Part shown: piece after piece, positions 1-64,000 of the stretch
Position numbering within the stretch: position 1 is the first letter of the stretch
How the letters are laid out: the number at the start of each line of letters is the position of its first letter
Assembly: GCA_001801995.1 (NCBI GenBank)
Contig: MGZB01000002.1
Coordinates: 1-64,000 of the forward strand
DNA length: 64,000 nucleotides
Reading direction: 5' to 3'
Source: Gammaproteobacteria bacterium RIFOXYD12_FULL_61_37
GTDB lineage: Bacteria; Pseudomonadota; Gammaproteobacteria; Chromatiales; Chromatiaceae
Notes under the pieces: model-generated
What the model saw: the letters and a program-made list of their open reading frames with translations, nothing else
Databases searched by the model: none
What the model was told of the DNA's origin: nothing
Program-made: the position numbers and the translations under genes

Positions 1-27
1 CATCTGGACCGCCCCGGCCTAGCCTCT

Positions 28-924
28 ATGGAATCGGCTGTTCAGAATTCCCAGGCCTGGCCCGCAAGCCAGCAGCAATGCTGCATCGCGCTGGAATTTG
101 CCGCTGACGCTATTCTCATCACCTCCCCCGAAGGCCGCATTCTCTATGCCAACCGGCGGGCCGCCGAAATGCTCGGCTATAGCCCTGAAGCCTTCGCCGG
201 AATGGCTTTTCCGGCCATAGTCGCCCCTGCCGGTATCGAGCACGGACTCGGGCTGTTGGAGGCGCTGAAGAGACAAGGCAATCTGAGTGCCGAGATCGAA
301 GTACGGCGCCAGGATGACACCTTTATTCTGACCGATCTCAACGTCAGCCTCTTGCCGGACGGTCACTTTTATATCGCCCTGCGCGACATCACCGCACGCA
401 AGCGGGCCGAGATGTCGTTGCGGCACAAAGCCCACCATGACCACTTGACCGGCCTGCCCAATCGCGCCCTGTTCCTGGACCGCATCAATCATCAACTGGC
501 CTATGCCCATCGCCGTTGCAGCCAGTTTGCCGTGCTCTTCATCGATCTGGATAACTTCAAAAGGGTCAACGACGGCCACGGCCATGGCGTGGGTGACGAG
601 GTATTGAAGGAGGTCGCCCTGCGGCTCTGTAGCTGCATGCGCCAATCGGACACCGTGGCGCGGTTCGGCGGCGATGAATTCTATGCCATCCTCCACGACT
701 TGGAGGTTTCTGCCGACGCTGCCGGGGTTGCACGCAAAATTCATGACCGGGTGGGACAGGCGATCCAATACGATGCCCAGACATTCCAGATTACCGCCAG
801 CATCGGCATAGCCCTCTACCCGGACCACGGCACGGATGCATCCACCCTGATCAATGCTGCGGACAGGGCCATGTACCTGTCCAAATGGGGCAAAGGCGGC
901 AACTATGCCTTTGCCGCCCCATGA
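28..924 (+). CDS. PAS-GGDEF diguanylate cyclase-like protein (5' end may lie outside the window)
   Basis: Likely makes the second messenger c-di-GMP from GTP in response to a signal bound by its PAS domain. The PAS domain covers about residues 18-130 (ILYANRRAAEMLGY, then a PAC-like FYIALRDITARKRAE) and the GGDEF domain about 135-295. The catalytic signature RFGGDEF is intact at about 212-218, and DLDNFKRVND is the expected metal-binding segment. I see no RxxD inhibitory site immediately before it. The frame is open back to base 1 and the ATG at 28 has no obvious Shine-Dalgarno, so the true protein may start upstream and carry more sensor sequence. No transmembrane segment is visible in the part present. 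Confidence 0.85.
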   Translation: MESAVQNSQAWPASQQQCCIALEFAADAILITSPEGRILYANRRAAEMLGYSPEAFAGMAFPAIVAPAGIEHGLGLLEALKRQGNLSAEIEVRRQDDTFILTDLNVSLLPDGHFYIALRDITARKRAEMSLRHKAHHDHLTGLPNRALFLDRINHQLAYAHRRCSQFAVLFIDLDNFKRVNDGHGHGVGDEVLKEVALRLCSCMRQSDTVARFGGDEFYAILHDLEVSADAAGVARKIHDRVGQAIQYDAQTFQITASIGIALYPDHGTDASTLINAADRAMYLSKWGKGGNYAFAAP

Positions 925-990
925 CCCGCCCTTAGTGCCTGTCCATGTTATTCCCAGACAGATCCTTACCGTTTTTTGGAGATTACGCCT

Positions 991-1227
991 ATGCCATCCG
1001 TCAACTGCCGCCGGTGTGAGGGAACGGGGTCCTTTACGGATCGCCATCCCCTGACGAAGGAGAGTACCTGGTGCGCGGCCTGCGGCGGGTATGGGCGTCT
1101 CCAAATGCCCAACCCCGAGGCCATTTGCCAACGGTGCAACGGCACGGGGAAACACAGCGACCGCAATCCCAACAATGGCGCCCAGGACTGGTGTTCTGCC
1201 TGCTGCGGCACCGGTTACTTGAAATAG
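991..1227 (+). CDS. Stand-alone DnaJ-type Cys-rich zinc-finger protein, 78 aa
   Basis: The protein is almost nothing but four CxxCxGxG repeats: CRRCEGTG, CAACGGYG, CQRCNGTG and CSACCGTG. This is the repeat number of the central zinc-binding domain of DnaJ, which holds two zinc ions and binds unfolded substrate. There is no J domain, no Gly/Phe region and no C-terminal substrate domain. The ATG at 991 is preferred over an in-frame TTG at 976 because GGAG at 978-981 sits at a proper distance from the ATG. It follows the GGDEF gene by 66 bp on the same strand. Function unknown; a small zinc-binding adaptor or chaperone-like protein is the safest reading. Confidence 0.75.
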   Translation: MPSVNCRRCEGTGSFTDRHPLTKESTWCAACGGYGRLQMPNPEAICQRCNGTGKHSDRNPNNGAQDWCSACCGTGYLK

Positions 1228-1323
1228 CCATATCCTTTCCTATGCCAGAACGGCGGGGTCTGCAAGTGCAGTCCGGGTTTCAGCGGCCGCCTGATTTGAT
1301 ACCATCGCGCTTTACCACACATC

Positions 1324-2187
1324 ATGAGGCCTCCGGTGAAGCTCAGCGTCCAGGAATTCCGCGATTGGGAGCATAAGTCCATCACCCTGCTCGGCATGTC
1401 GGGGGTGGGCAAGACCCACCTCTCCACCCTGCTGCGCAAGAAGGGGTGGTTTCACTACTCCGGCGACTACCGCATCGGCACCCGTTATCTGGACGAGCCG
1501 ATCCTCGACCTCATCAAGCAGCAGGCCATGCAGGTCCCCTTCCTGCGCGACCTGCTGCGCAACGACTGGATCTACATCCGCAACAACATCAAGGTGGACG
1601 ACCTGGGGCCGGTGCTCTCCTTCGTCGGCAAGCTGGGCAATCCCGAACGGGGCGGCGTGCCCCTGGACGAATTCGTCAGCCGTCAGGCGGCCTACCGCGA
1701 AGCCGAGATCGCCGCCATGCGCGACGTGCCCGAGTTCATCCGCAAGGCGCGTGAGATCTACGGCTATCCCCATTTCGTCAACGACGTGGGCGGTTCCCTC
1801 TGCGAGCTGGAGGAGCCGGGCGTGATCGACCTGCTGGCCAAGCACAGCCTGATCCTCTACATCCAGGTCACCAACGCCGCCGAGGAGCAGAAGCTCATCG
1901 AGCGCGCCCAGAGCGACCCCAAGCCGCTCTACTACCGGCCGGAGTTCCTGCGCGAGCAGTTGGCGGTCTATCTGCAAGAGAAGGGGCTGGGCTTCGCGGC
2001 GGAGATCGAGCCCAACGACTTCACCCGCTGGGTCTTCCCGCGCCTCTTCCACAGCCGCATCCCCCGCTACGAGGCCATCGCCCGTCCCCACGGCTACACC
2101 GTGACCTCGGAAGAGGTGGCCAAGGTGCGCGACGAGGCCGATTTCATGGCGCTGATGGAAACGGCCATCACCCGCAACGCCGCCTGA
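1324..2187 (+). CDS. P-loop ATPase/kinase-like protein upstream of metA
   Basis: A 287-aa soluble protein with an N-terminal Walker A motif, GMSGVGKTHLS (about residues 24-34), as in small nucleoside or shikimate kinase-type P-loop folds. The rest has no domain I can name with certainty; SLILYIQVT around residue 178 looks like a core beta strand. It lies 13 bp before the homoserine acyltransferase gene on the same strand, so the two are very probably co-transcribed. That suggests a role linked to methionine or sulfur metabolism, but this is inferred from position only. The ATG at 1324 lacks a clear ribosome site; GTG at 1336, with GAGG just upstream, is an alternative start. Confidence 0.7.
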   Translation: MRPPVKLSVQEFRDWEHKSITLLGMSGVGKTHLSTLLRKKGWFHYSGDYRIGTRYLDEPILDLIKQQAMQVPFLRDLLRNDWIYIRNNIKVDDLGPVLSFVGKLGNPERGGVPLDEFVSRQAAYREAEIAAMRDVPEFIRKAREIYGYPHFVNDVGGSLCELEEPGVIDLLAKHSLILYIQVTNAAEEQKLIERAQSDPKPLYYRPEFLREQLAVYLQEKGLGFAAEIEPNDFTRWVFPRLFHSRIPRYEAIARPHGYTVTSEEVAKVRDEADFMALMETAITRNAA

Positions 2188-2200
2188 GCCCGCGCGAGCC

Positions 2201-3280
2201 ATGCCCATCGTTGCCCACAACGCCCTGCCCAGCTACGCCCGCCTGCGCGAGGAGGGAGTGACCGTGCTGGCCGGCGACAAGGCGGCCCAGCAGGACATCC
2301 GCGAGCTGCACATCGGCCTGCTCAACATGATGCCCGACGCCGCCCTGGAGGCGACGGAGCGCCAGTTTTTCCGCCTGGTGGGGGAGAGCAACCCCATCGC
2401 CCAGTTTTATCTCCACCCCTTCACCCTGGACGAGCTGCCGCGCGGGGAGAAGGCCCGCGCCCACATCGCCCGCTACTACGAATCCTTCGACGCCATCCGG
2501 GAGCAGGGTCTGGATGCCCTCATCATCACCGGCGCCAACCTGGTGGGACCCGATCTGGTCGATCAGCCCTTCTGGCGGCCCCTGATCCGGGTGATCGACT
2601 GGGCCTACGAGAGCGTCACCTCGACCCTCTGCTCCTGTCTCGCCACCCACGCGGTGATGCAGTTCCGTTACGGCCAGACCCGCGTGCGGCAGCCGGAGAA
2701 GATCTGGGGGGTCTTTTCCCACCGGGTGGTGGACAAGGGCCATCCCCTGGTGAGCGATGTCAACACCCGCTTCGATGTCCCCCACTCCCGCTGGAACGAT
2801 GTCAGCCACGCCCAGTTCGAGGCGGCGGGACTGAACGTCCTGGCCGAGAGCGAAGAAGTCGGCGTTCACCTGGCCACCAGTGAGGACGGCCTGCGTTTCG
2901 TCTTCCTCCAGGGCCATCCCGAATACGACACCGTCTCCCTGCTCAAGGAGTTCAAGCGCGAGGTGGGCCATTGGGCCGAGGGCCAGAGGGACTACCCGCC
3001 CTTTCCCGAGAACTACCTGCAACAGCGGGAGAAGGCCCTGTTCAGCGAACACCGCCTGTTGCTCATGGAGGCGCGGGAGCAGGGGATGGACCCGCCCGAG
3101 TTTCCCGAGGCACTGGCCTCGGATCGCCTGGACAACACCTGGCACGACACCGGCGAGGCCCTGATCGGCAACTGGATGGGTTGCGTCTATCAGGTCACCA
3201 ACAGCGACCGCCGTCTCCCTTTCATGGCGGGGGTCGATCCCAAGAACCCCCTGGGGCGCCGGGTAAAATCCGGGGGGTAA
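2201..3280 (+). CDS. metA: Homoserine O-acyltransferase (MetA family)
   Basis: Transfers a succinyl or acetyl group to the hydroxyl of homoserine, the first committed step to methionine. The 359-aa protein shows the MetA core: the nucleophile region STLCSCLATH, where C146 aligns with the E. coli catalytic Cys, and the GHPEYD motif (H239, E241) that completes the triad. Downstream of the nucleophile the sequence is LATH rather than the E. coli-type W-x-x-Q, so this is a divergent branch and the acyl donor cannot be told from sequence alone. The C-terminal 60 residues extend past the usual core, and the protein is somewhat longer than the roughly 310 residues of E. coli MetA. Co-directional with the P-loop gene 13 bp upstream. 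Confidence 0.85.
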   Translation: MPIVAHNALPSYARLREEGVTVLAGDKAAQQDIRELHIGLLNMMPDAALEATERQFFRLVGESNPIAQFYLHPFTLDELPRGEKARAHIARYYESFDAIREQGLDALIITGANLVGPDLVDQPFWRPLIRVIDWAYESVTSTLCSCLATHAVMQFRYGQTRVRQPEKIWGVFSHRVVDKGHPLVSDVNTRFDVPHSRWNDVSHAQFEAAGLNVLAESEEVGVHLATSEDGLRFVFLQGHPEYDTVSLLKEFKREVGHWAEGQRDYPPFPENYLQQREKALFSEHRLLLMEAREQGMDPPEFPEALASDRLDNTWHDTGEALIGNWMGCVYQVTNSDRRLPFMAGVDPKNPLGRRVKSGG

Positions 3281-3336
3281 TCCCCCAGGGTTTTCCAATC
3301 GTTGCTATAGTCGTTCTGTCCTAAAACGGAGGAAGA

Positions 3337-4143
3337 ATGATGAAAAAGCTGTTCCTGGCCCTGCTGGCCCTTGTCGTACTGGCCGCCGGCGGCGGTCTCT
3401 TCTATCTCTATTCCAACATCAACAACCTGATCGTCGAGGCGGTGGAGACCTATGCCCCGCCCATCACCAAGAACAGCGTGACGCTGGATTCCTCCAGTGT
3501 TTCCTTCCTCTCCGGCGAGGGGAGCCTGAGCGGCCTGCGGATCGGCAATCCCGAGGGCTACAAGTCGCCCGAACTGTTCAAACTCAACAAGATCGGGGTG
3601 GCGATCGACCTGGAAACGATCACCCAGGATGTCATCGTCATCAAGCGCATCGAGATCCTCACCCCCGAACTGACCTATGAAAAGGGCGGCCCGGCGGGTT
3701 CCAACGTCGAGCAACTGGTCAAGAACATCAAGGCCTCCACCGCCGCCAAGGAGAAGGGCGCCCAGCCCGCAGCTTCCGGCGATGCCGGCAAGGGGGCGGA
3801 AAAGGCCCCGGCGAAGAAGGTCATCATCGACCTGGTCAGCGTCACCGACGGCAAGGTCAACGCCACCCTGCCCATGGTCGAGCAGGGGGTGCAGGTGGGC
3901 CTGCCCGCCATCACCGTGCGCAACATCGGCAGGAATACGGGTGGCGTCACCCCGGAAGAGGCCATGAAGATCGTCATGGGCCATATCCTGATGGTCGCCA
4001 ACAACGCCGTCGCCGGTCCCCTCAATGAGTTGAAGGGCAAGGTGGTGGATAAGGTCAAGGAGGAACTGGAAAAGAAGGTGCCGGGATTGGGCGATTCCCT
4101 CAAGGGGGGCGATGTGAACAAGAAGCTCAAGGGGCTTTTCTAA
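3337..4143 (+). CDS. AsmA/DUF748-like membrane-anchored protein
   Basis: A 268-aa protein with one N-terminal hydrophobic segment (about residues 4-24), followed by a beta-rich periplasmic part. The stretch from about 45 to 110, including SLSGLRIGNPEGY and a run of short alternating strands ending ITQDVIVIKRIEILTPELTYE, resembles the repeat of AsmA-family proteins, which help envelope lipid or outer-membrane homeostasis. A Lys/Ala/Gly-rich linker lies at about 135-165, and the C-terminus is Lys-rich and helical. GGAGGAAG directly precedes two adjacent ATG codons (3337 and 3340). It stands alone between metA and the convergent radical SAM gene. Family assignment rests on pattern resemblance only. 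Confidence 0.65.
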   Translation: MMKKLFLALLALVVLAAGGGLFYLYSNINNLIVEAVETYAPPITKNSVTLDSSSVSFLSGEGSLSGLRIGNPEGYKSPELFKLNKIGVAIDLETITQDVIVIKRIEILTPELTYEKGGPAGSNVEQLVKNIKASTAAKEKGAQPAASGDAGKGAEKAPAKKVIIDLVSVTDGKVNATLPMVEQGVQVGLPAITVRNIGRNTGGVTPEEAMKIVMGHILMVANNAVAGPLNELKGKVVDKVKEELEKKVPGLGDSLKGGDVNKKLKGLF

Positions 4144-4148
4144 TTATT

Positions 4149-4188
4149 TCCCTCTCTTCTGCTTAGGCGTCGGGAGGGAGGTATTTTT
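4149..4188 (+). terminator. Probable intrinsic terminator after the AsmA-like gene
   Basis: TCCCTC (4149-4154) pairs with GAGGGA (4174-4179), followed by TATTTTTT. It lies in the 45-bp gap between two convergent genes. The stem is short and the loop long, so this is a moderate call. Confidence 0.45.
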
Positions 4189-5622
4189 TCAAGAATCCAG
4201 ATCCTTGACCCAATCGAATACCGCCGGGTCTTCCTCACGTAACTGGATGTAGCGTTCCAGCACCCAGCTCCAGCGCGCCTCCTGGTCGCGGCAGAAGCGT
4301 TCGAGCCGCTCCGGGTCCAGCCGGTCGCCCTTGCGGAAGTGGATGTAACACTTGTTGCACAGCCGCAGCATCCAGCACTGGCCGCAGTGCCCGTGCAGGA
4401 AGGCGTCGTATTCGGCGAGGAAGGCGAAGATGGCCGCTTCGTCGAAGCCCTTCGCAACATGGCCGATGGGGCGGGTGGAGCCGACCCGCTCGCACATGTA
4501 GAGGCTGCCGTCCACGTCCACCATGCATTTGCCGTTGCCGGGGATGCATTGGCCGTCGCTGGAGGTGACCGGGTCCATGCGGCCCATCTCCCGCAGGTGC
4601 AGGTCGAAGAAGTCGTTCTTGAAGAAGTTGAGGGGAAAGTCGGTGGGCGACCGCTTTCCCGCCAGCAGGTTGCGGCGGAACTGTTCGAACAGCTCCTCCC
4701 GCTGCTGGAGGAAGATGGCACGGTTCCCCTTGTCCTTCATCTCCGGCGGCAGGTCGGAGGGGTAGGCATTGACCGAGGAGACGGCCATGCGGTGGTCGTG
4801 GAAGTATTGGGGGTTCTCCTCGATGAAGCGGTGGATCTTCACCAGCTCCACCGGCGGCGCGGCCACCAGGCTGTAGCTGACGCGGCGGGCGAAATAGCCG
4901 GGGTCCATCTCATGCAGGCGGCGGATGCCTTGCCAGGTCTTCTCGAAGCCGCCGGCCCCGTGCTTGAGCTGGCGGTAACGGTCGTTGATCTCGCGCGGCC
5001 CGTCGATGCTGAGGGTGAGACGGAAATCGTTCTCCACCAGGAAACGGCAATTCTCCTCGGACAGCAGCGAGCCGTTGCTGGTGCAGCGGAAGACGAGGGG
5101 TTTGTCCGTATGGGCGCGCATCCAGTCCACCGCCCGGCGCAGCAGGCCGGTCTCCATGAGGGGTTCGCCGCCGTAGAAGCCGAGGCTGTATTCGGCGCGG
5201 GGGAAGGCGAGCAGCCAGTCGAGGGCGGCCCGCAGGGTCTCCCAATCCATGCGCCGCTCGCTGTGGGTGCGCATGTCCTCGTAGGCCCCGGAGTAGGAGC
5301 AGTAGCGGCAACGGAAATTGCAGCGCTCGGTGATGTTGATGATCAGGTGGTCGGGACCCCGCTGGAGGATGTCCCGGCGTATCCCCTCGAAGCAGGCGCC
5401 GGGGAAGTTGGAGATGACCGGGCAGTCGTCCGAGAGATAGCCCTCGGCGCGGGCCGCCTCGATCTCCTGGAGCGCCCGTTGCCGGGATTCGGGGTCCAGG
5501 CTCACTGCCTCCTCGCCGCCGGGCAGGAGGCCGAATACCTCGGGGTCCAGCTCCAGGATCTCGTTGGTCCAGGTGTCGTAGACGTAATGGCCTTGGGCAG
5601 TTCGGATCTTCTTAATCAACAT
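4189..5622 (-). CDS. Radical SAM/SPASM peptide-maturase-type enzyme
   Basis: A 477-aa enzyme of the radical SAM class. The SAM-binding cluster motif is C101-x3-C105-x2-C108 (ERCNFRCRYC) and the GGEP motif is at 151-154. The C-terminal SPASM domain is complete: C359-x12-G372-x4-C377, then C413-x2-C416-x5-C422, C425 and C444, enough for two auxiliary Fe-S clusters. The first 90 residues form a separate N-terminal domain of the kind seen in enzymes that modify ribosomal peptides. Such enzymes usually install thioether, C-C or C-N crosslinks. The start is ATG 5622, or ATG 5634 four codons earlier; both overlap the end of the exporter ATPase gene, so translation is coupled. The Cys-rich peptide gene at 7780-7926 is the obvious candidate substrate. 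An anaerobic sulfatase-maturase-like role is less likely because no sulfatase is nearby. Confidence 0.85.
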   Translation of the reverse strand: MLIKKIRTAQGHYVYDTWTNEILELDPEVFGLLPGGEEAVSLDPESRQRALQEIEAARAEGYLSDDCPVISNFPGACFEGIRRDILQRGPDHLIINITERCNFRCRYCSYSGAYEDMRTHSERRMDWETLRAALDWLLAFPRAEYSLGFYGGEPLMETGLLRRAVDWMRAHTDKPLVFRCTSNGSLLSEENCRFLVENDFRLTLSIDGPREINDRYRQLKHGAGGFEKTWQGIRRLHEMDPGYFARRVSYSLVAAPPVELVKIHRFIEENPQYFHDHRMAVSSVNAYPSDLPPEMKDKGNRAIFLQQREELFEQFRRNLLAGKRSPTDFPLNFFKNDFFDLHLREMGRMDPVTSSDGQCIPGNGKCMVDVDGSLYMCERVGSTRPIGHVAKGFDEAAIFAFLAEYDAFLHGHCGQCWMLRLCNKCYIHFRKGDRLDPERLERFCRDQEARWSWVLERYIQLREEDPAVFDWVKDLDS

Positions 5623-6841
5623 GGCCGTTCTCATCGAGGATTTCCCACTCGCCATCCAGTTGCACCGGGGTCTGGCCGAAGAACTCCCCGTCGAGCTGGA
5701 ATTCGGCGGCATTGTGCTGGGTATGCAGGATCTCGCCCGTATCCGCGTCGAGCACGGAGACCGCGATCAGATAGCGCCCCGGATTGAAGGGCACGCCGCC
5801 CGGCAGGGTCGCCCGCGCCCGTTGCCTGCCTGCGCCGGAAAAGGCGGTCAGCTTCATGTTGAGCTGGGCGATGCCGCGCGTCTCCCGGTCGTGGAAAAGC
5901 AGGCTGAACCGGGTCCGGCGTCCGGGGGCGCTGATGGCCGCATCCAGGGTCAGGGTCAGCGGCTCGCGGCAGCCGAGGCGCGGGGTGCCGTCTGCCGTGG
6001 GGGGAAGCCCGGCGCTGCCTTCGACCCGCAACGACTCGATCCTCGCCCCCTCGCCGATGCCCGCCGTGCTGCCGCTCTTGCCGAACAGGGAGTAATACTT
6101 TTCGACCCCCCTCGGCACGTCCCGCCCCTGGTAGACCACCTGGCCCCGGTCGAGCACCATCAGGCTGGTGCTCAACCGGGCCACCTGGGACATGCTGTGG
6201 GAGACGAAGACCACGGCGCAGCGGGAGAGCAGCCGCTCCATGCGCAGATAGCACTTGGCGCGGAAGCCCACGTCGCCCACCGCCAGGATCTCGTCGATCA
6301 GCAGCAGGTCCGGCTCCATCTGCATGGCCACCGAAAAGGCCAGCCGCAAGGCCATGCCGGAGCTGTAGCTCTTCACCGGGCTGTCGATGAAGGGGCCGAT
6401 CTCGCTGAAATCGACGATCTCGTCGAACTTGCGGTCGATCTCGCGCCGGGTCATGCCGAGGACGACGCCGTTGATATAGACGTTCTCCCGCCCCGACAGC
6501 GTGGTGTTGAACCCCGTGCCCAGCTCCAGCAGGGCGCCCGTGCGGCCCCGGATGGCGATGCGGCCCCCGTCGGGCTTGAAGATGCCGCTGAGCACCCTAA
6601 GCAGGGTGGATTTGCCCGCGCCGTTGGGGCCGACCACCCCCAGGCACTCGCCCCGCCGCAGGCTGAGGCTGGCGTCCCGCAAGGCCCAGATCTCCTGTTC
6701 GCGCAGCAGGGGTTCGGGCGCCGCCCGGCCCGACAGCTCGCGGGCGATATCCTTCGCCCCGTACCAGAGGGAACGCTTCAAGTCTTTGCAGAACTTGACC
6801 GAGAGATGCTCGGCGGTCATGACCAGATCGCCCGCGTTCAT
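5612..6841 (-). CDS. ABC transporter ATPase with Wzt-like C-terminal domain
   Basis: A 409-aa ATPase. The nucleotide-binding part (about residues 1-240) has Walker A GPNGAGKST, the Wzt-type signature YSSGM, Walker B LLLIDE and the H-loop VFVSHS. The last 165 residues form an extra beta-rich domain resembling the carbohydrate-binding C-terminal domain of Wzt, the ATPase of O-antigen exporters. ATG 6841 is the right start: it overlaps the permease stop as ATGA. The longer open frame upstream of it is only the shadow of the permease gene. In this locus the pair may export the modified peptide or a peptide-glycan conjugate rather than O-antigen, because no glycosyltransferases are nearby. That substrate is inference. 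Confidence 0.85.
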   Translation of the reverse strand: MNAGDLVMTAEHLSVKFCKDLKRSLWYGAKDIARELSGRAAPEPLLREQEIWALRDASLSLRRGECLGVVGPNGAGKSTLLRVLSGIFKPDGGRIAIRGRTGALLELGTGFNTTLSGRENVYINGVVLGMTRREIDRKFDEIVDFSEIGPFIDSPVKSYSSGMALRLAFSVAMQMEPDLLLIDEILAVGDVGFRAKCYLRMERLLSRCAVVFVSHSMSQVARLSTSLMVLDRGQVVYQGRDVPRGVEKYYSLFGKSGSTAGIGEGARIESLRVEGSAGLPPTADGTPRLGCREPLTLTLDAAISAPGRRTRFSLLFHDRETRGIAQLNMKLTAFSGAGRQRARATLPGGVPFNPGRYLIAVSVLDADTGEILHTQHNAAEFQLDGEFFGQTPVQLDGEWEILDENGHVD

Positions 6842-7716
6842 ACCTTGGCCCGCTTGATGATGTGCGGCATGGAGAGGCGATAGACGGCCAGGCCCGCCAC
6901 GAACAGCACCGCCGATGCCGCCGCGACCAGGGCAAAGGACCCGGACTGGCTGAGGGCGGTCCCGGTGATCAGTTCGCGGGTGGTGACCAGCAGGGGAGTG
7001 ACCGGATTCCAGGCGTTCACCTTGGCCAGCAGGCCCTCCGCCGGTGTTGCGTAGGCCACGGGCGTAAGGAAGAACCAGAGGGAAATGCCGATGCCGAGGC
7101 CCATCTCCACGTCGTGATAGAGCATCCCCAGGGGGATCAAGGCCAAACCGATGACAAACCCGGCGATCAGCAGCAACAGCACAGCGAACGGCGCCAGGGC
7201 GAGGCTCCAGGAGAGGGGCAGTCCGTAATAGAGAAAGACGAACAGCAACAGCACCAGACGGATGGCGAAGTTGAACAGACATTCGCCCAGGCCGGCCAGG
7301 ATCAGCGTCTCGCGCGGGAAACGGACCGCCGAGAGCATGCTCAGTGATGAATTCACCATCCGCAACGGGCTATGCACGGCGTCCACGAACCCCTGCCAAA
7401 GCAGGCTGCCGACCATGACGAAGGCCCCGTACTGAATGCCGACCCCCTTGCCGCTGATGATCTGCTGGGACTCCAGCAGTACGAAGGCGAGGGTGGTGAC
7501 GATGGGTGGAACAAAGGCCCAGAAGAACCCCAGCAGGGTCTGCCGGTATTTGCCCTTGATATTGCGCACCAGGATGACCCAGGCCATCTCGCCGGAGGCC
7601 AGAAAATCCCGCGCCAGCGCCCGGAAAAAGGCCCAGGGGTGCCGCAGCTCGGAGTCTGGGGTGTAGACCGTCTCGGGTGGGATAGGAAGATTGTCCAAAT
7701 GATTCAAGGGGATCAA
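6838..7716 (-). CDS. ABC-2 type permease (Wzm-like)
   Basis: A 292-aa membrane protein with about six hydrophobic segments and the ABC-2 pattern of polysaccharide exporters. The motif RNIKGKYRQTLLGFFWAFVPP precedes the first membrane helix, as in Wzm/KpsM proteins. It partners with the ATPase whose start overlaps its stop by 4 nt. The initiator appears to be TTG at 7716 with no visible Shine-Dalgarno, in contrast to the strong site of the peptide gene upstream. This, together with the hairpin at 7738-7765, should make exporter expression much lower than peptide expression. Confidence 0.8.
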   Translation of the reverse strand: MIPLNHLDNLPIPPETVYTPDSELRHPWAFFRALARDFLASGEMAWVILVRNIKGKYRQTLLGFFWAFVPPIVTTLAFVLLESQQIISGKGVGIQYGAFVMVGSLLWQGFVDAVHSPLRMVNSSLSMLSAVRFPRETLILAGLGECLFNFAIRLVLLLFVFLYYGLPLSWSLALAPFAVLLLLIAGFVIGLALIPLGMLYHDVEMGLGIGISLWFFLTPVAYATPAEGLLAKVNAWNPVTPLLVTTRELITGTALSQSGSFALVAAASAVLFVAGLAVYRLSMPHIIKRAKV

Positions 7717-7737
7717 GGGTCAGAAGGAAGAAACGGC

Positions 7738-7765
7738 GCCGCGCCGCGAAACCTCGCGGCGCGGC
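7738..7765 (-). terminator. GC-rich attenuator-like hairpin between peptide gene and exporter
   Basis: A perfect 12-bp inverted repeat (7738-7749 with 7754-7765) and a 4-nt loop. On the minus-strand transcript it is followed by CGTTTCTTCCTTCT, a weakly U-rich tract. The position, 15 bp after the stop of the small peptide gene and 21 bp before the permease start, is what is expected of a partial terminator that sets a high precursor-to-enzyme ratio. Confidence 0.6.
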
Positions 7766-7779
7766 AGTCTCCTGCAATG

Positions 7780-7926
7780 TCAGCAAAGATCCGACGAGGC
7801 CTGGGATGAATCCGATCTCTCGTCGTTGCGGGTGCAGCGGCCGCATTTGCATTTACATTCGTCCGCTACCACCGGCGCCTGTTTCAGCGGTTTTTCCACC
7901 GCGCCTTTGAATGTGGGCTTGATCAT
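7780..7926 (-). CDS. Cys-rich 48-aa peptide, candidate RiPP precursor
   Basis: A short gene with a near-ideal ribosome site: GGAGG with a 4-nt gap before ATG 7926. The 48-aa product has a Lys/Pro/Val leader-like half (residues 1-22), then a tight cluster ECKCKCGRC (Cys at 24, 26, 28 and 31), a polar Ser/Asp tail and a terminal Cys at 48. It is the first gene of a minus-strand set that continues with an ABC exporter and a radical SAM/SPASM enzyme. Small size, strong translation, clustered Cys and this neighbourhood match precursors of thioether-type (sactipeptide or ranthipeptide) peptides. There is no family name I can give. Alternative: a small metal-binding peptide unrelated to the enzyme. 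Confidence 0.7.
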   Translation of the reverse strand: MIKPTFKGAVEKPLKQAPVVADECKCKCGRCTRNDERSDSSQASSDLC

Positions 7927-8293
7927 GGTCGCCTCCAGAAAAGCTACTCGGGAATACTCGCCAAACCACCCCCGCCGATCCTTGCATGGCTCAAAGGTGG
8001 CTACCTAAACCCTAGTTCAGCCCCCCTCGGCTGTCCATGGCCGCCATTGCCCGCAGTCAATTCGGCGTGAAACAAACTCCATCCTTGACAATCGATGAAA
8101 GATGGAAAAGTTCCCTTGAAATCCGAAGATCCTGGACTAGAGTTAGTAGAGTGTCGTTAAGGAGCTGTTTCGCCGTTTCCCGATGGACAACAGTGGGTTA
8201 CGGTGGGGTGAGAGGCGGTGGCCGGTGTCGGCTGTCAGGGGTCAAGGCCGGTTCACTGTGTGGCGTTGCATCGACTGAACAGGGGGGGTTCTA
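7927..8293. other. Divergent intergenic region between the peptide locus and a small plus-strand gene
   Basis: No convincing gene here; short open frames lack ribosome sites. On the plus strand, TTGAAA near 8117 and TAGAGT near 8139 (spacer 16) could be a weak sigma-70 promoter for the 8294 gene. I found no convincing promoter for the peptide gene on the minus strand, though one must lie here if the operon is transcribed on its own. Confidence 0.4.
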
Positions 8294-8476
8294 ATGAAAC
8301 CGACGCAAAATACCTGCTGTCCGACGGTGGGTGAGATTTACCGGGATTTTCTGAATCGCAGCTTTATTGTCTTGAAGGCGGCGAATGTTGTACTCATCGA
8401 ATATGCCGACGGGCAGTTCAAACGTCTGCAACCGAATGAGTGGAGCCAGTTAAGGCCGCGTTCCGCGCTGTTCTGA
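8294..8476 (+). CDS. Small hypothetical protein, 60 aa
   Basis: The ATG follows a G-rich stretch and the gene ends 5 bp before a strong intrinsic terminator, so it looks like a real monocistronic unit. The product contains a segment FIVLKAANVVLIEYADGQFKRLQPNEWSQL that reads as a short beta-barrel or SH3-like fold, found in many small proteins of unknown role. A CC pair occurs near the N-terminus. It is divergent from the Cys-rich peptide operon and upstream of clpB. No function can be assigned. Confidence 0.55.
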   Translation: MKPTQNTCCPTVGEIYRDFLNRSFIVLKAANVVLIEYADGQFKRLQPNEWSQLRPRSALF

Positions 8477-8481
8477 TTTTC

Positions 8482-8528
8482 AGGGGCCTCTGAAATCCCT
8501 GCCAGGGAGTTTCCGGAGGCCCCTTTTT
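8482..8528 (+). terminator. Strong intrinsic terminator
   Basis: AGGGGCCTC pairs with GAGGCCCCT, with an inner stem TCCCT/AGGGA, followed by a T tract. It ends the 60-aa gene and separates it from clpB. Confidence 0.85.
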
Positions 8529-8628
8529 CATTGTCCGCATTTTTTCTGAATCCATTCAGCAGAGCAGGTTGCCGTGAAAATCGAGAACCTTATGGGGGCC
8601 TGCGTGGGGACTCCCTTGCTTAAAAATG

Positions 8629-8656
8629 CTTGAAAAAGGCCGCCCGGCCCACAGAT
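8629..8656 (+). promoter_or_regulatory. Candidate sigma-32 heat-shock promoter of clpB
   Basis: CTTGAAA (8629-8635), a 12-nt gap, then CCCACAGAT (8648-8656), close to the sigma-32 pattern CTTGAAA ... CCCCATnT. It lies 36 bp before the clpB start. ClpB is a classic sigma-32 target in proteobacteria. Confidence 0.6.
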
Positions 8657-8691
8657 TGGGGATAACCACGCAGTAACCGGAGTTATTTCCC

Positions 8692-11277
<2,586 letters not shown>

Positions 11278-11400
11278 CGAACCGGCGCCGGGCCGGGCGG
11301 TTGACTTGGCCCGGCGCTATACTCGTTCAAACTCAGGGGACCACGAGGGAATATAGATGATGATCATCGCTTGGCGCACTGTAGGGATTGGTGCTTGAGT

Positions 11401-11613
11401 ATGTCTGGTACGCTCTACAATTTCGATTGGGACCCAAACAAGGCTCGGATAAATCTCCGCAAGCACGGCGTTTCCTTCCGTCTCTCGACTTCGGTGCTGC
11501 GTGATCCCTTGGCTTTGACGATCTACGACAAGGACCACAGCGGAAGCGAGGAGCGCTGGATAACCCTGGGCAGGGCCGGAAACGGCCAAATACTGGTAGT
11601 AATCCACACATGG
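11401..11613 (+). pseudogene. BrnT toxin fragment, 3' end lost to a REP-like insertion
   Basis: The first 71 codons match the start of BrnT ribonuclease toxins: FDWDPNKARINLRKHGVSF, then DPLALTIYDKDHSGSEERWITLGR. A normal BrnT continues after VVIHT to a C-terminal segment of about 20 residues with basic RIISAR-type sequence; that part is missing here. Instead the frame runs through GGTTAATTCGGGGACAGACCACAATT, a REP-like sequence, straight into the next gene's ATG at 11650. The open frame is therefore continuous and could yield a 163-aa fusion from 11401, but BrnT itself is truncated. No BrnA antitoxin follows. Confidence 0.75.
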
Positions 11614-11649
11614 AAATGGATCGGGTTAATTCGGGGACAGACCACAATT

Positions 11650-11889
11650 ATGAACACCTATAAAACCTATGCCGAAATCGACGCATCAGGGCGGGTTGTG
11701 CTTGAAGGACTTCCCTTTCGCAAAGGCACCCTGGTGGAAGTCCTGCTTGTAGATCAAAGCCGACATCCGGAGGAAAGGGCCGAGTCCTGGCGGGCTCTTA
11801 TGCGTCATGTGCAGGGATTGCCGCAGTCTGCGAATATTTCCGATGAATACATCGCGGCGGAGATCAAGCAAGTACGAAATGCCCGATGA
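11650..11889 (+). CDS. Antitoxin-like protein paired with a PIN toxin
   Basis: A 79-aa protein whose start, TYAEIDASGRVVLEGLPFRKGTLVEVLLVD, looks like a small AbrB-type or related DNA-binding fold, with a helical C-terminal tail (DEYIAAEIKQVRNAR) that could wrap the toxin. Its stop overlaps the PIN gene start as ATGA, the typical toxin-antitoxin arrangement. The ATG at 11650 has no strong ribosome site of its own and is preceded in frame by the BrnT remnant, so its original promoter may have been lost. Confidence 0.65.
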   Translation: MNTYKTYAEIDASGRVVLEGLPFRKGTLVEVLLVDQSRHPEERAESWRALMRHVQGLPQSANISDEYIAAEIKQVRNAR

Positions 11890-12308
11890 GGGTTGTTATT
11901 GATACCAACATTCTGGTATCTGCGGTCATCCGGGATCGCCTCCCTGAGCGCGTATTGCTTTGGTGCCTGCGTCAGGCGGATATCGACTGGTTGGTGACGC
12001 AGGCGATCATGGATGAATACCTGGAGGTCATACGCCGCCCGAAATTTGGGCTATCGGCAGCCACGATAGCTTGGTGGGCGGAATTGCTCGTCGCGGATAC
12101 CCGCATGATCCGGCCCAAACTGAATATCGACTTTCCCCGTGACCGCAAGGACGCACCCTTTCTCGTTTGCGCCTAGTCGGGCGAGGCGGATTATCTGATC
12201 ACGGGCGATGGCGATTTCACTGAGGCCCAGTCTCTCATCAATACCCGGATCGTCTCAGTACGCGGTTTTGCGGAGGCGGTTGCCCCCGAATTGCTGGCGC
12301 TGAATTGA
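11886..12308 (+). pseudogene. PIN-domain toxin interrupted by an amber codon
   Basis: PIN ribonuclease of a VapC-like module. The reading frame is continuous over 140 codons except for TAG at 12174-12176 (codon 97), in the middle of the conserved block: ...DAPFLVCA, stop, SGEADYLITGDGDF.... The first acidic residue (VIDTN) and the last (TGDGDF) lie on opposite sides of the stop, so the truncated 96-aa product lacks part of the active site. A single base change (for example TTG to TAG) explains it. Readthrough or suppression is possible in principle but nothing here argues for it. Confidence 0.8.
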
Positions 12309-12317
12309 TGTTCTGAC

Positions 12318-12405
12318 AAAACAGGGGATAGACCACGGTTTTTCTGTTCCCCTTCAGATGACGGCTCAAGGTCACACTCAAAAACCGTGGTCTGTCCCCT
12401 GTTTT
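12318..12405. repeat. REP-like inverted pair
   Basis: Two 26-bp arms, 12318-12343 and 12380-12405, are inverted copies with one mismatch, separated by 36 bp. Each carries GGGGA(C/T)AGACCACGGTTTTT. A third, partial copy of the core (GGGGACAGACCAC) is at 11635-11647 inside the BrnT remnant. No REP-associated transposase gene is in the window. Confidence 0.75.
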
Positions 12406-12445
12406 CCTATACTCATCACCCAACCTGTTGAATAAGAAATGCCCC

Positions 12446-12627
12446 ATGTCAGCGATCCCATTCGATTTGAACGATATTCACGCAGAGCCTTCTGATGAGC
12501 AATTGGCGCTGTTAATGAGCGCAGTGGCCGAAGAGGCCGCAGAAAGGCAGCAGAGGCTAAGGCACAATTGATGGAACACCTGTGCGCCGAGGTCGAAAAA
12601 GCGGTGGCAAGGCAAAATGGTCAATGA
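12446..12627 (+). pseudogene. Zeta-type antitoxin relic (frameshifted)
   Basis: Starts at ATG 12446 as MSAIPFDLNDIHAEPSDEQ and is helical and acidic. At about 12548 the frame breaks; the continuation in another frame reads EAKAQLMEHLCAEVEKAVARQ and ends with TGA at 12625. That stop overlaps the toxin ATG, as in intact modules. One indel separates it from a normal antitoxin of about 60 aa. Confidence 0.6.
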
Positions 12628-12818
12628 TTGACGCGATGAGGCCACGGTTAATCGTGGTCGCTGGCCCCAATGGGTCGGGGAAGACTTCTATAACCGAACA
12701 ACTCCTGAGCATCCCAATCCCGTGCGCGAGCCGGGTGTTCTGGAAGAACACCTGGATGAGCATCCGAGAGTTCTGTTTCTTGAGAGACACGAATGGATGC
12801 AGGGCTGGGTCTACGTCA
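12624..12818 (+). pseudogene. Zeta toxin relic
   Basis: Begins with a perfect P-loop start, RPRLIVVAGPNGSGKTS, the hallmark of zeta toxins (UDP-N-acetylglucosamine kinases). After about 30 codons the frame shifts; EWMQGWVYVNP, part of a conserved zeta motif, is found in another frame near 12790-12815. The rest of the toxin is absent, and the DNA runs directly into the 3' end of the opposite-strand reverse transcriptase gene. Clearly non-functional. Confidence 0.7.
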
Positions 12819-15800
12819 ACCCATCTCTTCCACTGGCAAAACCTTGCGGTTATGGTCCATAACATCATTAAACCCATCTGGCACAGGTTTGAATGGTCTG
12901 TCGGGTGAGCGATAGCTGCTCTGGAACTGCCGTAGCGCCTGCACGTCGATCTCGCCGATCACGCAATAGTCGGTGATGCCCCCCTTGACCCGCAGCACAT
13001 CACGTTGCCAGCTTTCCTTGAATGGTGCGCGAATACGGCTGTCTCCATATTTTCGGTCGTTGCACTGGATGATGTAGGCGTGCATGTCCAGCGCGGCGGA
13101 CTCCACCAGCGCGTTGAAGGTTTCGGTGTCCTGGTTCCATTCCGGCACGAACAGGGCGTCCACCTTGCCGCGCAGGGCTGCGCGGTAGCTGATGTTGGTG
13201 AGTTCGCTGCATACCAACAGGGCGAAGCGGAATTCTCCGTGCTGAATGATCGGTGGTGTTTTCCACGGCTTGTCCGGCTTCATCTCCAGCCCGGACAGAC
13301 GTTGCAGCTCCTGCTCTTCGAGCAAAGCCGGGCGCTGTTTGTCCTGGCGATAAATCATGATCGAAGGGAAGCCCAGGCCATCATGCGGCAGGGCTGCCCA
13401 TACCTGATTACGTACCCGAGATTTGCTTGTGTGCAGGTATTCGATGCCGGTAATCAGCGAGATGCCTCGGCCAAGCAATTTTCGGGCAATGCGGATGAAC
13501 CAATGCGCAGGCAGCGCCAGCTCGGGCAGGATGAGGTAACGGCTGTGCTGTGGCTGCGAAATCACATGGTCCAGCATGCGATTCAGCCGTGCGTAACGGT
13601 CAGCATCCGGGTCGGGCCGTCGGGTGACCGCTGCTGTCCAGCTACTCATGTGCGTCTTCCAGCTAGAAACCGCAATACCGTATTTGTGTGAGGTAGTACC
13701 GTCCGGGATCTGCAACACGCCATGTTTATCAAAGCAAGGCGCTTTCTTGCTGAGGCTGAATCCCCGCACGGCGAGCACCACGGCTTGCATGTCTGACTGC
13801 CCAGATTCGGCATAGGCATCCTTGTTCAAGATGAACAGCTCCGGCAGGTTGAATGGGCGCGTTGCAAAGAGCAGCCCATGCGGCAGTCCCTTGAGCTTGA
13901 TCCACTTGGCAAGCTGCCGGTTGCCTTCAATCACGGTGTCCGGCAACAGCTCAGCGGATTCGGCACAGTTGGCGACGGTTTTCTTTGTTGGAATACCGCG
14001 TTGGGCAACCATCTCGGTCGGCAGGCCGATGAATCGGAACGGCAGGTGCGCGAGGTCGAACGAGAACAGCCGCGCTTGCTGTGTTTGAAAGTCTTTATCC
14101 GATAGTGGCCAGGACGGGAAGGTTTCGAAATCCGCCGGATGGCAGTCCGCCATGTACGCTACCCACGCTTGTTTTCCAGACTTGGACAGACGGGGTGGAA
14201 ATGCGGCGGTGATGCTCTCGCGCACGCTGGTAAACATCTGTTCCCGCCAGCGGGCAATCACCTGTTCCTTGGCGGGTGCCTTTTCATCAGGACAAGCCTT
14301 GATGCGAATATCACAACGCTCACTGACCTGCTTGCATAGCTTTTCGAGCGCCCCAATGATCCCGCGCAGATCGGCAAAGTCCTCACAGGCAGTTGCCAGA
14401 CGGATCACACGCGGCAGGTAAACGGCCAGATCGAAAAACTGTGGCAGTACCAGAACGTGCTGGGTAAAAGCGCGAAAGAACGCCCGGCGATGCGCTTGCC
14501 AGGCTTCGGGTAGCAGATCGCGTTCGTAGGCTTCAAAGTCGCGCAGCTTGATGGCAAATCCTGCCCGGCGCATGGTCAGCGCGTCGGCCTTGCGCAGGTT
14601 ATCGGCGGCTTCACCATCGCTCTGGGTCGCGGCGAGCAGGTCGGTGCCAACGTGCCTGGCTGACCGGGGAAGCCGGGGCATGGCGCGCCATTCGCTGGCG
14701 CGTTCATGAATCTGGTGTGCTATGGCATCCACCAATGTTTTGCCGGGCTCATCTGCCAGCATGAACACCTTGTTCTTTGCATTGGCAAAGTGGATCTGGC
14801 TTTTACTCTCGCCCTGATTGAGGTAATCGGGCTGAAAACAGATTTGCTTGTGCTCCTGGCCGAGCACCCAACCCAGTTTTCCGTTTGCGCGGGCAAACAG
14901 CCATTCCCACAACTCGACGGTGGAGCGGAAGTCAGCGCCGTTCTCCATGACCAGCAAAATGTCGTCCACATAGCGGCCGTAATAAAGCGGGGCAACCTGC
15001 TGCTCGACGATGCGATCCAATTCGACCAGTGCCACGTTGGCGACGACGGCGGACGCTGGCAAGCCAACCGGCAAGCCATTTTTCAAAGGTGTCGCTGCTG
15101 CCCATGTCTGCAAGGCCTGGATGAGCAGGCGGTTGAGCTTGGCCTGTTCATCGCTGAGATCCAGTCCCAGTACACCCTTCACGAAGACGGGATTGAGCAT
15201 GAAGCCGGGGTTCAGCTTGTGGTAGAAGGAGCTGACATCCGCCGTGAGGGCCACGATTTTTTTGCCCGCATCCAGTGCTGTGCGCATGGCGTCAATGCCC
15301 TTGTCACGCCAGTCGCGGAAGGGCTTGAGATACGGCTTGAAAGTCCCTAACGAAAGCTTATTGATGTCCTTCTTCCCGGTCTCCTTGCGGCGCAGCCGGT
15401 TACCAAAGGCACAATCCGTCAGTTTTTCATCGAACTGGTGGCCGACTTCGAGCATCCACAGGGTGGAAAGCACATGGAAATCAAGGCTGCATTTGGCCAT
15501 TACCCGAAATTCGGCTTTGGGTTTATGGGGCTCATCCTGGTCGGCCAACGAGCGGCAAGCATGTTCCCATTCTTCTGCCGGCGAAGAAAAGATCAGGCCG
15601 TTGCCATGCTTTTGCCGGTATTTTTTCCAGGCCGCCATGTCCACGGCCTTTGTGACCAGCGTCCAGCTGCCGATGAAATTTGGCGAAGTCACCCAGGACT
15701 CGTCATCACTGTTGATTTGCGCAAGTAAGGCAGAGAGATTCGCGTGGAGGTCTTTCTCGTAGTCTGCAATCGCGTCCAACGATGCGTGGGATGAATAATA

Positions 15801-15854
15801 CAGATCGACTTTGGCTTTACGGTAAGCGAGGCCAAGGTCTTGAAGGGTAGTCAT
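12816..15854 (-). CDS. drt1: Defence-associated reverse transcriptase, type 1 (RT-nitrilase fusion)
   Basis: A 1012-aa fusion. The N-terminal half is a reverse transcriptase of the unknown-group (UG) kind: motif A around D206 (TADVSSFY), GLPVGLPASAVVANVAL as motif B, and the catalytic YVDD at 295-298. The C-terminal part (about 690-1000) is a nitrilase-like domain with a likely Glu-Lys-Cys triad: E778 (LPELALP), K839 or a nearby Lys, and C882 (LLVCSELT). RT plus nitrilase in one chain is the signature of DRT type 1 anti-phage systems (UG1). All catalytic residues appear intact, so it should be functional, unlike its neighbours. Its ATG overlaps the stop of a 47-aa gene upstream (ATGA), which in turn overlaps a toxin-like gene. 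Confidence 0.92.
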   Translation of the reverse strand: MTTLQDLGLAYRKAKVDLYYSSHASLDAIADYEKDLHANLSALLAQINSDDESWVTSPNFIGSWTLVTKAVDMAAWKKYRQKHGNGLIFSSPAEEWEHACRSLADQDEPHKPKAEFRVMAKCSLDFHVLSTLWMLEVGHQFDEKLTDCAFGNRLRRKETGKKDINKLSLGTFKPYLKPFRDWRDKGIDAMRTALDAGKKIVALTADVSSFYHKLNPGFMLNPVFVKGVLGLDLSDEQAKLNRLLIQALQTWAAATPLKNGLPVGLPASAVVANVALVELDRIVEQQVAPLYYGRYVDDILLVMENGADFRSTVELWEWLFARANGKLGWVLGQEHKQICFQPDYLNQGESKSQIHFANAKNKVFMLADEPGKTLVDAIAHQIHERASEWRAMPRLPRSARHVGTDLLAATQSDGEAADNLRKADALTMRRAGFAIKLRDFEAYERDLLPEAWQAHRRAFFRAFTQHVLVLPQFFDLAVYLPRVIRLATACEDFADLRGIIGALEKLCKQVSERCDIRIKACPDEKAPAKEQVIARWREQMFTSVRESITAAFPPRLSKSGKQAWVAYMADCHPADFETFPSWPLSDKDFQTQQARLFSFDLAHLPFRFIGLPTEMVAQRGIPTKKTVANCAESAELLPDTVIEGNRQLAKWIKLKGLPHGLLFATRPFNLPELFILNKDAYAESGQSDMQAVVLAVRGFSLSKKAPCFDKHGVLQIPDGTTSHKYGIAVSSWKTHMSSWTAAVTRRPDPDADRYARLNRMLDHVISQPQHSRYLILPELALPAHWFIRIARKLLGRGISLITGIEYLHTSKSRVRNQVWAALPHDGLGFPSIMIYRQDKQRPALLEEQELQRLSGLEMKPDKPWKTPPIIQHGEFRFALLVCSELTNISYRAALRGKVDALFVPEWNQDTETFNALVESAALDMHAYIIQCNDRKYGDSRIRAPFKESWQRDVLRVKGGITDYCVIGEIDVQALRQFQSSYRSPDRPFKPVPDGFNDVMDHNRKVLPVEEMG

Positions 15855-15994
15855 TCACTTTTCCTTTCCCGCAACAGCTGCAAGTCCTGTTCAATCTCCT
15901 TGATTTTAGGCAGGATAATAGAGGACGTACCACAATTTCTGATCAACCTCGCGGGCCAGGAATTACGGGCAAACCCCGATATCTTCTCGCTCAT
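15851..15994 (-). CDS. 47-aa ORF coupled to both the DUF3368 gene and the reverse transcriptase
   Basis: ATG 15994 overlaps the stop of the DUF3368 gene (ATGA) and its own TGA overlaps the reverse transcriptase ATG (ATGA), so a ribosome could pass from one to the next across all three. The product has a basic N-terminal part and a helical, possibly coiled-coil end (KIKEIEQDLQLLRERKSE). There is no transmembrane segment. It may be a genuine small partner of the reverse transcriptase, the remnant of a longer gene, or a coupling leader. AAAGGA within it can serve the reverse transcriptase as ribosome site. Confidence 0.5.
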   Translation of the reverse strand: MSEKISGFARNSWPARLIRNCGTSSIILPKIKEIEQDLQLLRERKSE

Positions 15995-16479
15995 TCGCCA
16001 ACCTGCCTCAGCGCTGCCTCTACTAATCCAGGGCTCAGTCTTGATCCAACGGCGAGGACTCGTTCTACCAAGGGACGTGCGGCGGGAATAAGCCCCCGGT
16101 TACGAGAACGCAGGATGATTCCGAGGGTTCCAATAAGCGGGATTCCAAGCGATTGAGCACAGGCCCGCGCTTCTCCATCGTCCAAGACGGCCACGCAATT
16201 ATGGGCGAGAGAACGCGATAGAACTTGTGACTCGCCAGCGCCCAAATCCCAATGGGCCACGGACGGCGACAAGGGGACATCGGCAACGTCGCGCGCCTTC
16301 GCCCAAGCAAGGGTCGAGTCTGTTGTTGGATCCTCATCCGCGCCTGCCGTGATTTCGACAATGACGCTGTGCGGAACCGCTATCGACGCCCTAAGCATCT
16401 CCAGCAAGTCCAGCCGCCCAATCTTTCCCAGGACGATCAGGGGAGAGGCGTTGACGACCCAGGGTTTAGAGTTCGCCAT
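15991..16479 (-). CDS. DUF3368 PIN-like toxin
   Basis: A 162-aa protein of the DUF3368 family, a PIN-fold nuclease-like group normally encoded after a UPF0175 antitoxin. Visible family features: the N-terminal VVNASPLIVLGKIGRLDLL, the middle LGAGESQVLSRS with its conserved Glu, and VLDDGEARACAQSLGIPLIGTLGIIL with acidic active-site candidates. Length is normal and nothing is broken. It overlaps the antitoxin gene upstream by 14 nt and the 47-aa gene downstream by 4 nt, linking the module to the reverse transcriptase. Confidence 0.85.
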   Translation of the reverse strand: MANSKPWVVNASPLIVLGKIGRLDLLEMLRASIAVPHSVIVEITAGADEDPTTDSTLAWAKARDVADVPLSPSVAHWDLGAGESQVLSRSLAHNCVAVLDDGEARACAQSLGIPLIGTLGIILRSRNRGLIPAARPLVERVLAVGSRLSPGLVEAALRQVGE

Positions 16480-16720
16480 GAGTCTCTTGCTGAAGCTCGT
16501 CCAGCGTCACCTGGATCGCCGGTACATTGCGACGGAATAGCTCATCCAGAAATCGCGCCCGCCCGATGCTCAGTATTTCACACGCCTTGGATTGAGAAAT
16601 GCGCTGCTCCGCATACCACTGGACCACTGCGGCGATCTTCAGCTCTTCGGAGAATGCCTTGGGACTGAGGCGCAGAGCGGAAAAAGCGCCTGGCTCAAAG
16701 TCCAATACGATTTGCGTCAT
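16466..16720 (-). CDS. UPF0175 family antitoxin
   Basis: An 84-aa protein with the UPF0175 helix-turn-helix: FSEELKIAAVVQWYAEQRISQSKACEILSIGRARFLDEL. It pairs with the DUF3368 protein as a toxin-antitoxin module and probably represses its own promoter. ATG 16720 is chosen because GGGAG lies 7 nt upstream; the open frame continues further upstream but without a ribosome site or family similarity. If it autoregulates the operon, it would also control the reverse transcriptase downstream. Confidence 0.85.
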   Translation of the reverse strand: MTQIVLDFEPGAFSALRLSPKAFSEELKIAAVVQWYAEQRISQSKACEILSIGRARFLDELFRRNVPAIQVTLDELQQETHGEL

Positions 16721-16979
16721 TCGCTTTCTCCCGATTGAAACGATAGTCTGGTTGCAGTGACAGTTTACTGAATTAACCGGGAACCAGGATTCTTGGCCAG
16801 GGTGACGATCAATCCAGAATATAAGCGGTCGCAGACAGTTCCTTGGGAATCCGGACAACTACGTCGTTGGGTTCGTATCGGATGTTGATCATGACGTCAT
16901 TACCGTTGGCATCAGGTTGCCTTGAAGTGTACGCCGCCGCGCCCCAGCCTTCCAACATCAGGTGTTTCAGGAGGTGACA

Positions 16980-17090
16980 GGCATGGAGCGGTACGAACAG
17001 ATGAAGTCGGCCGTCATGACGATTGTCGGCCGCCATTGTCGCCATCCAGATCGGCTACCTGCGCAAACGGCTGCAAGACCGCGACCTTGC
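16980..17090 (+). pseudogene. clpB fragment with internal deletion
   Basis: Two pieces of ClpB coding sequence are joined. The first reads RYEQMKSAVMTIVGRH (compare clp[17 protein letters not shown]) and is clearly diverged. The second, 17040-17087, is identical at the DNA level to clpB 11016-11063. The roughly 75 bp that separate these pieces in clpB are missing, and the frame changes at the junction. It marks the right end of the island. A short minus-strand frame through 16809-16892, reading MINIRYEPND..., has no recognisable family and is not called. Confidence 0.75.
17040..17087 (+). repeat. 48-bp direct repeat, copy 2 (in the clpB fragment)
   Basis: Exact match, same orientation, to 11016-11063 in clpB. 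The flanking bases differ on both sides. Confidence 0.9.
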
Positions 17091-17164
17091 GAACCCCGTT
17101 GTCGAAGGGGAGCCCAAAGGATAACCTCTTTTAGAAAGGTCAACTACTGAAAGGAAAAATCCCC

Positions 17165-17443
17165 ATGCAAGTCAGTCTAGCCGAAGCCGAGACCCAGCTT
17201 CCCCGTTCTCTGCTAGGCGAGGACGCTTGGTGGCTACGCCGCGCCACCTCATCGATACCCACATTCTTTTCTGGTGGATGACCGCCAAGCCCACACTGGG
17301 CGAGGAGATCACCCGGAAGTTGCAGGAGGCCGATGTCGCCGTCAGCTTCCATCAACCTCAGCTATCGGATCAGGCTGCGATTGATGATTCTGGAGAATGA
17401 GATCGTCTTGGTCGATGTGGGGAGCCATGATGAGGTGTATTGA
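17165..17443 (+). pseudogene. Mosaic of three toxin-antitoxin fragments
   Basis: Within 280 bp three gene scraps follow one another in different frames. First, a Phd/YefM-type antitoxin start, MQVSLAEAETQLPR, with its own ribosome site (AAAGGA). Second, a VapC PIN toxin start, LIDTHILFWWM, from about 17248. Third, the C-terminus of a RelE/ParE-type toxin, SYRIRLRLMILENEIVLVDVG and on to a TGA at 17441. None is complete. This looks like repeated insertion and deletion at one toxin-antitoxin hot spot. Confidence 0.7.
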
Positions 17444-17488
17444 TCCGGATCATCACGGCAAGAAATATTACTCGATGGCAGCGCCGAA

Positions 17489-18289
17489 ATGACTGACCTC
17501 GGCGAACTGATCCATGAGGCCCATGATGCCGCTGGTCCGGTACAGGTCTACCAGCAGGGCCTGCGGCGCTATCTGACCTTCGGCAACCGGGTCGAACAGA
17601 GTTGCCTGAATCTCGAAACGCCGCACAGCCCCGAGCATGTCTATGTGCAGGCGATGCTGCTGGCGACACTGCTGCATGGCGCCATGCATCGGGTTCTGGT
17701 ACTCGGGCTCGGCGGGGGCAGTCTGGTTCGGGGCCTGCGGGTGCTCGATCACCGGGTGGACATCGATGCGGTCGAACAGCGCCGTGCGGTGATCGAGGTC
17801 GCCGCGAGCCACTTCTCGGTGCGCCCCCGGCGGAACCTGAGGATACATTGCTGCGACGCGGGGGATTTTCTGGCCGGTTCCCCGGACAGCTACGACCTGA
17901 TCTTCGCCGACCTCTACTTGGCCGACCGTATGCACCCCGTGCAGGCCGAACAGGCGTTTATCGAACGCTGCCGCAGGCAACTCGGCCCCTCCGGCCTCTT
18001 CGTCGCCAATCTCTGGTGCAGCGAGTTTCGCGGCAGCGTGCAGCAGCGCAGGCTCCTCGACGAGGCATTCGAAGAGCGCGTTCTCTATCTACAAGTGCAG
18101 GGGGGAAACGTAATCGCCTTCGCCTTTTCGGGCCGGCCGTTGGCCCTGGATCGCAAGGGGCTGTACGAGAAAGCCCAAGAGCTTGGCCAGATGCTGGCGG
18201 CGCCGATGCAGCGGCACGCCCGCAACTTCTGGCGTCAGAACGCCGAAGGCTATCTGCGTATTCGCCAGCAGAACGAGGGTGTGGAGTGA
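17489..18289 (+). CDS. Spermidine-synthase-like protein
   Basis: A 266-aa protein with the Rossmann fold of spermidine synthases and related SAM-dependent enzymes: VLVLGLGGGSLVRGL as motif I, an acidic residue after strand 2 (VDIDAVEQR), and YDLIFADLY as the motif that in true aminopropyltransferases carries the catalytic Asp. The N-terminal beta domain of polyamine enzymes is shortened, so polyamine synthesis is not assured; many such short homologues have unknown substrates. It begins 46 bp after the toxin-antitoxin debris and marks the return to ordinary chromosome. Confidence 0.7.
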   Translation: MTDLGELIHEAHDAAGPVQVYQQGLRRYLTFGNRVEQSCLNLETPHSPEHVYVQAMLLATLLHGAMHRVLVLGLGGGSLVRGLRVLDHRVDIDAVEQRRAVIEVAASHFSVRPRRNLRIHCCDAGDFLAGSPDSYDLIFADLYLADRMHPVQAEQAFIERCRRQLGPSGLFVANLWCSEFRGSVQQRRLLDEAFEERVLYLQVQGGNVIAFAFSGRPLALDRKGLYEKAQELGQMLAAPMQRHARNFWRQNAEGYLRIRQQNEGVE

Positions 18290-18484
18290 ATGGCGCCGAA
18301 CGGCGCTATAGACGGCATGGGCCCGCCCTATATCCAATGGGGTCCCCGTCGATCCTGTGATAGCTCAGGCAGCATCATTGAACTAATTCACCAGCGTTAG
18401 GGGGCCAGGGCCAGGGGGCGGCTGTAGGATTATCGGGTAGAATGCGGGCCATTCCCCGGCGGGGGATCTTCTGGAATACCCGGC

Positions 18485-20107
18485 ATGCTGCGACTGACCG
18501 AAATCAAGCTTCCCCTCGACCACCCCGAAGGCGCGATCCAGGCCGCCATCCTCGCGCGGCTGGGCATCGATGCCGATGAACTGATCGGCTATTCCATCGC
18601 CCGGCGTGGTCATGACGCCCGCAAGCCATCGGCGATCCGGTTCGTCTACACCCTGGATGTGGAGGTGAGGGACGAACTGGGGCTGCTCCAGCGCCACGGC
18701 AAAGACCCCCATCTCTCCCTCGCCCCGGACACCAACTATCGTTTCCCAACCCAGGCGCCGGCCGGTCTGAGCGAACGCCCGGTGGTGATCGGCACCGGCC
18801 CGGCGGGGTTGTTCGCCGGGCTGATCCTGGCGCAGATGGGGTTCCGGCCGATCATCCTGGAACGGGGCAAGGCGGTGCGCGAACGGGCCAAGGACACCTT
18901 CGCCCTCTGGCGGGAGGGCAGGCTCGACCCCGAATCCAACGTGCAGTTCGGCGAGGGCGGCGCGGGCACCTTTTCCGACGGCAAGCTCCATACCCAGATC
19001 AAGGACCCGCGCCACCTGGGCCGAAAGGTCCTGACGGAGTTCGTCAAGGCAGGCGCCCCGCCGGAGATCCTCTATGTGAGCAAGCCGCACATCGGCACCT
19101 TCCGTCTGGTGTCGATGGTGGAAAAGATGCGCGCCAGCATCGAATCCCTGGGCGGGGAGATCCGCTTCCAGAGCCGGGTGGACGATATCGACATCGACGG
19201 CGGCCAGGTGCGCGGCCTGGTGCTCGCCAGCGGCGAACGCATCGCCGCCAGTCACGTCGTGCTGGCCATCGGCCACAGCGCACGCGACACCTTCCAGATG
19301 CTCCATGACCGGGGCGTGCATATCGAGCCCAAGCCCTTCTCCATCGGCTTCCGCATCGAACATCCCCAATCACTGATCGACGCCTGCCGCTTCGGCAAGA
19401 ACGCCGGCAACCCCTTGCTGGGCGCCGCCGATTACAAGCTGGTCCATCACTGCGGCAATGGCCGTTCGGTCTACAGCTTCTGCATGTGTCCGGGCGGCCA
19501 GGTGGTGGCGGCCACATCGGAGCCGGGCCGGGTCGTGACCAACGGCATGAGCCAGTATTCCCGCAGCGAACGCAACGCCAACAGCGGCATCGTGGTCGAT
19601 GTGACGCCCGCCGATTACCCCGGCCATCCCCTGGCGGGCATCACCTTCCAGCGCCAGTGGGAGGAACGCGCCTTTGCACTGGGCGGCGGCAATTACCGGG
19701 CGCCGGGCCAGCTTGTGGGCGACTTTCTCGCCGGCAGACCCTCCACGGCCCTCGGCTCGGTCCAGCCGTCCTACACCCCTGGTGTGCATCCGACCGATCT
19801 GAGCACCGCCCTGCCGGATTACGCCATCGCCGCGATCCGCGAGGCCATCCCCGCCTTTGATAAACAAATCAAAGGCTTCGCCATGCACGACGCCGTCCTG
19901 ACCGGCGTGGAGACACGCACCTCCTCCCCCGTCCGCATCACGCGCAACGACGATTGCCAGAGCCTGAATACGCGGGGCCTCTACCCCGCCGGAGAAGGCG
20001 CGGGCTACGCCGGAGGGATTCTTTCGGCGGCGGTGGATGGCATCAAGGTGGCGGAGGCCCTGGCCTTGAGCATGATCGGGACAGGCCGGTTTCCCCATGG
20101 TCGATGA
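18485..20107 (+). CDS. FAD-dependent dehydrogenase (COG2509-like)
   Basis: A 540-aa flavoprotein. The dinucleotide-binding site VVIGTGPAGLFAGL is at about residues 98-111, preceded by a 95-residue N-terminal domain typical of this uncharacterised family. Family blocks include NVQFGEGGAGTFSDGKL, the cysteine-containing FCMCPGGQVV and, near the C-terminus, GLYPAGEGAGYAGGI, the second FAD contact. Substrate unknown; cytoplasmic. It overlaps the P-type ATPase gene downstream by 11 nt, so the two are coupled, although a functional link is not known. Confidence 0.85.
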   Translation: MLRLTEIKLPLDHPEGAIQAAILARLGIDADELIGYSIARRGHDARKPSAIRFVYTLDVEVRDELGLLQRHGKDPHLSLAPDTNYRFPTQAPAGLSERPVVIGTGPAGLFAGLILAQMGFRPIILERGKAVRERAKDTFALWREGRLDPESNVQFGEGGAGTFSDGKLHTQIKDPRHLGRKVLTEFVKAGAPPEILYVSKPHIGTFRLVSMVEKMRASIESLGGEIRFQSRVDDIDIDGGQVRGLVLASGERIAASHVVLAIGHSARDTFQMLHDRGVHIEPKPFSIGFRIEHPQSLIDACRFGKNAGNPLLGAADYKLVHHCGNGRSVYSFCMCPGGQVVAATSEPGRVVTNGMSQYSRSERNANSGIVVDVTPADYPGHPLAGITFQRQWEERAFALGGGNYRAPGQLVGDFLAGRPSTALGSVQPSYTPGVHPTDLSTALPDYAIAAIREAIPAFDKQIKGFAMHDAVLTGVETRTSSPVRITRNDDCQSLNTRGLYPAGEGAGYAGGILSAAVDGIKVAEALALSMIGTGRFPHGR

Positions 20108-22763
20108 TCTCCCCGACTGGCACAGTCTGACCGTTCCGGCCGCCTTGGGCGCCCTGCAAAGCGATGCTGTTCAGGGTCTCTCCCAAATGGAAGCGGAGTG
20201 CCGCCTGGAGCGTTTCGGCGAGAACCGCCTGGCCGAGGCGCGGCCTCGGCCGGTCTGGCTCCGGTTTCTGGACCAGTTCCGCAATCTGCTGGTGATCGTG
20301 TTGGTCGCTGCCGCCGGGCTGGCCTGGGCGGTGGGCGACATCAAGGACGCGGTGGTGATCCTGGTGGTGGTGGCGCTCAATGCCCTGCTCGGTTTCAGCC
20401 AGGAATACCGGGCCGAGAAGACCCTGGCCGCGCTCAAGAAGATGTTCTCGGCGCGGGCGCGGGTCCGGCGCGGCGGCCGGGTGGAGGAGATCGAAACGAC
20501 CCTGCTGGTTCCCGGCGACATCGTTCTGCTGGAGGCGGGAGACCGGGCCCCGGCGGATGGCCGGTTGCTGGTCTCGCATAATCTGGAGATGGACGAGGCG
20601 GCCCTGACCGGCGAATCCCATTCGGTCGGCAAGCATATCGAGGCCCTGGAGCAGGAGGCACTGCCCCTGGGGGATCGCCTCAACCTCCTGTTCATGAACA
20701 CGGTGGTCACCCGAGGGCGCGCGGAGCTGCTGGTGACCGCCACCGGCATGGAAACGGAGATGGGGCGGCTCGCGGGCATGATCGCCGTGGCGCCGGAGTC
20801 CGCCACGCCCTTGCAGCGGCGGCTCGAAGCCCTGGGCAAACGCCTGGCCCTGGTCGCCGGGTTCGTGGTGGTTCTGATCTTCCTGTCGGACCTGCTGCGC
20901 GGCCAGCCCTGGGCCGACGCGGCCTTGAGGGCTGTGGCCCTGGCCGTGGCAGCCATCCCCGAGGGCCTGCCTGCGGTGGTTACCCTGACCCTGGCCATCG
21001 GCATGTGGCGCATGGCGAAGAGCCGGGCGGTGGTGAAGCGGCTGGCGGCGGTGGAGACCCTGGGCTCGACCACGGTGATCTGCACCGACAAGACCGGCAC
21101 CCTGACCCTGAATCAGATGACCGCCCGCGCGGGCTGGCTGGCCGGTGACCGGTTCCGGGTGAGCGGCGAGGGGTACGGCCCTGCGGGTGAGATTCTGTTT
21201 GAACGGCCCCTCTCCGGGCTGCGGGATTTCCTGCTGCCCATGGCCCTCTGCACCGAGTCGCGAGTGCGGGACGGCAAGCTGCTGGGCGATCCCACCGAGG
21301 GCGCCCTCTGGGTGCTGGCGCAAAAGGGGGGGCTGGACCCCGAATCGGAACAGGAGCGGCTGCCCCGCATCGCCGAGATTCCCTTCGACTCTGCCCATAA
21401 ATACATGGCCAGCTTTCACCATGACGGCGAATGGGTGCGGATGTTCATCAAGGGGGCGCCGGATGTCCTGCTGGCCCGGTGCGCGGCCTGGCAGACGGCG
21501 TCCGGTCCGGAGGCGCTGGCCGGGGGGGCGCGGGAGCGGATCGAGGCGGAAAACGACGATCTGGCCCGGCAGGCCCTGCGGGTGCTGGCCGTGGCCGGCC
21601 GCCGGATTCCGGCGCGGGATTTCGATCCGGCGGGGGATCTCTGGGCCTGGACGGAGGGCTGGACCTTTCTGGGTCTGGTCGGGCTCATGGACCCGCCTCG
21701 CCCCGAGGCGAGGGCCGCCATCGAGGAGTGCCGCCGGGCGGGGATCGGGGTGAAGATGATCACCGGCGACCACAGGGCCACCGCTGCCGCCGTCGGCCGG
21801 GAGCTGGGCCTGACCGGGGAGGTGGTCGAGGGCGTGGATCTGGACGCCATGAGCGAGGAGGAACTCGCCCGCCGCATCGAAGGCATCGCGGTCTTCGCCC
21901 GCGTGGCGCCCGAGCACAAGGTGAAGATCGTCAACGCCCTCCGGGCCATCGGTCATGTGACGGCAATGACCGGCGACGGGGTCAACGACGCCCCGGCGCT
22001 CAAGGCGGCCGACATCGGCGTGGCCATGGGCGACACCGGCACGGAGGTGACCAAGGAGGCGGCCACCCTGGTGCTGACCGACGACAACTTTGCCACCATC
22101 GTCAAGGCGGTGGAGGAGGGGCGCGTCATCTACGACAACATCGTCAAGTTCGTGCGCTTCCAGCTTGCCACCAACATCGGCGCCATCCTGACCGTGAGCG
22201 CCGCCGCCATCCTGGGGATGCCGACCCCCTTCACCGCCGTGCAGATCCTCTGGATCAACATCATCATGGACGGCCCGCCGGCCATGACCCTCGGGGTCGA
22301 GCCCGCGCGTCCGGGGATCATGCGCGAGCTGCCTCTCCGGCGTGACCGGCAGATCCTGGACATGGCACGGCTGGCGAGGCTGGTCCTGCACGGGGCGGTG
22401 ATGATGGCCGGCGTCATCTGGATGTTCGGGCGGGGGCTGGAATCGGGCGGGACCGGGCATGGCGTGACCCTGGCGTTCACCACTTTCGTGCTGTTTCAGT
22501 TCTTCAATGTCCTGAATGCCCGCGCCGAGCATGAGAGCGCCTTCAACGCCCACTTCCTCGGCAACGGGAAACTCTGGGCCGCCCTGGCCAGCGTGCTCGC
22601 GCTCCAGGTGCTGGTGGTGCAGTGGGAGCCGGCCCAGGCCATCTTCCATACCAGCGGCCTGAACCCGCAGGATTGGGGACTCGCGGCCCTGACCGCCTCC
22701 AGCCTGTTGCTGCTGGAAGAGGGGCGCAAGCTCCTGGTCCGGTTCCTGGGCCGGGCGAAGTGA
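20097..22763 (+). CDS. P2-type cation-transporting ATPase (Ca2+ ATPase-like)
   Basis: An 888-aa inner-membrane pump. The phosphorylation motif DKTGTLT starts at D331, the actuator-domain TGES is at about 172-175, and the hinge GDGVNDAPAL is at about 626. The fourth membrane helix has PEGLP, the ion-site signature of SERCA-type calcium pumps and of related bacterial P2 pumps. No heavy-metal CxxC domain is present at the N-terminus, which argues against a copper or zinc pump. About ten membrane segments are visible. Ca2+ is the best guess for the ion; Na+ or Mn2+ is possible. Confidence 0.85.
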   Translation: MVDDLPDWHSLTVPAALGALQSDAVQGLSQMEAECRLERFGENRLAEARPRPVWLRFLDQFRNLLVIVLVAAAGLAWAVGDIKDAVVILVVVALNALLGFSQEYRAEKTLAALKKMFSARARVRRGGRVEEIETTLLVPGDIVLLEAGDRAPADGRLLVSHNLEMDEAALTGESHSVGKHIEALEQEALPLGDRLNLLFMNTVVTRGRAELLVTATGMETEMGRLAGMIAVAPESATPLQRRLEALGKRLALVAGFVVVLIFLSDLLRGQPWADAALRAVALAVAAIPEGLPAVVTLTLAIGMWRMAKSRAVVKRLAAVETLGSTTVICTDKTGTLTLNQMTARAGWLAGDRFRVSGEGYGPAGEILFERPLSGLRDFLLPMALCTESRVRDGKLLGDPTEGALWVLAQKGGLDPESEQERLPRIAEIPFDSAHKYMASFHHDGEWVRMFIKGAPDVLLARCAAWQTASGPEALAGGARERIEAENDDLARQALRVLAVAGRRIPARDFDPAGDLWAWTEGWTFLGLVGLMDPPRPEARAAIEECRRAGIGVKMITGDHRATAAAVGRELGLTGEVVEGVDLDAMSEEELARRIEGIAVFARVAPEHKVKIVNALRAIGHVTAMTGDGVNDAPALKAADIGVAMGDTGTEVTKEAATLVLTDDNFATIVKAVEEGRVIYDNIVKFVRFQLATNIGAILTVSAAAILGMPTPFTAVQILWINIIMDGPPAMTLGVEPARPGIMRELPLRRDRQILDMARLARLVLHGAVMMAGVIWMFGRGLESGGTGHGVTLAFTTFVLFQFFNVLNARAEHESAFNAHFLGNGKLWAALASVLALQVLVVQWEPAQAIFHTSGLNPQDWGLAALTASSLLLLEEGRKLLVRFLGRAK

Positions 22764-22882
22764 CCGGCCGCCTCTCTCCATGGGGGCCTTGGGTTTGGTT
22801 CAGCCATCCGTGAATAGTGCTACAATCCTGGCCACTTTAACCCCTAGGCCGTGCGCCCTTCCGGCGATGGACGGCTAACCCG

Positions 22883-24193
22883 ATGGATATATTTTTAATA
22901 TTTCTCCTTATTCTCATCAATGGCATCTTTGCCATGTCGGAAATCGCCGTTGTTTCATCCCGCAAGTCCAGGCTCCGGAACCTGGCCGACGACGGCAGTC
23001 TGGGGGCCAAGGCGGCACTCTCCCTGCACCATGACCCTTCCAGCTTCTTTTCCACCATCCAGGTAGGCATCACCTCCATCGGCATCCTCAGCGGCGCCAT
23101 CGGCGAGGCCGCGATCTCGGACCCCTTGGCGGCCTGGCTGTCGGGCTTTCCCTTCCTGATGGACCACGCCAAATACATCGCCCTGGCCATTACCGTGGTC
23201 GGCTTGACCTATTTCTCGGTGGTGATCGGCGAGCTGGTGCCGAAGCGGCTCGCCCTGCTCGCGCCGGAAGGGATTGCATCCCTTATCTCGCGCCCCATGA
23301 TGCTGCTGGCCCGGATCACCCATCCGCTGGTGGTCATCCTTTCGGCTTCCTGTTCGGGGATATTGAGGCTCCTGGGGGCGCGCAGACGGGATGAGCCCCC
23401 CGTGACCGACGACGAGATCAAGGTATTGATGGAACAGGGGGCCGAGGCAGGGGTGTTCCACGAGAGCGAGCAGGAGATCGTCTCCAATGTGCTGCGGCTC
23501 GATGAACAGCGTATCGCCGCCATCATGACCCCCCGCCGCGATATGTTCGTGGTCGATCTGGACGAGGACGAGGAAATCGTCCGTCAGAGCATCGTCGATT
23601 CCGGCTACTCCCGGCTGATCGTCTGCCGCGATGGGCTGGACAATATCCTGGGCATCCTCCAGACCGGCGATCTTCTGAAAAAGGCACTGCCTGGCCATGT
23701 CATCTCGGCGTCGGATGTGGAATCGGTGCTGCACCCGCCCCTTTATGTGCCCTCGTCGGTGACCACGACTCAATTATTGGAGAGCTTCCGCCGGGCGAGC
23801 CTCCAATTCGCCCTGATCGTGGATGAGTACGGCGACGTGCAGGGCCTGGTGACCCTGACCGATGTGCTGGTTGCCATCGTCGGCGAGCTGTCGGTGCCCG
23901 AGGCGCCGGAAGACCGCGATATGGTCCAGCGGGAAGATGGTTCTTGGCTGGTCGATGGGGATGTGGGCATCGAACGATTGAAATCTGTCCTTGCTATCGT
24001 TGTGGACCTGTCGGGCGAGGACGAGCACCGTTTCCATACCCTTGGCGGGTTCATCATGCACCAGCTTGGGCGCATCCCGGCGGCGGCCGATCATTTCAAG
24101 GCCGGCGGCTGGCGATTCGAGGTGGTGGACATGGACAACAACCGGGTCGATAAGGTGCTGATCTCCTCCCTGGATGCCCACGACGGCAGATGA
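22883..24193 (+). CDS. HlyC/CorC (CNNM) family membrane protein
   Basis: A 436-aa protein: an N-terminal DUF21 membrane domain (about residues 1-190, four hydrophobic segments), two CBS domains (about 200-330, including IMTPRRDMFVVD) and a C-terminal CorC_HlyC domain (about 345-430). Relatives are linked to Mg2+/Co2+ export or Mg2+ resistance. ATG 22883 lies 21 bp after the hairpin-rich GGCGATGGACGG region and starts directly with the first membrane helix. It is followed at 62 bp by a yqhA-like gene on the same strand. Confidence 0.85.
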   Translation: MDIFLIFLLILINGIFAMSEIAVVSSRKSRLRNLADDGSLGAKAALSLHHDPSSFFSTIQVGITSIGILSGAIGEAAISDPLAAWLSGFPFLMDHAKYIALAITVVGLTYFSVVIGELVPKRLALLAPEGIASLISRPMMLLARITHPLVVILSASCSGILRLLGARRRDEPPVTDDEIKVLMEQGAEAGVFHESEQEIVSNVLRLDEQRIAAIMTPRRDMFVVDLDEDEEIVRQSIVDSGYSRLIVCRDGLDNILGILQTGDLLKKALPGHVISASDVESVLHPPLYVPSSVTTTQLLESFRRASLQFALIVDEYGDVQGLVTLTDVLVAIVGELSVPEAPEDRDMVQREDGSWLVDGDVGIERLKSVLAIVVDLSGEDEHRFHTLGGFIMHQLGRIPAAADHFKAGGWRFEVVDMDNNRVDKVLISSLDAHDGR

Positions 24194-24255
24194 TTTTCCC
24201 GGCAAGGTGATCTCCCCCTTCGTTTCCCCTTTCCCTTCAAACTTCGAGGTTCTTG

Positions 24256-24825
24256 ATGAACAAAAAAATCGAACGCGGCCTGGAAGTGCTGGTCTTCAAC
24301 AGCCGCTGGCTGCTGGCCCCCTTCTATATAGGATTGGTGGGCGGTATCGGCATGCTGCTGGTGAAGTTCGGGCAGGAGTTCTTCCATGTCCTCCCCCATG
24401 TCCTCGAATTCAGCGAGGGCGATTTCATTCTGGCCCTGCTGACCTTGGTCGATATGTCGCTGGTGGCCAACCTGCTGCTGATCATCGTCTTCAGCGGCTA
24501 TGAAAACTTCGTCTCCAAGATCGACACCCAGGGCCACGAGGACCGGCCGGACTGGATGGGCAAGGTGGATTTCTCGGGCCTCAAGATGAAAGTGATCGCT
24601 TCCATCGTCGCCATCTCCGCCATCGAACTCTTGAAGGCCTTCGTCAACATGAGCGCCACCATCGGCGACGGCTCGGGCGTCTGGGCATGGACCAATGCCG
24701 ACAAGGCCATCGCCTGGAAGCTGGGGATTCATTTCATCCTGGTGCTTTCCGGCGTATTGTTCGCCCTGATGGACCGCATCGCCGAAGGGACCAGTCACAG
24801 CAAGAAAGAGTCCGAATCCCATTGA
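24256..24825 (+). CDS. yqhA: YqhA/UPF0114 family membrane protein
   Basis: A 189-aa protein with about four membrane segments, matching the TIGR00645/UPF0114 family; recognisable stretches are SRWLLAPFYIGL, ANLLLIIVFSGYENFVSKI and KMKVIASIVAISAIELLKAF. Role unknown. ATG 24256 is taken as start because GAGG lies 7 nt upstream. Short gaps place it in a run with the CorC-like and AI-2E-family genes, a small cluster of membrane proteins. Confidence 0.85.
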   Translation: MNKKIERGLEVLVFNSRWLLAPFYIGLVGGIGMLLVKFGQEFFHVLPHVLEFSEGDFILALLTLVDMSLVANLLLIIVFSGYENFVSKIDTQGHEDRPDWMGKVDFSGLKMKVIASIVAISAIELLKAFVNMSATIGDGSGVWAWTNADKAIAWKLGIHFILVLSGVLFALMDRIAEGTSHSKKESESH

Positions 24826-24865
24826 TCCCGAACGCCTCACCCCGGATTTCAGGAGGCCCCAACCC

Positions 24866-26005
24866 ATGACGCAGACGCCCCAGCCCGCCCCCCCGGCGGA
24901 GAATACTGAGCACCATACCGATCTCACCCTGGTCCGGCGCGTCGGTTTCCTGCTGTTTTTCGCCGTGCTGGGGGGGCTGGGCTATCAGGTGGTGAGCGGC
25001 TTTATCGCCCCGCTGGTCTGGGCGGCCATCCTGGCCTATATCGCCTGGCCCCTCTATCTTCGCCTGCATAATGGGCTTGGGCTGGGCGCCGTGCTCGGGG
25101 CGCTGGTGACGACGATCCTGATCGGTATTCTGATCGTGGCCCCCCTGGTGTTCGGCGGGGCTCTGCTGGCCGATGAGCTGGCGGGGGCCTATCAGTCCCT
25201 GCGGGATCAACTGGCCGCGGGGCCTCCCCGGTTGCCGGCGGATCTGGCGCAAATTCCCTGGCTCGGCGAACGGTTGCAGGAACTCCTGACGCGCTACGCC
25301 ACGGACCCGCAACCCATCCGCGACTGGCTGGCCGAACACGGCGCCCAGTGGCTGGGGCAGGTGCGGGGGGTGCTGGGCGCCATCGGTCGCAATGCCTTGA
25401 AACTGGGCATCGCCCTGACTGCCTTGTTTTTCTTTCTGCGGGATGGGGACCTGCTGGCCTGGCAGCTCCATGGGGTGCTGGAGCGGCTGCTGGGCGGACG
25501 TGCCCGCGAGTATTGGCGTTCCGTGGCCGACACTACGCGCGGCGTAGTCTACGGGCTGGTGCTCGCGGCCCTGGCCCAGGGGGGCTTGGCCGGTCTGGGC
25601 TACTGGTTCGCCGGGGTCCATTCGCCCATGCTGCTGGGGTCCATCACCGCCCTTTTCGCCCTGATCCCCTTCGGCGCGCCCCTGGTCTGGGCGCCCACCG
25701 GGGCCTGGCTGCTACTCACGGGCCATGTCTGGCCCGGTGTCATCGTTCTGGTCTGGGGCTTCGTGGTGGTGAGCAACATCGACAATCTGATCCGCCCCAT
25801 CGCCATCAGCAGCTCCACCCAGATCCCCTTTCTGCTGGTGCTGGTCGGGGTCTTCGGCGGCCTTCAGGCCTTTGGTCTGGTGGGGCTTTTCGCCGGTCCC
25901 ATGATCATGGCCGTGATGCTCGCGGTCTGGCGCGAATGGCTGGAGGAGCAGACTGTCGAGAATCCGCCCGAGGCAGGAGAGGCCCCGGAGAAGCTGGTCG
26001 ATTGA
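24866..26005 (+). CDS. AI-2E family transporter (YdiK/UPF0118-like)
   Basis: A 379-aa inner-membrane protein with about eight hydrophobic segments and the family layout: two helices, a soluble central part (about 115-160), then the helical core with NIDNLIRPIAISSSTQIPFLLVLVG-type sequence. Members export autoinducer-2 or act as Na+/H+ antiporters; the family name does not settle the substrate. AGGAGG stands 9 nt before the ATG. The N-terminal 25 residues are Pro/Ala-rich and probably cytoplasmic. Confidence 0.8.
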   Translation: MTQTPQPAPPAENTEHHTDLTLVRRVGFLLFFAVLGGLGYQVVSGFIAPLVWAAILAYIAWPLYLRLHNGLGLGAVLGALVTTILIGILIVAPLVFGGALLADELAGAYQSLRDQLAAGPPRLPADLAQIPWLGERLQELLTRYATDPQPIRDWLAEHGAQWLGQVRGVLGAIGRNALKLGIALTALFFFLRDGDLLAWQLHGVLERLLGGRAREYWRSVADTTRGVVYGLVLAALAQGGLAGLGYWFAGVHSPMLLGSITALFALIPFGAPLVWAPTGAWLLLTGHVWPGVIVLVWGFVVVSNIDNLIRPIAISSSTQIPFLLVLVGVFGGLQAFGLVGLFAGPMIMAVMLAVWREWLEEQTVENPPEAGEAPEKLVD

Positions 26006-26063
26006 ATCCCAAGGAACACCCATCGTCCCTGTTTATTCGGCACGCACTTTTACGGTAGCGATT

Positions 26064-27476
26064 ATGGCCGACACCCTCATCGTCCTTTTTCGAAGGGATC
26101 TGCGGCTGGCGGATAACCCCGCGATTCACGCCGCCGTCGAGAGCGGCCTCAATATCATCCCCGTTTATATCCATGATGCGCGGCGCCTCGACGAGGGGGC
26201 GGCCGGCCGCTGGTGGCTGCATCACTCGCTGATCGCGCTGGACCGCGACCTGCAACGCCTGGGGTCGCGTCTGATCCTGCGCCGGGGCGACGTGGCGCGG
26301 GAGTTGCGGATGCTGGCCGAGGAGTGCGACGCCTTCGCCGTCCACATGAGCAGCCTTTACGAGCCCGCCCAACTTGAGGCGGACGATGGGGTCAGGAGGA
26401 GTCTGCTCCAGGCAGGACTGGCGGTGAGGAGTTTCGATGCCTCCCTGTTGAACCATCCCCGCCGGGTTCTCCGCCCGGCGGGCGAACCCTACCGGATATT
26501 CACGCCCTATTACGACGCCTGTCGGCGGCGGATGGAGGTCCAGCAGCCGCTACCCGCGCCGGGATCATTGAACCGGGTGGCTGATACCCTGGCCTCGATG
26601 CCCATCGATTCACTGGGGCTCACGGCGGGCTCCCGTTGGCTGGAGGATTTCCGCGAACACTGGGAACCCGGCGAGCGGGCGGCGGGAAAGAGTCTCTCCG
26701 CCTTTGTCACCCACAATCTCGGCAACTATTCCCAGTGGCGCGATCAATTGGACAGGACCGGCACCTCCCGGCTGTCGCCCTATCTCCATTGGGGGCAGCT
26801 CAGCCCGAAACAGGTCCTTTGGGCCTGTCAGCGGGCTGATGCAGAAGGTGCGGAGCCCTTTACACGGCAGTTATTCTGGCGGGAGTTCGCCTATTACATC
26901 CTGTTCCATTTTCCCCATTCGCTTTCCCAGCCGCTGGACGCCAAGTTCGAGAATTTCCCCTGGCGCCATGACCCGGTTGTCTTCGAGGCCTGGGCGCAGG
27001 GTGAGACGGGTGTTCCCCTAGTGGACGCCGGTATGCGGGAACTCCTGAGCCGGGGCTGGATGCACAACCGGGCGCGCATGGTCGCCGCCTCGCTGTTGAC
27101 CAAGAACATGCTGATTCACTGGCGGGAGGGCGCGCGGCATTTCATGGACAGCCTGGTGGATGCCGATTCGGCCTGCAATACCCTCAACTGGCAGTGGGTT
27201 GCCGGCTGCGGCGTAGACCGGGCGCCATTCTTCAGGATCTTCAATCCCGCCACCCAGGGGGAAAAATACGACCCCGATGGGGCCTATATCCGCCACTGGC
27301 TGCCCGAGCTGGCCAAGCTTCCCGGCAAGTGGCTGCACCGCCCCTGGGAGGCCCCCGGAGACGTGCTGACCGCCGCCGGTATTCAATTGGGCCGGAACTA
27401 CCCCGCGCCCATCGTCGATCTCAAGGCCAGCCGCCACCGGGCGCTGGATGCCTGGGCAGTGAGGCTGGAGACCTAA
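26064..27476 (+). CDS. phrB: Deoxyribodipyrimidine photolyase
   Basis: Repairs UV-induced cyclobutane pyrimidine dimers using blue light and reduced FAD. At 470 aa it is a standard class I photolyase: N-terminal antenna-binding domain (LIVLFRRDLRLADNPAI at the start) and C-terminal FAD domain with the conserved TSRLSPYLHWGQLSP, RQLFWREFAYY, GWMHNRARM and DADSACNTLNWQWVAGCG blocks. The tryptophans expected for the electron-transfer chain appear to be present. Monocistronic or at the end of the preceding membrane-protein run. Confidence 0.95.
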   Translation: MADTLIVLFRRDLRLADNPAIHAAVESGLNIIPVYIHDARRLDEGAAGRWWLHHSLIALDRDLQRLGSRLILRRGDVARELRMLAEECDAFAVHMSSLYEPAQLEADDGVRRSLLQAGLAVRSFDASLLNHPRRVLRPAGEPYRIFTPYYDACRRRMEVQQPLPAPGSLNRVADTLASMPIDSLGLTAGSRWLEDFREHWEPGERAAGKSLSAFVTHNLGNYSQWRDQLDRTGTSRLSPYLHWGQLSPKQVLWACQRADAEGAEPFTRQLFWREFAYYILFHFPHSLSQPLDAKFENFPWRHDPVVFEAWAQGETGVPLVDAGMRELLSRGWMHNRARMVAASLLTKNMLIHWREGARHFMDSLVDADSACNTLNWQWVAGCGVDRAPFFRIFNPATQGEKYDPDGAYIRHWLPELAKLPGKWLHRPWEAPGDVLTAAGIQLGRNYPAPIVDLKASRHRALDAWAVRLET

Positions 27477-27487
27477 GACATCCAGTC

Positions 27488-27997
27488 TCAGGTCTTCAGC
27501 CTCAAGCCAATCTTCCCGAAAAACTCCTCGCGCAACCGGGGGTCCCTCAGTTCTTCTTCATCCACCAGCGGCAGATGGGGGAGATGGGCGGCGATGAAGG
27601 CTGCGTAGATGCCGGTGCCTTCCCGGCTATAGCGTTCGCCGTCTGCGAAGAGCTTTACCCCCCGGAGCCCGCAACTGGGTGACCTGCTCTTCAGGATATA
27701 GCCGCTGACGTTTCCCAATTGGGGCAGCATTTCCAGGGCATAGGCCCGGAGTCGGCCGGTGACATCCAGGCTGGGGTCGGCGATGCCCTGGGCGCGAGGC
27801 CGGTCCGGCGGCCCGGCCAGCCGGATCGGGGGCCTTGGCGTCCCCAGTCCTATGCCTTCTTCAGGGCAGATGGGCAGGAAATCGGCCACCTTGCCCAAGA
27901 CCTCGACGATCCAGGGTTCATATTTGTCGCCGCCGTCATAACGGACGCTATAACCCAGCAGGCAGGCACTGACGGCCAGCAGGGGCCTGGATTTCAT
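27488..27997 (-). CDS. DUF523 family protein
   Basis: A 169-aa protein with the family's conserved Cys positions: VSACLLGYSVRYDG near the N-terminus, ICPEEGIGLGTPRPP and SRSPSCGLRGV. The pattern of Cys in glycine-rich turns suggests a metal or cofactor site, but no activity has been settled. Its start overlaps the stop of the upstream 65-aa gene by 4 nt, so the two form an operon. It is convergent with the photolyase gene, leaving only 11 bp. Confidence 0.85.
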   Translation of the reverse strand: MKSRPLLAVSACLLGYSVRYDGGDKYEPWIVEVLGKVADFLPICPEEGIGLGTPRPPIRLAGPPDRPRAQGIADPSLDVTGRLRAYALEMLPQLGNVSGYILKSRSPSCGLRGVKLFADGERYSREGTGIYAAFIAAHLPHLPLVDEEELRDPRLREEFFGKIGLRLKT

Positions 27998-28191
27998 GTC
28001 CTTTCGGTCAGTCCAAAGGATTCCCGGAGCGAAAGGAAATGGCGTGAAAAGAGGTCATAGGCGACTTCCAGGGCAAAGGGATAGGCGTCGAAGACCTTGG
28101 TGCGCTCGATCTCGTGTCTCAAGTCGTTATCTTCCCGGCAAGCCTCTTCAACCATAACCCCGAAGCTTTGCATGGTGGGTATGCTGTTCAT
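27994..28191 (-). CDS. Hypothetical protein, 65 aa, coupled to the DUF523 gene
   Basis: Short acidic/helical protein (EEACREDNDLRHEIERTKVFDAYPFALEVAYDLFSRHF). The stop overlaps the DUF523 start as ATGA, good evidence that it is translated. I do not recognise the family. Confidence 0.6.
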   Translation of the reverse strand: MNSIPTMQSFGVMVEEACREDNDLRHEIERTKVFDAYPFALEVAYDLFSRHFLSLRESFGLTERT

Positions 28192-28365
28192 GGCGTTACT
28201 CCTCGCATTGGGTCGTTTGATCTACTGGGATTTCGTCGGTCCCGCTTGATGCGGCCCGGATAAATCATAATGTACGACATTAACTCTAGCTCTCAATAAG
28301 ATGAAAATAAAGAATAATATTTAACTTTAATTGTGCGTGGTTTTACCATCTGCATGGCAGGCCCA

Positions 28366-28394
28366 ATAAAAAACCCGGCTGCGTAGTCGGGTTC
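28366..28394 (-). terminator. Intrinsic terminator of the cytochrome c peroxidase gene
   Basis: On the minus strand AACCCG pairs with CGGGTT across a 10-nt loop, followed by a run of six T in total. It lies 23 bp after the peroxidase stop. Confidence 0.75.
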
Positions 28395-28416
28395 AATGCG
28401 GAGGCAAGGGAGGGAT

Positions 28417-29415
28417 CTATTTTTCGAACGGGGTCGGGCGCGGGGTCTTGTCGGTGGAGGGCGGCATGACCGGCATCTGAAACGCGGGCTGATCGCCGGT
28501 CAGGCTCTTCAGGAAGGCCACGATCTGGACGTTTTCCGGTTCGCTGAACTTCTTGCCCAGTTGCAGGCGGCCCATGACGTCCACCGCCTCGGCCAGGGTT
28601 TCGGCCTCGCCGTCGTGGAAGTAGGGGTAGGTCATCTCCACGTTACGCAGGGTCGGGACCTTGAATTTGAAGCGGTCCGCGTCCTTCCCGGTCACGGCGA
28701 CCAGGCCTTCGGCGGGGCTCTTGGCCTGGTAGGGTTCGATCACGCCCATCTTCTGGAAGGAGTTGCCGCCCACGGCCGGGCCGTTGTGGCAACCGGTGCA
28801 GCCGCTGTCCTTGAACAGTTTGTAACCGGCCTGCTCATCGGCAGTCAGGGCGGCTTTGTCGCCCTTCAGCCATCGGTCGAAACGGGAGTTGGGGGTGACC
28901 AGGGTCTTTTCGAATTCGGCGATGGCGCTGGTGATCTTGTCCACATCGACGCCTTCCTTGCCGAAGACCTTGTTGAATTCATCCACATAGGCAGGGATGG
29001 ATTCCAGTACCTCGACAGCCAGCTTGTGGGTGAAGGCCATTTCGCCGGGGTTGGCGATGGGGCCGCCGGCCTGGGCCTTGAGGTCCTTGGCGCGGCCGTC
29101 CCAGAACTGGGCCAGATTCATGCTGGAGTTGAGCACGGTGGGGGCGTTGATGGGGCCTTGCTGCCAGTGGTCGCCGATGGAGGTCTTGAGGTTGTCGGTG
29201 CCGCCCATGCTCAGGTTGTGGCAGGAGTTGCAGGAGATGAAGCCGGATTTGGAAAGACGGGGATCGAAGTAGAGCTTCTTGCCCAGTTCGGCCATGGCGC
29301 CGTTGATCTCCTTGGCAGGTTCGATGGGCTGGATGGGTTCATTGGCCCATGCGGAAGATGCCAGAGTGGTGATCGCCAGGGCAATGCCCAGGGCCAGGGG
29401 GGATTTCTTTAGCAT
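28417..29415 (-). CDS. ccpA: Di-heme cytochrome c peroxidase
   Basis: Periplasmic enzyme reducing hydrogen peroxide to water with electrons from cytochrome c. The 332-aa precursor has a signal peptide (about residues 1-24, ending SAWA) and two heme c attachment sites, CNSCH (about 60) and CTGCH (about 205). The sequence between them, with MxxAF-type and GGNSFQKMG segments, fits the CcpA/MauG family. Upstream at 29522-29536 is a 7-1-7 palindrome that suits a PerR/Irr-type repressor, and just such a gene lies 190 bp upstream on the same strand. Confidence 0.92.
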   Translation of the reverse strand: MLKKSPLALGIALAITTLASSAWANEPIQPIEPAKEINGAMAELGKKLYFDPRLSKSGFISCNSCHNLSMGGTDNLKTSIGDHWQQGPINAPTVLNSSMNLAQFWDGRAKDLKAQAGGPIANPGEMAFTHKLAVEVLESIPAYVDEFNKVFGKEGVDVDKITSAIAEFEKTLVTPNSRFDRWLKGDKAALTADEQAGYKLFKDSGCTGCHNGPAVGGNSFQKMGVIEPYQAKSPAEGLVAVTGKDADRFKFKVPTLRNVEMTYPYFHDGEAETLAEAVDVMGRLQLGKKFSEPENVQIVAFLKSLTGDQPAFQMPVMPPSTDKTPRPTPFEK

Positions 29416-29521
29416 GCCAGTTCCTCGCAGAGTTACAGGTTTTTGAGTCGATGCCGTTGTTTGTTGCTTTTTTGATCAAGGGCGCGTCGTGCCGAATACC
29501 ACATCTCCCGTGCGTGAATAT

Positions 29522-29536
29522 TTAGACTAAGTCCAA
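29522..29536. promoter_or_regulatory. Candidate PerR/Fur-family operator upstream of the peroxidase gene
   Basis: TTAGACT-A-AGTCCAA is a 7-1-7 inverted repeat with one mismatch, the layout of PerR boxes. It is 107 bp upstream of the peroxidase start and 70 bp downstream of the Fur-family gene. Confidence 0.45.
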
Positions 29537-29605
29537 TTCAAGGGCAATCAGGAAAAGCGCCCGAAACTGACCAGGATCAGGAAAAGCTAAATAGAGAGGG
29601 AAGGG

Positions 29606-30043
29606 TTAATCCGCGCGAGTCGCGGCGGGGGTGTTCCTCAGGCGCACGACCACGTCCACGCTGTGCAGCTCGGTGCCGGGCGGAAAGCTCTCCGGCGCGG
29701 GAGCCGGGTGCAGCTCGGATTCGATATCCGACAGGGTGCCGGTATCGATATTGAAAAAGTGGTGGTGGGGACTGGTGTTGGAGTCGTAAAAGATCCTGGC
29801 CGGATCGGCCACGATTTCGCGTATCAGGCCCTTGCGGGAGAAGAGGGCCAGGGTGTTGTAGATGGTGGCCTTGGAGACATTGTCCGAGCGCCGGACCCGG
29901 TCATAAATCTCGTCGGCCGTCAGGTGTTGATACCTTTCGAGAAGCACACGCGCCACAGCCACCCGCTGGGGGGTCGGGTAGATCCCCTGGGCCTCCAGCC
30001 GGGTGTTGTAATCGGTCCGCAAGGTTTCTTCTCTCTCATTCAT
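29606..30043 (-). CDS. Fur-family regulator, PerR/Irr-like
   Basis: A 145-aa regulator with the Fur winged helix (TPQRVAVARVLLERYQHLTADEIYDRV and VSKATIYNTLALFSRKGLI) and a His-rich metal site, SPHHHFFNID. The structural zinc CxxC motifs found in many Fur and PerR proteins are absent; no Cys at all is visible in the C-terminal half, which is a trait of Irr-like members. Adjacent to the cytochrome c peroxidase gene, so peroxide control of that gene is the natural proposal. An AT-rich region with TTGA/TCAA symmetry just upstream of its start may serve autoregulation. Confidence 0.85.
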   Translation of the reverse strand: MNEREETLRTDYNTRLEAQGIYPTPQRVAVARVLLERYQHLTADEIYDRVRRSDNVSKATIYNTLALFSRKGLIREIVADPARIFYDSNTSPHHHFFNIDTGTLSDIESELHPAPAPESFPPGTELHSVDVVVRLRNTPAATRAD

Positions 30044-30180
30044 GGGGAAATTATAAATTGAAAGAAATCAATTGCAAAATAACCCACTGTGCAAGGAGGT
30101 TGTGGCTATAGCCGCCTTGGCCGGAAAATCCGCGCGATACCCTGGTGGGATGGGTGGAAATGGGCGCACGCCTAAAACGA

Positions 30181-30212
30181 CAAAGGCTTAACTATTTCTA
30201 GTTAAGCCTTTG
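30181..30212 (-). terminator. Terminator of tRNA-Asn
   Basis: A perfect 13-bp inverted repeat (30181-30193 with 30200-30212) with a 6-nt loop, followed on the minus strand by TCGTTTT. It begins 7 bp after the tRNA 3' end. Confidence 0.8.
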
Positions 30213-30219
30213 TTTTGCT

Positions 30220-30295
30220 TGGCTCCCCGGGACGGGCTCGAACCGCCGACCTAGTGATTAACAGTCACCCGCTCTACCGACTGAGCTACCAGGGA
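30220..30295 (-). tRNA. tRNA-Asn (GTT)
   Basis: Full 76-nt cloverleaf on the minus strand: acceptor TCCCTGG/CCGGGGA, D arm GCTC/GAGC, anticodon stem GGTGA/TCACT with loop CTGTTAA (anticodon GTT), T arm around TTCGAGC, and encoded CCA end. Confidence 0.97.
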
Positions 30296-30333
30296 ATAAA
30301 GAAGCCGGTATTTTACTGAAATGCCCCTCTCTG

Positions 30334-31521
30334 TCAACCAGCTAAAGCTGTTTCCAGTCTGTCCATGGCGTTTTTGAGGTTATCCATGCTGGTGGCGATG
30401 GAGATACGTACATGGCCGGAAAGCCCGAAGGCAGTGCCAGGAACCAGCGCCACACCGGCCTTTTCGATCAGATATTCCGACAGGGCGACATCGTCCTTGA
30501 TCTCAGGAAGGGTCTCGATCGCCCCCTGGACGCTGGGGAAACAGTAGAAGGTGCCGTCGGAGGGCAGGCAATGGATGCCGGGGATCTTGTTCAGGCGATC
30601 CACCACGTAGTCGTGCCGTTCTTTGAAATGGACGAGCATCTCGGCGATGCAGTCCTGCGGGCCTTCCAGCGCGGCCTGTGCCGCCACCTGAGAGATGGAG
30701 GCGGGGTTGGAGGTGCTCTGGGACTGGATCTTCTTCATCGCCTTGATGACTTCCGCAGGTCCTGCCGCGTAGCCGATGCGCCAGCCGGTCATCGAGTAGG
30801 CCTTGGAGACGCCGTTCAGGACCAGGGTACGGTTTTTCAGATCGGGGCAGACGTTGAGGATGTTGACGAAAGGCTTGCCGTCCCAGCGGATGTGTTCGTA
30901 CATGTCGTCGGTGGCGATGACGACGCGCGGGTGTTCGCGCAGCACCTCGCCCAGGGCCGCCAGCTCCTCGGCCGTGTAAGACATGCCGGTGGGGTTGGAG
31001 GGGCTGTTGATGACGAAGAGCCGGGTCTTGTCGGTGATGATCCGGCCCAGTTGGGCTGGTGCGATCTTGAAGTTCTGGGCCGCGCCGGCCTGGGCGAAGA
31101 TGGGAACACCGTCCGCCAGAATGGCCATGTCCGGATAGGAGACCCAATAGGGCGCGGGGATGATGACTTCGTCGCCTGCATTGAGCAGGGCCTGGGCCAG
31201 GTTGTAGAAGCTTTGCTTGCCGCCGCAGGAAACGAGTATCTGGTCTGGCGCGTAATCGAAGCCATTGTCGCGGCGGAATTTTTCGATGATCGCCTTTTTC
31301 AGGCCGGCCGTGCCGTCCACCGCCGTGTACTTGGTGAAGCCGTCGCGGATGGCCTTGATGGCGGCCTCCTTGATGTGCTCCGGGGTATCGAAGTCAGGTT
31401 CGCCCGCGCCGAGGCCGATCACGTCGCGACCGGCGGCGCGCATCTCGGCAGCCCTGGCGGTGACGGCAAGGGTGGGAGAGGGTTTGACGGCTTGCACGCG
31501 CTGGGAAAGCTTGATGCTCAT
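30334..31521 (-). CDS. aspC: Aspartate aminotransferase (class I PLP enzyme)
   Basis: Transfers the amino group between aspartate/glutamate and 2-oxo acids using PLP. The 395-aa protein has the family landmarks: GAGEPDFDTP, the NSPSNPTG turn, the PLP-lysine block GVSKAYSMTGWRIGYA and the C-terminal substrate Arg in HVRISIA. It belongs to the type that includes Thermus and Rhizobium aspartate aminotransferases rather than E. coli AspC. ATG 31521 (MSIKLSQRV) is preferred over an in-frame ATG at 31620 because the family starts here. It is divergent from uvrB. Confidence 0.9.
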   Translation of the reverse strand: MSIKLSQRVQAVKPSPTLAVTARAAEMRAAGRDVIGLGAGEPDFDTPEHIKEAAIKAIRDGFTKYTAVDGTAGLKKAIIEKFRRDNGFDYAPDQILVSCGGKQSFYNLAQALLNAGDEVIIPAPYWVSYPDMAILADGVPIFAQAGAAQNFKIAPAQLGRIITDKTRLFVINSPSNPTGMSYTAEELAALGEVLREHPRVVIATDDMYEHIRWDGKPFVNILNVCPDLKNRTLVLNGVSKAYSMTGWRIGYAAGPAEVIKAMKKIQSQSTSNPASISQVAAQAALEGPQDCIAEMLVHFKERHDYVVDRLNKIPGIHCLPSDGTFYCFPSVQGAIETLPEIKDDVALSEYLIEKAGVALVPGTAFGLSGHVRISIATSMDNLKNAMDRLETALAG

Positions 31522-31645
31522 TGGGGATCTAGTCTTCTCGTGGTTGTTAGGGTTTTGTTGAGACAGGGTCCGCTCTGGAAAATTCCATTTCGCGAATTTG
31601 GTTCGGCGATAATATCCCAAGCCTTGCCGGAGCTGTATCAGAATT

Positions 31646-33652
31646 ATGCGTAAATTGTTTCAGTTGAATGCCCCTTACAAACCTTCGGGAGATCAGCCGG
31701 AGGCCATACGCCGCCTGGTTGCGGGGCTTGGGGATGGCGAGGCCGGCATGACCCTGTTGGGTGTGACCGGTTCGGGCAAAACCTTCACCATTGCCAGTGT
31801 GATCCAGGAGGTTCAGCGGCCGACCCTGATCATGGCCCACAACAAGACCTTGGCCGCCCAATTGTATGGGGAGTTCAAGGAATTTTTCCCCGAAAACGCG
31901 GTGGAATATTTCGTCTCTTATTACGACTACTACCAGCCGGAGGCCTATGTCCCCTCGTCGGACACCTTCATTGAGAAGGACGCCTCCATCAACGAGCATG
32001 TGGAGCAAATGCGCCTCTCCGCCACCAAGGCCCTGCTGGAACGGTCCGACAGCATCATCGTCGCCACCGTCTCCGCCATCTACGGTCTGGGCGACCCCCG
32101 TTCCTACCTGGGCATGGTGCTGCACCTGTCGCGGGGCGACCGCATCGATCAGCGGGCCATGCTGCGCCGCCTGGCCGAGCTGCAATACACCCGCAACGAG
32201 GTGGAGCTGCACCGGGGTACCTACCGGGTTAGAGGGGATCTGATCGACATCTACCCGGCCGAGTCGGACAGCGAGGCGGTGCGGGTGGAGCTGTTCGACG
32301 ACGAGATCGAAGGCATTGCCCTGTTCGATCCCCTCACCGGCGAGATCCTGCGCAAGGTCCCGCGCTACACCGTCTATCCCAAGTCCCACTATGTCACCCC
32401 TCGCGAGACCATCCTCGGTGCCATCGATCCCATCAAGGCCGAACTGAAGGAACGGCTGGAACAGCTCCATGGCCTCAACAAACTGGTGGAGGAGCAGCGG
32501 CTGGAGCAACGTGTCCGCTTCGACATCGAGATGATGCTGGAGCTGGGGTATTGCTCGGGGATCGAGAACTACTCCCGCTACCTCTCCGGCCGGGCGCCCG
32601 GCGAGCCGCCGCCCACCCTGTTCGACTACCTGCCTGCCGATTCCCTGCTGGTGGTGGACGAAAGCCACGTCACCATCCCCCAGATCGGCGGCATGTACCG
32701 GGGCGACCGTTCGCGCAAGGAGACCCTGGTGGAATATGGCTTCCGCCTCCCCTCGGCCCTGGACAACCGCCCCATGCGCTTCGAGGAGTTCGAACTGTGC
32801 GCCCCCCAGACCATCTACGTCTCCGCCACCCCCCGCGATTACGAGCTGCAACACTCCGGCGCCGTCGTCGAGCAAGTGGTCCGCCCCACCGGCCTGGTGG
32901 ACCCGGCGGTCGAGGTGCGCCCTGCCACCTCCCAGGTGGATGATCTGCTATCGGAGATCCACCGCTGCGTCGAGCGCCAGGAGCGGGTGTTGGTGACCAC
33001 ACTTACCAAGCGCATGGCCGAAGACCTGACCGATTACCTCATGGAGCACGACATCCGCGTGCGCTACCTCCACTCCGACATCGAGACCGTGGAGCGGGTC
33101 GAGATCATCCGCGACCTGCGCCTGGGCGTGTTCGATGTGCTGGTGGGCATCAACCTGTTGCGCGAGGGGCTGGATATGCCCGAAGTCGCCCTGGTCGCCA
33201 TCCTCGACGCCGACAAGGAAGGCTTCTTGCGATCCGAATCTTCATTGATACAGACCATCGGCCGCGCCGCCCGCAACCTCAACGGCCGCGCCATCCTCTA
33301 CGCCGACAAAATCACCGGCTCCATGCGCCGCGCCATGGACGAGACCGAGCGCCGCCGCGCCAGGCAAGTGACCCATAACGAGACCCATGGCATCACGCCC
33401 AAGACGATAAAAAAGAACGTGGCCGACATTATGGAAGGCGCCTACCCCGGCGGCCCCGTCTCGGCAAAGCGCTACGCCAAAGTGGCCGAAGAGGTGGGTG
33501 AATACGCCGCGTTGTCACCCGCGCAGATGGCCAAGAAGGTCAAGGCGTTGGAGGAGAAGATGTATCAACGCGCCCGTAACTTGGAGTTTGAGGAGGCCGC
33601 CAAGGTCAGGGATCAGATCCGCAAGTTGCAGGTAAAGGGCTTGTTGGCCTAG
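31646..33652 (+). CDS. uvrB: Excinuclease ABC subunit B
   Basis: DNA-damage-loading helicase-like subunit of nucleotide excision repair; works with UvrA and UvrC. At 668 aa it is full length: Walker [11 protein letters not shown] (about 39-48), the beta-hairpin region with [12 protein letters not shown], helicase motifs including [18 protein letters not shown] near 540, and the C-terminal UVR motif ([24 protein letters not shown]) that contacts UvrC. I looked for a LexA box in the 124-bp gap to aspC and saw no good match. Confidence 0.97.
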
Positions 33653-33870
33653 GTTGCTCGTCGCAATGAGGGTGCTCCACGTAAGATAATGGGCTGGCTG
33701 ATAGGCATGACCGGTGAACCCATTGCAGGCGCCGGTATTTTGACGAGGGGATGTGGCAATAGAGACTCGCTTGTGTACTGATCTGTTAGTTCGTGATTGT
33801 TGTCTTGGTTTTGCATGATTGTGCATTTTTAGCGGACGGCATGTTAATAGGCCGGATGAATCATCTTGAT

Positions 33871-33882
33871 CTTGTATACAAG
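33871..33882. promoter_or_regulatory. Perfect 12-bp palindrome CTTGTATACAAG, candidate operator
   Basis: Lies 58 bp upstream of the 33941 gene and overlaps a possible promoter (TTGTAT, 16-nt spacer, TATTCT). TTGTATACAA-type palindromes are common operators of GntR-family regulators, but no such regulator is in the window. Confidence 0.4.
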
Positions 33883-33940
33883 GTTAAACATGCTATTCTA
33901 TGCATCGAACCTTGTTCCCTGTTTAGCGAGTGAAAGCAAA

Positions 33941-34378
33941 ATGACCGATTTCGAAAGCTTGAGTTCGGATGAGCTCTTTGAACTGGCCAAAAAACGTAAA
34001 GAAGAGGAAAAGGCTAGGAAGCAAGCCGAAGTAAAGCTCAAGATTGACGAGCTGAGGGCCAAGCGCCGCGAAGTTACTTCCCACTACAACAAGGAAGTAA
34101 GCGCGCTGGACGCGGAGATCAAGAAGCTTGGCGGACCGAACCGTAAACCGGCTGCTGCTCCGGCGTCCGGCGCCGTTGCCCGCACCCCTGGCGTATCGGC
34201 CAAGATAGTGGAAATCGTAAAAGCGAGGGGGCAGGCCAGTACCAAGGAGATCAATGCTGATCTTATTGCCGCTGGCATAGAGCCCAAGAATCTCTCCCAA
34301 ACCATGGCCTATCTCAAGCGGAAGGGTGATCTGGTTTCCGTGGGTCACGGCACCTATTCCCCTGCTGCCGGGGGTTAA
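33941..34378 (+). CDS. Coiled-coil plus winged-helix-like protein
   Basis: A 145-aa protein. Residues 1-70 are highly charged and helical (DELFELAKKRKEEEKARKQAEVKL), a probable coiled coil resembling the oligomerisation part of H-NS-like proteins. A Pro/Ala linker follows (about 68-85), then a small C-terminal domain (about 88-140) with VSAKIVEIVKARGQASTKEI and AYLKRKGDLVSVGHGTY, which reads as a winged helix. A DNA-binding regulator or nucleoid protein is likely, but no family is recognised. ATG 33941 is chosen because the similarity to a compact protein begins there; an in-frame ATG at 33866 gives a 25-residue hydrophobic extension without a ribosome site. Confidence 0.65.
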   Translation: MTDFESLSSDELFELAKKRKEEEKARKQAEVKLKIDELRAKRREVTSHYNKEVSALDAEIKKLGGPNRKPAAAPASGAVARTPGVSAKIVEIVKARGQASTKEINADLIAAGIEPKNLSQTMAYLKRKGDLVSVGHGTYSPAAGG

Positions 34379-34908
34379 GTCAGTATTGTCGAATGACCGG
34401 CTCAGGCCGGTTGTCCGGTAATGAGAGGCGTCGAGGCTGACCGTTTGGGTCTCCTCGGCGCTCTTTCTATTATTCTGAGACGGAAGTTGGGGGATTGCTC
34501 CTTTCCTTTCGTGCTCTTTCTTTAACTACAGTCCCTGCTCGGTTCGAGCGGCGGGTGCATTGCCGGGTCATATGTTTCCGGTAGTCATGTGGTTCTGTTA
34601 CGCCATCCTCTCTGTACAACGTCTCTTGTTGGATTTGCGACAACCGCTCGCTTTGTGTGTCCGTAAGGGATGGATGCCCCGGTTGTATTAACGTGAAACG
34701 CGCATACTGATTTGTTTGCCTTCTCTCGGGGAGAGGCGGGCGTGGCGAGTATTATTTTCAGGCATGGCTTTGTTGTCATGCCCGGCAGAATGAGGGGATG
34801 CCTTTTCGGTGCGCGCACGAACAGAGTGCGCTGGAAGGCTAGGCGGGCTTGGGGATGGAGCTGTGCGATGAAGGTAAGGGCCATATCGGGTTCGGCCCTT
34901 GATTTGAT
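34379..34908. other. Gene-free region of 530 bp
   Basis: I see no gene. ACCGGC/GCCGGT near 34395-34410 may be the terminator of the preceding gene. AAGGGCC (34876-34882) and GGCCCTT (34894-34900) form a hairpin just beyond tRNA-Pro. Otherwise the sequence is less GC-rich than its surroundings and looks like decayed DNA. Confidence 0.5.
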
Positions 34909-34985
<77 letters not shown>

Positions 34986-35007
34986 AATGTGAAGATTTGC
35001 GTCCTGC

Positions 35008-35982
35008 TCAGTAAGTGCGGCTTACGGAGTAGTCCGCGAGCGACGCGAGCGCTTCGCGGTAGGGAGAGGCCGGGATCTTGTTTAGCGCTTGCTTCGCGAG
35101 CACGGCCTCTTCCTGCGCAAGCCGGGCAGTGTACGCGATTGCTCCGGTGGATTCAATAATCGTTAAGATCTCGCCGATCCGGTCCCGACCGCCCTCTTCG
35201 ATGGCTTGGCGAATGATGGCGCTCTGCGTCTCCGTGCCCCGTTGCATGGCGTGGATCAGCGGCAGGGTGGGTTTGCCCTCGGCCAGGTCGTCGCCCAGGT
35301 TTTTGCCCAGATCTTCGGCCTTGGCGGTGTAGTCGAGGGCGTCGTCGACCAGTTGGAAGGCGATACCCAGATGCAGGCCGTAATCGGCTATGGCCTCTTC
35401 CTGTTCCGGGCCGCTGCCGGCGATGATGGCGCCCAGGCGGCTGCCGGCCTCGAACAGGACGGCGGTTTTGCGCAGGATGACTTCGCGGTATTCCTGTTCG
35501 GTGGTGTCGGGGTTGTTGCAGTTGAGGAGCTGCAACACCTCGCCCTCGGCGATGCGATTGGTGGCGGTGGCCAGAATTTGCATGACGCGCATGTCGGCCA
35601 CGTCCACCATCATCTCGAAGGAGCGGGAATAGAGGAAATCACCGGTCAGCACACTGGAGGCGTTGCCCCAGACGGCGTTGGCGGTATCCTGGTTGCGGCG
35701 CTTGTCCGATACGTCGACCACGTCGTCGTGCAAGAGGGTGGCGGTGTGGATGAACTCGATGATGGCGGCCAGGTCCACATGCCGCTCGCCTTGATAGCCC
35801 ATGGCCCTTGCCGCCAGGAGGACAATCATGGGACGCAGTCGCTTGCCGCCGCTGTGTATGATATGGGCGCCTATCTGATTGATCAGCACCACATCGGAGC
35901 TGAGCCGTTTCAGGATCAATTCATTGACGGAACGCATATCCTTTGCGGCAAGGTCTCGGATTGCGGATATTTCCATCGTCAT
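35008..35982 (-). CDS. ispB: Octaprenyl diphosphate synthase
   Basis: Makes the C40-type polyprenyl diphosphate side chain of ubiquinone from farnesyl diphosphate and isopentenyl diphosphate. A 324-aa trans-prenyltransferase with the first Asp-rich motif LLHDDVVD and the second LVDDALD, GGKRLRP for substrate binding and ATLLHDD preceded by small residues at the chain-length-determining position. Divergent from rplU-rpmA-obgE, the same arrangement as in E. coli. Confidence 0.95.
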   Translation of the reverse strand: MTMEISAIRDLAAKDMRSVNELILKRLSSDVVLINQIGAHIIHSGGKRLRPMIVLLAARAMGYQGERHVDLAAIIEFIHTATLLHDDVVDVSDKRRNQDTANAVWGNASSVLTGDFLYSRSFEMMVDVADMRVMQILATATNRIAEGEVLQLLNCNNPDTTEQEYREVILRKTAVLFEAGSRLGAIIAGSGPEQEEAIADYGLHLGIAFQLVDDALDYTAKAEDLGKNLGDDLAEGKPTLPLIHAMQRGTETQSAIIRQAIEEGGRDRIGEILTIIESTGAIAYTARLAQEEAVLAKQALNKIPASPYREALASLADYSVSRTY

Positions 35983-36069
35983 CGGGTGTTATTGCTGTTT
36001 GAGGAAGCGGACATGCTAATGTCCCGGCTGGGGAAAATCCAGTATTTAGATCAACTAAGTGGATAGGGT

Positions 36070-36098
36070 TTGACCGCGCCGGTTTCCGCGGCTAGAAT
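36070..36098 (+). promoter_or_regulatory. Sigma-70 promoter of rplU-rpmA
   Basis: TTGACC (36070-36075), a 17-nt spacer, TAGAAT (36093-36098). It lies about 80 bp before the rplU start. Confidence 0.8.
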
Positions 36099-36138
36099 TC
36101 CGCCTCTTTCTCTTTATAGAGATGAATTGGTTTTTTCA

Positions 36139-36159
36139 CATTCCGCCCGAGGCGGAATG
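36139..36159 (+). promoter_or_regulatory. Hairpin in the rplU leader
   Basis: CATTCCGCC, loop CGA, GGCGGAATG: a perfect 9-bp stem, preceded by TTTTTT and ending 21 nt before the rplU ATG. It is not followed by a T tract, so it is more likely a leader element (for example for feedback control by a ribosomal protein) than a terminator. Confidence 0.45.
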
Positions 36160-36180
36160 GTTCATGTGGAGAACTTAGAC

Positions 36181-36492
36181 ATGTATGCCGTAATTCAGAC
36201 CGGTGGCAAGCAGTATCGCGTGGCCCAGGGTGACACCCTGCGTGTTGAAAAACTGGCCGCCGATGAAGGTGCCACCGTGGAGCTCGACAAGGTTCTCATG
36301 GTCGCCAACGGTGAGGACATCAAGATCGGCGCACCCTACGTCGCCGGTGGAAAGGTTACCGCCAAGGTCAAATCCCATGGCCGTGGCGACAAGGTCATGA
36401 TCATCAAGTTCAGGCGCCGCAAGCATTACATGAGACGCCAGGGCCACCGCCAGTGGTTCACCGAGCTTGAGATCACCGGTATCAACGGTTAA
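36181..36492 (+). CDS. rplU: 50S ribosomal protein L21
   Basis: 103 aa, the same length as E. coli L21. Begins [14 protein letters not shown], and the C-terminal [16 protein letters not shown] is the RNA-binding block. First gene of the rplU-rpmA unit, 17 bp before rpmA, behind a good sigma-70 promoter. Confidence 0.98.
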
Positions 36493-36509
36493 TTTTCGAG
36501 GAGTACAGA

Positions 36510-36770
36510 ATGGCTCACAAGAAAGCAGGCGGTAGCTCCCGTAACGGCCGCGATTCAGAATCCAAACGACTGGGCGTCAAGATCTTTGGTGGTCAGGTCA
36601 TCCAGGCCGGCAGCATCATCGTGCGTCAGCGTGGAACCCAGTACCACAACGGCGGGAATGTGGGCTGCGGGAAGGATCATACCCTGTTCGCCAAGGCCGA
36701 CGGCGTCGTCAGGTTTTTGACCAAAGGTCCCAAGCAGAGACGTTTCGTCGAGGTCGTTGCTGCCGAGTAA
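36510..36770 (+). CDS. rpmA: 50S ribosomal protein L27
   Basis: 86 aa, beginning [16 protein letters not shown], the Ala-His-Lys-Lys start that reaches toward the peptidyl-transferase centre. AGGAG precedes the ATG. A strong terminator follows at 36798, so obgE, which usually shares this operon, is transcriptionally separated here. Confidence 0.98.
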
Positions 36771-36797
36771 GACGGTTCATCCAGCCCGGATAGTTAT

Positions 36798-36823
36798 AAG
36801 CCCCGCTAAAGGCGGGGCTTTTT
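36798..36823 (+). terminator. Intrinsic terminator of rplU-rpmA
   Basis: AAGCCCCGC, loop TAAAG, GCGGGGCTT followed by TTT; a perfect 9-bp stem. Confidence 0.9.
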
Positions 36824-36838
36824 GCGTATGAAGCTATG

Positions 36839-38141
<1,303 letters not shown>

Positions 38142-38157
38142 ACCCGACACCAGATTT

Positions 38158-38288
38158 AACCGCAAAGGACGCAAAGAGTCGCGAAGAAATACAATTAGTT
38201 ACCCGTGTTTCGCCGCTCATCCAGAAGCTGAGAGTTCCGGAAGGCGCGCTTCCCTGTCTTTCTTCGCGTTCTTTGCGTCCTTTGCGGT
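38158..38288. repeat. Inverted-repeat element family, copy A
   Basis: Ends AACCGCAAAGGACGCAAAGA and TCTTTGCGTCCTTTGCGGT form about 30-bp arms with a 1-nt difference. It lies between obgE and proB. The same ends occur at 44495-44712 and 62422-62591. Confidence 0.8.
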
Positions 38289-38306
38289 AAATAGAGAGAT
38301 TTTTTA

Positions 38307-39431
38307 ATGAGTTCGAGAGCTGCCGCCGCCAGGGCGCGGCGTTGGGTGGTGAAGATCGGCAGTTCCCTGCTGACGGCGGACGGCAAGGGGTTGGACCTCG
38401 CCACCCTCGCCGTCTGGGTCGATCAGATGGCCGACCGGGTGGGGCAGGGGGGCGAGCTGCTCATCGTCTCCTCCGGCGCCGTAGCCGAGGGCATGAGTCG
38501 CATGGGTTGGAGCAAGCGGCCCAAATCCCTGCACGAATTGCAGGCCGCCGCCGCCATCGGCCAGATGGGCCTGGTGCGGGCCTGGGAGAGCTGCTTCCAG
38601 CAGCGGGGCCTGCACACCGCCCAGGTGCTGCTGACCCACGACGACCTGACAGACCGCCGGCGCTACCTCAATGCCCGCAGCACCCTGCTCACCCTGCTCG
38701 GTCTGGGGGTGGTGCCGGTCATCAACGAAAACGATGCCGTCGCCAACGAGGAGCTGCGCTTCGGCGACAACGACACCCTGGCCGCCCTGGTGGCCAATCT
38801 GGTCGATGCGGACCTGCTGATCCTCATGACCGACCAGTCCGGCCTCTTCGACAGCGATCCCCGCTCCAATCCCGGCGCTCGCCTCATCGGCGAGGCGCGG
38901 GCCGACGATCCCCTCCTGGACGAAGTGGCGGGAGATTCCGTTTCGGGGCTGGGGCGTGGCGGCATGGTCACCAAGGTCCGCGCCGCGCGCCTGGCCGCCC
39001 GTTCCGGGACCGCGACCCTGATCGCGGGCGGCCGCGAGCCGGCGGTCCTGACCCGCGTTGCCGCCGCCGAATCCCTGGGCACCCTGATCCTGCCGGGGCA
39101 GGAGCCCGAGGCGGCCCGCAAGCGCTGGCTGGCCGGGCACCTCCAGGTGCGAGGGCGTCTGGTGCTGGATGCCGGCGCGGTCCGGGTCCTGCGGGAATCG
39201 GGCAAGAGCCTGTTGCCCGTGGGTGTCGGCGCGGTCGAGGGAGATTTCTCGCGTGGCGAGGTGGTTTCCTGTATCGATGAAAACGGCCGCGAGGTGGCGC
39301 GGGGGCTGGTCAATTACAGCTCTGATGAAACGCGCAGAATCCTCCGGCTGCCGAGTTATCGGATTGGCGAGGTGCTCGGTTATGTGGACGAGGAGGAGCT
39401 GATTCACCGGGATAATCTGGTACTGGCGTAA
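38307..39431 (+). CDS. proB: Glutamate 5-kinase
   Basis: Phosphorylates glutamate at the gamma-carboxylate, first step to proline. A 374-aa protein: amino-acid-kinase domain (about 10-262: [10 protein letters not shown], the [11 protein letters not shown] block, [19 protein letters not shown]) and a C-terminal PUA domain (about 280-370), the domain arrangement of enterobacterial ProB. Proline feedback sites are in the kinase domain. It follows obgE, as in many proteobacteria, separated here by a repeat element. Confidence 0.97.
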
Positions 39432-39445
39432 CCGGCGGAATCACC

Positions 39446-39480
39446 CAATAAAAAACCGGCTCGAAGCCGGTTTTTTATTG
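39446..39480. terminator. Bidirectional terminator between proB and rpsT
   Basis: A perfect 16-bp stem, CAATAAAAAACCGGCT with AGCCGGTTTTTTATTG, and a 3-nt loop. T tracts on both strands serve the two convergent genes. Confidence 0.92.
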
Positions 39481-39496
39481 CGCAAGAGGAAGACCG

Positions 39497-39760
39497 TCAG
39501 GCCATGGCCTTGATCTTGGCGTTGAGGCGGCTCTTATGCCGAGCGGCCTTGTTCTTGTGGATCAGCCCTTGATTGGCGGCGTTATCGAGCATGGGGACGG
39601 CGCTCGCGTATGCCGCGATAGCCGCTTCCTTATTGCCCGCTTCAATGGCGTTCACCACCTTCTTGAGGTAGGTGCGGGTCATGCTGCGACGCGAGGCGTT
39701 GTGCTGGCGGCGCTTTTCAGCCTGGCGGGCGCGCTTGCGGGCTTGTGCGGTGTTGGCCAC
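39497..39760 (-). CDS. rpsT: 30S ribosomal protein S20
   Basis: 87 aa, the same length as E. coli S20, beginning [20 protein letters not shown] after the initiator. The start is GTG 39760, with AGGAG 7 nt upstream; the open frame continues 23 codons further but without family similarity. E. coli rpsT also uses a weak non-ATG start (TTG), which is part of its autoregulation; the GTG here may serve the same purpose. Confidence 0.96.
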
Positions 39761-39853
39761 GATGGTCTCCTGAAATCTGTACCCGAGTGAGAAGCGCGCA
39801 ATTATTCCTTTGTCCGCTGGCCATGTCAAGGCCGGTCGTCGCTCTCGATCAGG

Positions 39854-40456
39854 TCAAGCGGTCCGGCGTCTCTGCCAGAGGTAATACCCCGCCAGCGTCA
39901 GGCCGACGGCTGCCACGACCCCGAAGGTCAGCAGGGGCAGGTTTTCCTCGATCAGCTTCTGGTTGCCGCCGATGAAATAGCCCATCAGGGTCAGCACCAG
40001 GGACCAGATCCCGGCGCCCAGGCAGGTATAGAAACTGAACTTGGCTGGACTCATGCGCGTCAACCCGGCGGGCAACGAGATCAGGTGGCGGATGCCGGGG
40101 ATCAGGCGTCCGGTGAAGGTGGAAATGGCCCCGTGGCTGAGGAAAAAGGCGTCCGTCTTGTGCAGCAGCGCCGGGCGCACGAAGAAGTAGCGGCCATAAC
40201 GCTCCAGGAAGGGGCGCCCCACCCATAGAGCAAAGCCGTAGTTGACGAAGGCCCCCGCCAGGCTGCCGACCGTGGAGGTGAGCACGATCAAAAGGAAATT
40301 CATCTTGCCCTGGTAGGCCAGATAACCCGCCGGGATCAGCACCAATTCGCTCGGGACAGGCAGGACCGTCGATTCCAGCGCCATCAGGATAAAGATCCCC
40401 GTGTAGCCCCAGGCCCCGACGGTGACCAGAATCCAGTCGATAAATTCATGCAGCAT
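39854..40456 (-). CDS. DedA family membrane protein
   Basis: A 200-aa inner-membrane protein with about five hydrophobic segments. It has the DedA core: an acidic residue in ALESTVLPVPSELVL, GSLAGAFVNYGFALWVGRPFLERYG, and the arginine-containing TGRLIPGIRHLISLPAGLTRM. DedA proteins are linked to proton-coupled lipid or osmolyte flipping and membrane homeostasis. Confidence 0.88.
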   Translation of the reverse strand: MLHEFIDWILVTVGAWGYTGIFILMALESTVLPVPSELVLIPAGYLAYQGKMNFLLIVLTSTVGSLAGAFVNYGFALWVGRPFLERYGRYFFVRPALLHKTDAFFLSHGAISTFTGRLIPGIRHLISLPAGLTRMSPAKFSFYTCLGAGIWSLVLTLMGYFIGGNQKLIEENLPLLTFGVVAAVGLTLAGYYLWQRRRTA

Positions 40457-40527
40457 GGAGGATCACCTTGATCAAACGAGGCCGGGGAGCATTGCAGCAA
40501 ACGCCATGGGGGTCAAGCTACGCCCTG

Positions 40528-40698
40528 TTAGCAACACCGCCGCACCCCGCCCCATTTCCGCTCTTGCTCGCGCTTGAAATACTCCCGTCGAGACAGGGGC
40601 GCCTCGCCAGCATGGCAACGGCCATGGTGACGGAGATAGCGTTCGTAGGCATCATCGCCCGACAGGCGGCGGATGAAGCGCCAGAGTCTATGCCACAT
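40528..40698 (-). CDS. ybdD: YbdD/YjiX (DUF466) small protein, 56 aa
   Basis: Starts 2 bp after the cstA stop codon on the same strand. The product MWHRLWRFIRRLSGDDAYERYLRHH..., ending EQERKWGGVRRCC, has the whole DUF466 pattern: DAYERYLxHH, PLSRREYF and the terminal KWGGVRRCC. DUF466 proteins are encoded next to CstA/BtsT pyruvate-type transporters and are thought to be needed for their transport activity. Easily overlooked because of its size. Confidence 0.9.
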   Translation of the reverse strand: MWHRLWRFIRRLSGDDAYERYLRHHGRCHAGEAPLSRREYFKREQERKWGGVRRCC

Positions 40699-40700
40699 GC

Positions 40701-42773
40701 TCAGTCCCTCACCCAGTCTTCCACCAGCCGGCTGGGCTCGTGGGGCGATTCAGACAGGGGCGGGATCGGCAGCCCCTGGAGATGGCGCAGGGCGACCCGC
40801 AGCATGTCGCCGATGACGATCCAGAGTACGGCGATGAAGAACAGCGTCAGCCCGGCATCCAGTTGCTGGTTGAAGATCAATTGCGGGGCGACGGCCGCCT
40901 TCTCCGGCGGCAGGGCACCCGACGCCAGTTTGGCCGCCAGGTCGTTGGCGGCGGCGAGGAAACCGACCCGCACATCGCTGCTGAAGACCTTCTCGTAGGC
41001 CGCCGTGGTGGTGACGATGGCCAGCCAGGCGAGAGGAACTCCGGTGATCCAGGCGCGGTTGAGCTTGCCCGATTTGATCAAAATCCCGGTCCCCACCGAC
41101 AAGGCGATGGCCGCCAGCATCTGGTTGGCGATGCCGAAGAGGGGCCAGAGGATGTTGACGCCGCCGTTGGGGTCGATGACGCCGATATAGAGGAAATAGC
41201 CCCAGGCGGCGACGATGATGCCGGACGACAGCAGCACCGAGGGATACCAGGAGGTCTTGCCCAATTTCGCGGAAAAGTTGCCGAGGAAGTCCTGCAACAT
41301 GAAGCGCCCGACGCGCGTCCCTGCGTCCAATGTGGTGAGGATGAAGACCGCCTCGAACATGATGGCGAAGTGATACCAGATGGCCAGCATGCCCTGGCCG
41401 AAGGCACTGCCGAAGATGCTGGCCATGCCCACCGCCAGCGAAGGGGCGCCGCCGGTGCGGGCGAACAGGGTCTTTTCACCCATCTCGCGGGCCAGGGCGT
41501 TCATCTGCTCCACCGTCACCGGGAAGCCCCAGGAGGAGATCGTTGCCACGGCATCCGCCGCCTCCTTGCCGACGATCCCCGCCGGGCTGTTGATGGCGAA
41601 GTAGACGCCGGGGTCCAGCACCGTGGCGGCGATCATGGCCATGATGGCGACGAAGGACTCCAGCAGCATGCCGCCGTAGCCGATCATGCGGATGTCGCGC
41701 TCATTGGCCAGCAGCTTGGGGGTGGTGCCGGACGCGATCAGAGAATGGAAGCCGGAGATCGCCCCGCAGGCGATGGTGATGAACACGAACGGAAAGAGTT
41801 TTCCCCCAAATATCGGCCCCGAACCGTCCACGAACTGAGTCAGGGCGGGCATCTTCACGTCCGGGTGCAGCAGGACGATGGCGAGAGCCAGCAGGATCAC
41901 CGTGCCCAGCTTCATAAAGGTGGAGAGATAATCGCGCGGCGCCAGCAACAGCCACACCGGCAACACCGCCGCGATGAAGCCGTAGCCGATCACGAACCAG
42001 GCCAGGGTCAGGCCCTCTTGGTCGAACAGGGGGCGCAGGGTTTCATTGTGATCGACCCAGCCGCCTCCCGCGACGGCGAGCAGCAGCAACACCAGCCCCA
42101 GCAGCGAACCCTCCAGCACCCGTCCGGGGCGGATATTTCTCATGTATAGCCCCACCACCACCGCCACCGGGATGGTCATGGCCACCGTGAAGGTCGCCCA
42201 GGGGCTGTGCTTCATGGCGTTCACCACCACCAGCCCCAGCACCGCGATCAGGATCACCATGATGATGAGCGTGCCGGTCAGGGCCGCCATCCCGCCAATT
42301 GGACCCAGCTCGTCGCGCGCCATTTGCCCCAGGCTGCGGCCGTCGCGGCGGGTGGAGAAGAAGAGCGTGGTCATGTCCTGTACGCAACCGCCCAGCACCG
42401 CCCCGAAGAGAATCCACAGTGTCCCCGGCAGATAACCGAATTGCGCCGCCAGGGTCGGACCGATCAGCGGCCCCGGCCCGGCGATGGCCGCGAAGTGGTG
42501 GCCGAAGACAACCCAGCGGTTGGTGGGCACGAAGTCGCGGCCGTTGTTGAACCGCTCGGCGGGGGTGGCGCGGGTCTCGTCCGTCGCCAATACACTGGCC
42601 GCGATCCAGGCGGCATAGAAGCGGTAGGCGATGGCGTAGATGCAGAGGGCGGCGGTGATGAACCAAAGCGTATTCACCGGCTCGCCCCGGTTGATGGCGA
42701 TGCCGCCGACCGCCGTCGCGCCGGTGAGGGCGACCACCAGCCAGGCCAGTCTTCGGGTGATGAGGTTGAGCAT
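40701..42773 (-). CDS. cstA: Carbon starvation protein A (pyruvate/peptide transporter family)
   Basis: A 690-aa inner-membrane protein with many hydrophobic segments and family blocks: GHHFAAIAGPGPLIGPTLAAQFGYLPG near residue 90, HSLIASGTTPKLLANE, and WPLFGIANQMLAAIAL. CstA/BtsT proteins take up pyruvate, and CstA was linked to peptide use during starvation in E. coli. Followed at once by ybdD. A hairpin-forming pair ATCGTAC/GTACGAT is present in the 5' region at about 42827-42859. Confidence 0.93.
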   Translation of the reverse strand: MLNLITRRLAWLVVALTGATAVGGIAINRGEPVNTLWFITAALCIYAIAYRFYAAWIAASVLATDETRATPAERFNNGRDFVPTNRWVVFGHHFAAIAGPGPLIGPTLAAQFGYLPGTLWILFGAVLGGCVQDMTTLFFSTRRDGRSLGQMARDELGPIGGMAALTGTLIIMVILIAVLGLVVVNAMKHSPWATFTVAMTIPVAVVVGLYMRNIRPGRVLEGSLLGLVLLLLAVAGGGWVDHNETLRPLFDQEGLTLAWFVIGYGFIAAVLPVWLLLAPRDYLSTFMKLGTVILLALAIVLLHPDVKMPALTQFVDGSGPIFGGKLFPFVFITIACGAISGFHSLIASGTTPKLLANERDIRMIGYGGMLLESFVAIMAMIAATVLDPGVYFAINSPAGIVGKEAADAVATISSWGFPVTVEQMNALAREMGEKTLFARTGGAPSLAVGMASIFGSAFGQGMLAIWYHFAIMFEAVFILTTLDAGTRVGRFMLQDFLGNFSAKLGKTSWYPSVLLSSGIIVAAWGYFLYIGVIDPNGGVNILWPLFGIANQMLAAIALSVGTGILIKSGKLNRAWITGVPLAWLAIVTTTAAYEKVFSSDVRVGFLAAANDLAAKLASGALPPEKAAVAPQLIFNQQLDAGLTLFFIAVLWIVIGDMLRVALRHLQGLPIPPLSESPHEPSRLVEDWVRD

Positions 42774-43030
42774 GGAACCCCCGTGCTTGTGAATTGAATG
42801 GACCCTGCAAGAGACTGAATATAATCGTACCTTCGGGAGCGGGGAAAGGAGATTGTACGATCTTGGGGGAGGGGCAGATTCAACTGCGCCAGAGATTGGA
42901 GATTGGCCGACGGTGACGTATGGTTGGGCTTCGTATTTCAGCCTACGTGCTTGCGGAATTTTAATCGCCGTGTCATTCTGTGACTACAGTAATTACATAG
43001 CCATTGACATCAGAATCTACAGGTGACGCC

Positions 43031-43303
43031 ATGGAAAAATCACTACGCTCCAGAGACATTAAAATAGTGCCCATAGGCAACTCCATGGGCGTCCGCTTAC
43101 CCAAAGACCTGTTGCAAAAATACGGCTTTACCAGCTCGTTGGTCTTGGAAGAGACCGACCAAGGGCTTCTCCTCCGGAAAAAACAAGACGACAAACTTTC
43201 CTGGGCTGACACCTATAAGGCCATGGCAAACGAGGGTGATGACTGGAGCGATTATGACCCTGCACTGCTAGATGGCTTGGAGGGTGAAGAAGTTGACGCC
43301 TAA
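43031..43303 (+). CDS. MazE-like AbrB-family antitoxin
   Basis: A 90-aa antitoxin with the AbrB/MazE DNA-binding fold at the N-terminus (IKIVPIGNSMGVRLPKDLLQKYG) and an acidic tail (DWSDYDPALLDGLEGEE) that would occupy the toxin's RNA site. ATG 43031 follows AGGTGA at a good distance. It overlaps the toxin gene downstream, as usual. Confidence 0.88.
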   Translation: MEKSLRSRDIKIVPIGNSMGVRLPKDLLQKYGFTSSLVLEETDQGLLLRKKQDDKLSWADTYKAMANEGDDWSDYDPALLDGLEGEEVDA

Positions 43304-43619
43304 ACGATACGAAATCTATTTTGCGGACTTGAACCCTACTGCCGGGAGCGAAATCAGCAAAATTCGCCCCGTTGTCATCATCAGCGATGACGCCATGAAC
43401 AAGTATCTGGAAACTGTCGTTATTTGCCCAATAACCTCAAAAATACACCCCACATGGAGATCAAGGCTTCAGATTGATTGCGCCGGCAAACAATCTGAAA
43501 TCGCCGTTGACCAAATACGCACAATCAGCAAAACCCGGCTAAAACAAAAGGTTGATCAGCTATCGAATCCCCAAGCTTCCCAGCTACGAAGGATGATCAC
43601 AGAGATGTACGGAGAGTAG
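43293..43619 (+). CDS. MazF/PemK-family mRNA interferase toxin
   Basis: A growth-inhibiting endoribonuclease. Family features: YEIYFADLNPTAGSEISKIRPVVIIS, with the Gly-Ser-Glu and Arg-Pro motif, and TVVICPITSKIHPTWRSRL, with the catalytic Arg/Thr region. About 108 aa, intact. The most likely initiator is TTG 43293 because GGAGG at 43279-43283 sits 9 nt upstream; ATG 43272 and GTG 43284 are alternatives, giving 115 or 111 aa. It overlaps the antitoxin gene by 11 nt. Confidence 0.85.
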   Translation: MTPKRYEIYFADLNPTAGSEISKIRPVVIISDDAMNKYLETVVICPITSKIHPTWRSRLQIDCAGKQSEIAVDQIRTISKTRLKQKVDQLSNPQASQLRRMITEMYGE

Positions 43620-43766
43620 ATTCCCTGTTTTCCCCTTGGTCCACACGCTGATCGATTGCGGCTGTGCTGAATGTTCCGGTGGCGTGTTTCTACTGCCCGC
43701 AAGACCAATTGGCCGAGGTCTCATGGAACTCCATCCTATCCAGGGAGGCCGAAAAATTATGAGAAA

Positions 43767-44477
43767 TCAAGCCCCCAGATAGGCTGCCCGGACCTGGGGA
43801 TTGCCGAGTAGGGACTCTGAGCTGTCGGCGAGGGTGACGCGGCCGCCGTCGAGGACGTAGCCGCGCTGGCTGACTTCCAGGGCGAGCCGGGCGTTTTGTT
43901 CCACCAGCAACAGGGTGACGCCCTGGGCGGCGATGCCGCGGATGGTCTCGAAGATCTTCTGCACCATGAGGGGGGCGAGGCCCATGGAGGGTTCGTCCAG
44001 CAGCAGCAGGCGCGGGCGGCTCATGAGGGCGCGGGCGATGGCGAGCATCTGCTGTTCACCGCCGGAGAGGGTGCCTGCCCGTTGGGCGCGGCGCTCCTGG
44101 AGGCGGGGGAAGAGGGAATAACTGTTCTCCAGATCGATACGGATCTGGGGCTTGTCGTCGAATTGATAGGCGCCCATGAGGAGGTTTTCTTCCACCGTCA
44201 GACGCGGGAAGACGCCACGGCCCTCGGGGACCAGGGCAAGCCCCTGGCGCACCCGCTGATGGGCGGGGAGCCGGGTGATGGGTTGACCCCGGAAAAGGAC
44301 CTCACCACCAGCGGCCGGCAGCAGCCCGGCGATGGCCTTGAGGCTGCTGGTCTTGCCGGCGCCGTTGGCGCCGATGAGACAGACCACCTCGCCCTCGGCG
44401 ATATGGAGGTCGATGCCCTTGACCGCCTTGATGCCGCCGTAATGCACGGCGAGGGAGTGCAGTTCCAGCAGGTTCAT
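43767..44477 (-). CDS. livF: Branched-chain amino acid ABC transporter, ATPase LivF
   Basis: One of two ATPases of the high-affinity leucine/isoleucine/valine importer. 236 aa, Walker A GANGAGKTS, signature LSGGEQQML, Walker B LLLLDEPSMGLAP, all intact. Last gene of livKHMGF. Separated from livG by 247 bp occupied by a repeat element, where normally the two genes are nearly adjacent. Confidence 0.93.
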   Translation of the reverse strand: MNLLELHSLAVHYGGIKAVKGIDLHIAEGEVVCLIGANGAGKTSSLKAIAGLLPAAGGEVLFRGQPITRLPAHQRVRQGLALVPEGRGVFPRLTVEENLLMGAYQFDDKPQIRIDLENSYSLFPRLQERRAQRAGTLSGGEQQMLAIARALMSRPRLLLLDEPSMGLAPLMVQKIFETIRGIAAQGVTLLLVEQNARLALEVSQRGYVLDGGRVTLADSSESLLGNPQVRAAYLGA

Positions 44478-44494
44478 GCTGAGAATCTCGTATC

Positions 44495-44712
44495 AACCGC
44501 AAAGGGCGCGAAGAACGCTAAGGAAAATTTATCGTTCCCACGCTCCGGCGTGGGAATGCATCCCGGGACGCTCCAGCGTCCCGGAATCAGCCTTGTCCTC
44601 CAGTAACCGCCAACTCGCGACGCTGGAGCGTCGCTGGCGGCATTCCCACGCTGGAGCGTGGAAACGATCACAACCATTGAACTTCTTTGCGTTCCTTTGC
44701 GTCCTTCGCGGT
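44495..44712. repeat. Inverted-repeat element family, copy B (inside the liv operon)
   Basis: Ends AACCGCAAAGGGCGCGAAGA and CTTTGCGTCCTTCGCGGT match copies A and C. The interior holds further palindromes: CCCACGCTCCGGCGTGGG, GGGACGCTCCAGCGTCCC and TTCCCACGCTGGAGCGTGGAA. It lies wholly between livG and livF. Confidence 0.8.
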
Positions 44713-44724
44713 GAAAAATCGGAT

Positions 44725-45490
44725 TCATGCCGCCATCCCCGCGCCCAGATAGGCCTCGATCACAGCCGGGTTGCCCTGCACTTCGGCGGGGGTGCCTTCG
44801 GCGATCTTACGGCCGTAGTCCAGGACCGCGACCCGGTCGCAGAGGCCCATGACCAGGGCGACATCGTGTTCGATCAATAGAAGCGTCACGCCGTCGTCGC
44901 GGATGCGGGTCATCAGGGCGCGCATGGCCGCCGTCTCGGTGGCGTTCATGCCGGCGGCGGGTTCGTCCAGGGCGAGGAGTTTGGGTTCGGTGGCCAGGGC
45001 GCGGGCGATCTCCAGGCGGCGCTGGTCGCCGTAGGGCAGCTCCTTGGCCAGGGAACCGGACTGTCTCTCTAGCCCCACATAGGCCAGCAACCGCTGGGCA
45101 TGTTCGCGGATGGCGGCCTCCTCGGCGCGGGCGCCGGGGGTGCGTAGGATGGCGCCCAGGACGCCGGTGCGGGAGCGGGCGTGGCGGCCCACCATGACGT
45201 TCTCCAGGGCGGTCATGTTGGCGAAGAGGCGAATGTTCTGGAAGGTGCGGGCGATGCCCCTGTTCGCCACGGCGTGGGGCTTGAGCCCGGCCAGGCTCTT
45301 GCCTTCCAGCAGGAACTCGCCGCCGTCTGGGCGGTAGAGGCCGGTCAGGCAGTTGAACAGGCTGGTCTTGCCGGCGCCGTTGGGGCCGATGAGGCCGTAG
45401 ATCTCGCCCCGGCGGATGGTCAAGGACACATCGGAGAGGGCCGCCAGACCGCCGAAGGTCTTGGTGACCTCGCGTCCCTCCAGCAGCAGC

Positions 45491-45507
<17 letters not shown>
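44725..45507 (-). CDS. livG: Branched-chain amino acid ABC transporter, ATPase LivG
   Basis: 260 aa. Walker A GPNGAGKTSLFN, signature region LPYGDQRRLEIARAL (LivG-type), Walker B LLALDEPAAGMN. Its start overlaps the end of livM by 17 nt. Partner of LivF on the cytoplasmic side of the LivHM channel. Confidence 0.93.
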
Positions 45508-46617
<1,110 letters not shown>

Positions 46618-46618
<1 letters not shown>

Positions 46619-47541
46619 CAGGCGCGGTCCGCCACCTGCTCTCCCAGCAACCCGGAGGGGCGGAAGATCAGGACCAAAATCAGGATAAAGAAGGCGAAGA
46701 TGTCCTGGTAATGACTGCCCAGGAAGCCGCCGGTGAGGTCGCCGATATAGCCCGCCCCCAGGGACTCGATGATCCCCAGCAGCAGCCCGCCCAGCACCGC
46801 GCCGGGGATGTTGCCGATGCCGCCCAGCACCGCCGCCGTAAAGGCCTTGAGCCCGAGGATGAAGCCCATGGCGTAGTGGCCGATGCCGTAATAGGCGCTG
46901 ATCAGCACCCCGGCCACAGCCCCCAGGGCGGAGCCGATGACGAAGGTGGCGGCGATCACGCGATTGACATCAACACCCATCAGGCCCGCCACATCGCGGT
47001 TCTGGGCCGTGGCGCGCATGGCGCGGCCCAGGCGGCTGCGGTTGACCAGCAGCACCAGGCCGATCATGCCGAGGGTGGCCACGGCGACAATCAGCAGTTG
47101 GATATTGGTGATGGTGGCCCCGGCCAGCTCGTAGATCTGGATATCCAGGATCGGCGGGAAGGCGATGTACTGGCGGCCCCAGATGATCATAGCCAGGTTT
47201 TGCAGCACGATGGAGACGCCGATGGCGGTGATCAGCGGGGCCAGGCGCGGCGCGGTGCGCAGGGGGCGGTAGGCGATGCGCTCGATCAGCAGACCGGCGA
47301 CCATGCAGACCGCCATGGCCACCAGAGTGGCAATGACCAGCATCACCGGTCCCGGCAGCCCGGTCCCCGCCAGTCCGGCCAGCACCGCCAGGGCCACCAG
47401 GGCGCCGACCATGACAATCTCGCCATGGGCGAAATTGATCAGCTCCAGGATGCCGTAGACCATGGTGTAGCCCAGGGCCACCAGGGCGTAGAGGCTACCT
47501 AGGATGAGGCCGTTGATGATTTGTTGGAGGAGGATGTCCAT
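46618..47541 (-). CDS. livH: Branched-chain amino acid ABC transporter, permease LivH
   Basis: 307 aa with eight or so hydrophobic segments. LivH features: LINFAHGEIVMVGAL near residue 35 and the coupling loop SRLGRAMRATAQNRDVAGLMGVDV. Forms the membrane channel with LivM. 73 bp after the binding-protein gene. Confidence 0.93.
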
Positions 47542-47578
47542 GGTTCGTTACCGTGAAAATACGCAAGGCACCTTTGCT

Positions 47579-47599
47579 CCCTCCCCCTCCGGGGGAGGG
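47579..47599 (-). repeat. GC-rich hairpin between livK and livH
   Basis: CCCTCCCCC-type stem: 47579-47587 pairs with 47591-47599 (9 bp, loop TCC). Such hairpins between a binding-protein gene and its permease genes commonly protect the upstream mRNA and lower downstream expression. Confidence 0.5.
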
Positions 47600-47614
47600 T
47601 TGGGGAGGGGGAAT

Positions 47615-48745
47615 TCAGCGGGACGAACCGCCCAAAGTCTCGACGGCGGACCACTTGCCTTCCTTGACCTGGTAAAGGGTCACGGCGCCGTCCTTGAGGT
47701 CGCCCATGGCATCGAAGGCGATGTGGCCGACCACGCCCTTGGTGTCGGTCTTGGCCAGCTCGGCGCGGTATTTCTCGGGATCGGCGGACCCGGCGCGGCG
47801 CATGGCGTCCACCATCACCCGCACGGAATCATAGGCGAAGGGGGCATAGAGCTGAATCTTGCCGTATTTGGCGGCAAAACGCTTCTCGAAATCGGCCCCG
47901 CCGGGCATCTTCTCCAGGGGCAGGCCGGGGGAGGAACCCACGGCGTTTTCCGTGGCGGTCCCGGCCAGCTTGATGAACTCGGCGGTCTGGATGCCGTCAC
48001 CACCCAGGAACAGGGCCTTGATCCCCAGGGTCCGCATCTGCCGCGCCATGGGCGCACCCTGGGCGTCCATGCCGCAATAGACGATCACATCGGGCTTCTT
48101 GCCCTTGATGGAGGTGAGGATGGCGGTGAAGTCGGTGGACTTGTCCGTGGTGAACTCGTGGGCGATCGGCTCCACGCCGCGCGCCTTCAATGCCTTGACC
48201 ACCTCGTCGGCCAGGCCCTGGCCGTAGGCGGTGCGGTCGTCCACCACGGCGACCCGCTTGCCTATCTTGGCGGCGTATTCGCCCAGGGCGGCCCCTTGCT
48301 GGGCGTCGTTGGCCATGAGGCGGAAGGTGGTGTCGAAGCCCTGATGGGTGTAGGCCACGGCGGTGGAACAGGGGGAGATCTGCGGCACCCGGCCGTCGTT
48401 ATAGACTCGTGAGGCCGGGATGCTGGCGCCGGAGTTGAGGTGGCCGATGACCCCCTTGACGCCGCTGTCCACAAACTTCTGCGCCACCACGGTGGCGGTG
48501 CGGGGGTCAGCCTGATCGTCTTCCACCACCAGCTCGAATCGCACCGGCTGGCCGCCGAGTTTGGGCTGGGTGGCATTGATTTCCTCAATGGCGAGGCGTG
48601 CGCCGTTGGCGATGTCCTGGCCGAGGTGGGCCTGGGGACCGGTGAGCGGAGCGGCCAGGCCGATCCGCACCAGTTCCTCGGCCGCTGACGCCGTGGCGAA
48701 CGCAGCCAGGGCGACCCCTAAAATCATGTGCAACCGCATTTTCAT
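47615..48745 (-). CDS. livK: Branched-chain amino acid ABC transporter, binding protein
   Basis: 376-aa periplasmic binding protein with a signal peptide (about residues 1-21, ending ASA) and the type I fold of LivJ/LivK: VRIGLAAPLTGPQAHLGQDIANGARLA near the N-terminus, and GHLNSGASIPASRVYND. First gene of livKHMGF; GAGGAG precedes the ATG. Specificity within the Leu/Ile/Val or amide family cannot be told from sequence. Confidence 0.92.
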   Translation of the reverse strand: MKMRLHMILGVALAAFATASAAEELVRIGLAAPLTGPQAHLGQDIANGARLAIEEINATQPKLGGQPVRFELVVEDDQADPRTATVVAQKFVDSGVKGVIGHLNSGASIPASRVYNDGRVPQISPCSTAVAYTHQGFDTTFRLMANDAQQGAALGEYAAKIGKRVAVVDDRTAYGQGLADEVVKALKARGVEPIAHEFTTDKSTDFTAILTSIKGKKPDVIVYCGMDAQGAPMARQMRTLGIKALFLGGDGIQTAEFIKLAGTATENAVGSSPGLPLEKMPGGADFEKRFAAKYGKIQLYAPFAYDSVRVMVDAMRRAGSADPEKYRAELAKTDTKGVVGHIAFDAMGDLKDGAVTLYQVKEGKWSAVETLGGSSR

Positions 48746-49054
48746 TGACCCGCTCCTCGATAATCCGGATTTAATTGTGACTCTGTATATTCAGGAGACA
48801 TCTCTTTTCCGTCTTCCGCCCCTGCCTCCTGCCTTCACGGGCCCGAATACCTGCTCGGGCATTATGGAAAGCGCTCTTGACCCTTGTCAATGTTCGCCCC
48901 TTGGGCCGTCCCCGGCGGCAATTTTGCATTGCCGCCATGGAAAAGGCTAAAGTTGCCGCCTTTGGCCTTGGGTGGAGTCTCTGCCCATTTCCGGACGCAA
49001 GTATGGCGGACCGGCCCGGCAAATCGCTTTCTTTCTTAATGTTGGGATTTTCAG
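48746..49054. other. Divergent promoter region between livK and an antiporter-type gene
   Basis: No gene seen in these 309 bp. GGCGGCAAT (48914-48922) and ATTGCCGCC (48928-48936) form a perfect 9-bp hairpin with a 5-nt loop and no T tail. Promoters for both divergent genes should be here but I cannot point to strong boxes. Confidence 0.4.
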
Positions 49055-50356
49055 ATGATCAGTCTCCTGTTTCGCATTGTCCTGGCCCTTCTCATTGCCG
49101 CTCCCCTGGGGGCGGCAATGGCCTCCGAGACCGCTGCCCCCATGCAGTTGATCGAAGTGGCGGGCATTCCGGTGGAGTTCATCCTCTTCGCCCTGGTGTT
49201 GCTGGGCGTGGCCCTATTCCACAACCAGACCTTCGCCGTGGCGACCACCGGCCTAGCGGTGGTCATTCTCTACAAGCTCATCTTCACCGGCTTCAAGACC
49301 GGGGCGGGCTTGGCGGGCCTCATCGGCCACCTGGGCCATGAGTGGGTCACCCTGGCCAACCTCTTCTGCCTGCTGCTGGGCTTCGCCATCCTGGCGCGGC
49401 ATTTCGAGAAGAGCCATGTCCCAGTGATTTTGCCCAAGTTTCTGCCGGACGACTGGAAGGGCGCCTTTCTCCTGCTGGTGATGATCTTCTTCATCTCCAG
49501 CTTCCTGGACAACATCGCCGCCGCCCTGATCGGCGGCGCCATGGCCCACCAGTTGTTCAAGGCCAAGGTCCACATCGGCTACCTGGCGGGGATCGTGGCG
49601 GCCTCCAACGCCGGCGGCGCCTGGAGCGTGGTCGGCGACACTACCACCACCATGATGTGGATCGCCGGCGTCACCCCTGGCCAGGTGTTTGAATGCATCA
49701 TCGCAGCCCTCATCGCCCTGTTCATCTTCGGCATCCCGGCGGCCAAGCTGCAACAGGCCTATTCGCCCATCCTCAAGAATGTCAACGAACGCACCCAGGT
49801 GAACTGGAACCGGATCTTCGTCGTGATCCTGATCCTGGTCTTCGCCATGGTGACCAATATCCTCATCAACTCCAGCTTCAAGGATATTTCCAACAGCCTG
49901 CCCTTCATCGGCATGGCGGTATGGGCGGCCATCCTCCTGTCCACTCCCCTGTGCCGCCATGACTGGGAGGTCATCCCGGAGAACCTCAAGGGGACCCTCT
50001 TCCTGCTCAGCCTGGTCACCATCGCCTCCCTGATGCCGGTGGAAAAGCTGCCGGTGGCCTCCTGGCAGACCGCCATGGGCCTGGGCTACCTCTCCGCCGT
50101 CTTCGACAACATCCCGCTGACGGCCCTGGCCCTGAAGCAGGGCGGCTATGACTGGGGCTTCCTGGCTTACGCCGTGGGCTTCGGCGGCTCCATGATCTGG
50201 TTCGGCTCCTCCGCCGGCGTCGCCCTCTCCAACATGTACCCCGAGGCCAGGTCGGTCGGTCTCTGGCTGCGCCACGGCTGGTTCGTCGCGGTGGCCTATA
50301 CGGTCAGTTTCCTGGTCATGGTGGTTTTGCTGGGCTGGCATCCGGACGGGCTGTAA
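49055..50356 (+). CDS. Ion transporter-superfamily antiporter (citrate/ArsB/NhaD type)
   Basis: A 433-aa inner-membrane protein with a signal-like first helix (ending AMA) and ten or more further segments. The repeated pattern SSFLDNIAAALIGGAMA and YLSAVFDNIPLTALAL, with DN in broken helices, and GGAWSVVGDTTTTMMW are hallmarks of the ion-transporter superfamily that includes NhaD and ArsB. A Na+/H+ antiporter or organic-anion carrier is likely. It differs clearly from the second NhaD-like gene at 52344. Confidence 0.75.
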   Translation: MISLLFRIVLALLIAAPLGAAMASETAAPMQLIEVAGIPVEFILFALVLLGVALFHNQTFAVATTGLAVVILYKLIFTGFKTGAGLAGLIGHLGHEWVTLANLFCLLLGFAILARHFEKSHVPVILPKFLPDDWKGAFLLLVMIFFISSFLDNIAAALIGGAMAHQLFKAKVHIGYLAGIVAASNAGGAWSVVGDTTTTMMWIAGVTPGQVFECIIAALIALFIFGIPAAKLQQAYSPILKNVNERTQVNWNRIFVVILILVFAMVTNILINSSFKDISNSLPFIGMAVWAAILLSTPLCRHDWEVIPENLKGTLFLLSLVTIASLMPVEKLPVASWQTAMGLGYLSAVFDNIPLTALALKQGGYDWGFLAYAVGFGGSMIWFGSSAGVALSNMYPEARSVGLWLRHGWFVAVAYTVSFLVMVVLLGWHPDGL

Positions 50357-50474
50357 TCCCAGCCGGCTACTTGAATCTCCAGTAACAATTCAGCTCAATC
50401 CGGTAATTGCCCCACCTCCCAGAGGGAGGGGGGCTGAATAGTTGCAATCCCCAGAGTACAGCCACGAGCGGGCA

Positions 50475-52193
50475 TCAGCCCTTCAATCCATGCCGGGAGC
50501 GCACCAGTTCATAGTTGCGGCCGCGCGCCCCTTCCAACACCTGATCCACGTCGTCGGACGGGGTTCCGACGATGCGCAGGGCGTGGGCGGCCAGGTTGAG
50601 GCTGCTCTCGATGGCCTCGGGATAGGCCTCGGTGGCGCCCGCCTGGAGCAGGCGGCCGCTGGCCTCCAGATCCCTGGCCCTGGCCAGCACGGGGACATGG
50701 GGATAGCCGTTGCGCAGGTGCGAAACGGCGCGCAAGGCAGCCGAACCCTGATCGACGGTGAGTACCACCAGGGACGCCCGCTCCACATGGGCCGCCGCCA
50801 GCAGATCGGGATTGCCGATGTCGCCGTAATAGACGGGAAAGCCGTCCTGGTGGCCCTTGCGCACATGGGCCGGGTTGTTGTCGAAGACGATGAAGGGGAT
50901 GCCGCTGCCGTGCAGCAGCACGGCCACCACATGCCCCACCCGCCCGTAGCCGCCGATAATGACCTTGGGCGTCACGTCCGGTTCGGCCGGTAATTGGGGT
51001 CCCAGTTCCATCGGCTTGTTGCGTTCGAGGCGCGCCGCCAGCAGGTCGCCCAGGCGGGCCATCAAGGGCGTGGCCAGCATGGTGATGGAGATCAGCCCAA
51101 CCGCCAGGACGAAGGTGGCGTCATCGATCACCCCCAGCGCCTTGGCCGTGCCCAACAGCACGAAGCCGAACTCGCCGCCCTGAGCCAGCAGGAAGGCCAC
51201 GCGCACGGCTACCGTCAAGGGAAAATCGAACGCCAGGCCCAGAACGAACAGGGCCAGCAGCTTGATCAGCAGGATCGCCACCGCTCCCTGCGCGAACAGC
51301 AGCGGCTGTTCAAACAGGGTACCCAGGTCGATGGACATGCCCACCGCAACGAAGAACAGGCTCAGCAGCAGCCCCTTGTACGGTTCCACCAGGGACTGGA
51401 TTTGCAGGCTGTAGCGGCAGTCCGACAACAGGATGCCGATCAGGAAGGCGCCGAGCGCCATGGAGAATCCGGCCTCGTGCATCAGCCAGGCAGAGAGGAA
51501 CAGCGCCAGCATCACCACCATGAAGAAGCCTTCCCGGTTGCCCTGATGTGCCAGCCGCTCCAGCAGCCAAGGCACCAGGCGGCTCCCCAGCACCCAGACC
51601 GCGAGAAACACGGCAACCGCCAGCCCGGTCTGCCGCCACAGGGGTATCTCCGTCCCCAGGGCCGCGCCCCGCTCGGACAATAGCGGCACCAGCGCCAGCA
51701 AGGGGACGATGGCCAGATCTTGCATGAGCAGCACGGCGAAACTGACCGTGCCGTGCCGGCTCGCGATCTCGCCGCGCTCCTGGAGCAACTGTACGACGAA
51801 GGCGGTGGAAGAGAGCGCCAGCGTCAGCCCCAGCAGCAGTGCCCTGGACCAATCCGGCTGCGAACCCCGCAGATAGGCAGCGATGATCAGCCCCGTCAGG
51901 ATCACTTGCAGCGACCCCAGTCCGAACACCTCCCGCCGCATGGCCCAAAGCCGGTGGGGCTTCATCTCCAGCCCGATCAGGAACAGCAGCATCACCACGC
52001 CCAGCTCGGTGAAATTGCGCACATCCTCCACATGGGGCGTCAAAATTGGCCCCGGCGAATGCGGCCCCACCACGATTCCGGCGATCAAAAGCCCCAGCAC
52101 CGAACCGAGCCCGAGATGCCGGAACACCGTGACCGCCAGTGAAGTAACGAACAGCAGCAACACCGCCGAGTAAATAAAGCTGTGGAGTTCCAT
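50475..52193 (-). CDS. CPA2-family K+ or Na+/H+ antiporter with RCK domain (KefB/YbaL-like)
   Basis: 572 aa. The first 385 residues hold about twelve membrane helices of the cation:proton antiporter-2 type (LLLFLIGLEMKPHRLW, FVVQLLQERGEIASRHG). The C-terminal part is a TrkA-N/RCK domain starting VIIGGYGRVGHVVA, which binds NAD(H) or nucleotides and gates the transporter. Likely K+ efflux or Na+ export. It is convergent with the preceding antiporter gene. Confidence 0.87.
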   Translation of the reverse strand: MELHSFIYSAVLLLFVTSLAVTVFRHLGLGSVLGLLIAGIVVGPHSPGPILTPHVEDVRNFTELGVVMLLFLIGLEMKPHRLWAMRREVFGLGSLQVILTGLIIAAYLRGSQPDWSRALLLGLTLALSSTAFVVQLLQERGEIASRHGTVSFAVLLMQDLAIVPLLALVPLLSERGAALGTEIPLWRQTGLAVAVFLAVWVLGSRLVPWLLERLAHQGNREGFFMVVMLALFLSAWLMHEAGFSMALGAFLIGILLSDCRYSLQIQSLVEPYKGLLLSLFFVAVGMSIDLGTLFEQPLLFAQGAVAILLIKLLALFVLGLAFDFPLTVAVRVAFLLAQGGEFGFVLLGTAKALGVIDDATFVLAVGLISITMLATPLMARLGDLLAARLERNKPMELGPQLPAEPDVTPKVIIGGYGRVGHVVAVLLHGSGIPFIVFDNNPAHVRKGHQDGFPVYYGDIGNPDLLAAAHVERASLVVLTVDQGSAALRAVSHLRNGYPHVPVLARARDLEASGRLLQAGATEAYPEAIESSLNLAAHALRIVGTPSDDVDQVLEGARGRNYELVRSRHGLKG

Positions 52194-52230
52194 TCTGTTT
52201 AACCAACAATTACCGTGGAAATCATCAGCC

Positions 52231-52259
52231 GTAGGGGCGGGTTTGAAACCCGCCCCTAC
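52231..52259. repeat. Perfect palindromic repeat
   Basis: GTAGGGGCGGGTTT, one base, AAACCCGCCCCTAC: a 14-bp stem. Typical dispersed intergenic palindrome; may also act as a transcript end signal between the two antiporter genes. Confidence 0.7.
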
Positions 52260-52343
52260 TTGAACGGGTAGGGTTATTAACCGAGTGGTATAGAAAGGTA
52301 GCCCAATGGGGTGGAACGCAGTGGAATCCGGCGCTGCTCCTAC

Positions 52344-53786
52344 TCACGCGAACAACCCCGCATTCAGCCACAGATGTGCCCCGATGGAGGCCGCGTAGCC
52401 CAGGGCGATGGCCGGGGTCCATTTGAGGTGGCCGAGGAAGCTGTATCGGCCGTGCGCCTGTCCCATCAGGGCCACGCCTGCGGCGGAGCCGATGGAGAGC
52501 AGAGAGCCGCCGACCCCGGCGGTGAGGGTGACCAGGAGCCACTGGCCGGTGGTCATGTCGGGCATCATGCTCAGTACCGCGAACATGACGGGGATATTGT
52601 CCACCAGGGCGGAGATCAAACCGATGGCGATATTGGCCTGGGTCGCGCCCCAGTCCACGTAAAGGGTCTGGGAGAGCAGGCTCAGGTAGCCGAGGAAGCC
52701 GAGGCCGCCGACGCAAAGCACCACGCCGTAGAAGAACAGCAGGGTATCCCACTCCACCCGCGCCAACTGGTGAAAGACATCGAAGGACGGATGCCGCTCC
52801 TCCAGAGGGATAGGGTCGCCGAAACTCTCCTCGTCGCCGCTCTTCCTGGAGGGCCGGCGGCTGACCTTCAGGTAATAGCCGAAGAATTGCAGGTAGCTGA
52901 GGCCGGTGAGCATGCCGATGACCGGCGGCAGGTGGAGGAAGTTGTGGAAGCTGACGGCGGTGGCGATGGTCAGCAGAAACAGGGCCATGATCCGGCGCGC
53001 GCCCCGGCGCATGGGAATGCTTTCCCCCGATCCCTGGGGTTGCAGTTTGGGCACGGCCCAGTGCATGAGCGCCGCCGGAACCAGCCAGTTGATGACCGAC
53101 GGCAGAAACAGGTGGAAGAAGCTCCAGAAATCGACCGGGCCGGGGTGGGTCTGGATGTTCTTCTGCCACACCATCAGGGTGGTGATGTCGCCGAAGGGGG
53201 AGAAGGCCCCGCCCGCATTGGCCGCCACCACGATATTGATGCAGGCAAGCAGCACGAACTGCCGGTTGTCGCCGCCGACGGCCAGCACCACGGCGCACAT
53301 GAGCAGGGCGGTGGTCAGATTGTCGGCCACCGGCGAGATGAAGAAGGCCAGCAGGCCGGTGATCCAGAAGAGCTGACGGAAGCCGTAGCCCTTGCGCACC
53401 AGCCATGAACGCAGGGCCTCGAAGGCCTGGCGCTCGTCCAGGGCGTTGATGTAGGCCATGGCCGAGAGCAGGAACAGCATCAACTCGGCGTATTCCAGCA
53501 GATTGTGGCGCAGGGCCTGCTCCACCTGGCCCGGCGGCAGTCCCTGTTGCCCCGCCGCGATGGCGATCAGCACCCAGATGATCCCGGCGGCCAGGATCAC
53601 CGGCTTGGACTTGCGCAGGTGGGTTGTCTCTTCCAGCATCACCAGCAGATAGGCCAGGCCGAACACGGCCAGCACGGCAGGTCCCACCCAGCCGCCCGTA
53701 AGGCCGGACGGGGCGGTTTCCGTAGCGTAAAGGCCGAAAGGGAGGCATGTCAGCAAGATCAAGGTCAGGGTGGAAGGTCGTTTCAT
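52344..53786 (-). CDS. nhaD: Na+/H+ antiporter NhaD
   Basis: 480 aa with a signal-like first helix and about twelve further membrane segments. NhaD blocks: FISPVADNLTTALLMCAVVLAVGG, NIVVAANAGGAFSPFGDITTLMVW, and SALVDNIPVMFAVLSMMPDM, with the paired Asp-Asn sites of ion binding. Works best at alkaline pH and high Na+ in characterised members. ATG 53786 (MKRPSTL) is the family-like start; the open frame continues 12 codons upstream. Confidence 0.9.
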   Translation of the reverse strand: MKRPSTLTLILLTCLPFGLYATETAPSGLTGGWVGPAVLAVFGLAYLLVMLEETTHLRKSKPVILAAGIIWVLIAIAAGQQGLPPGQVEQALRHNLLEYAELMLFLLSAMAYINALDERQAFEALRSWLVRKGYGFRQLFWITGLLAFFISPVADNLTTALLMCAVVLAVGGDNRQFVLLACINIVVAANAGGAFSPFGDITTLMVWQKNIQTHPGPVDFWSFFHLFLPSVINWLVPAALMHWAVPKLQPQGSGESIPMRRGARRIMALFLLTIATAVSFHNFLHLPPVIGMLTGLSYLQFFGYYLKVSRRPSRKSGDEESFGDPIPLEERHPSFDVFHQLARVEWDTLLFFYGVVLCVGGLGFLGYLSLLSQTLYVDWGATQANIAIGLISALVDNIPVMFAVLSMMPDMTTGQWLLVTLTAGVGGSLLSIGSAAGVALMGQAHGRYSFLGHLKWTPAIALGYAASIGAHLWLNAGLFA

Positions 53787-53851
53787 CGGTCGAAACTCTG
53801 CATCTGAGGGCCGGGGTTCCACGATTTAACCAGATCTCCGGGCCATCGGAA

Positions 53852-54001
53852 ATGGCCGAGGTTGCCAGAACAGCCGTGAATGCGGGTATCCCTGGGTATT
53901 TGCTTATGTGGGCATTCATGGGTACCCTGGACCCTGCCGCGCTATTCACCATCTTGCTTGGATATGGGCTGCTTACCCATGACGGCCAGCTTGACCGCTG
54001 A
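53852..54001 (+). CDS. Possible 49-aa membrane peptide
   Basis: ATG 53852 to TGA, with one probable membrane helix (GIPGYLLMWAFMGTLDPAALFTILLGYGLL). No good ribosome site and no family recognised. It occupies most of the 316-bp gap between divergent nhaD and the glucosylglycerate gene; may be a chance frame. Confidence 0.3.
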   Translation: MAEVARTAVNAGIPGYLLMWAFMGTLDPAALFTILLGYGLLTHDGQLDR

Positions 54002-54102
54002 TCCCCTTAAGCCCCGCTGGATTGGTTGCTTTAAGAAGTCTGCTGGCCCTGTTACCGACGATCGAAGCCTCAATGGCCTTTCGATATCAGAGGAGGACTG
54101 CC

Positions 54103-55659
54103 ATGAAAAAATTGTTCCATTGGCCCGGTTTGCTGCGATGGGCGAATTCCAAAGCGCAGCGCCTTTTCGGGCTCAAGCGGTCGCCGGAACGATTCCATCC
54201 CAAAACAACCGCTGCTGCACAGCCCTTGCCAATCACCCCCTCAGCCTGTGCAACCGTGGTAATTCCCGCCCGCAATGAAGCAAAGTGCATAGCCGGAGTT
54301 GTAGCCTATGCCCTGGCAGACCCGGCAACCGCTGAAGTCATCGTGATTGATGACAGTTCCATCGACAACACCGCTGAGTTGGCGCGACGGGCGGGGGCCA
54401 AGGTGCTGACCAGCAGCATGCTGGGCAAGGGCGCCTCCATGCACGATGGCGTCGCGGCGGCGCAAGGCGGCTTGCTGGTCTATTTGGATGGCGACCTGAC
54501 GGGCCTGCGTAGCGGTATCGTCACCGATCTTTGCGGGCCGCTTCTGCGGGGGGAGGCCGACTTTGTGAAGGCATGCTTCGGCCGTGCGGGTGGCCGCGTC
54601 ACTGAACTCACAGCCAAGCCGATGTTGAAGATCTTCTTCCCCGAACTGGCGCATTTCAAACAGCCCCTCGGCGGCATTATCGCCGCGCGAAAGCCCCTGT
54701 TGCAGGCATTGATCTTTGAGGATGGCTATGGCGTGGATGTGGGTCTGATGTTGGATGCACACCTCGCCGGGGCCAGGCTGGCGGAGGTCGATATAGGCTC
54801 AATTGAGCATGACTGCCAGCCGCTGCATGATTTGACCCTGATGGCCAACGAGATCGCACGGGTCATCTTTAGCCGGGCCAAGACAGCCGGGCGTTTGCAT
54901 GTCGAGCAAGTCGCGGCCATGTACGAAACGCAACGCCAGGCAGCAGCAGGGATCGACTATATCCTGACCCGGCGGGGCGGGCGCCGGAAGCTGCTCCTTC
55001 TCGATATGGACGGGACAGTCACGTCCTCTCGCTTTGTCCTTGAATTGGCGCGTTCAACGGGGCATGAACCGGCCTTGTTGCAAATGCTGGATAACCCCGA
55101 CAGCGATGCTGCCACGCGGAGCGAACGAATCGCAAGGCTCTTTCAGTACGTTCACCGGAAACAGTTCGAGCGGGTAGCCCGCACTCTGGACATACGTCCC
55201 GGCGTCATCGAGTTTGTGAATCGGATGCAGCGAAGCGGATTCATGGTGGGCCTGGTCAGTGATAGTTATTTCATTGCGGCGGATATCGTCAGACGCCGGA
55301 TATTCGCCGATTTTGCCATGGCACATACCATCCATTTCGACAATGACGTTTGCTCTGGCCAGATCCGCATCAACCCCGCCTTTCTCGCCCCCCAGGGCCG
55401 ACGCTCACCCCCTGTTTGCAAGAGCAATGTCCTGCGCTGCTTCCTGACGGATAGAACCCCGCCGAGGGTAAATCAAACCTGGGTGGTGGGTGACAACATC
55501 AATGATCTGGCCCTGATGCGCCTTGCAGACCGGGCGTTCGCCATCGAGCCCAAATCCCCCTTGTTGACGGACGAACCGGGAATCACCCCCATCGCATCCT
55601 TCCTCGACTTGTTGACCCTGCTGCCAAGCCAGGAGCTGGTCGAGGATGCCGTTGCGTAG
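54103..55659 (+). CDS. gpgS-gpgP-like fusion: Fused glucosyl-3-phosphoglycerate synthase / HAD phosphatase
   Basis: 518 aa with two domains. Residues 48-265 are a GT-A glycosyltransferase like GpgS (family GT81): VVIPARNEAKCI, the metal site LDGDL at 128-132, and the family block GGRVTELTAKPMLKIFFPELAHFKQPLGG. Residues 296-510 are a SerB-like HAD phosphatase: nucleophile motif DMDGT at 301-305, and VVGDNINDLAL as the last motif. GpgS joins glucose from an NDP-glucose to 3-phosphoglycerate, and a phosphatase then gives glucosylglycerate, a compatible solute. One chain could do both steps. ATG 54103 is chosen for the AGGAGG 6-7 nt upstream. Activity is predicted, not shown. Confidence 0.8.
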   Translation: MKKLFHWPGLLRWANSKAQRLFGLKRSPERFHPKTTAAAQPLPITPSACATVVIPARNEAKCIAGVVAYALADPATAEVIVIDDSSIDNTAELARRAGAKVLTSSMLGKGASMHDGVAAAQGGLLVYLDGDLTGLRSGIVTDLCGPLLRGEADFVKACFGRAGGRVTELTAKPMLKIFFPELAHFKQPLGGIIAARKPLLQALIFEDGYGVDVGLMLDAHLAGARLAEVDIGSIEHDCQPLHDLTLMANEIARVIFSRAKTAGRLHVEQVAAMYETQRQAAAGIDYILTRRGGRRKLLLLDMDGTVTSSRFVLELARSTGHEPALLQMLDNPDSDAATRSERIARLFQYVHRKQFERVARTLDIRPGVIEFVNRMQRSGFMVGLVSDSYFIAADIVRRRIFADFAMAHTIHFDNDVCSGQIRINPAFLAPQGRRSPPVCKSNVLRCFLTDRTPPRVNQTWVVGDNINDLALMRLADRAFAIEPKSPLLTDEPGITPIASFLDLLTLLPSQELVEDAVA

Positions 55660-55694
55660 GTGTGGGGCGTAGGATAACCGGCTGGCCTTATGCC

Positions 55695-56579
55695 TTATTC
55701 TTGCCCGGCCTTAAGTTCCAAGGCGCGCTTGTAGATGTCGTTGCGGCGGCGGCCGGTGGCTTCGGCGACGACCTCCGCCGCGCGCTTTACGGAGAGGTCC
55801 CGCAAAAGTAGGCCAAGGAGCTTGTCGGTATCGATGCCGCATTCGGCTGCGTCGTCCCGCTTCGGCGCCCCTTCCACCAGGATGACCATCTCTCCCCTTT
55901 GCTGGTCAGGGTCCTGGCGCACCCGCTCCACCAGTTCGCCCAGGGGGGCGTCGAGGAAGGTCTCGTGCAGCTTGGTCAGTTCGCGGGCCAGGACGGCGCG
56001 GCGGTCCGCGCCGAAGGCATCGGCCATGTCTTCCAGGGATTCGGTCAGGCGGTGGGATGATTCGTACAGGACCAGGGTCGCAGTGTTGGCGGCCAATTGC
56101 TGGAACCGCCGCCGCCGGGCGGAGGTGGTCCGGGGGGGGAAGCCTTCGAAGAAGAAACGGTCTGTCGCCAGCCCGGCGGCGGAGAGGGCGCAGATGATGG
56201 CGCTGGGTCCGGGGATGGGGACGACCTTGCAGCCCCGGCGCCGGGCCTCCCGGACCAGGGGGAAGCCGGGGTCGCTGATCAGGGGGGTTCCGGCGTCGGA
56301 GACCAGGGCGATGGATTCGCCTCCCTGCAAGCGCGCCAGGATACGGCCCGACATGCCGGTTTCGTTGTGTTCGTGCAGGGCGATGAGCGGCTTGGCCAGG
56401 CCCATGGCGCTCAGGAGCCGGGCGGTGTGCCGGGTGTCCTCGGCGGCGATCAGATCGACCGAGGCGAGGGTGTCGAGGGCGCGGCGGCTCATGTCGCTGA
56501 GGTTGCCGATGGGGGTTGCCACCACGTAAAGGACGCCGCTCTCATTTGACACTTTTCTGCTGACCTCGGATACTGCCAT
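55695..56579 (-). CDS. rsmI: 16S rRNA (cytidine 1402-2'-O)-methyltransferase
   Basis: 294 aa of the tetrapyrrole-methylase-fold family: LYVVATPIGNLSDMSRRALDTL at the start, AEDTRHTARLL, ALVSDAGTPLISDPG and PGPSAIICALSAAGL, all signature RsmI blocks. Methylates the 2'-O of C1402 in the decoding centre together with RsmH. ATG 56579 has GGAGAAAG upstream. Divergent from lpoA, exactly as in E. coli. Confidence 0.96.
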   Translation of the reverse strand: MAVSEVSRKVSNESGVLYVVATPIGNLSDMSRRALDTLASVDLIAAEDTRHTARLLSAMGLAKPLIALHEHNETGMSGRILARLQGGESIALVSDAGTPLISDPGFPLVREARRRGCKVVPIPGPSAIICALSAAGLATDRFFFEGFPPRTTSARRRRFQQLAANTATLVLYESSHRLTESLEDMADAFGADRRAVLARELTKLHETFLDAPLGELVERVRQDPDQQRGEMVILVEGAPKRDDAAECGIDTDKLLGLLLRDLSVKRAAEVVAEATGRRRNDIYKRALELKAGQE

Positions 56580-56709
56580 TCTTTCTCCAACCCATTGAAA
56601 CTGCGGCCTGCCGCACCGCATCGCCAGGGAATCGTCCCCGGCGCCGGGATGCCGGTCCCCCGGCCCGTTCCGCTACTGGGTGACTGCCGTTTCCGGGATA
56701 TTCACGATT

Positions 56710-58635
56710 ATGCATCAGACTCCGCTTAAATCCTTCGCCCTTTTGTTTGCCGCCCTGCTGGCGGTCACGGCCTGTCAGCCCACCTCGACCCGGCAGGGCG
56801 AGACCAGCGGCGAGCTGGTCGGTTCCCCCAGCGCGGTGGAGCAGCAACGCGCTCTGGAGCAGGCCAGGGAACTGGCGCGGCAGGCCAAGGAGAGTGCCCC
56901 GCCCCAGCGCGACCTGCATTATATGAAGGCGGCCGAGTTGTTCATGCTGGCGAACCGCCAGGACTTGGCGAGCGAGGCCGCCGGTCAGGTCAACGCCGGG
57001 GCGCTGCCTCCTCCGGAGCGGTTCCGGTGGCGTTTGCTCGGCGCCGAGATCGAATTGCAGCGGGGGGCGGTGGATCGCGCCATCGCTTCCTTGGAAGAGG
57101 CGCCGCCCGCCGATACCTCCAAGGATCAGTTGCAGCGTTTCCACAAGGATAGGGCCGCCGCTTATCAGCGTGCCGGCAAGATGCTGGAGAGCGCCCGCGC
57201 CCGGACCGAACTGGACAAGATGATCGAGAGTCCCGAGGAACGCGCCAATAATCAGTTGGAGATCGTCAAGACCCTGGCCCTGTTGAGCGATACGGCCCTG
57301 GAGCTGTTGCAGCCCAGCCCGCCCGACGAGATGACCGGCTGGATGGAACTGGCGCGCATATTCAAGAAGCACGGGGACAACTTCACCTCGGCCCAGCCGG
57401 AATACCAGGCCTGGCGCGCCCGTTTCCCCAAGCACCCGGCCGATACCCAGATCTACGCGCGGCACTACGGCGGCGCGGTGAAAGCGCAGACGAAATCCCT
57501 GGCGCGGGTCGCGGTTCTGCTGCCCCAATCGGGTCCCTTGCAGAAGGTCGCCAACGCCATCAAGGAGGGCATCACGGCGGCCCACTACGCCTCCGATCCC
57601 AGCGGCCGGCCCGAACTGAAGTTCTACGACGCCGGTAATCCGCAGGACCTCCCGGCCCTTTATCAACAGGCGGTGCAGGAAGGGGCCAGCGCCGTCATCG
57701 GTCCCCTGGACAAGGATGCGGTCAGCGTCCTGGCCTCGGGCGGCGATCTGCCGGTGCCGACCCTGGCGCTGAATCAGATCACCCAGGAGGCGCGCCCGCC
57801 GGCCAATCTGTTTCAGTTCGCTCTCTCACCGGAGGACGAGGCCCGGCAGGTGGCGGAACGCGCCCGCCAGGATGGACATACCCTTGCCCTGGTCCTGGTG
57901 GCGAACAGCACCATGGGTCAACGCGAGCTCAATGCCTTCAATACCCGCTGGACGGAGCTGGGCGGCCGGGTGCTGGAACAGGCCGCCTACGACGAGAAGA
58001 GCCACGATTTTTCTCCCCAGATCGTCAGTCTGACCAACCTGGACGAAAGCGGTCAGCGCCAGCAGAAGCTGCAAAAGCTGCTCGGCCGGACCCTGAAATT
58101 CGACCCCCGTCCCCGCCGGGATGCCGGGTTCATCTTCCTCTCCGCCGAGGGGAGCAAGGCGCGGGAGATCCGTCCCCAGCTCCAGTTCCACCGGGCCGGG
58201 GACCTGCCGATCTACACCACCTCCAGGGTGTTCAACGGCGAGGTCAACGCTGACCGGGATACCGATATCAATGGGGTCCGCTTCCCCGACATCCCCTGGC
58301 TGCTGGTGGAGGATCAGGGTCCCCTGTCGCGGGCGGCGGTGGCCAAGATGTTCCCCGCCGCGCTGACCCAATACCCGAGGCTCTACGCCATGGGCATCGA
58401 CAGCTATAACCTCCTGTTCCACCTGGATCGCCTGAGCAGCGGCAAGCTGCAAGAGACCAGTCAGGGCAAGACCGGCAATCTCTACCTGGATGAAAACAAC
58501 CTGGTGCATCGCCGCCTGGTCTGGGCGCAGATCACCAACGGCAGGCCCAGCATCCTCGGCTATTCGCCCAGCACGGTCCCAGGCGCGGGCGAGACGGGCG
58601 CGCCGGTTGCGGAAGCCGCTCAGCCGCCGGGTTAG
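56710..58635 (+). CDS. lpoA: Penicillin-binding protein activator LpoA
   Basis: Outer-membrane lipoprotein that activates PBP1a in peptidoglycan synthesis. 641 aa: signal peptide with lipobox VTAC (Cys at about 22), N-terminal helical TPR-like part (about 50-250), and a C-terminal periplasmic-binding-protein-like domain (about 255-620; VAVLLPQSGPLQKVANAIKEG). First gene of lpoA-yraN-diaA-dolP. 2 bp to yraN, so tightly coupled. Confidence 0.93.
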   Translation: MHQTPLKSFALLFAALLAVTACQPTSTRQGETSGELVGSPSAVEQQRALEQARELARQAKESAPPQRDLHYMKAAELFMLANRQDLASEAAGQVNAGALPPPERFRWRLLGAEIELQRGAVDRAIASLEEAPPADTSKDQLQRFHKDRAAAYQRAGKMLESARARTELDKMIESPEERANNQLEIVKTLALLSDTALELLQPSPPDEMTGWMELARIFKKHGDNFTSAQPEYQAWRARFPKHPADTQIYARHYGGAVKAQTKSLARVAVLLPQSGPLQKVANAIKEGITAAHYASDPSGRPELKFYDAGNPQDLPALYQQAVQEGASAVIGPLDKDAVSVLASGGDLPVPTLALNQITQEARPPANLFQFALSPEDEARQVAERARQDGHTLALVLVANSTMGQRELNAFNTRWTELGGRVLEQAAYDEKSHDFSPQIVSLTNLDESGQRQQKLQKLLGRTLKFDPRPRRDAGFIFLSAEGSKAREIRPQLQFHRAGDLPIYTTSRVFNGEVNADRDTDINGVRFPDIPWLLVEDQGPLSRAAVAKMFPAALTQYPRLYAMGIDSYNLLFHLDRLSSGKLQETSQGKTGNLYLDENNLVHRRLVWAQITNGRPSILGYSPSTVPGAGETGAPVAEAAQPPG

Positions 58636-58637
58636 TA

Positions 58638-58985
58638 ATGAATCGTACCGGCAGGGAGGCGGAAGACCTCGCCCTCGCGTTCCTGAACAGCCGGGGGCTG
58701 CGGCTGATCGAACGCAACTACGCAACCCGCCAGGGGGAGATCGATCTGGTCATGGAGGACAGGGGCACCCTGGCGTTCGTCGAGGTCAGGCACCGGAATT
58801 CGGCGCGTTTCGGCGGCGCTATCGAGAGTGTGGACCGGCGGAAACAGGGACGGCTGATCAAGGCGGCGGAGGCCTATTTGCAGGCACATCCCCTCCAGGC
58901 CCGCAGCCCCTGCCGTTTCGATATTATCGGCATGGGATCTGAGCAGGGCAAAATTGAATGGATTCAAGATGCTTTTGGCAAATGA
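58638..58985 (+). CDS. yraN: YraN (UPF0102), endonuclease-like protein
   Basis: 115 aa with the UPF0102 restriction-endonuclease-like core: GREAEDLALAFLNSRGLRLIERNY, GEIDLVMEDRGTLAFVEVRHR, where the D and ExR match a PD-(D/E)xK-type site. Exact role not known. Between lpoA and diaA, the conserved position. Confidence 0.93.
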   Translation: MNRTGREAEDLALAFLNSRGLRLIERNYATRQGEIDLVMEDRGTLAFVEVRHRNSARFGGAIESVDRRKQGRLIKAAEAYLQAHPLQARSPCRFDIIGMGSEQGKIEWIQDAFGK

Positions 58986-59001
58986 TGAAGTAAATGGTTA
59001 A

Positions 59002-59598
<597 letters not shown>

Positions 59599-59611
59599 AC
59601 GGGAGTACCCC

Positions 59612-60376
59612 ATGCAACGCCTTATGCCGTATCTGTTTGTATTGGCGTCGATCCTGCCGATTCAGGGCTGTGCCCCGCTGATTGTCGGGGGGGCGGCGAC
59701 GACTGGCGTGGCCGTCGTCCATGACCGGCGTTCCCCCGGCTCCGTCGTCGAGGACCAGGGGATCGAACTCACTATTTACCATTACAAGCAGGCCCACCCC
59801 GAGATAAAGAACTACAGTGATGTCTCCAGCAACAGCTATAACCGGCAGGTGCTCCTCACCGGCTCGGCGCAGAGCCGGGCGGTGGCCGACCAACTGGTGA
59901 GCTACGTCAAGAGCCTGGCCAATGTGCGGCGGGTGATCGACGAGATCGAGATCCACTCCGGCGGCGATTTCCGCGAGGATGTGAACGACACCTACCTCAA
60001 CTCACAGGCCAAGATGGCGCTGTTCAAGATCACCAAAATCAAGGATTTCGATCCGAGCCGGGTCAAGGTCACCACCTATAACGGCAGCGTCTATCTGATG
60101 GGCTTGGTGAATACCAACGAGGGCAACGTGGCCGCCGAGGAAATACGCTATGTCAGCGGCATCAAACGGGTGGTGAAACACTTCGAATACGTCGAACTCC
60201 CTGCCCCGGCCGGTTCGACCGCCGACACGGGCGGGGCGCGCGGCGGTGCTGTCACCACCACTCCCTTGCCGGAACCGGCCCGCGCCGGCGGGGCGCCGTC
60301 GCGCCCCATGGCAGGAAATACGACCTACTACGGCGGGGGTGGTGAGGGCAATTCCAACCCCAACGTCTGGCAGTGA
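59612..60376 (+). CDS. dolP: BON-domain outer-membrane lipoprotein DolP (YraP)
   Basis: 254 aa. Signal peptide with lipobox IQGC (Cys at about 20), then two BON domains (about 45-115 and 120-195: NRQVLLTGSAQSRAVADQLVS and GSVYLMGLVNTNEGNVAAEEI). The last 55 residues are a Gly/Pro-rich extension absent from the E. coli protein. Supports outer-membrane integrity. Overlaps the next gene by 4 nt. Confidence 0.92.
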   Translation: MQRLMPYLFVLASILPIQGCAPLIVGGAATTGVAVVHDRRSPGSVVEDQGIELTIYHYKQAHPEIKNYSDVSSNSYNRQVLLTGSAQSRAVADQLVSYVKSLANVRRVIDEIEIHSGGDFREDVNDTYLNSQAKMALFKITKIKDFDPSRVKVTTYNGSVYLMGLVNTNEGNVAAEEIRYVSGIKRVVKHFEYVELPAPAGSTADTGGARGGAVTTTPLPEPARAGGAPSRPMAGNTTYYGGGGEGNSNPNVWQ

Positions 60377-61788
60377 GCCGAGACGGGGATAGCCCCCCGG
60401 ACAAGCCATTTTCCCCCGCATTGGAGCAACGTCTCCGCTCGGTCGCGGGCGCCGCCAATCTCATGACCGGACGGGTCGATTGCTGGCCCTACGGCTACGA
60501 CAACAGCCGCCGCCATGCCTGCCCCCAGGCGGTGGTCTTCGGCACCGGCCACGAGCAGATCCGCGATCTGGTCCTGTTCTGCAACCGCGAGGGTATTCCC
60601 CTGATCCCCAGGGGCCGAGGCACCGGCACCACCGGCGCCACGGTGCCGGACCGGGGCGGCATCGTCCTCTCCTTGGAACGCATGAACCGCATCCTGGAGA
60701 TCGACCCGGACAACCGCCTGGCTCGGGTCGAACCCGGTGTGACCAATCAGGCCCTGCAAGAGGCGATCGCCGCCAAGGGCTTCTTCTGGCCGCCCGATCC
60801 CACTAGCGCCGCCGCCTGCACCATCGGCGGCAATCTGGCCTACAATTCCGCCGGTCCCCGCGCCGTGAAATACGGCACACCGCGCGAGAACACCCTGGGC
60901 TTGCGCGCCGTCACCGGCCTGGGCGAGGAGATCCGCACCGGCGTCCTGACCACCAAGGGGGTGGTCGGCTACGACCTGACCCGTCTCCTGATCGGTTCCG
61001 AGGGGACATTGGCCGTCATCACCGAGGCCACCCTGAAATTGACCCCCCTGCCCGAGGCCAAGCGCACCCTCCAGGCCGCCTACCGTGACATACCCAGCGC
61101 CGCCCGCGCCGTCTCGGCCATCATGGCCCAACCCGTCACCCCCTGCGCCCTGGAGTTCATGGACGCCAAGTCCCTGGAACTGGTACGTAATTTCGCCAAT
61201 CCCGGCCTGCCGGCCGAGGCGGGCGCCCTGCTGATGATCGAAGTCGATGGCCCGGCCCATGGCCTGGATCAGGCGGCCGAGTCCATCAGCCGCGCGGCGG
61301 CCAACGAGGGGCTGATCCTGGTGGAGACGGCCAGGGATGCCCAGGCCGTCGAACGCCTCTGGCGCACCCGGAAATCCCTCTCGCCCGCCTTGCGTCAGGC
61401 CGCGCCCAAGAAGATCAACGAGGACGTGGTGGTCCCCGTCTCCCGCATCCCCGCCCTGGTGGAGGGGCTCGACCGCCTGTCGCGGGAGCACGGCATCCTC
61501 ATCGTCAATTTCGGCCACGCCGGCAACGGCAACATCCACATGAACCTGCTCTTCGACCCCGCCGAACCGGGCGCGACCCAACGGGCCGAGACCTGCCTCG
61601 ACGCTGCCTTCGACCTGGTGCTGAGCCTGGGCGGCACCCTCTCCGGCGAACACGGCGTCGGCCTGGAAAAGCGTGACTTCATCGACCGCGAGATCGACCC
61701 CGCCACCCTGCGCCTGATGCGCGCCATCAAGCGCCAGTTCGACCCCAACAACATTCTCAATCCCGGAAAGGCCCTGCCGGAGGCTTGA
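60373..61788 (+). CDS. FAD-linked oxidase (GlcD / D-lactate dehydrogenase type)
   Basis: 471 aa: FAD-binding type 4 domain (about 45-225; PRGRGTGTTGATVPDRGGIVLSL) and C-terminal oxidase domain with NFGHAGNGNIHMNLLFDP and SGEHGVGLEKR, the substrate/FAD motifs of the D-lactate/glycolate dehydrogenase family. Likely oxidises a D-2-hydroxy acid and passes electrons to quinone. The start is GTG 60373, whose bases overlap the dolP stop (GTGA). No GlcE or GlcF subunit genes follow. Confidence 0.88.
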   Translation: MSRDGDSPPDKPFSPALEQRLRSVAGAANLMTGRVDCWPYGYDNSRRHACPQAVVFGTGHEQIRDLVLFCNREGIPLIPRGRGTGTTGATVPDRGGIVLSLERMNRILEIDPDNRLARVEPGVTNQALQEAIAAKGFFWPPDPTSAAACTIGGNLAYNSAGPRAVKYGTPRENTLGLRAVTGLGEEIRTGVLTTKGVVGYDLTRLLIGSEGTLAVITEATLKLTPLPEAKRTLQAAYRDIPSAARAVSAIMAQPVTPCALEFMDAKSLELVRNFANPGLPAEAGALLMIEVDGPAHGLDQAAESISRAAANEGLILVETARDAQAVERLWRTRKSLSPALRQAAPKKINEDVVVPVSRIPALVEGLDRLSREHGILIVNFGHAGNGNIHMNLLFDPAEPGATQRAETCLDAAFDLVLSLGGTLSGEHGVGLEKRDFIDREIDPATLRLMRAIKRQFDPNNILNPGKALPEA

Positions 61789-61800
61789 GGGGCCGAGAAA

Positions 61801-61834
61801 GTAGCCGGATGAAGCACAGCGGAATCCGGGCTAC
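61801..61834. repeat. REP-like palindrome
   Basis: GTAGCCGGAT pairs imperfectly with ATCCGGGCTAC; a common dispersed intergenic palindrome type in gammaproteobacteria. Confidence 0.5.
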
Positions 61835-61859
61835 TTAACTTGAATTTTTAGAGGTGCCT

Positions 61860-62423
61860 ATGAGAAAGCTGAGAGTCTATTTGTCCCTTATGTTCGCGCT
61901 GATCCTGTCGATCGCGGCCGTCCTCGTCTTCCTGGACAGCGGCCTGAGTATCGCCTTTTGGCTGGTCGCGCTGGTGGCCGCCGGCCACTTTTATCTCAGC
62001 CGCGAGGGCAAATGCACCCATTTCGTCGTTTGGAAGGAGAAAGACAGCGTCGGCATCGCCTCCATCGACGAAGATCACAAGAAGCTGTTCAACCTGATCA
62101 ACAATCTCCAGGTGACGGTCATGTGCGACACCGGCCGGGAGTTCGAACGGGAGGCGCTCGATCAGCTCATGGACTACACCCGCTACCACTTCCAGCGCGA
62201 GGAGGAGTTGATGCGGGCCCACGGCTACCGGGACTACGAGGCCCACAAGGGGCAGCATGATCAGATGATCATTCAGACCCGGATCTTCATTGACCGTTAC
62301 GAAGAGAAGGGCCGCGCCGCCCTGCCCGAGGTGGTGAACTACCTGCGGCTCTGGCTGTTGCAGCACATCAGCGTCACGGACAAGAAGTACACGCCCTATT
62401 TCCAGGAGAAGGGGGTGATTTAA
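61860..62423 (+). CDS. Membrane-anchored bacteriohemerythrin
   Basis: 187 aa. Two N-terminal membrane helices (about residues 5-45), then a hemerythrin domain (about 57-185). All iron ligands are visible: His in SIDEDHKKLF, His and Glu in YHFQREEE, two His in AHKGQHDQM, His and Asp in LQHISVTDKKY. Such proteins bind O2 at a di-iron site; delivery of O2 to membrane enzymes or O2 sensing are proposed roles. ATG 61860 is preceded by AGAGGTG. The stop codon touches the next repeat. Confidence 0.9.
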   Translation: MRKLRVYLSLMFALILSIAAVLVFLDSGLSIAFWLVALVAAGHFYLSREGKCTHFVVWKEKDSVGIASIDEDHKKLFNLINNLQVTVMCDTGREFEREALDQLMDYTRYHFQREEELMRAHGYRDYEAHKGQHDQMIIQTRIFIDRYEEKGRAALPEVVNYLRLWLLQHISVTDKKYTPYFQEKGVI

Positions 62424-62591
62424 CCTAGAAACCTCTTTTCAACCGCAAAGGACGCAAAGAACGCTAAGGAAAACAACCCGATGCCTTTATCTTTGTTCCT
62501 ACCTTCCTGGTCAGGGGCGAAACTTAGACAAGCCAATGAATTCCTTCGCGTTCCTTCGCGGCCTTTGCGGTTGAAAAGAGGTTTCTAGGTT
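62422..62591. repeat. Inverted-repeat element family, copy C
   Basis: The longest of the three copies: AACCTAGAAACCTCTTTTCA followed by ACCGCAAAGG at the left end is mirrored at the right end, ending at 62591. It fills the whole gap between convergent hemerythrin and recD genes. Confidence 0.8.
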
Positions 62592-62598
62592 GAAGGCC

Positions 62599-64000
62599 CT
62601 ATCGGGACCAAAGGCGCTCCCGCAAGGCCGATTCCCGCCGCACCCTGCGTTCCACCACCAATCTCAAAAGTTCGCTGCCGATGCGCAAAGCGGCCTCGTG
62701 CCGGGCACGGGTGACGGCGGTATAGAGCAGTTCCCGGCTCAGAAGGGGGCTGTCTTCGTTCGGCAGGGCCAGGAGGATTTCGTCGAACTCCGAGCCTTGG
62801 CTTTTGTGTACCGTCATGGCGTAGACGGTCTCGTGCTCGGGCAGGCGGGAGGGGGGGAAGGACCGCAGGCCGTCCGGTCCGGCGGCGGTGAACCAGACGC
62901 GCGGGCGGCCCTGGGCATCGGGCCAGATCAGGCCCAGGTCGCCGTTGAAGAGGCCAAGGCCCTGGTCGTTGCGGGTCACCATGAGGGGGCGTCCGCGATA
63001 GAAGAGGGTCGAGGGGTCGATCAGTCCCCGTTTGGCCAAGCCTTGTTCGATCAACAGATTCATGCGCCCCACGCCGAAAGGTCCCTCGCGCAGGGCGCAG
63101 AGGAGGCGGAATCGCTCCATGCCCGCCAGGGCCTCGGCGGGGGTGCTCGCCTGCAAGTAACCCTGGTAGCGCTCGATGGCCCAGTCTGCCAGCCGTTCCG
63201 GCCCCTCGGTCAGCCAGTGGAGATCGGGCGGATTCGTAACCAGCAGGGCGAGCGCATTATCGAAATCGCCGTCCCGCACCGCCGCCGCGAAGCGGCCGAT
63301 GGCTCCGGCGCCTTCGAAGCGGCGGCTCTTGCGCAGGAGGATGACTGTGTCGGCCAGGGGAGCCCCTCTCCCAAAGGGAGTGGGGGTAATTGCGGGCTCG
63401 GCGCATTCTGAATGCGCCGTGGATTCACGGGGCAGCATCCCTTCCCCCTCAGGATGGGGGATCGGTTTGCCACAGAGTTGGCCAAGCCGCTGACGCATGG
63501 CCTCGCTCAGGGGCGGCGGGTCGAAGGGGCCGCAGATATCGCCCAGGACATAGCCGGCTTCGACTGAGGCAAGCTGATCCCGATCACCCAGCAGGATGAG
63601 CCGGGCCTGCTTCGGCAGGGCGCTCAGCAGCCGGGCCATCAGGGGGAGATCGACCATGGAGGCCTCGTCCACCAGCAGCAGGTCGAGGTGGAGCGGGTTG
63701 TCCGGCCCGTGGCGGAAACCCTCGCCGGGCCGTGCCCCCAACAGGCGGTGGATTGTGGTCGCCTGATCGGGGATGGCCGCCCGCTCGGCCTCATCCAGGG
63801 GCAGGCCGGCCTTGGCCGCGCGGATCGATTCCGCCAGCCGCGCCGCCGCCTTGCCGGTGGGGGCGGCCATGACCATGCGCAGGGGCCGTTCCGACAGCCG
63901 CGCACTAAGGGCCAGGATCACCGCCGCCGTCCAGGTCTTGCCCGTGCCCGGCCCCCCCGAGATGACGCTGAAGCGGCGGGAGAGGGCCAGGGCGACAGCG
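62599..64000 (-). CDS. recD: Exodeoxyribonuclease V alpha subunit RecD (5' part outside the window)
   Basis: Helicase subunit of RecBCD; the first codons are beyond base 64000. Within the window: Walker A GGPGTGKTW (minus strand, near 63950), the DEASMVDLPLM helicase motif II, LILLGDRDQLASVEAG (motif III region), YAMTVHKSQGSEFDEIL and LYTAVTRAR near the C-terminus. Between LGDICG and the conserved PLADTVILLRKSRRF lies an extra, Pro/Gly-rich stretch of about 35 residues encoded by palindromic DNA (63364-63466). The gene is otherwise open through to its TAG. Confidence 0.93.
   Translation of the reverse strand, partial: AVALALSRRFSVISGGPGTGKTWTAAVILALSARLSERPLRMVMAAPTGKAAARLAESIRAAKAGLPLDEAERAAIPDQATTIHRLLGARPGEGFRHGPDNPLHLDLLLVDEASMVDLPLMARLLSALPKQARLILLGDRDQLASVEAGYVLGDICGPFDPPPLSEAMRQRLGQLCGKPIPHPEGEGMLPRESTAHSECAEPAITPTPFGRGAPLADTVILLRKSRRFEGAGAIGRFAAAVRDGDFDNALALLVTNPPDLHWLTEGPERLADWAIERYQGYLQASTPAEALAGMERFRLLCALREGPFGVGRMNLLIEQGLAKRGLIDPSTLFYRGRPLMVTRNDQGLGLFNGDLGLIWPDAQGRPRVWFTAAGPDGLRSFPPSRLPEHETVYAMTVHKSQGSEFDEILLALPNEDSPLLSRELLYTAVTRARHEAALRIGSELLRLVVERRVRRESALRERLWSR
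63364..63466. repeat. Palindromic element inserted in frame in recD
   Basis: Contains a perfect palindrome, GGCGCATTC-T-GAATGCGCC (63400-63418), flanked by CTCCC/GGGAG and CCGTG/CACGG stems and C-rich arms typical of intergenic repeats. It keeps the recD frame open and adds about 35 residues. Confidence 0.65.

Follow-up and report, generated by a model that had tools for sequence, protein, structure and literature searches.

A GpgS-like glycosyltransferase joined to a HAD-IB phosphatase in one conserved chain, most likely a bifunctional hexosylglycerate synthase

The DNA analyzed here—a stretch of 64,000 nucleotides, in the following called the window—encodes a protein in which a GT81-like glycosyltransferase is followed by a SerB-like HAD phosphatase within one chain (Table 1). 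This fusion is real and conserved. Judged from its sequence, the protein would work like MgsD without belonging to the MgsD family, and it is most likely a bifunctional hexosylglycerate synthase. A sequence-only reading had already proposed this order of domains and an intact DMDGT motif in the phosphatase. Pfam, PDB matches, folds, and alignment bear out the former, and the motif is indeed present as D301-T305.

The gene, its domains, and the distribution of the fusion

The reading frame stays open for 518 codons before its stop. An in-frame TTG at 54022 was considered as an upstream start and found less likely than the ATG at 54103, which is preferred because it follows AGGAGG with a spacer of six bases and agrees with the start of close homologues. 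Pfam places Glycos_transf_2 at residues 51-180 (E 8e-15) and HAD at residues 299-473 (E 5.8e-9). The AlphaFold2 model used throughout, with the window protein and six relatives as input, reaches a mean pLDDT of 77.7 and a pTM of 0.62; the other four models are far poorer (48.7-58.3). The N-terminal extension is present in most proteobacterial members and absent from L032, L033, L035, and most planctomycete members. Its basic helix, as modeled at residues 8-21, may conceivably bind a membrane.

Table 1. Features of the fused gene and its left-hand neighbors (positions in the window)
Feature	Position	Strand	Basis
NhaD-like transporter	49055..50356	+	72.7 bits vs NhaD cut-off 577; no Pfam match at 1e-5
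CPA2-type cation/H+ antiporter with TrkA-N domain	50475..52193	-	Pfam
NhaD-type Na+/H+ antiporter, divergent neighbor	52344..53822	-	CitMHS (Pfam); NhaD_1 615 bits vs cut-off 80 (NCBIfam)
AGGAGG, probable ribosome-binding site	54091..54096	+	read directly from sequence
Fused glycosyltransferase-phosphatase gene, P0001	54103..55659	+	518 aa; ORF, Pfam, NCBIfam, fold comparison
N-terminal extension, residues 1-46	54103..54240	+	predicted basic helix 8-21 (low confidence) and low-confidence linker
GT-A glycosyltransferase domain, about residues 47-264	54241..54894	+	Pfam, PDB match, alignment, fold comparison
Helical linker between domains, about residues 265-293	54895..54981	+	AlphaFold2 model
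HAD-IB (SerB-like) phosphatase domain, about residues 294-508	54982..55626	+	Pfam, PDB match, fold, NCBIfam

The search for fused homologues that had been suggested yielded 24 further loci with the fusion or a HAD remnant. Hence, the fusion is no accident of sequencing or assembly, and a chance fusion or a frameshift is ruled out. These 24 relatives share at least 43% identity with the window protein and carry a HAD domain or its remnant after the transferase, while solo proteins reach at most 33%. The 25 members comprise the window protein (1), the loci of a scan of named genomes (6), L016 (1), the family of the Limnohabitans genome (12, with the Limnohabitans locus not counted again), and the class of the Gemmatales genome (5), and thus span proteobacteria and planctomycetes. 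The named-genome scan, which detects close relatives only, found its six loci in Limnohabitans, Rhodoferax, an Alcaligenaceae bacterium, a Burkholderiales bacterium, an unplaced Pseudomonadota genome—where L016 is a second copy—and a Gemmatales bacterium.

Around the window the fusion is rare. Its own genome holds a single copy, a second match being weak (E 9e-6) and confined to the transferase part. The own genome is also the only carrier among 210 genomes of the order (E up to 1e-30), 369 of the class (E up to 1e-20; five others have transferase matches only), and 388 of the phylum (E up to 1e-60). The Limnohabitans genome's family shows it in 12 of 399 genomes, one with two copies, and the Gemmatales genome's class in 6 of 297, with 11 more that bear a solo GpgS-like protein; the Limnohabitans and Gemmatales genomes are themselves counted here. 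All genome counts are lower bounds, since few candidates were scored per genome. Six peptide patterns found no relative on viral contigs. A plasmid search gave 21 matching records. No match spans more than 80% of the query, and the best 20 of the 21 all lie in the transferase part with at most 47% coverage.

Two catalytic domains and the product they would make

The transferase had been read as GpgS-like, and this stands: the best NCBIfam family is NF010496 (glucosyl-3-phosphoglycerate synthase; residues 51-271, E 1.1e-56), and its solved sequence matches are MpgS and GpgS, with E down to 5.6e-30. The best single one is the mannosyl enzyme RxMpgS. In a fold comparison of the predicted model, GpgS comes out on top (residues 44-283, Z 26.8, rmsd 2.2, 227 aligned), and MpgS ties with it within 1 Z unit. 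A GpgS proper, on the other hand, is not supported. The cut-off of NF010496 at 262 bits is missed by the whole protein (192.2) and by the GT domain alone (192.3), and the residues, loops, and tree discussed below also set the protein apart.

In M. tuberculosis GpgS, Glu54 holds the ribose and Asp136 the metal, Asp134, Lys114, Tyr229, and Met269 form an ion pair and the sugar pocket, and Val186 and Thr187 bind the acceptor carboxylate, whereas Ser81 excludes GDP (PMC2581804, in excerpt). Residue equivalences rest on an alignment that includes solo proteins and the GpgS of M. hassiacum, and the numbering is that of the paper. The window protein presents a D129-G-D131 metal motif, K109, the acceptor-carboxylate motif R165-V166-T167, Y209, D212, and M247. 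All 25 members keep E59, K109, D129, D131, V166, T167, Y209, and M247, as well as the full R165-V166-T167 motif. With equivalents of Glu54, Lys114, Val186-Thr187, Tyr229, and Met269 and the DxD motif, 25 of 25 belong to GT81 in the wide sense. Three GpgS residues are uniformly exchanged: Glu232, Ser81, and Arg261 are Asp, Asp, and Gln in every member (Asp212, Asp84, and Gln239 of the window protein). The His258 position bears His in 23 members and Asn in two. Given these changes, the residues do not single out a donor base or sugar.

Two stretches of GpgS are absent from the alignment, about 8 residues before GKG and about 11 before GGRVTEL. The latter is taken to be the acceptor-side loop of GpgS, thought to add contacts to 3-phosphoglycerate. 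In the tree, the 25 fused rows lie outside a branch that unites GpgS, MpgS, and 15 solo proteins (17 rows; support 98/100; length 1.69 changes per column). The tree program warns of long branches, which weaken this placement. One solo row, L019, is a far outlier that disturbs the tree. The fused label requires two changes on this tree and one change in 25% of 200 bootstrap trees, a count with which L019 interferes. From its sequence, we regard the transferase as GpgS-like rather than GpgS. Because of the score below the cut-off, the long branch, the lost loop, and the Asp at Ser81, we infer rather than read off both glucose over mannose and 3-phosphoglycerate as the acceptor.

The phosphatase half belongs at the edge of HAD-IB as defined by TIGR01488 (cut-off 45 bits), with the HAD part alone just over it (46.2) and the whole protein just under (43.9); the cut-off of NCBIfam SerB, 144 bits, is far from reached (49.9). 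Its nearest solved matches are phosphoserine phosphatases (E 2.9e-7 for the whole protein, 1.9e-7 for the HAD part), and the modeled fold of residues 293-508 can be superposed on one with Z 24.9 and rmsd 2.2 over 202 aligned residues. The identity is only about 20%. The catalytic set of the window protein is D301, D303, S386, K440, D464, and D468, and it is intact—with Ser or Thr at position 386—in 21 of the 25 members.

Where this domain departs from SerB is in the residues that read the substrate. In phosphoserine phosphatase, Glu20 binds the amino group and Arg56 the carboxylate (PMC6321591, in excerpt). All 21 members whose catalytic set is intact carry Arg at the Glu20 position, and the same 21 keep R339 in the cap; at the places of R310 and R339 of the window protein, phosphoserine phosphatase reads its substrate with other residues. 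Position 342, which aligns with Arg56, is variable and is Arg in eight of 25 members, the window protein among them. The SerB pair of Glu20 and Arg56 is thus lost on one side and not conserved across members on the other, and an ordinary SerB is rejected on these residues. An activity on phosphoserine only, which would have spoken against the sequence-only reading, looks unlikely, because the amino-reading Glu20 has given way to Arg in every one of the 21 intact members. The exchange would remove the reader of the amine and add a positive charge, which might fit a glycosylated phosphoglycerate; together with R339 of the cap, this Arg appears to suit an anionic, amine-free substrate.

The relatives of the synthase half make a phosphorylated product, and a phosphatase fused behind it suggests that its substrate is that very product. 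On balance, we lean toward a bifunctional hexosylglycerate synthase that would most likely make glucosylglycerate, an anionic solute for ion or osmotic balance. In a retaining reaction, the GT81-like domain would attach a hexose to the 2-OH of 3-phosphoglycerate; this hexose is most likely glucose, donated by UDP- or ADP-glucose. The HAD-IB domain would then take the phosphate off via an aspartyl-phosphate on D301 to give glucosylglycerate. The intermediate might be handed over between the domains; like this hand-over, the donor, acceptor, product, and physiological role are what we infer. As a compatible solute with negative charge, the product would balance K+ or Na+. Glucosylglycerate is known as a counterion of K+ and Na+ when nitrogen is limiting, and it is described as accumulating at high salinity (PMC11009771, in excerpt).

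In four members—L016, L034, L035, and L036—catalytic residues or much of the HAD domain are missing, with the checked transferase residues unchanged. L034 and L035 are sisters in the tree (100/94), so that these four cases correspond to about three losses. Genome KLAP50 holds two copies, L006 intact and L016 decayed, and the genome of L034 holds two decayed ones, L034 and L036. Decay of the phosphatase only implies that the transferase can persist without a phosphatase of its own, and a dead phosphatase in four of 25 members that dephosphorylation by the same chain is not always needed. The four members and the pair of intact and decayed copies in one genome make the division of labor between the domains testable. 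Beside both sister loci of L034 and L035 lies a gene of the PEP-mutase family (L063 5131-5946 and L064 7365-8156).

Three other readings have to be weighed against glucosylglycerate. The same architecture might use mannose or another hexose, as a mannosylglycerate synthase-phosphatase with an evolutionary history separate from that of MgsD. RxMpgS as the best single PDB sequence match speaks for it, as do the loss of the GDP-blocking Ser81 to Asp84 in all 25 members and an Asp in place of Glu232, which is also described in excerpt for the GDP-mannose enzyme MgS. Yet the best curated family is the glucosyl enzyme and GpgS heads the fold matches, though with MpgS within 1 Z unit; and D84, which we take to be an ordinary GT2-type residue, does not single out GDP. 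We consider this reading unlikely. A different acceptor, be it a further phosphorylated hydroxy acid or the free D-glycerate that MgS uses, would lead to a different glycoside, or to one made without the phosphatase. The missing acceptor-side stretch and the distance of the transferase from GpgS in the tree leave room for it, the same carboxylate motif serves free glycerate in MgS (PMC2581804, in excerpt), and four members persist with a dead phosphatase. The carboxylate motif is nevertheless kept throughout, and the intact phosphatase of 21 of the 25 members makes a nonphosphorylated acceptor unlikely for these; as a whole, the reading seems to us rather improbable.

Finally, the HAD domain might be a mere passenger of the chain, a phosphatase of general use or one for phosphoserine, and leave the transferase product untouched; we hold this to be highly improbable. 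Its nearest solved relatives are phosphoserine phosphatases, but the low identity to them, the uniform Arg for Glu20 in intact members, and the varying Arg56 position argue against such a role. We thus retain the synthase-phosphatase with glucosylglycerate as the preferred product.

Genomic neighborhood and origin of the gene

Within the window at 49055-53822, just left of the fused gene, a CPA2 antiporter lies between two NhaD-type proteins. The divergent neighbor, well above the NhaD_1 cut-off, stays below that of NhaD TIGR00775 (439.6 vs 577 bits), and at E up to 1e-10 this genome has no Na_H_Exchanger match besides the CPA2 gene. A Pfam scan of 50 neighbor proteins, 30 hand-picked and 20 filling gaps, shows that the adjacent called gene encodes a membrane transporter in 16 of 25 loci, that is, in the window and at 15 of the 24 relatives. 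Its kind varies: an antiporter, exchanger, or Na+/Pi carrier adjoins in seven loci (window, L003, L006, L008, L060, L065, L070), an SSF symporter in four (L054, L055, L057, L058), CorA in two (L061, L062), and VIT1, a chromate transporter, and a CLC channel in one each (L005, L056, L059). Nine loci have no adjoining transporter (L004, L007, L063, L064, L066-L069, L071), L071 being scanned on one side only near a contig end. The bias is proteobacterial, with 15 of 19 proteobacterial loci against one of six planctomycete loci.

Relative to genome-wide densities in the 17 genomes that hold 19 loci, 4 of 19 loci have Na_H_Exchanger genes within 7 kb where 0.24 are expected (Poisson P 1.2e-4), and 3 of 19 have Na_H_antiport_3 genes where 0.026 are expected (P 2.9e-6), in tests that are post hoc and treat related loci as independent. 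An anionic solute that balances K+ or Na+ would explain the frequent adjacency to cation antiporters and exchangers. There is no operon conserved across the family, and no promoter-like or terminator-like site stands clearly above shuffles.

Some loci show arrangements of their own. In the Burkholderiales loci L054, L055, L057, and L058, the fused gene is directly followed by the SSF symporter and a Gfo/Idh/MocA oxidoreductase—a cassette for which uptake or modification of the same solute is possible. L060, together with its left side (G942:C20, about 115-126 kb), places the fused gene within a run of ion transporters: Na_H_antiport_3, a P-type cation ATPase, a Na/Ca exchanger, a Na/Pi cotransporter, and a CPA-type antiporter. 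A similar MarR-type protein lies near the fused gene in two otherwise unlike loci (L059 3745-4260 and L060 7401-8024) and is a candidate regulator.

The fused gene was likely transferred into this genome, since the closest kin of its product in the named-genome scan belongs to Burkholderiales (73% identity). Its G+C content is 59.5% vs 64.7% and 67.1% for its two neighbors. In a genome of the same genus (G209), the block that runs to the right from rsmI is conserved (78% DNA identity), and this conservation ends where rsmI ends; the fused gene is missing there, another gene takes its place, and the NhaD relative lies on another contig. A further genome of the window's family (G002) bears two NhaD genes a few kb from rsmI, on the far side of the block and without the fused gene. 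Hence, NhaD genes occur near the rsmI block regardless of the fusion.

A wider picture can be drawn, and we offer it tentatively, as one whose full extent we doubt. The fusion might be a second, independent one-protein route to an anionic sugar-glycerate, in which the acceptor pocket of a GT81-like transferase has been trimmed and two arginines have retuned a HAD-IB phosphatase. Found in proteobacteria and planctomycetes, it would move between genomes and, in proteobacteria, come to lie recurrently beside unrelated Na+/H+ and other ion transporters, where it would supply the organic counter-anion within a cassette for cation homeostasis. Possibly, the sugar or acceptor is a new one, and where the phosphatase is dead, the end product might be the phosphorylated glycoside. 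If the bifunctional reading is true, one enzyme suffices for glucosylglycerate or a close relative, the solute would extend to freshwater Burkholderiales such as Limnohabitans, and a one-gene route would aid solute production.

Comparison with known systems

With GpgS, e.g., of Mycobacterium hassiacum, the transferase shares the GT-A fold, the DxD, GGRVTEL, PLxG, and YGV(E/D) motifs, and the Met/Tyr pocket residues. GpgS differs in being free-standing, in its two extra loops, in its residues Ser81, Arg261, and Glu232, and in its position apart in the tree. The phosphatase shares with SerB and phosphoserine phosphatase the fold with a helical cap and motifs I-IV; these, however, keep Glu20 and Arg56, and the HAD part of the fusion scores far under the SerB cut-off. 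The pair of GpgS and GpgP, found in marine picocyanobacteria and others, presumably makes the same product, glucosylglycerate, from two genes. In picocyanobacteria, this pathway is described as marine or brackish and as absent from freshwater isolates (PMC9361551, in excerpt), whereas the fusion occurs in Limnohabitans, a genus described as freshwater.

Synthase-phosphatase fusions for glucosylglycerol and sucrose make products other than a hexosylglycerate, and their domain families presumably differ from those here. In some Marinobacter, glucosylglycerol is made by a synthase and a sugar-phosphate phosphatase in one chain (PMC10873239, in excerpt), and so is sucrose by SpsA (PMC9361551, in excerpt); with these precedents, the principle of fusion is familiar among compatible solutes. 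Among the papers covered on glucosylglycerate and mannosylglycerate enzymes (fused or bifunctional), on fresh water, and on planctomycetes, none describes the present fusion as far as titles, abstract openings, and excerpts show.

The closest counterpart in function would be MgsD. Its domains are a GT55 synthase and a HAD-IIB phosphatase, and GT55 (Osmo_MPGsynth) defines it; in the window protein, Osmo_MPGsynth is not among the eight Pfam families listed at E up to 1. MgsD of Dehalococcoides mccartyi bears synthase and phosphatase in one chain and makes a hexosylglycerate, namely mannosylglycerate, from 3-phosphoglycerate (PMC8490865, in excerpt), the same two-step logic that we propose here. 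Since its domains are of other families than those of MgsD and the Osmo_MPGsynth match is absent, the fusion looks like an independent, convergent invention—and, if true, the same solution would have been found twice with unrelated parts.
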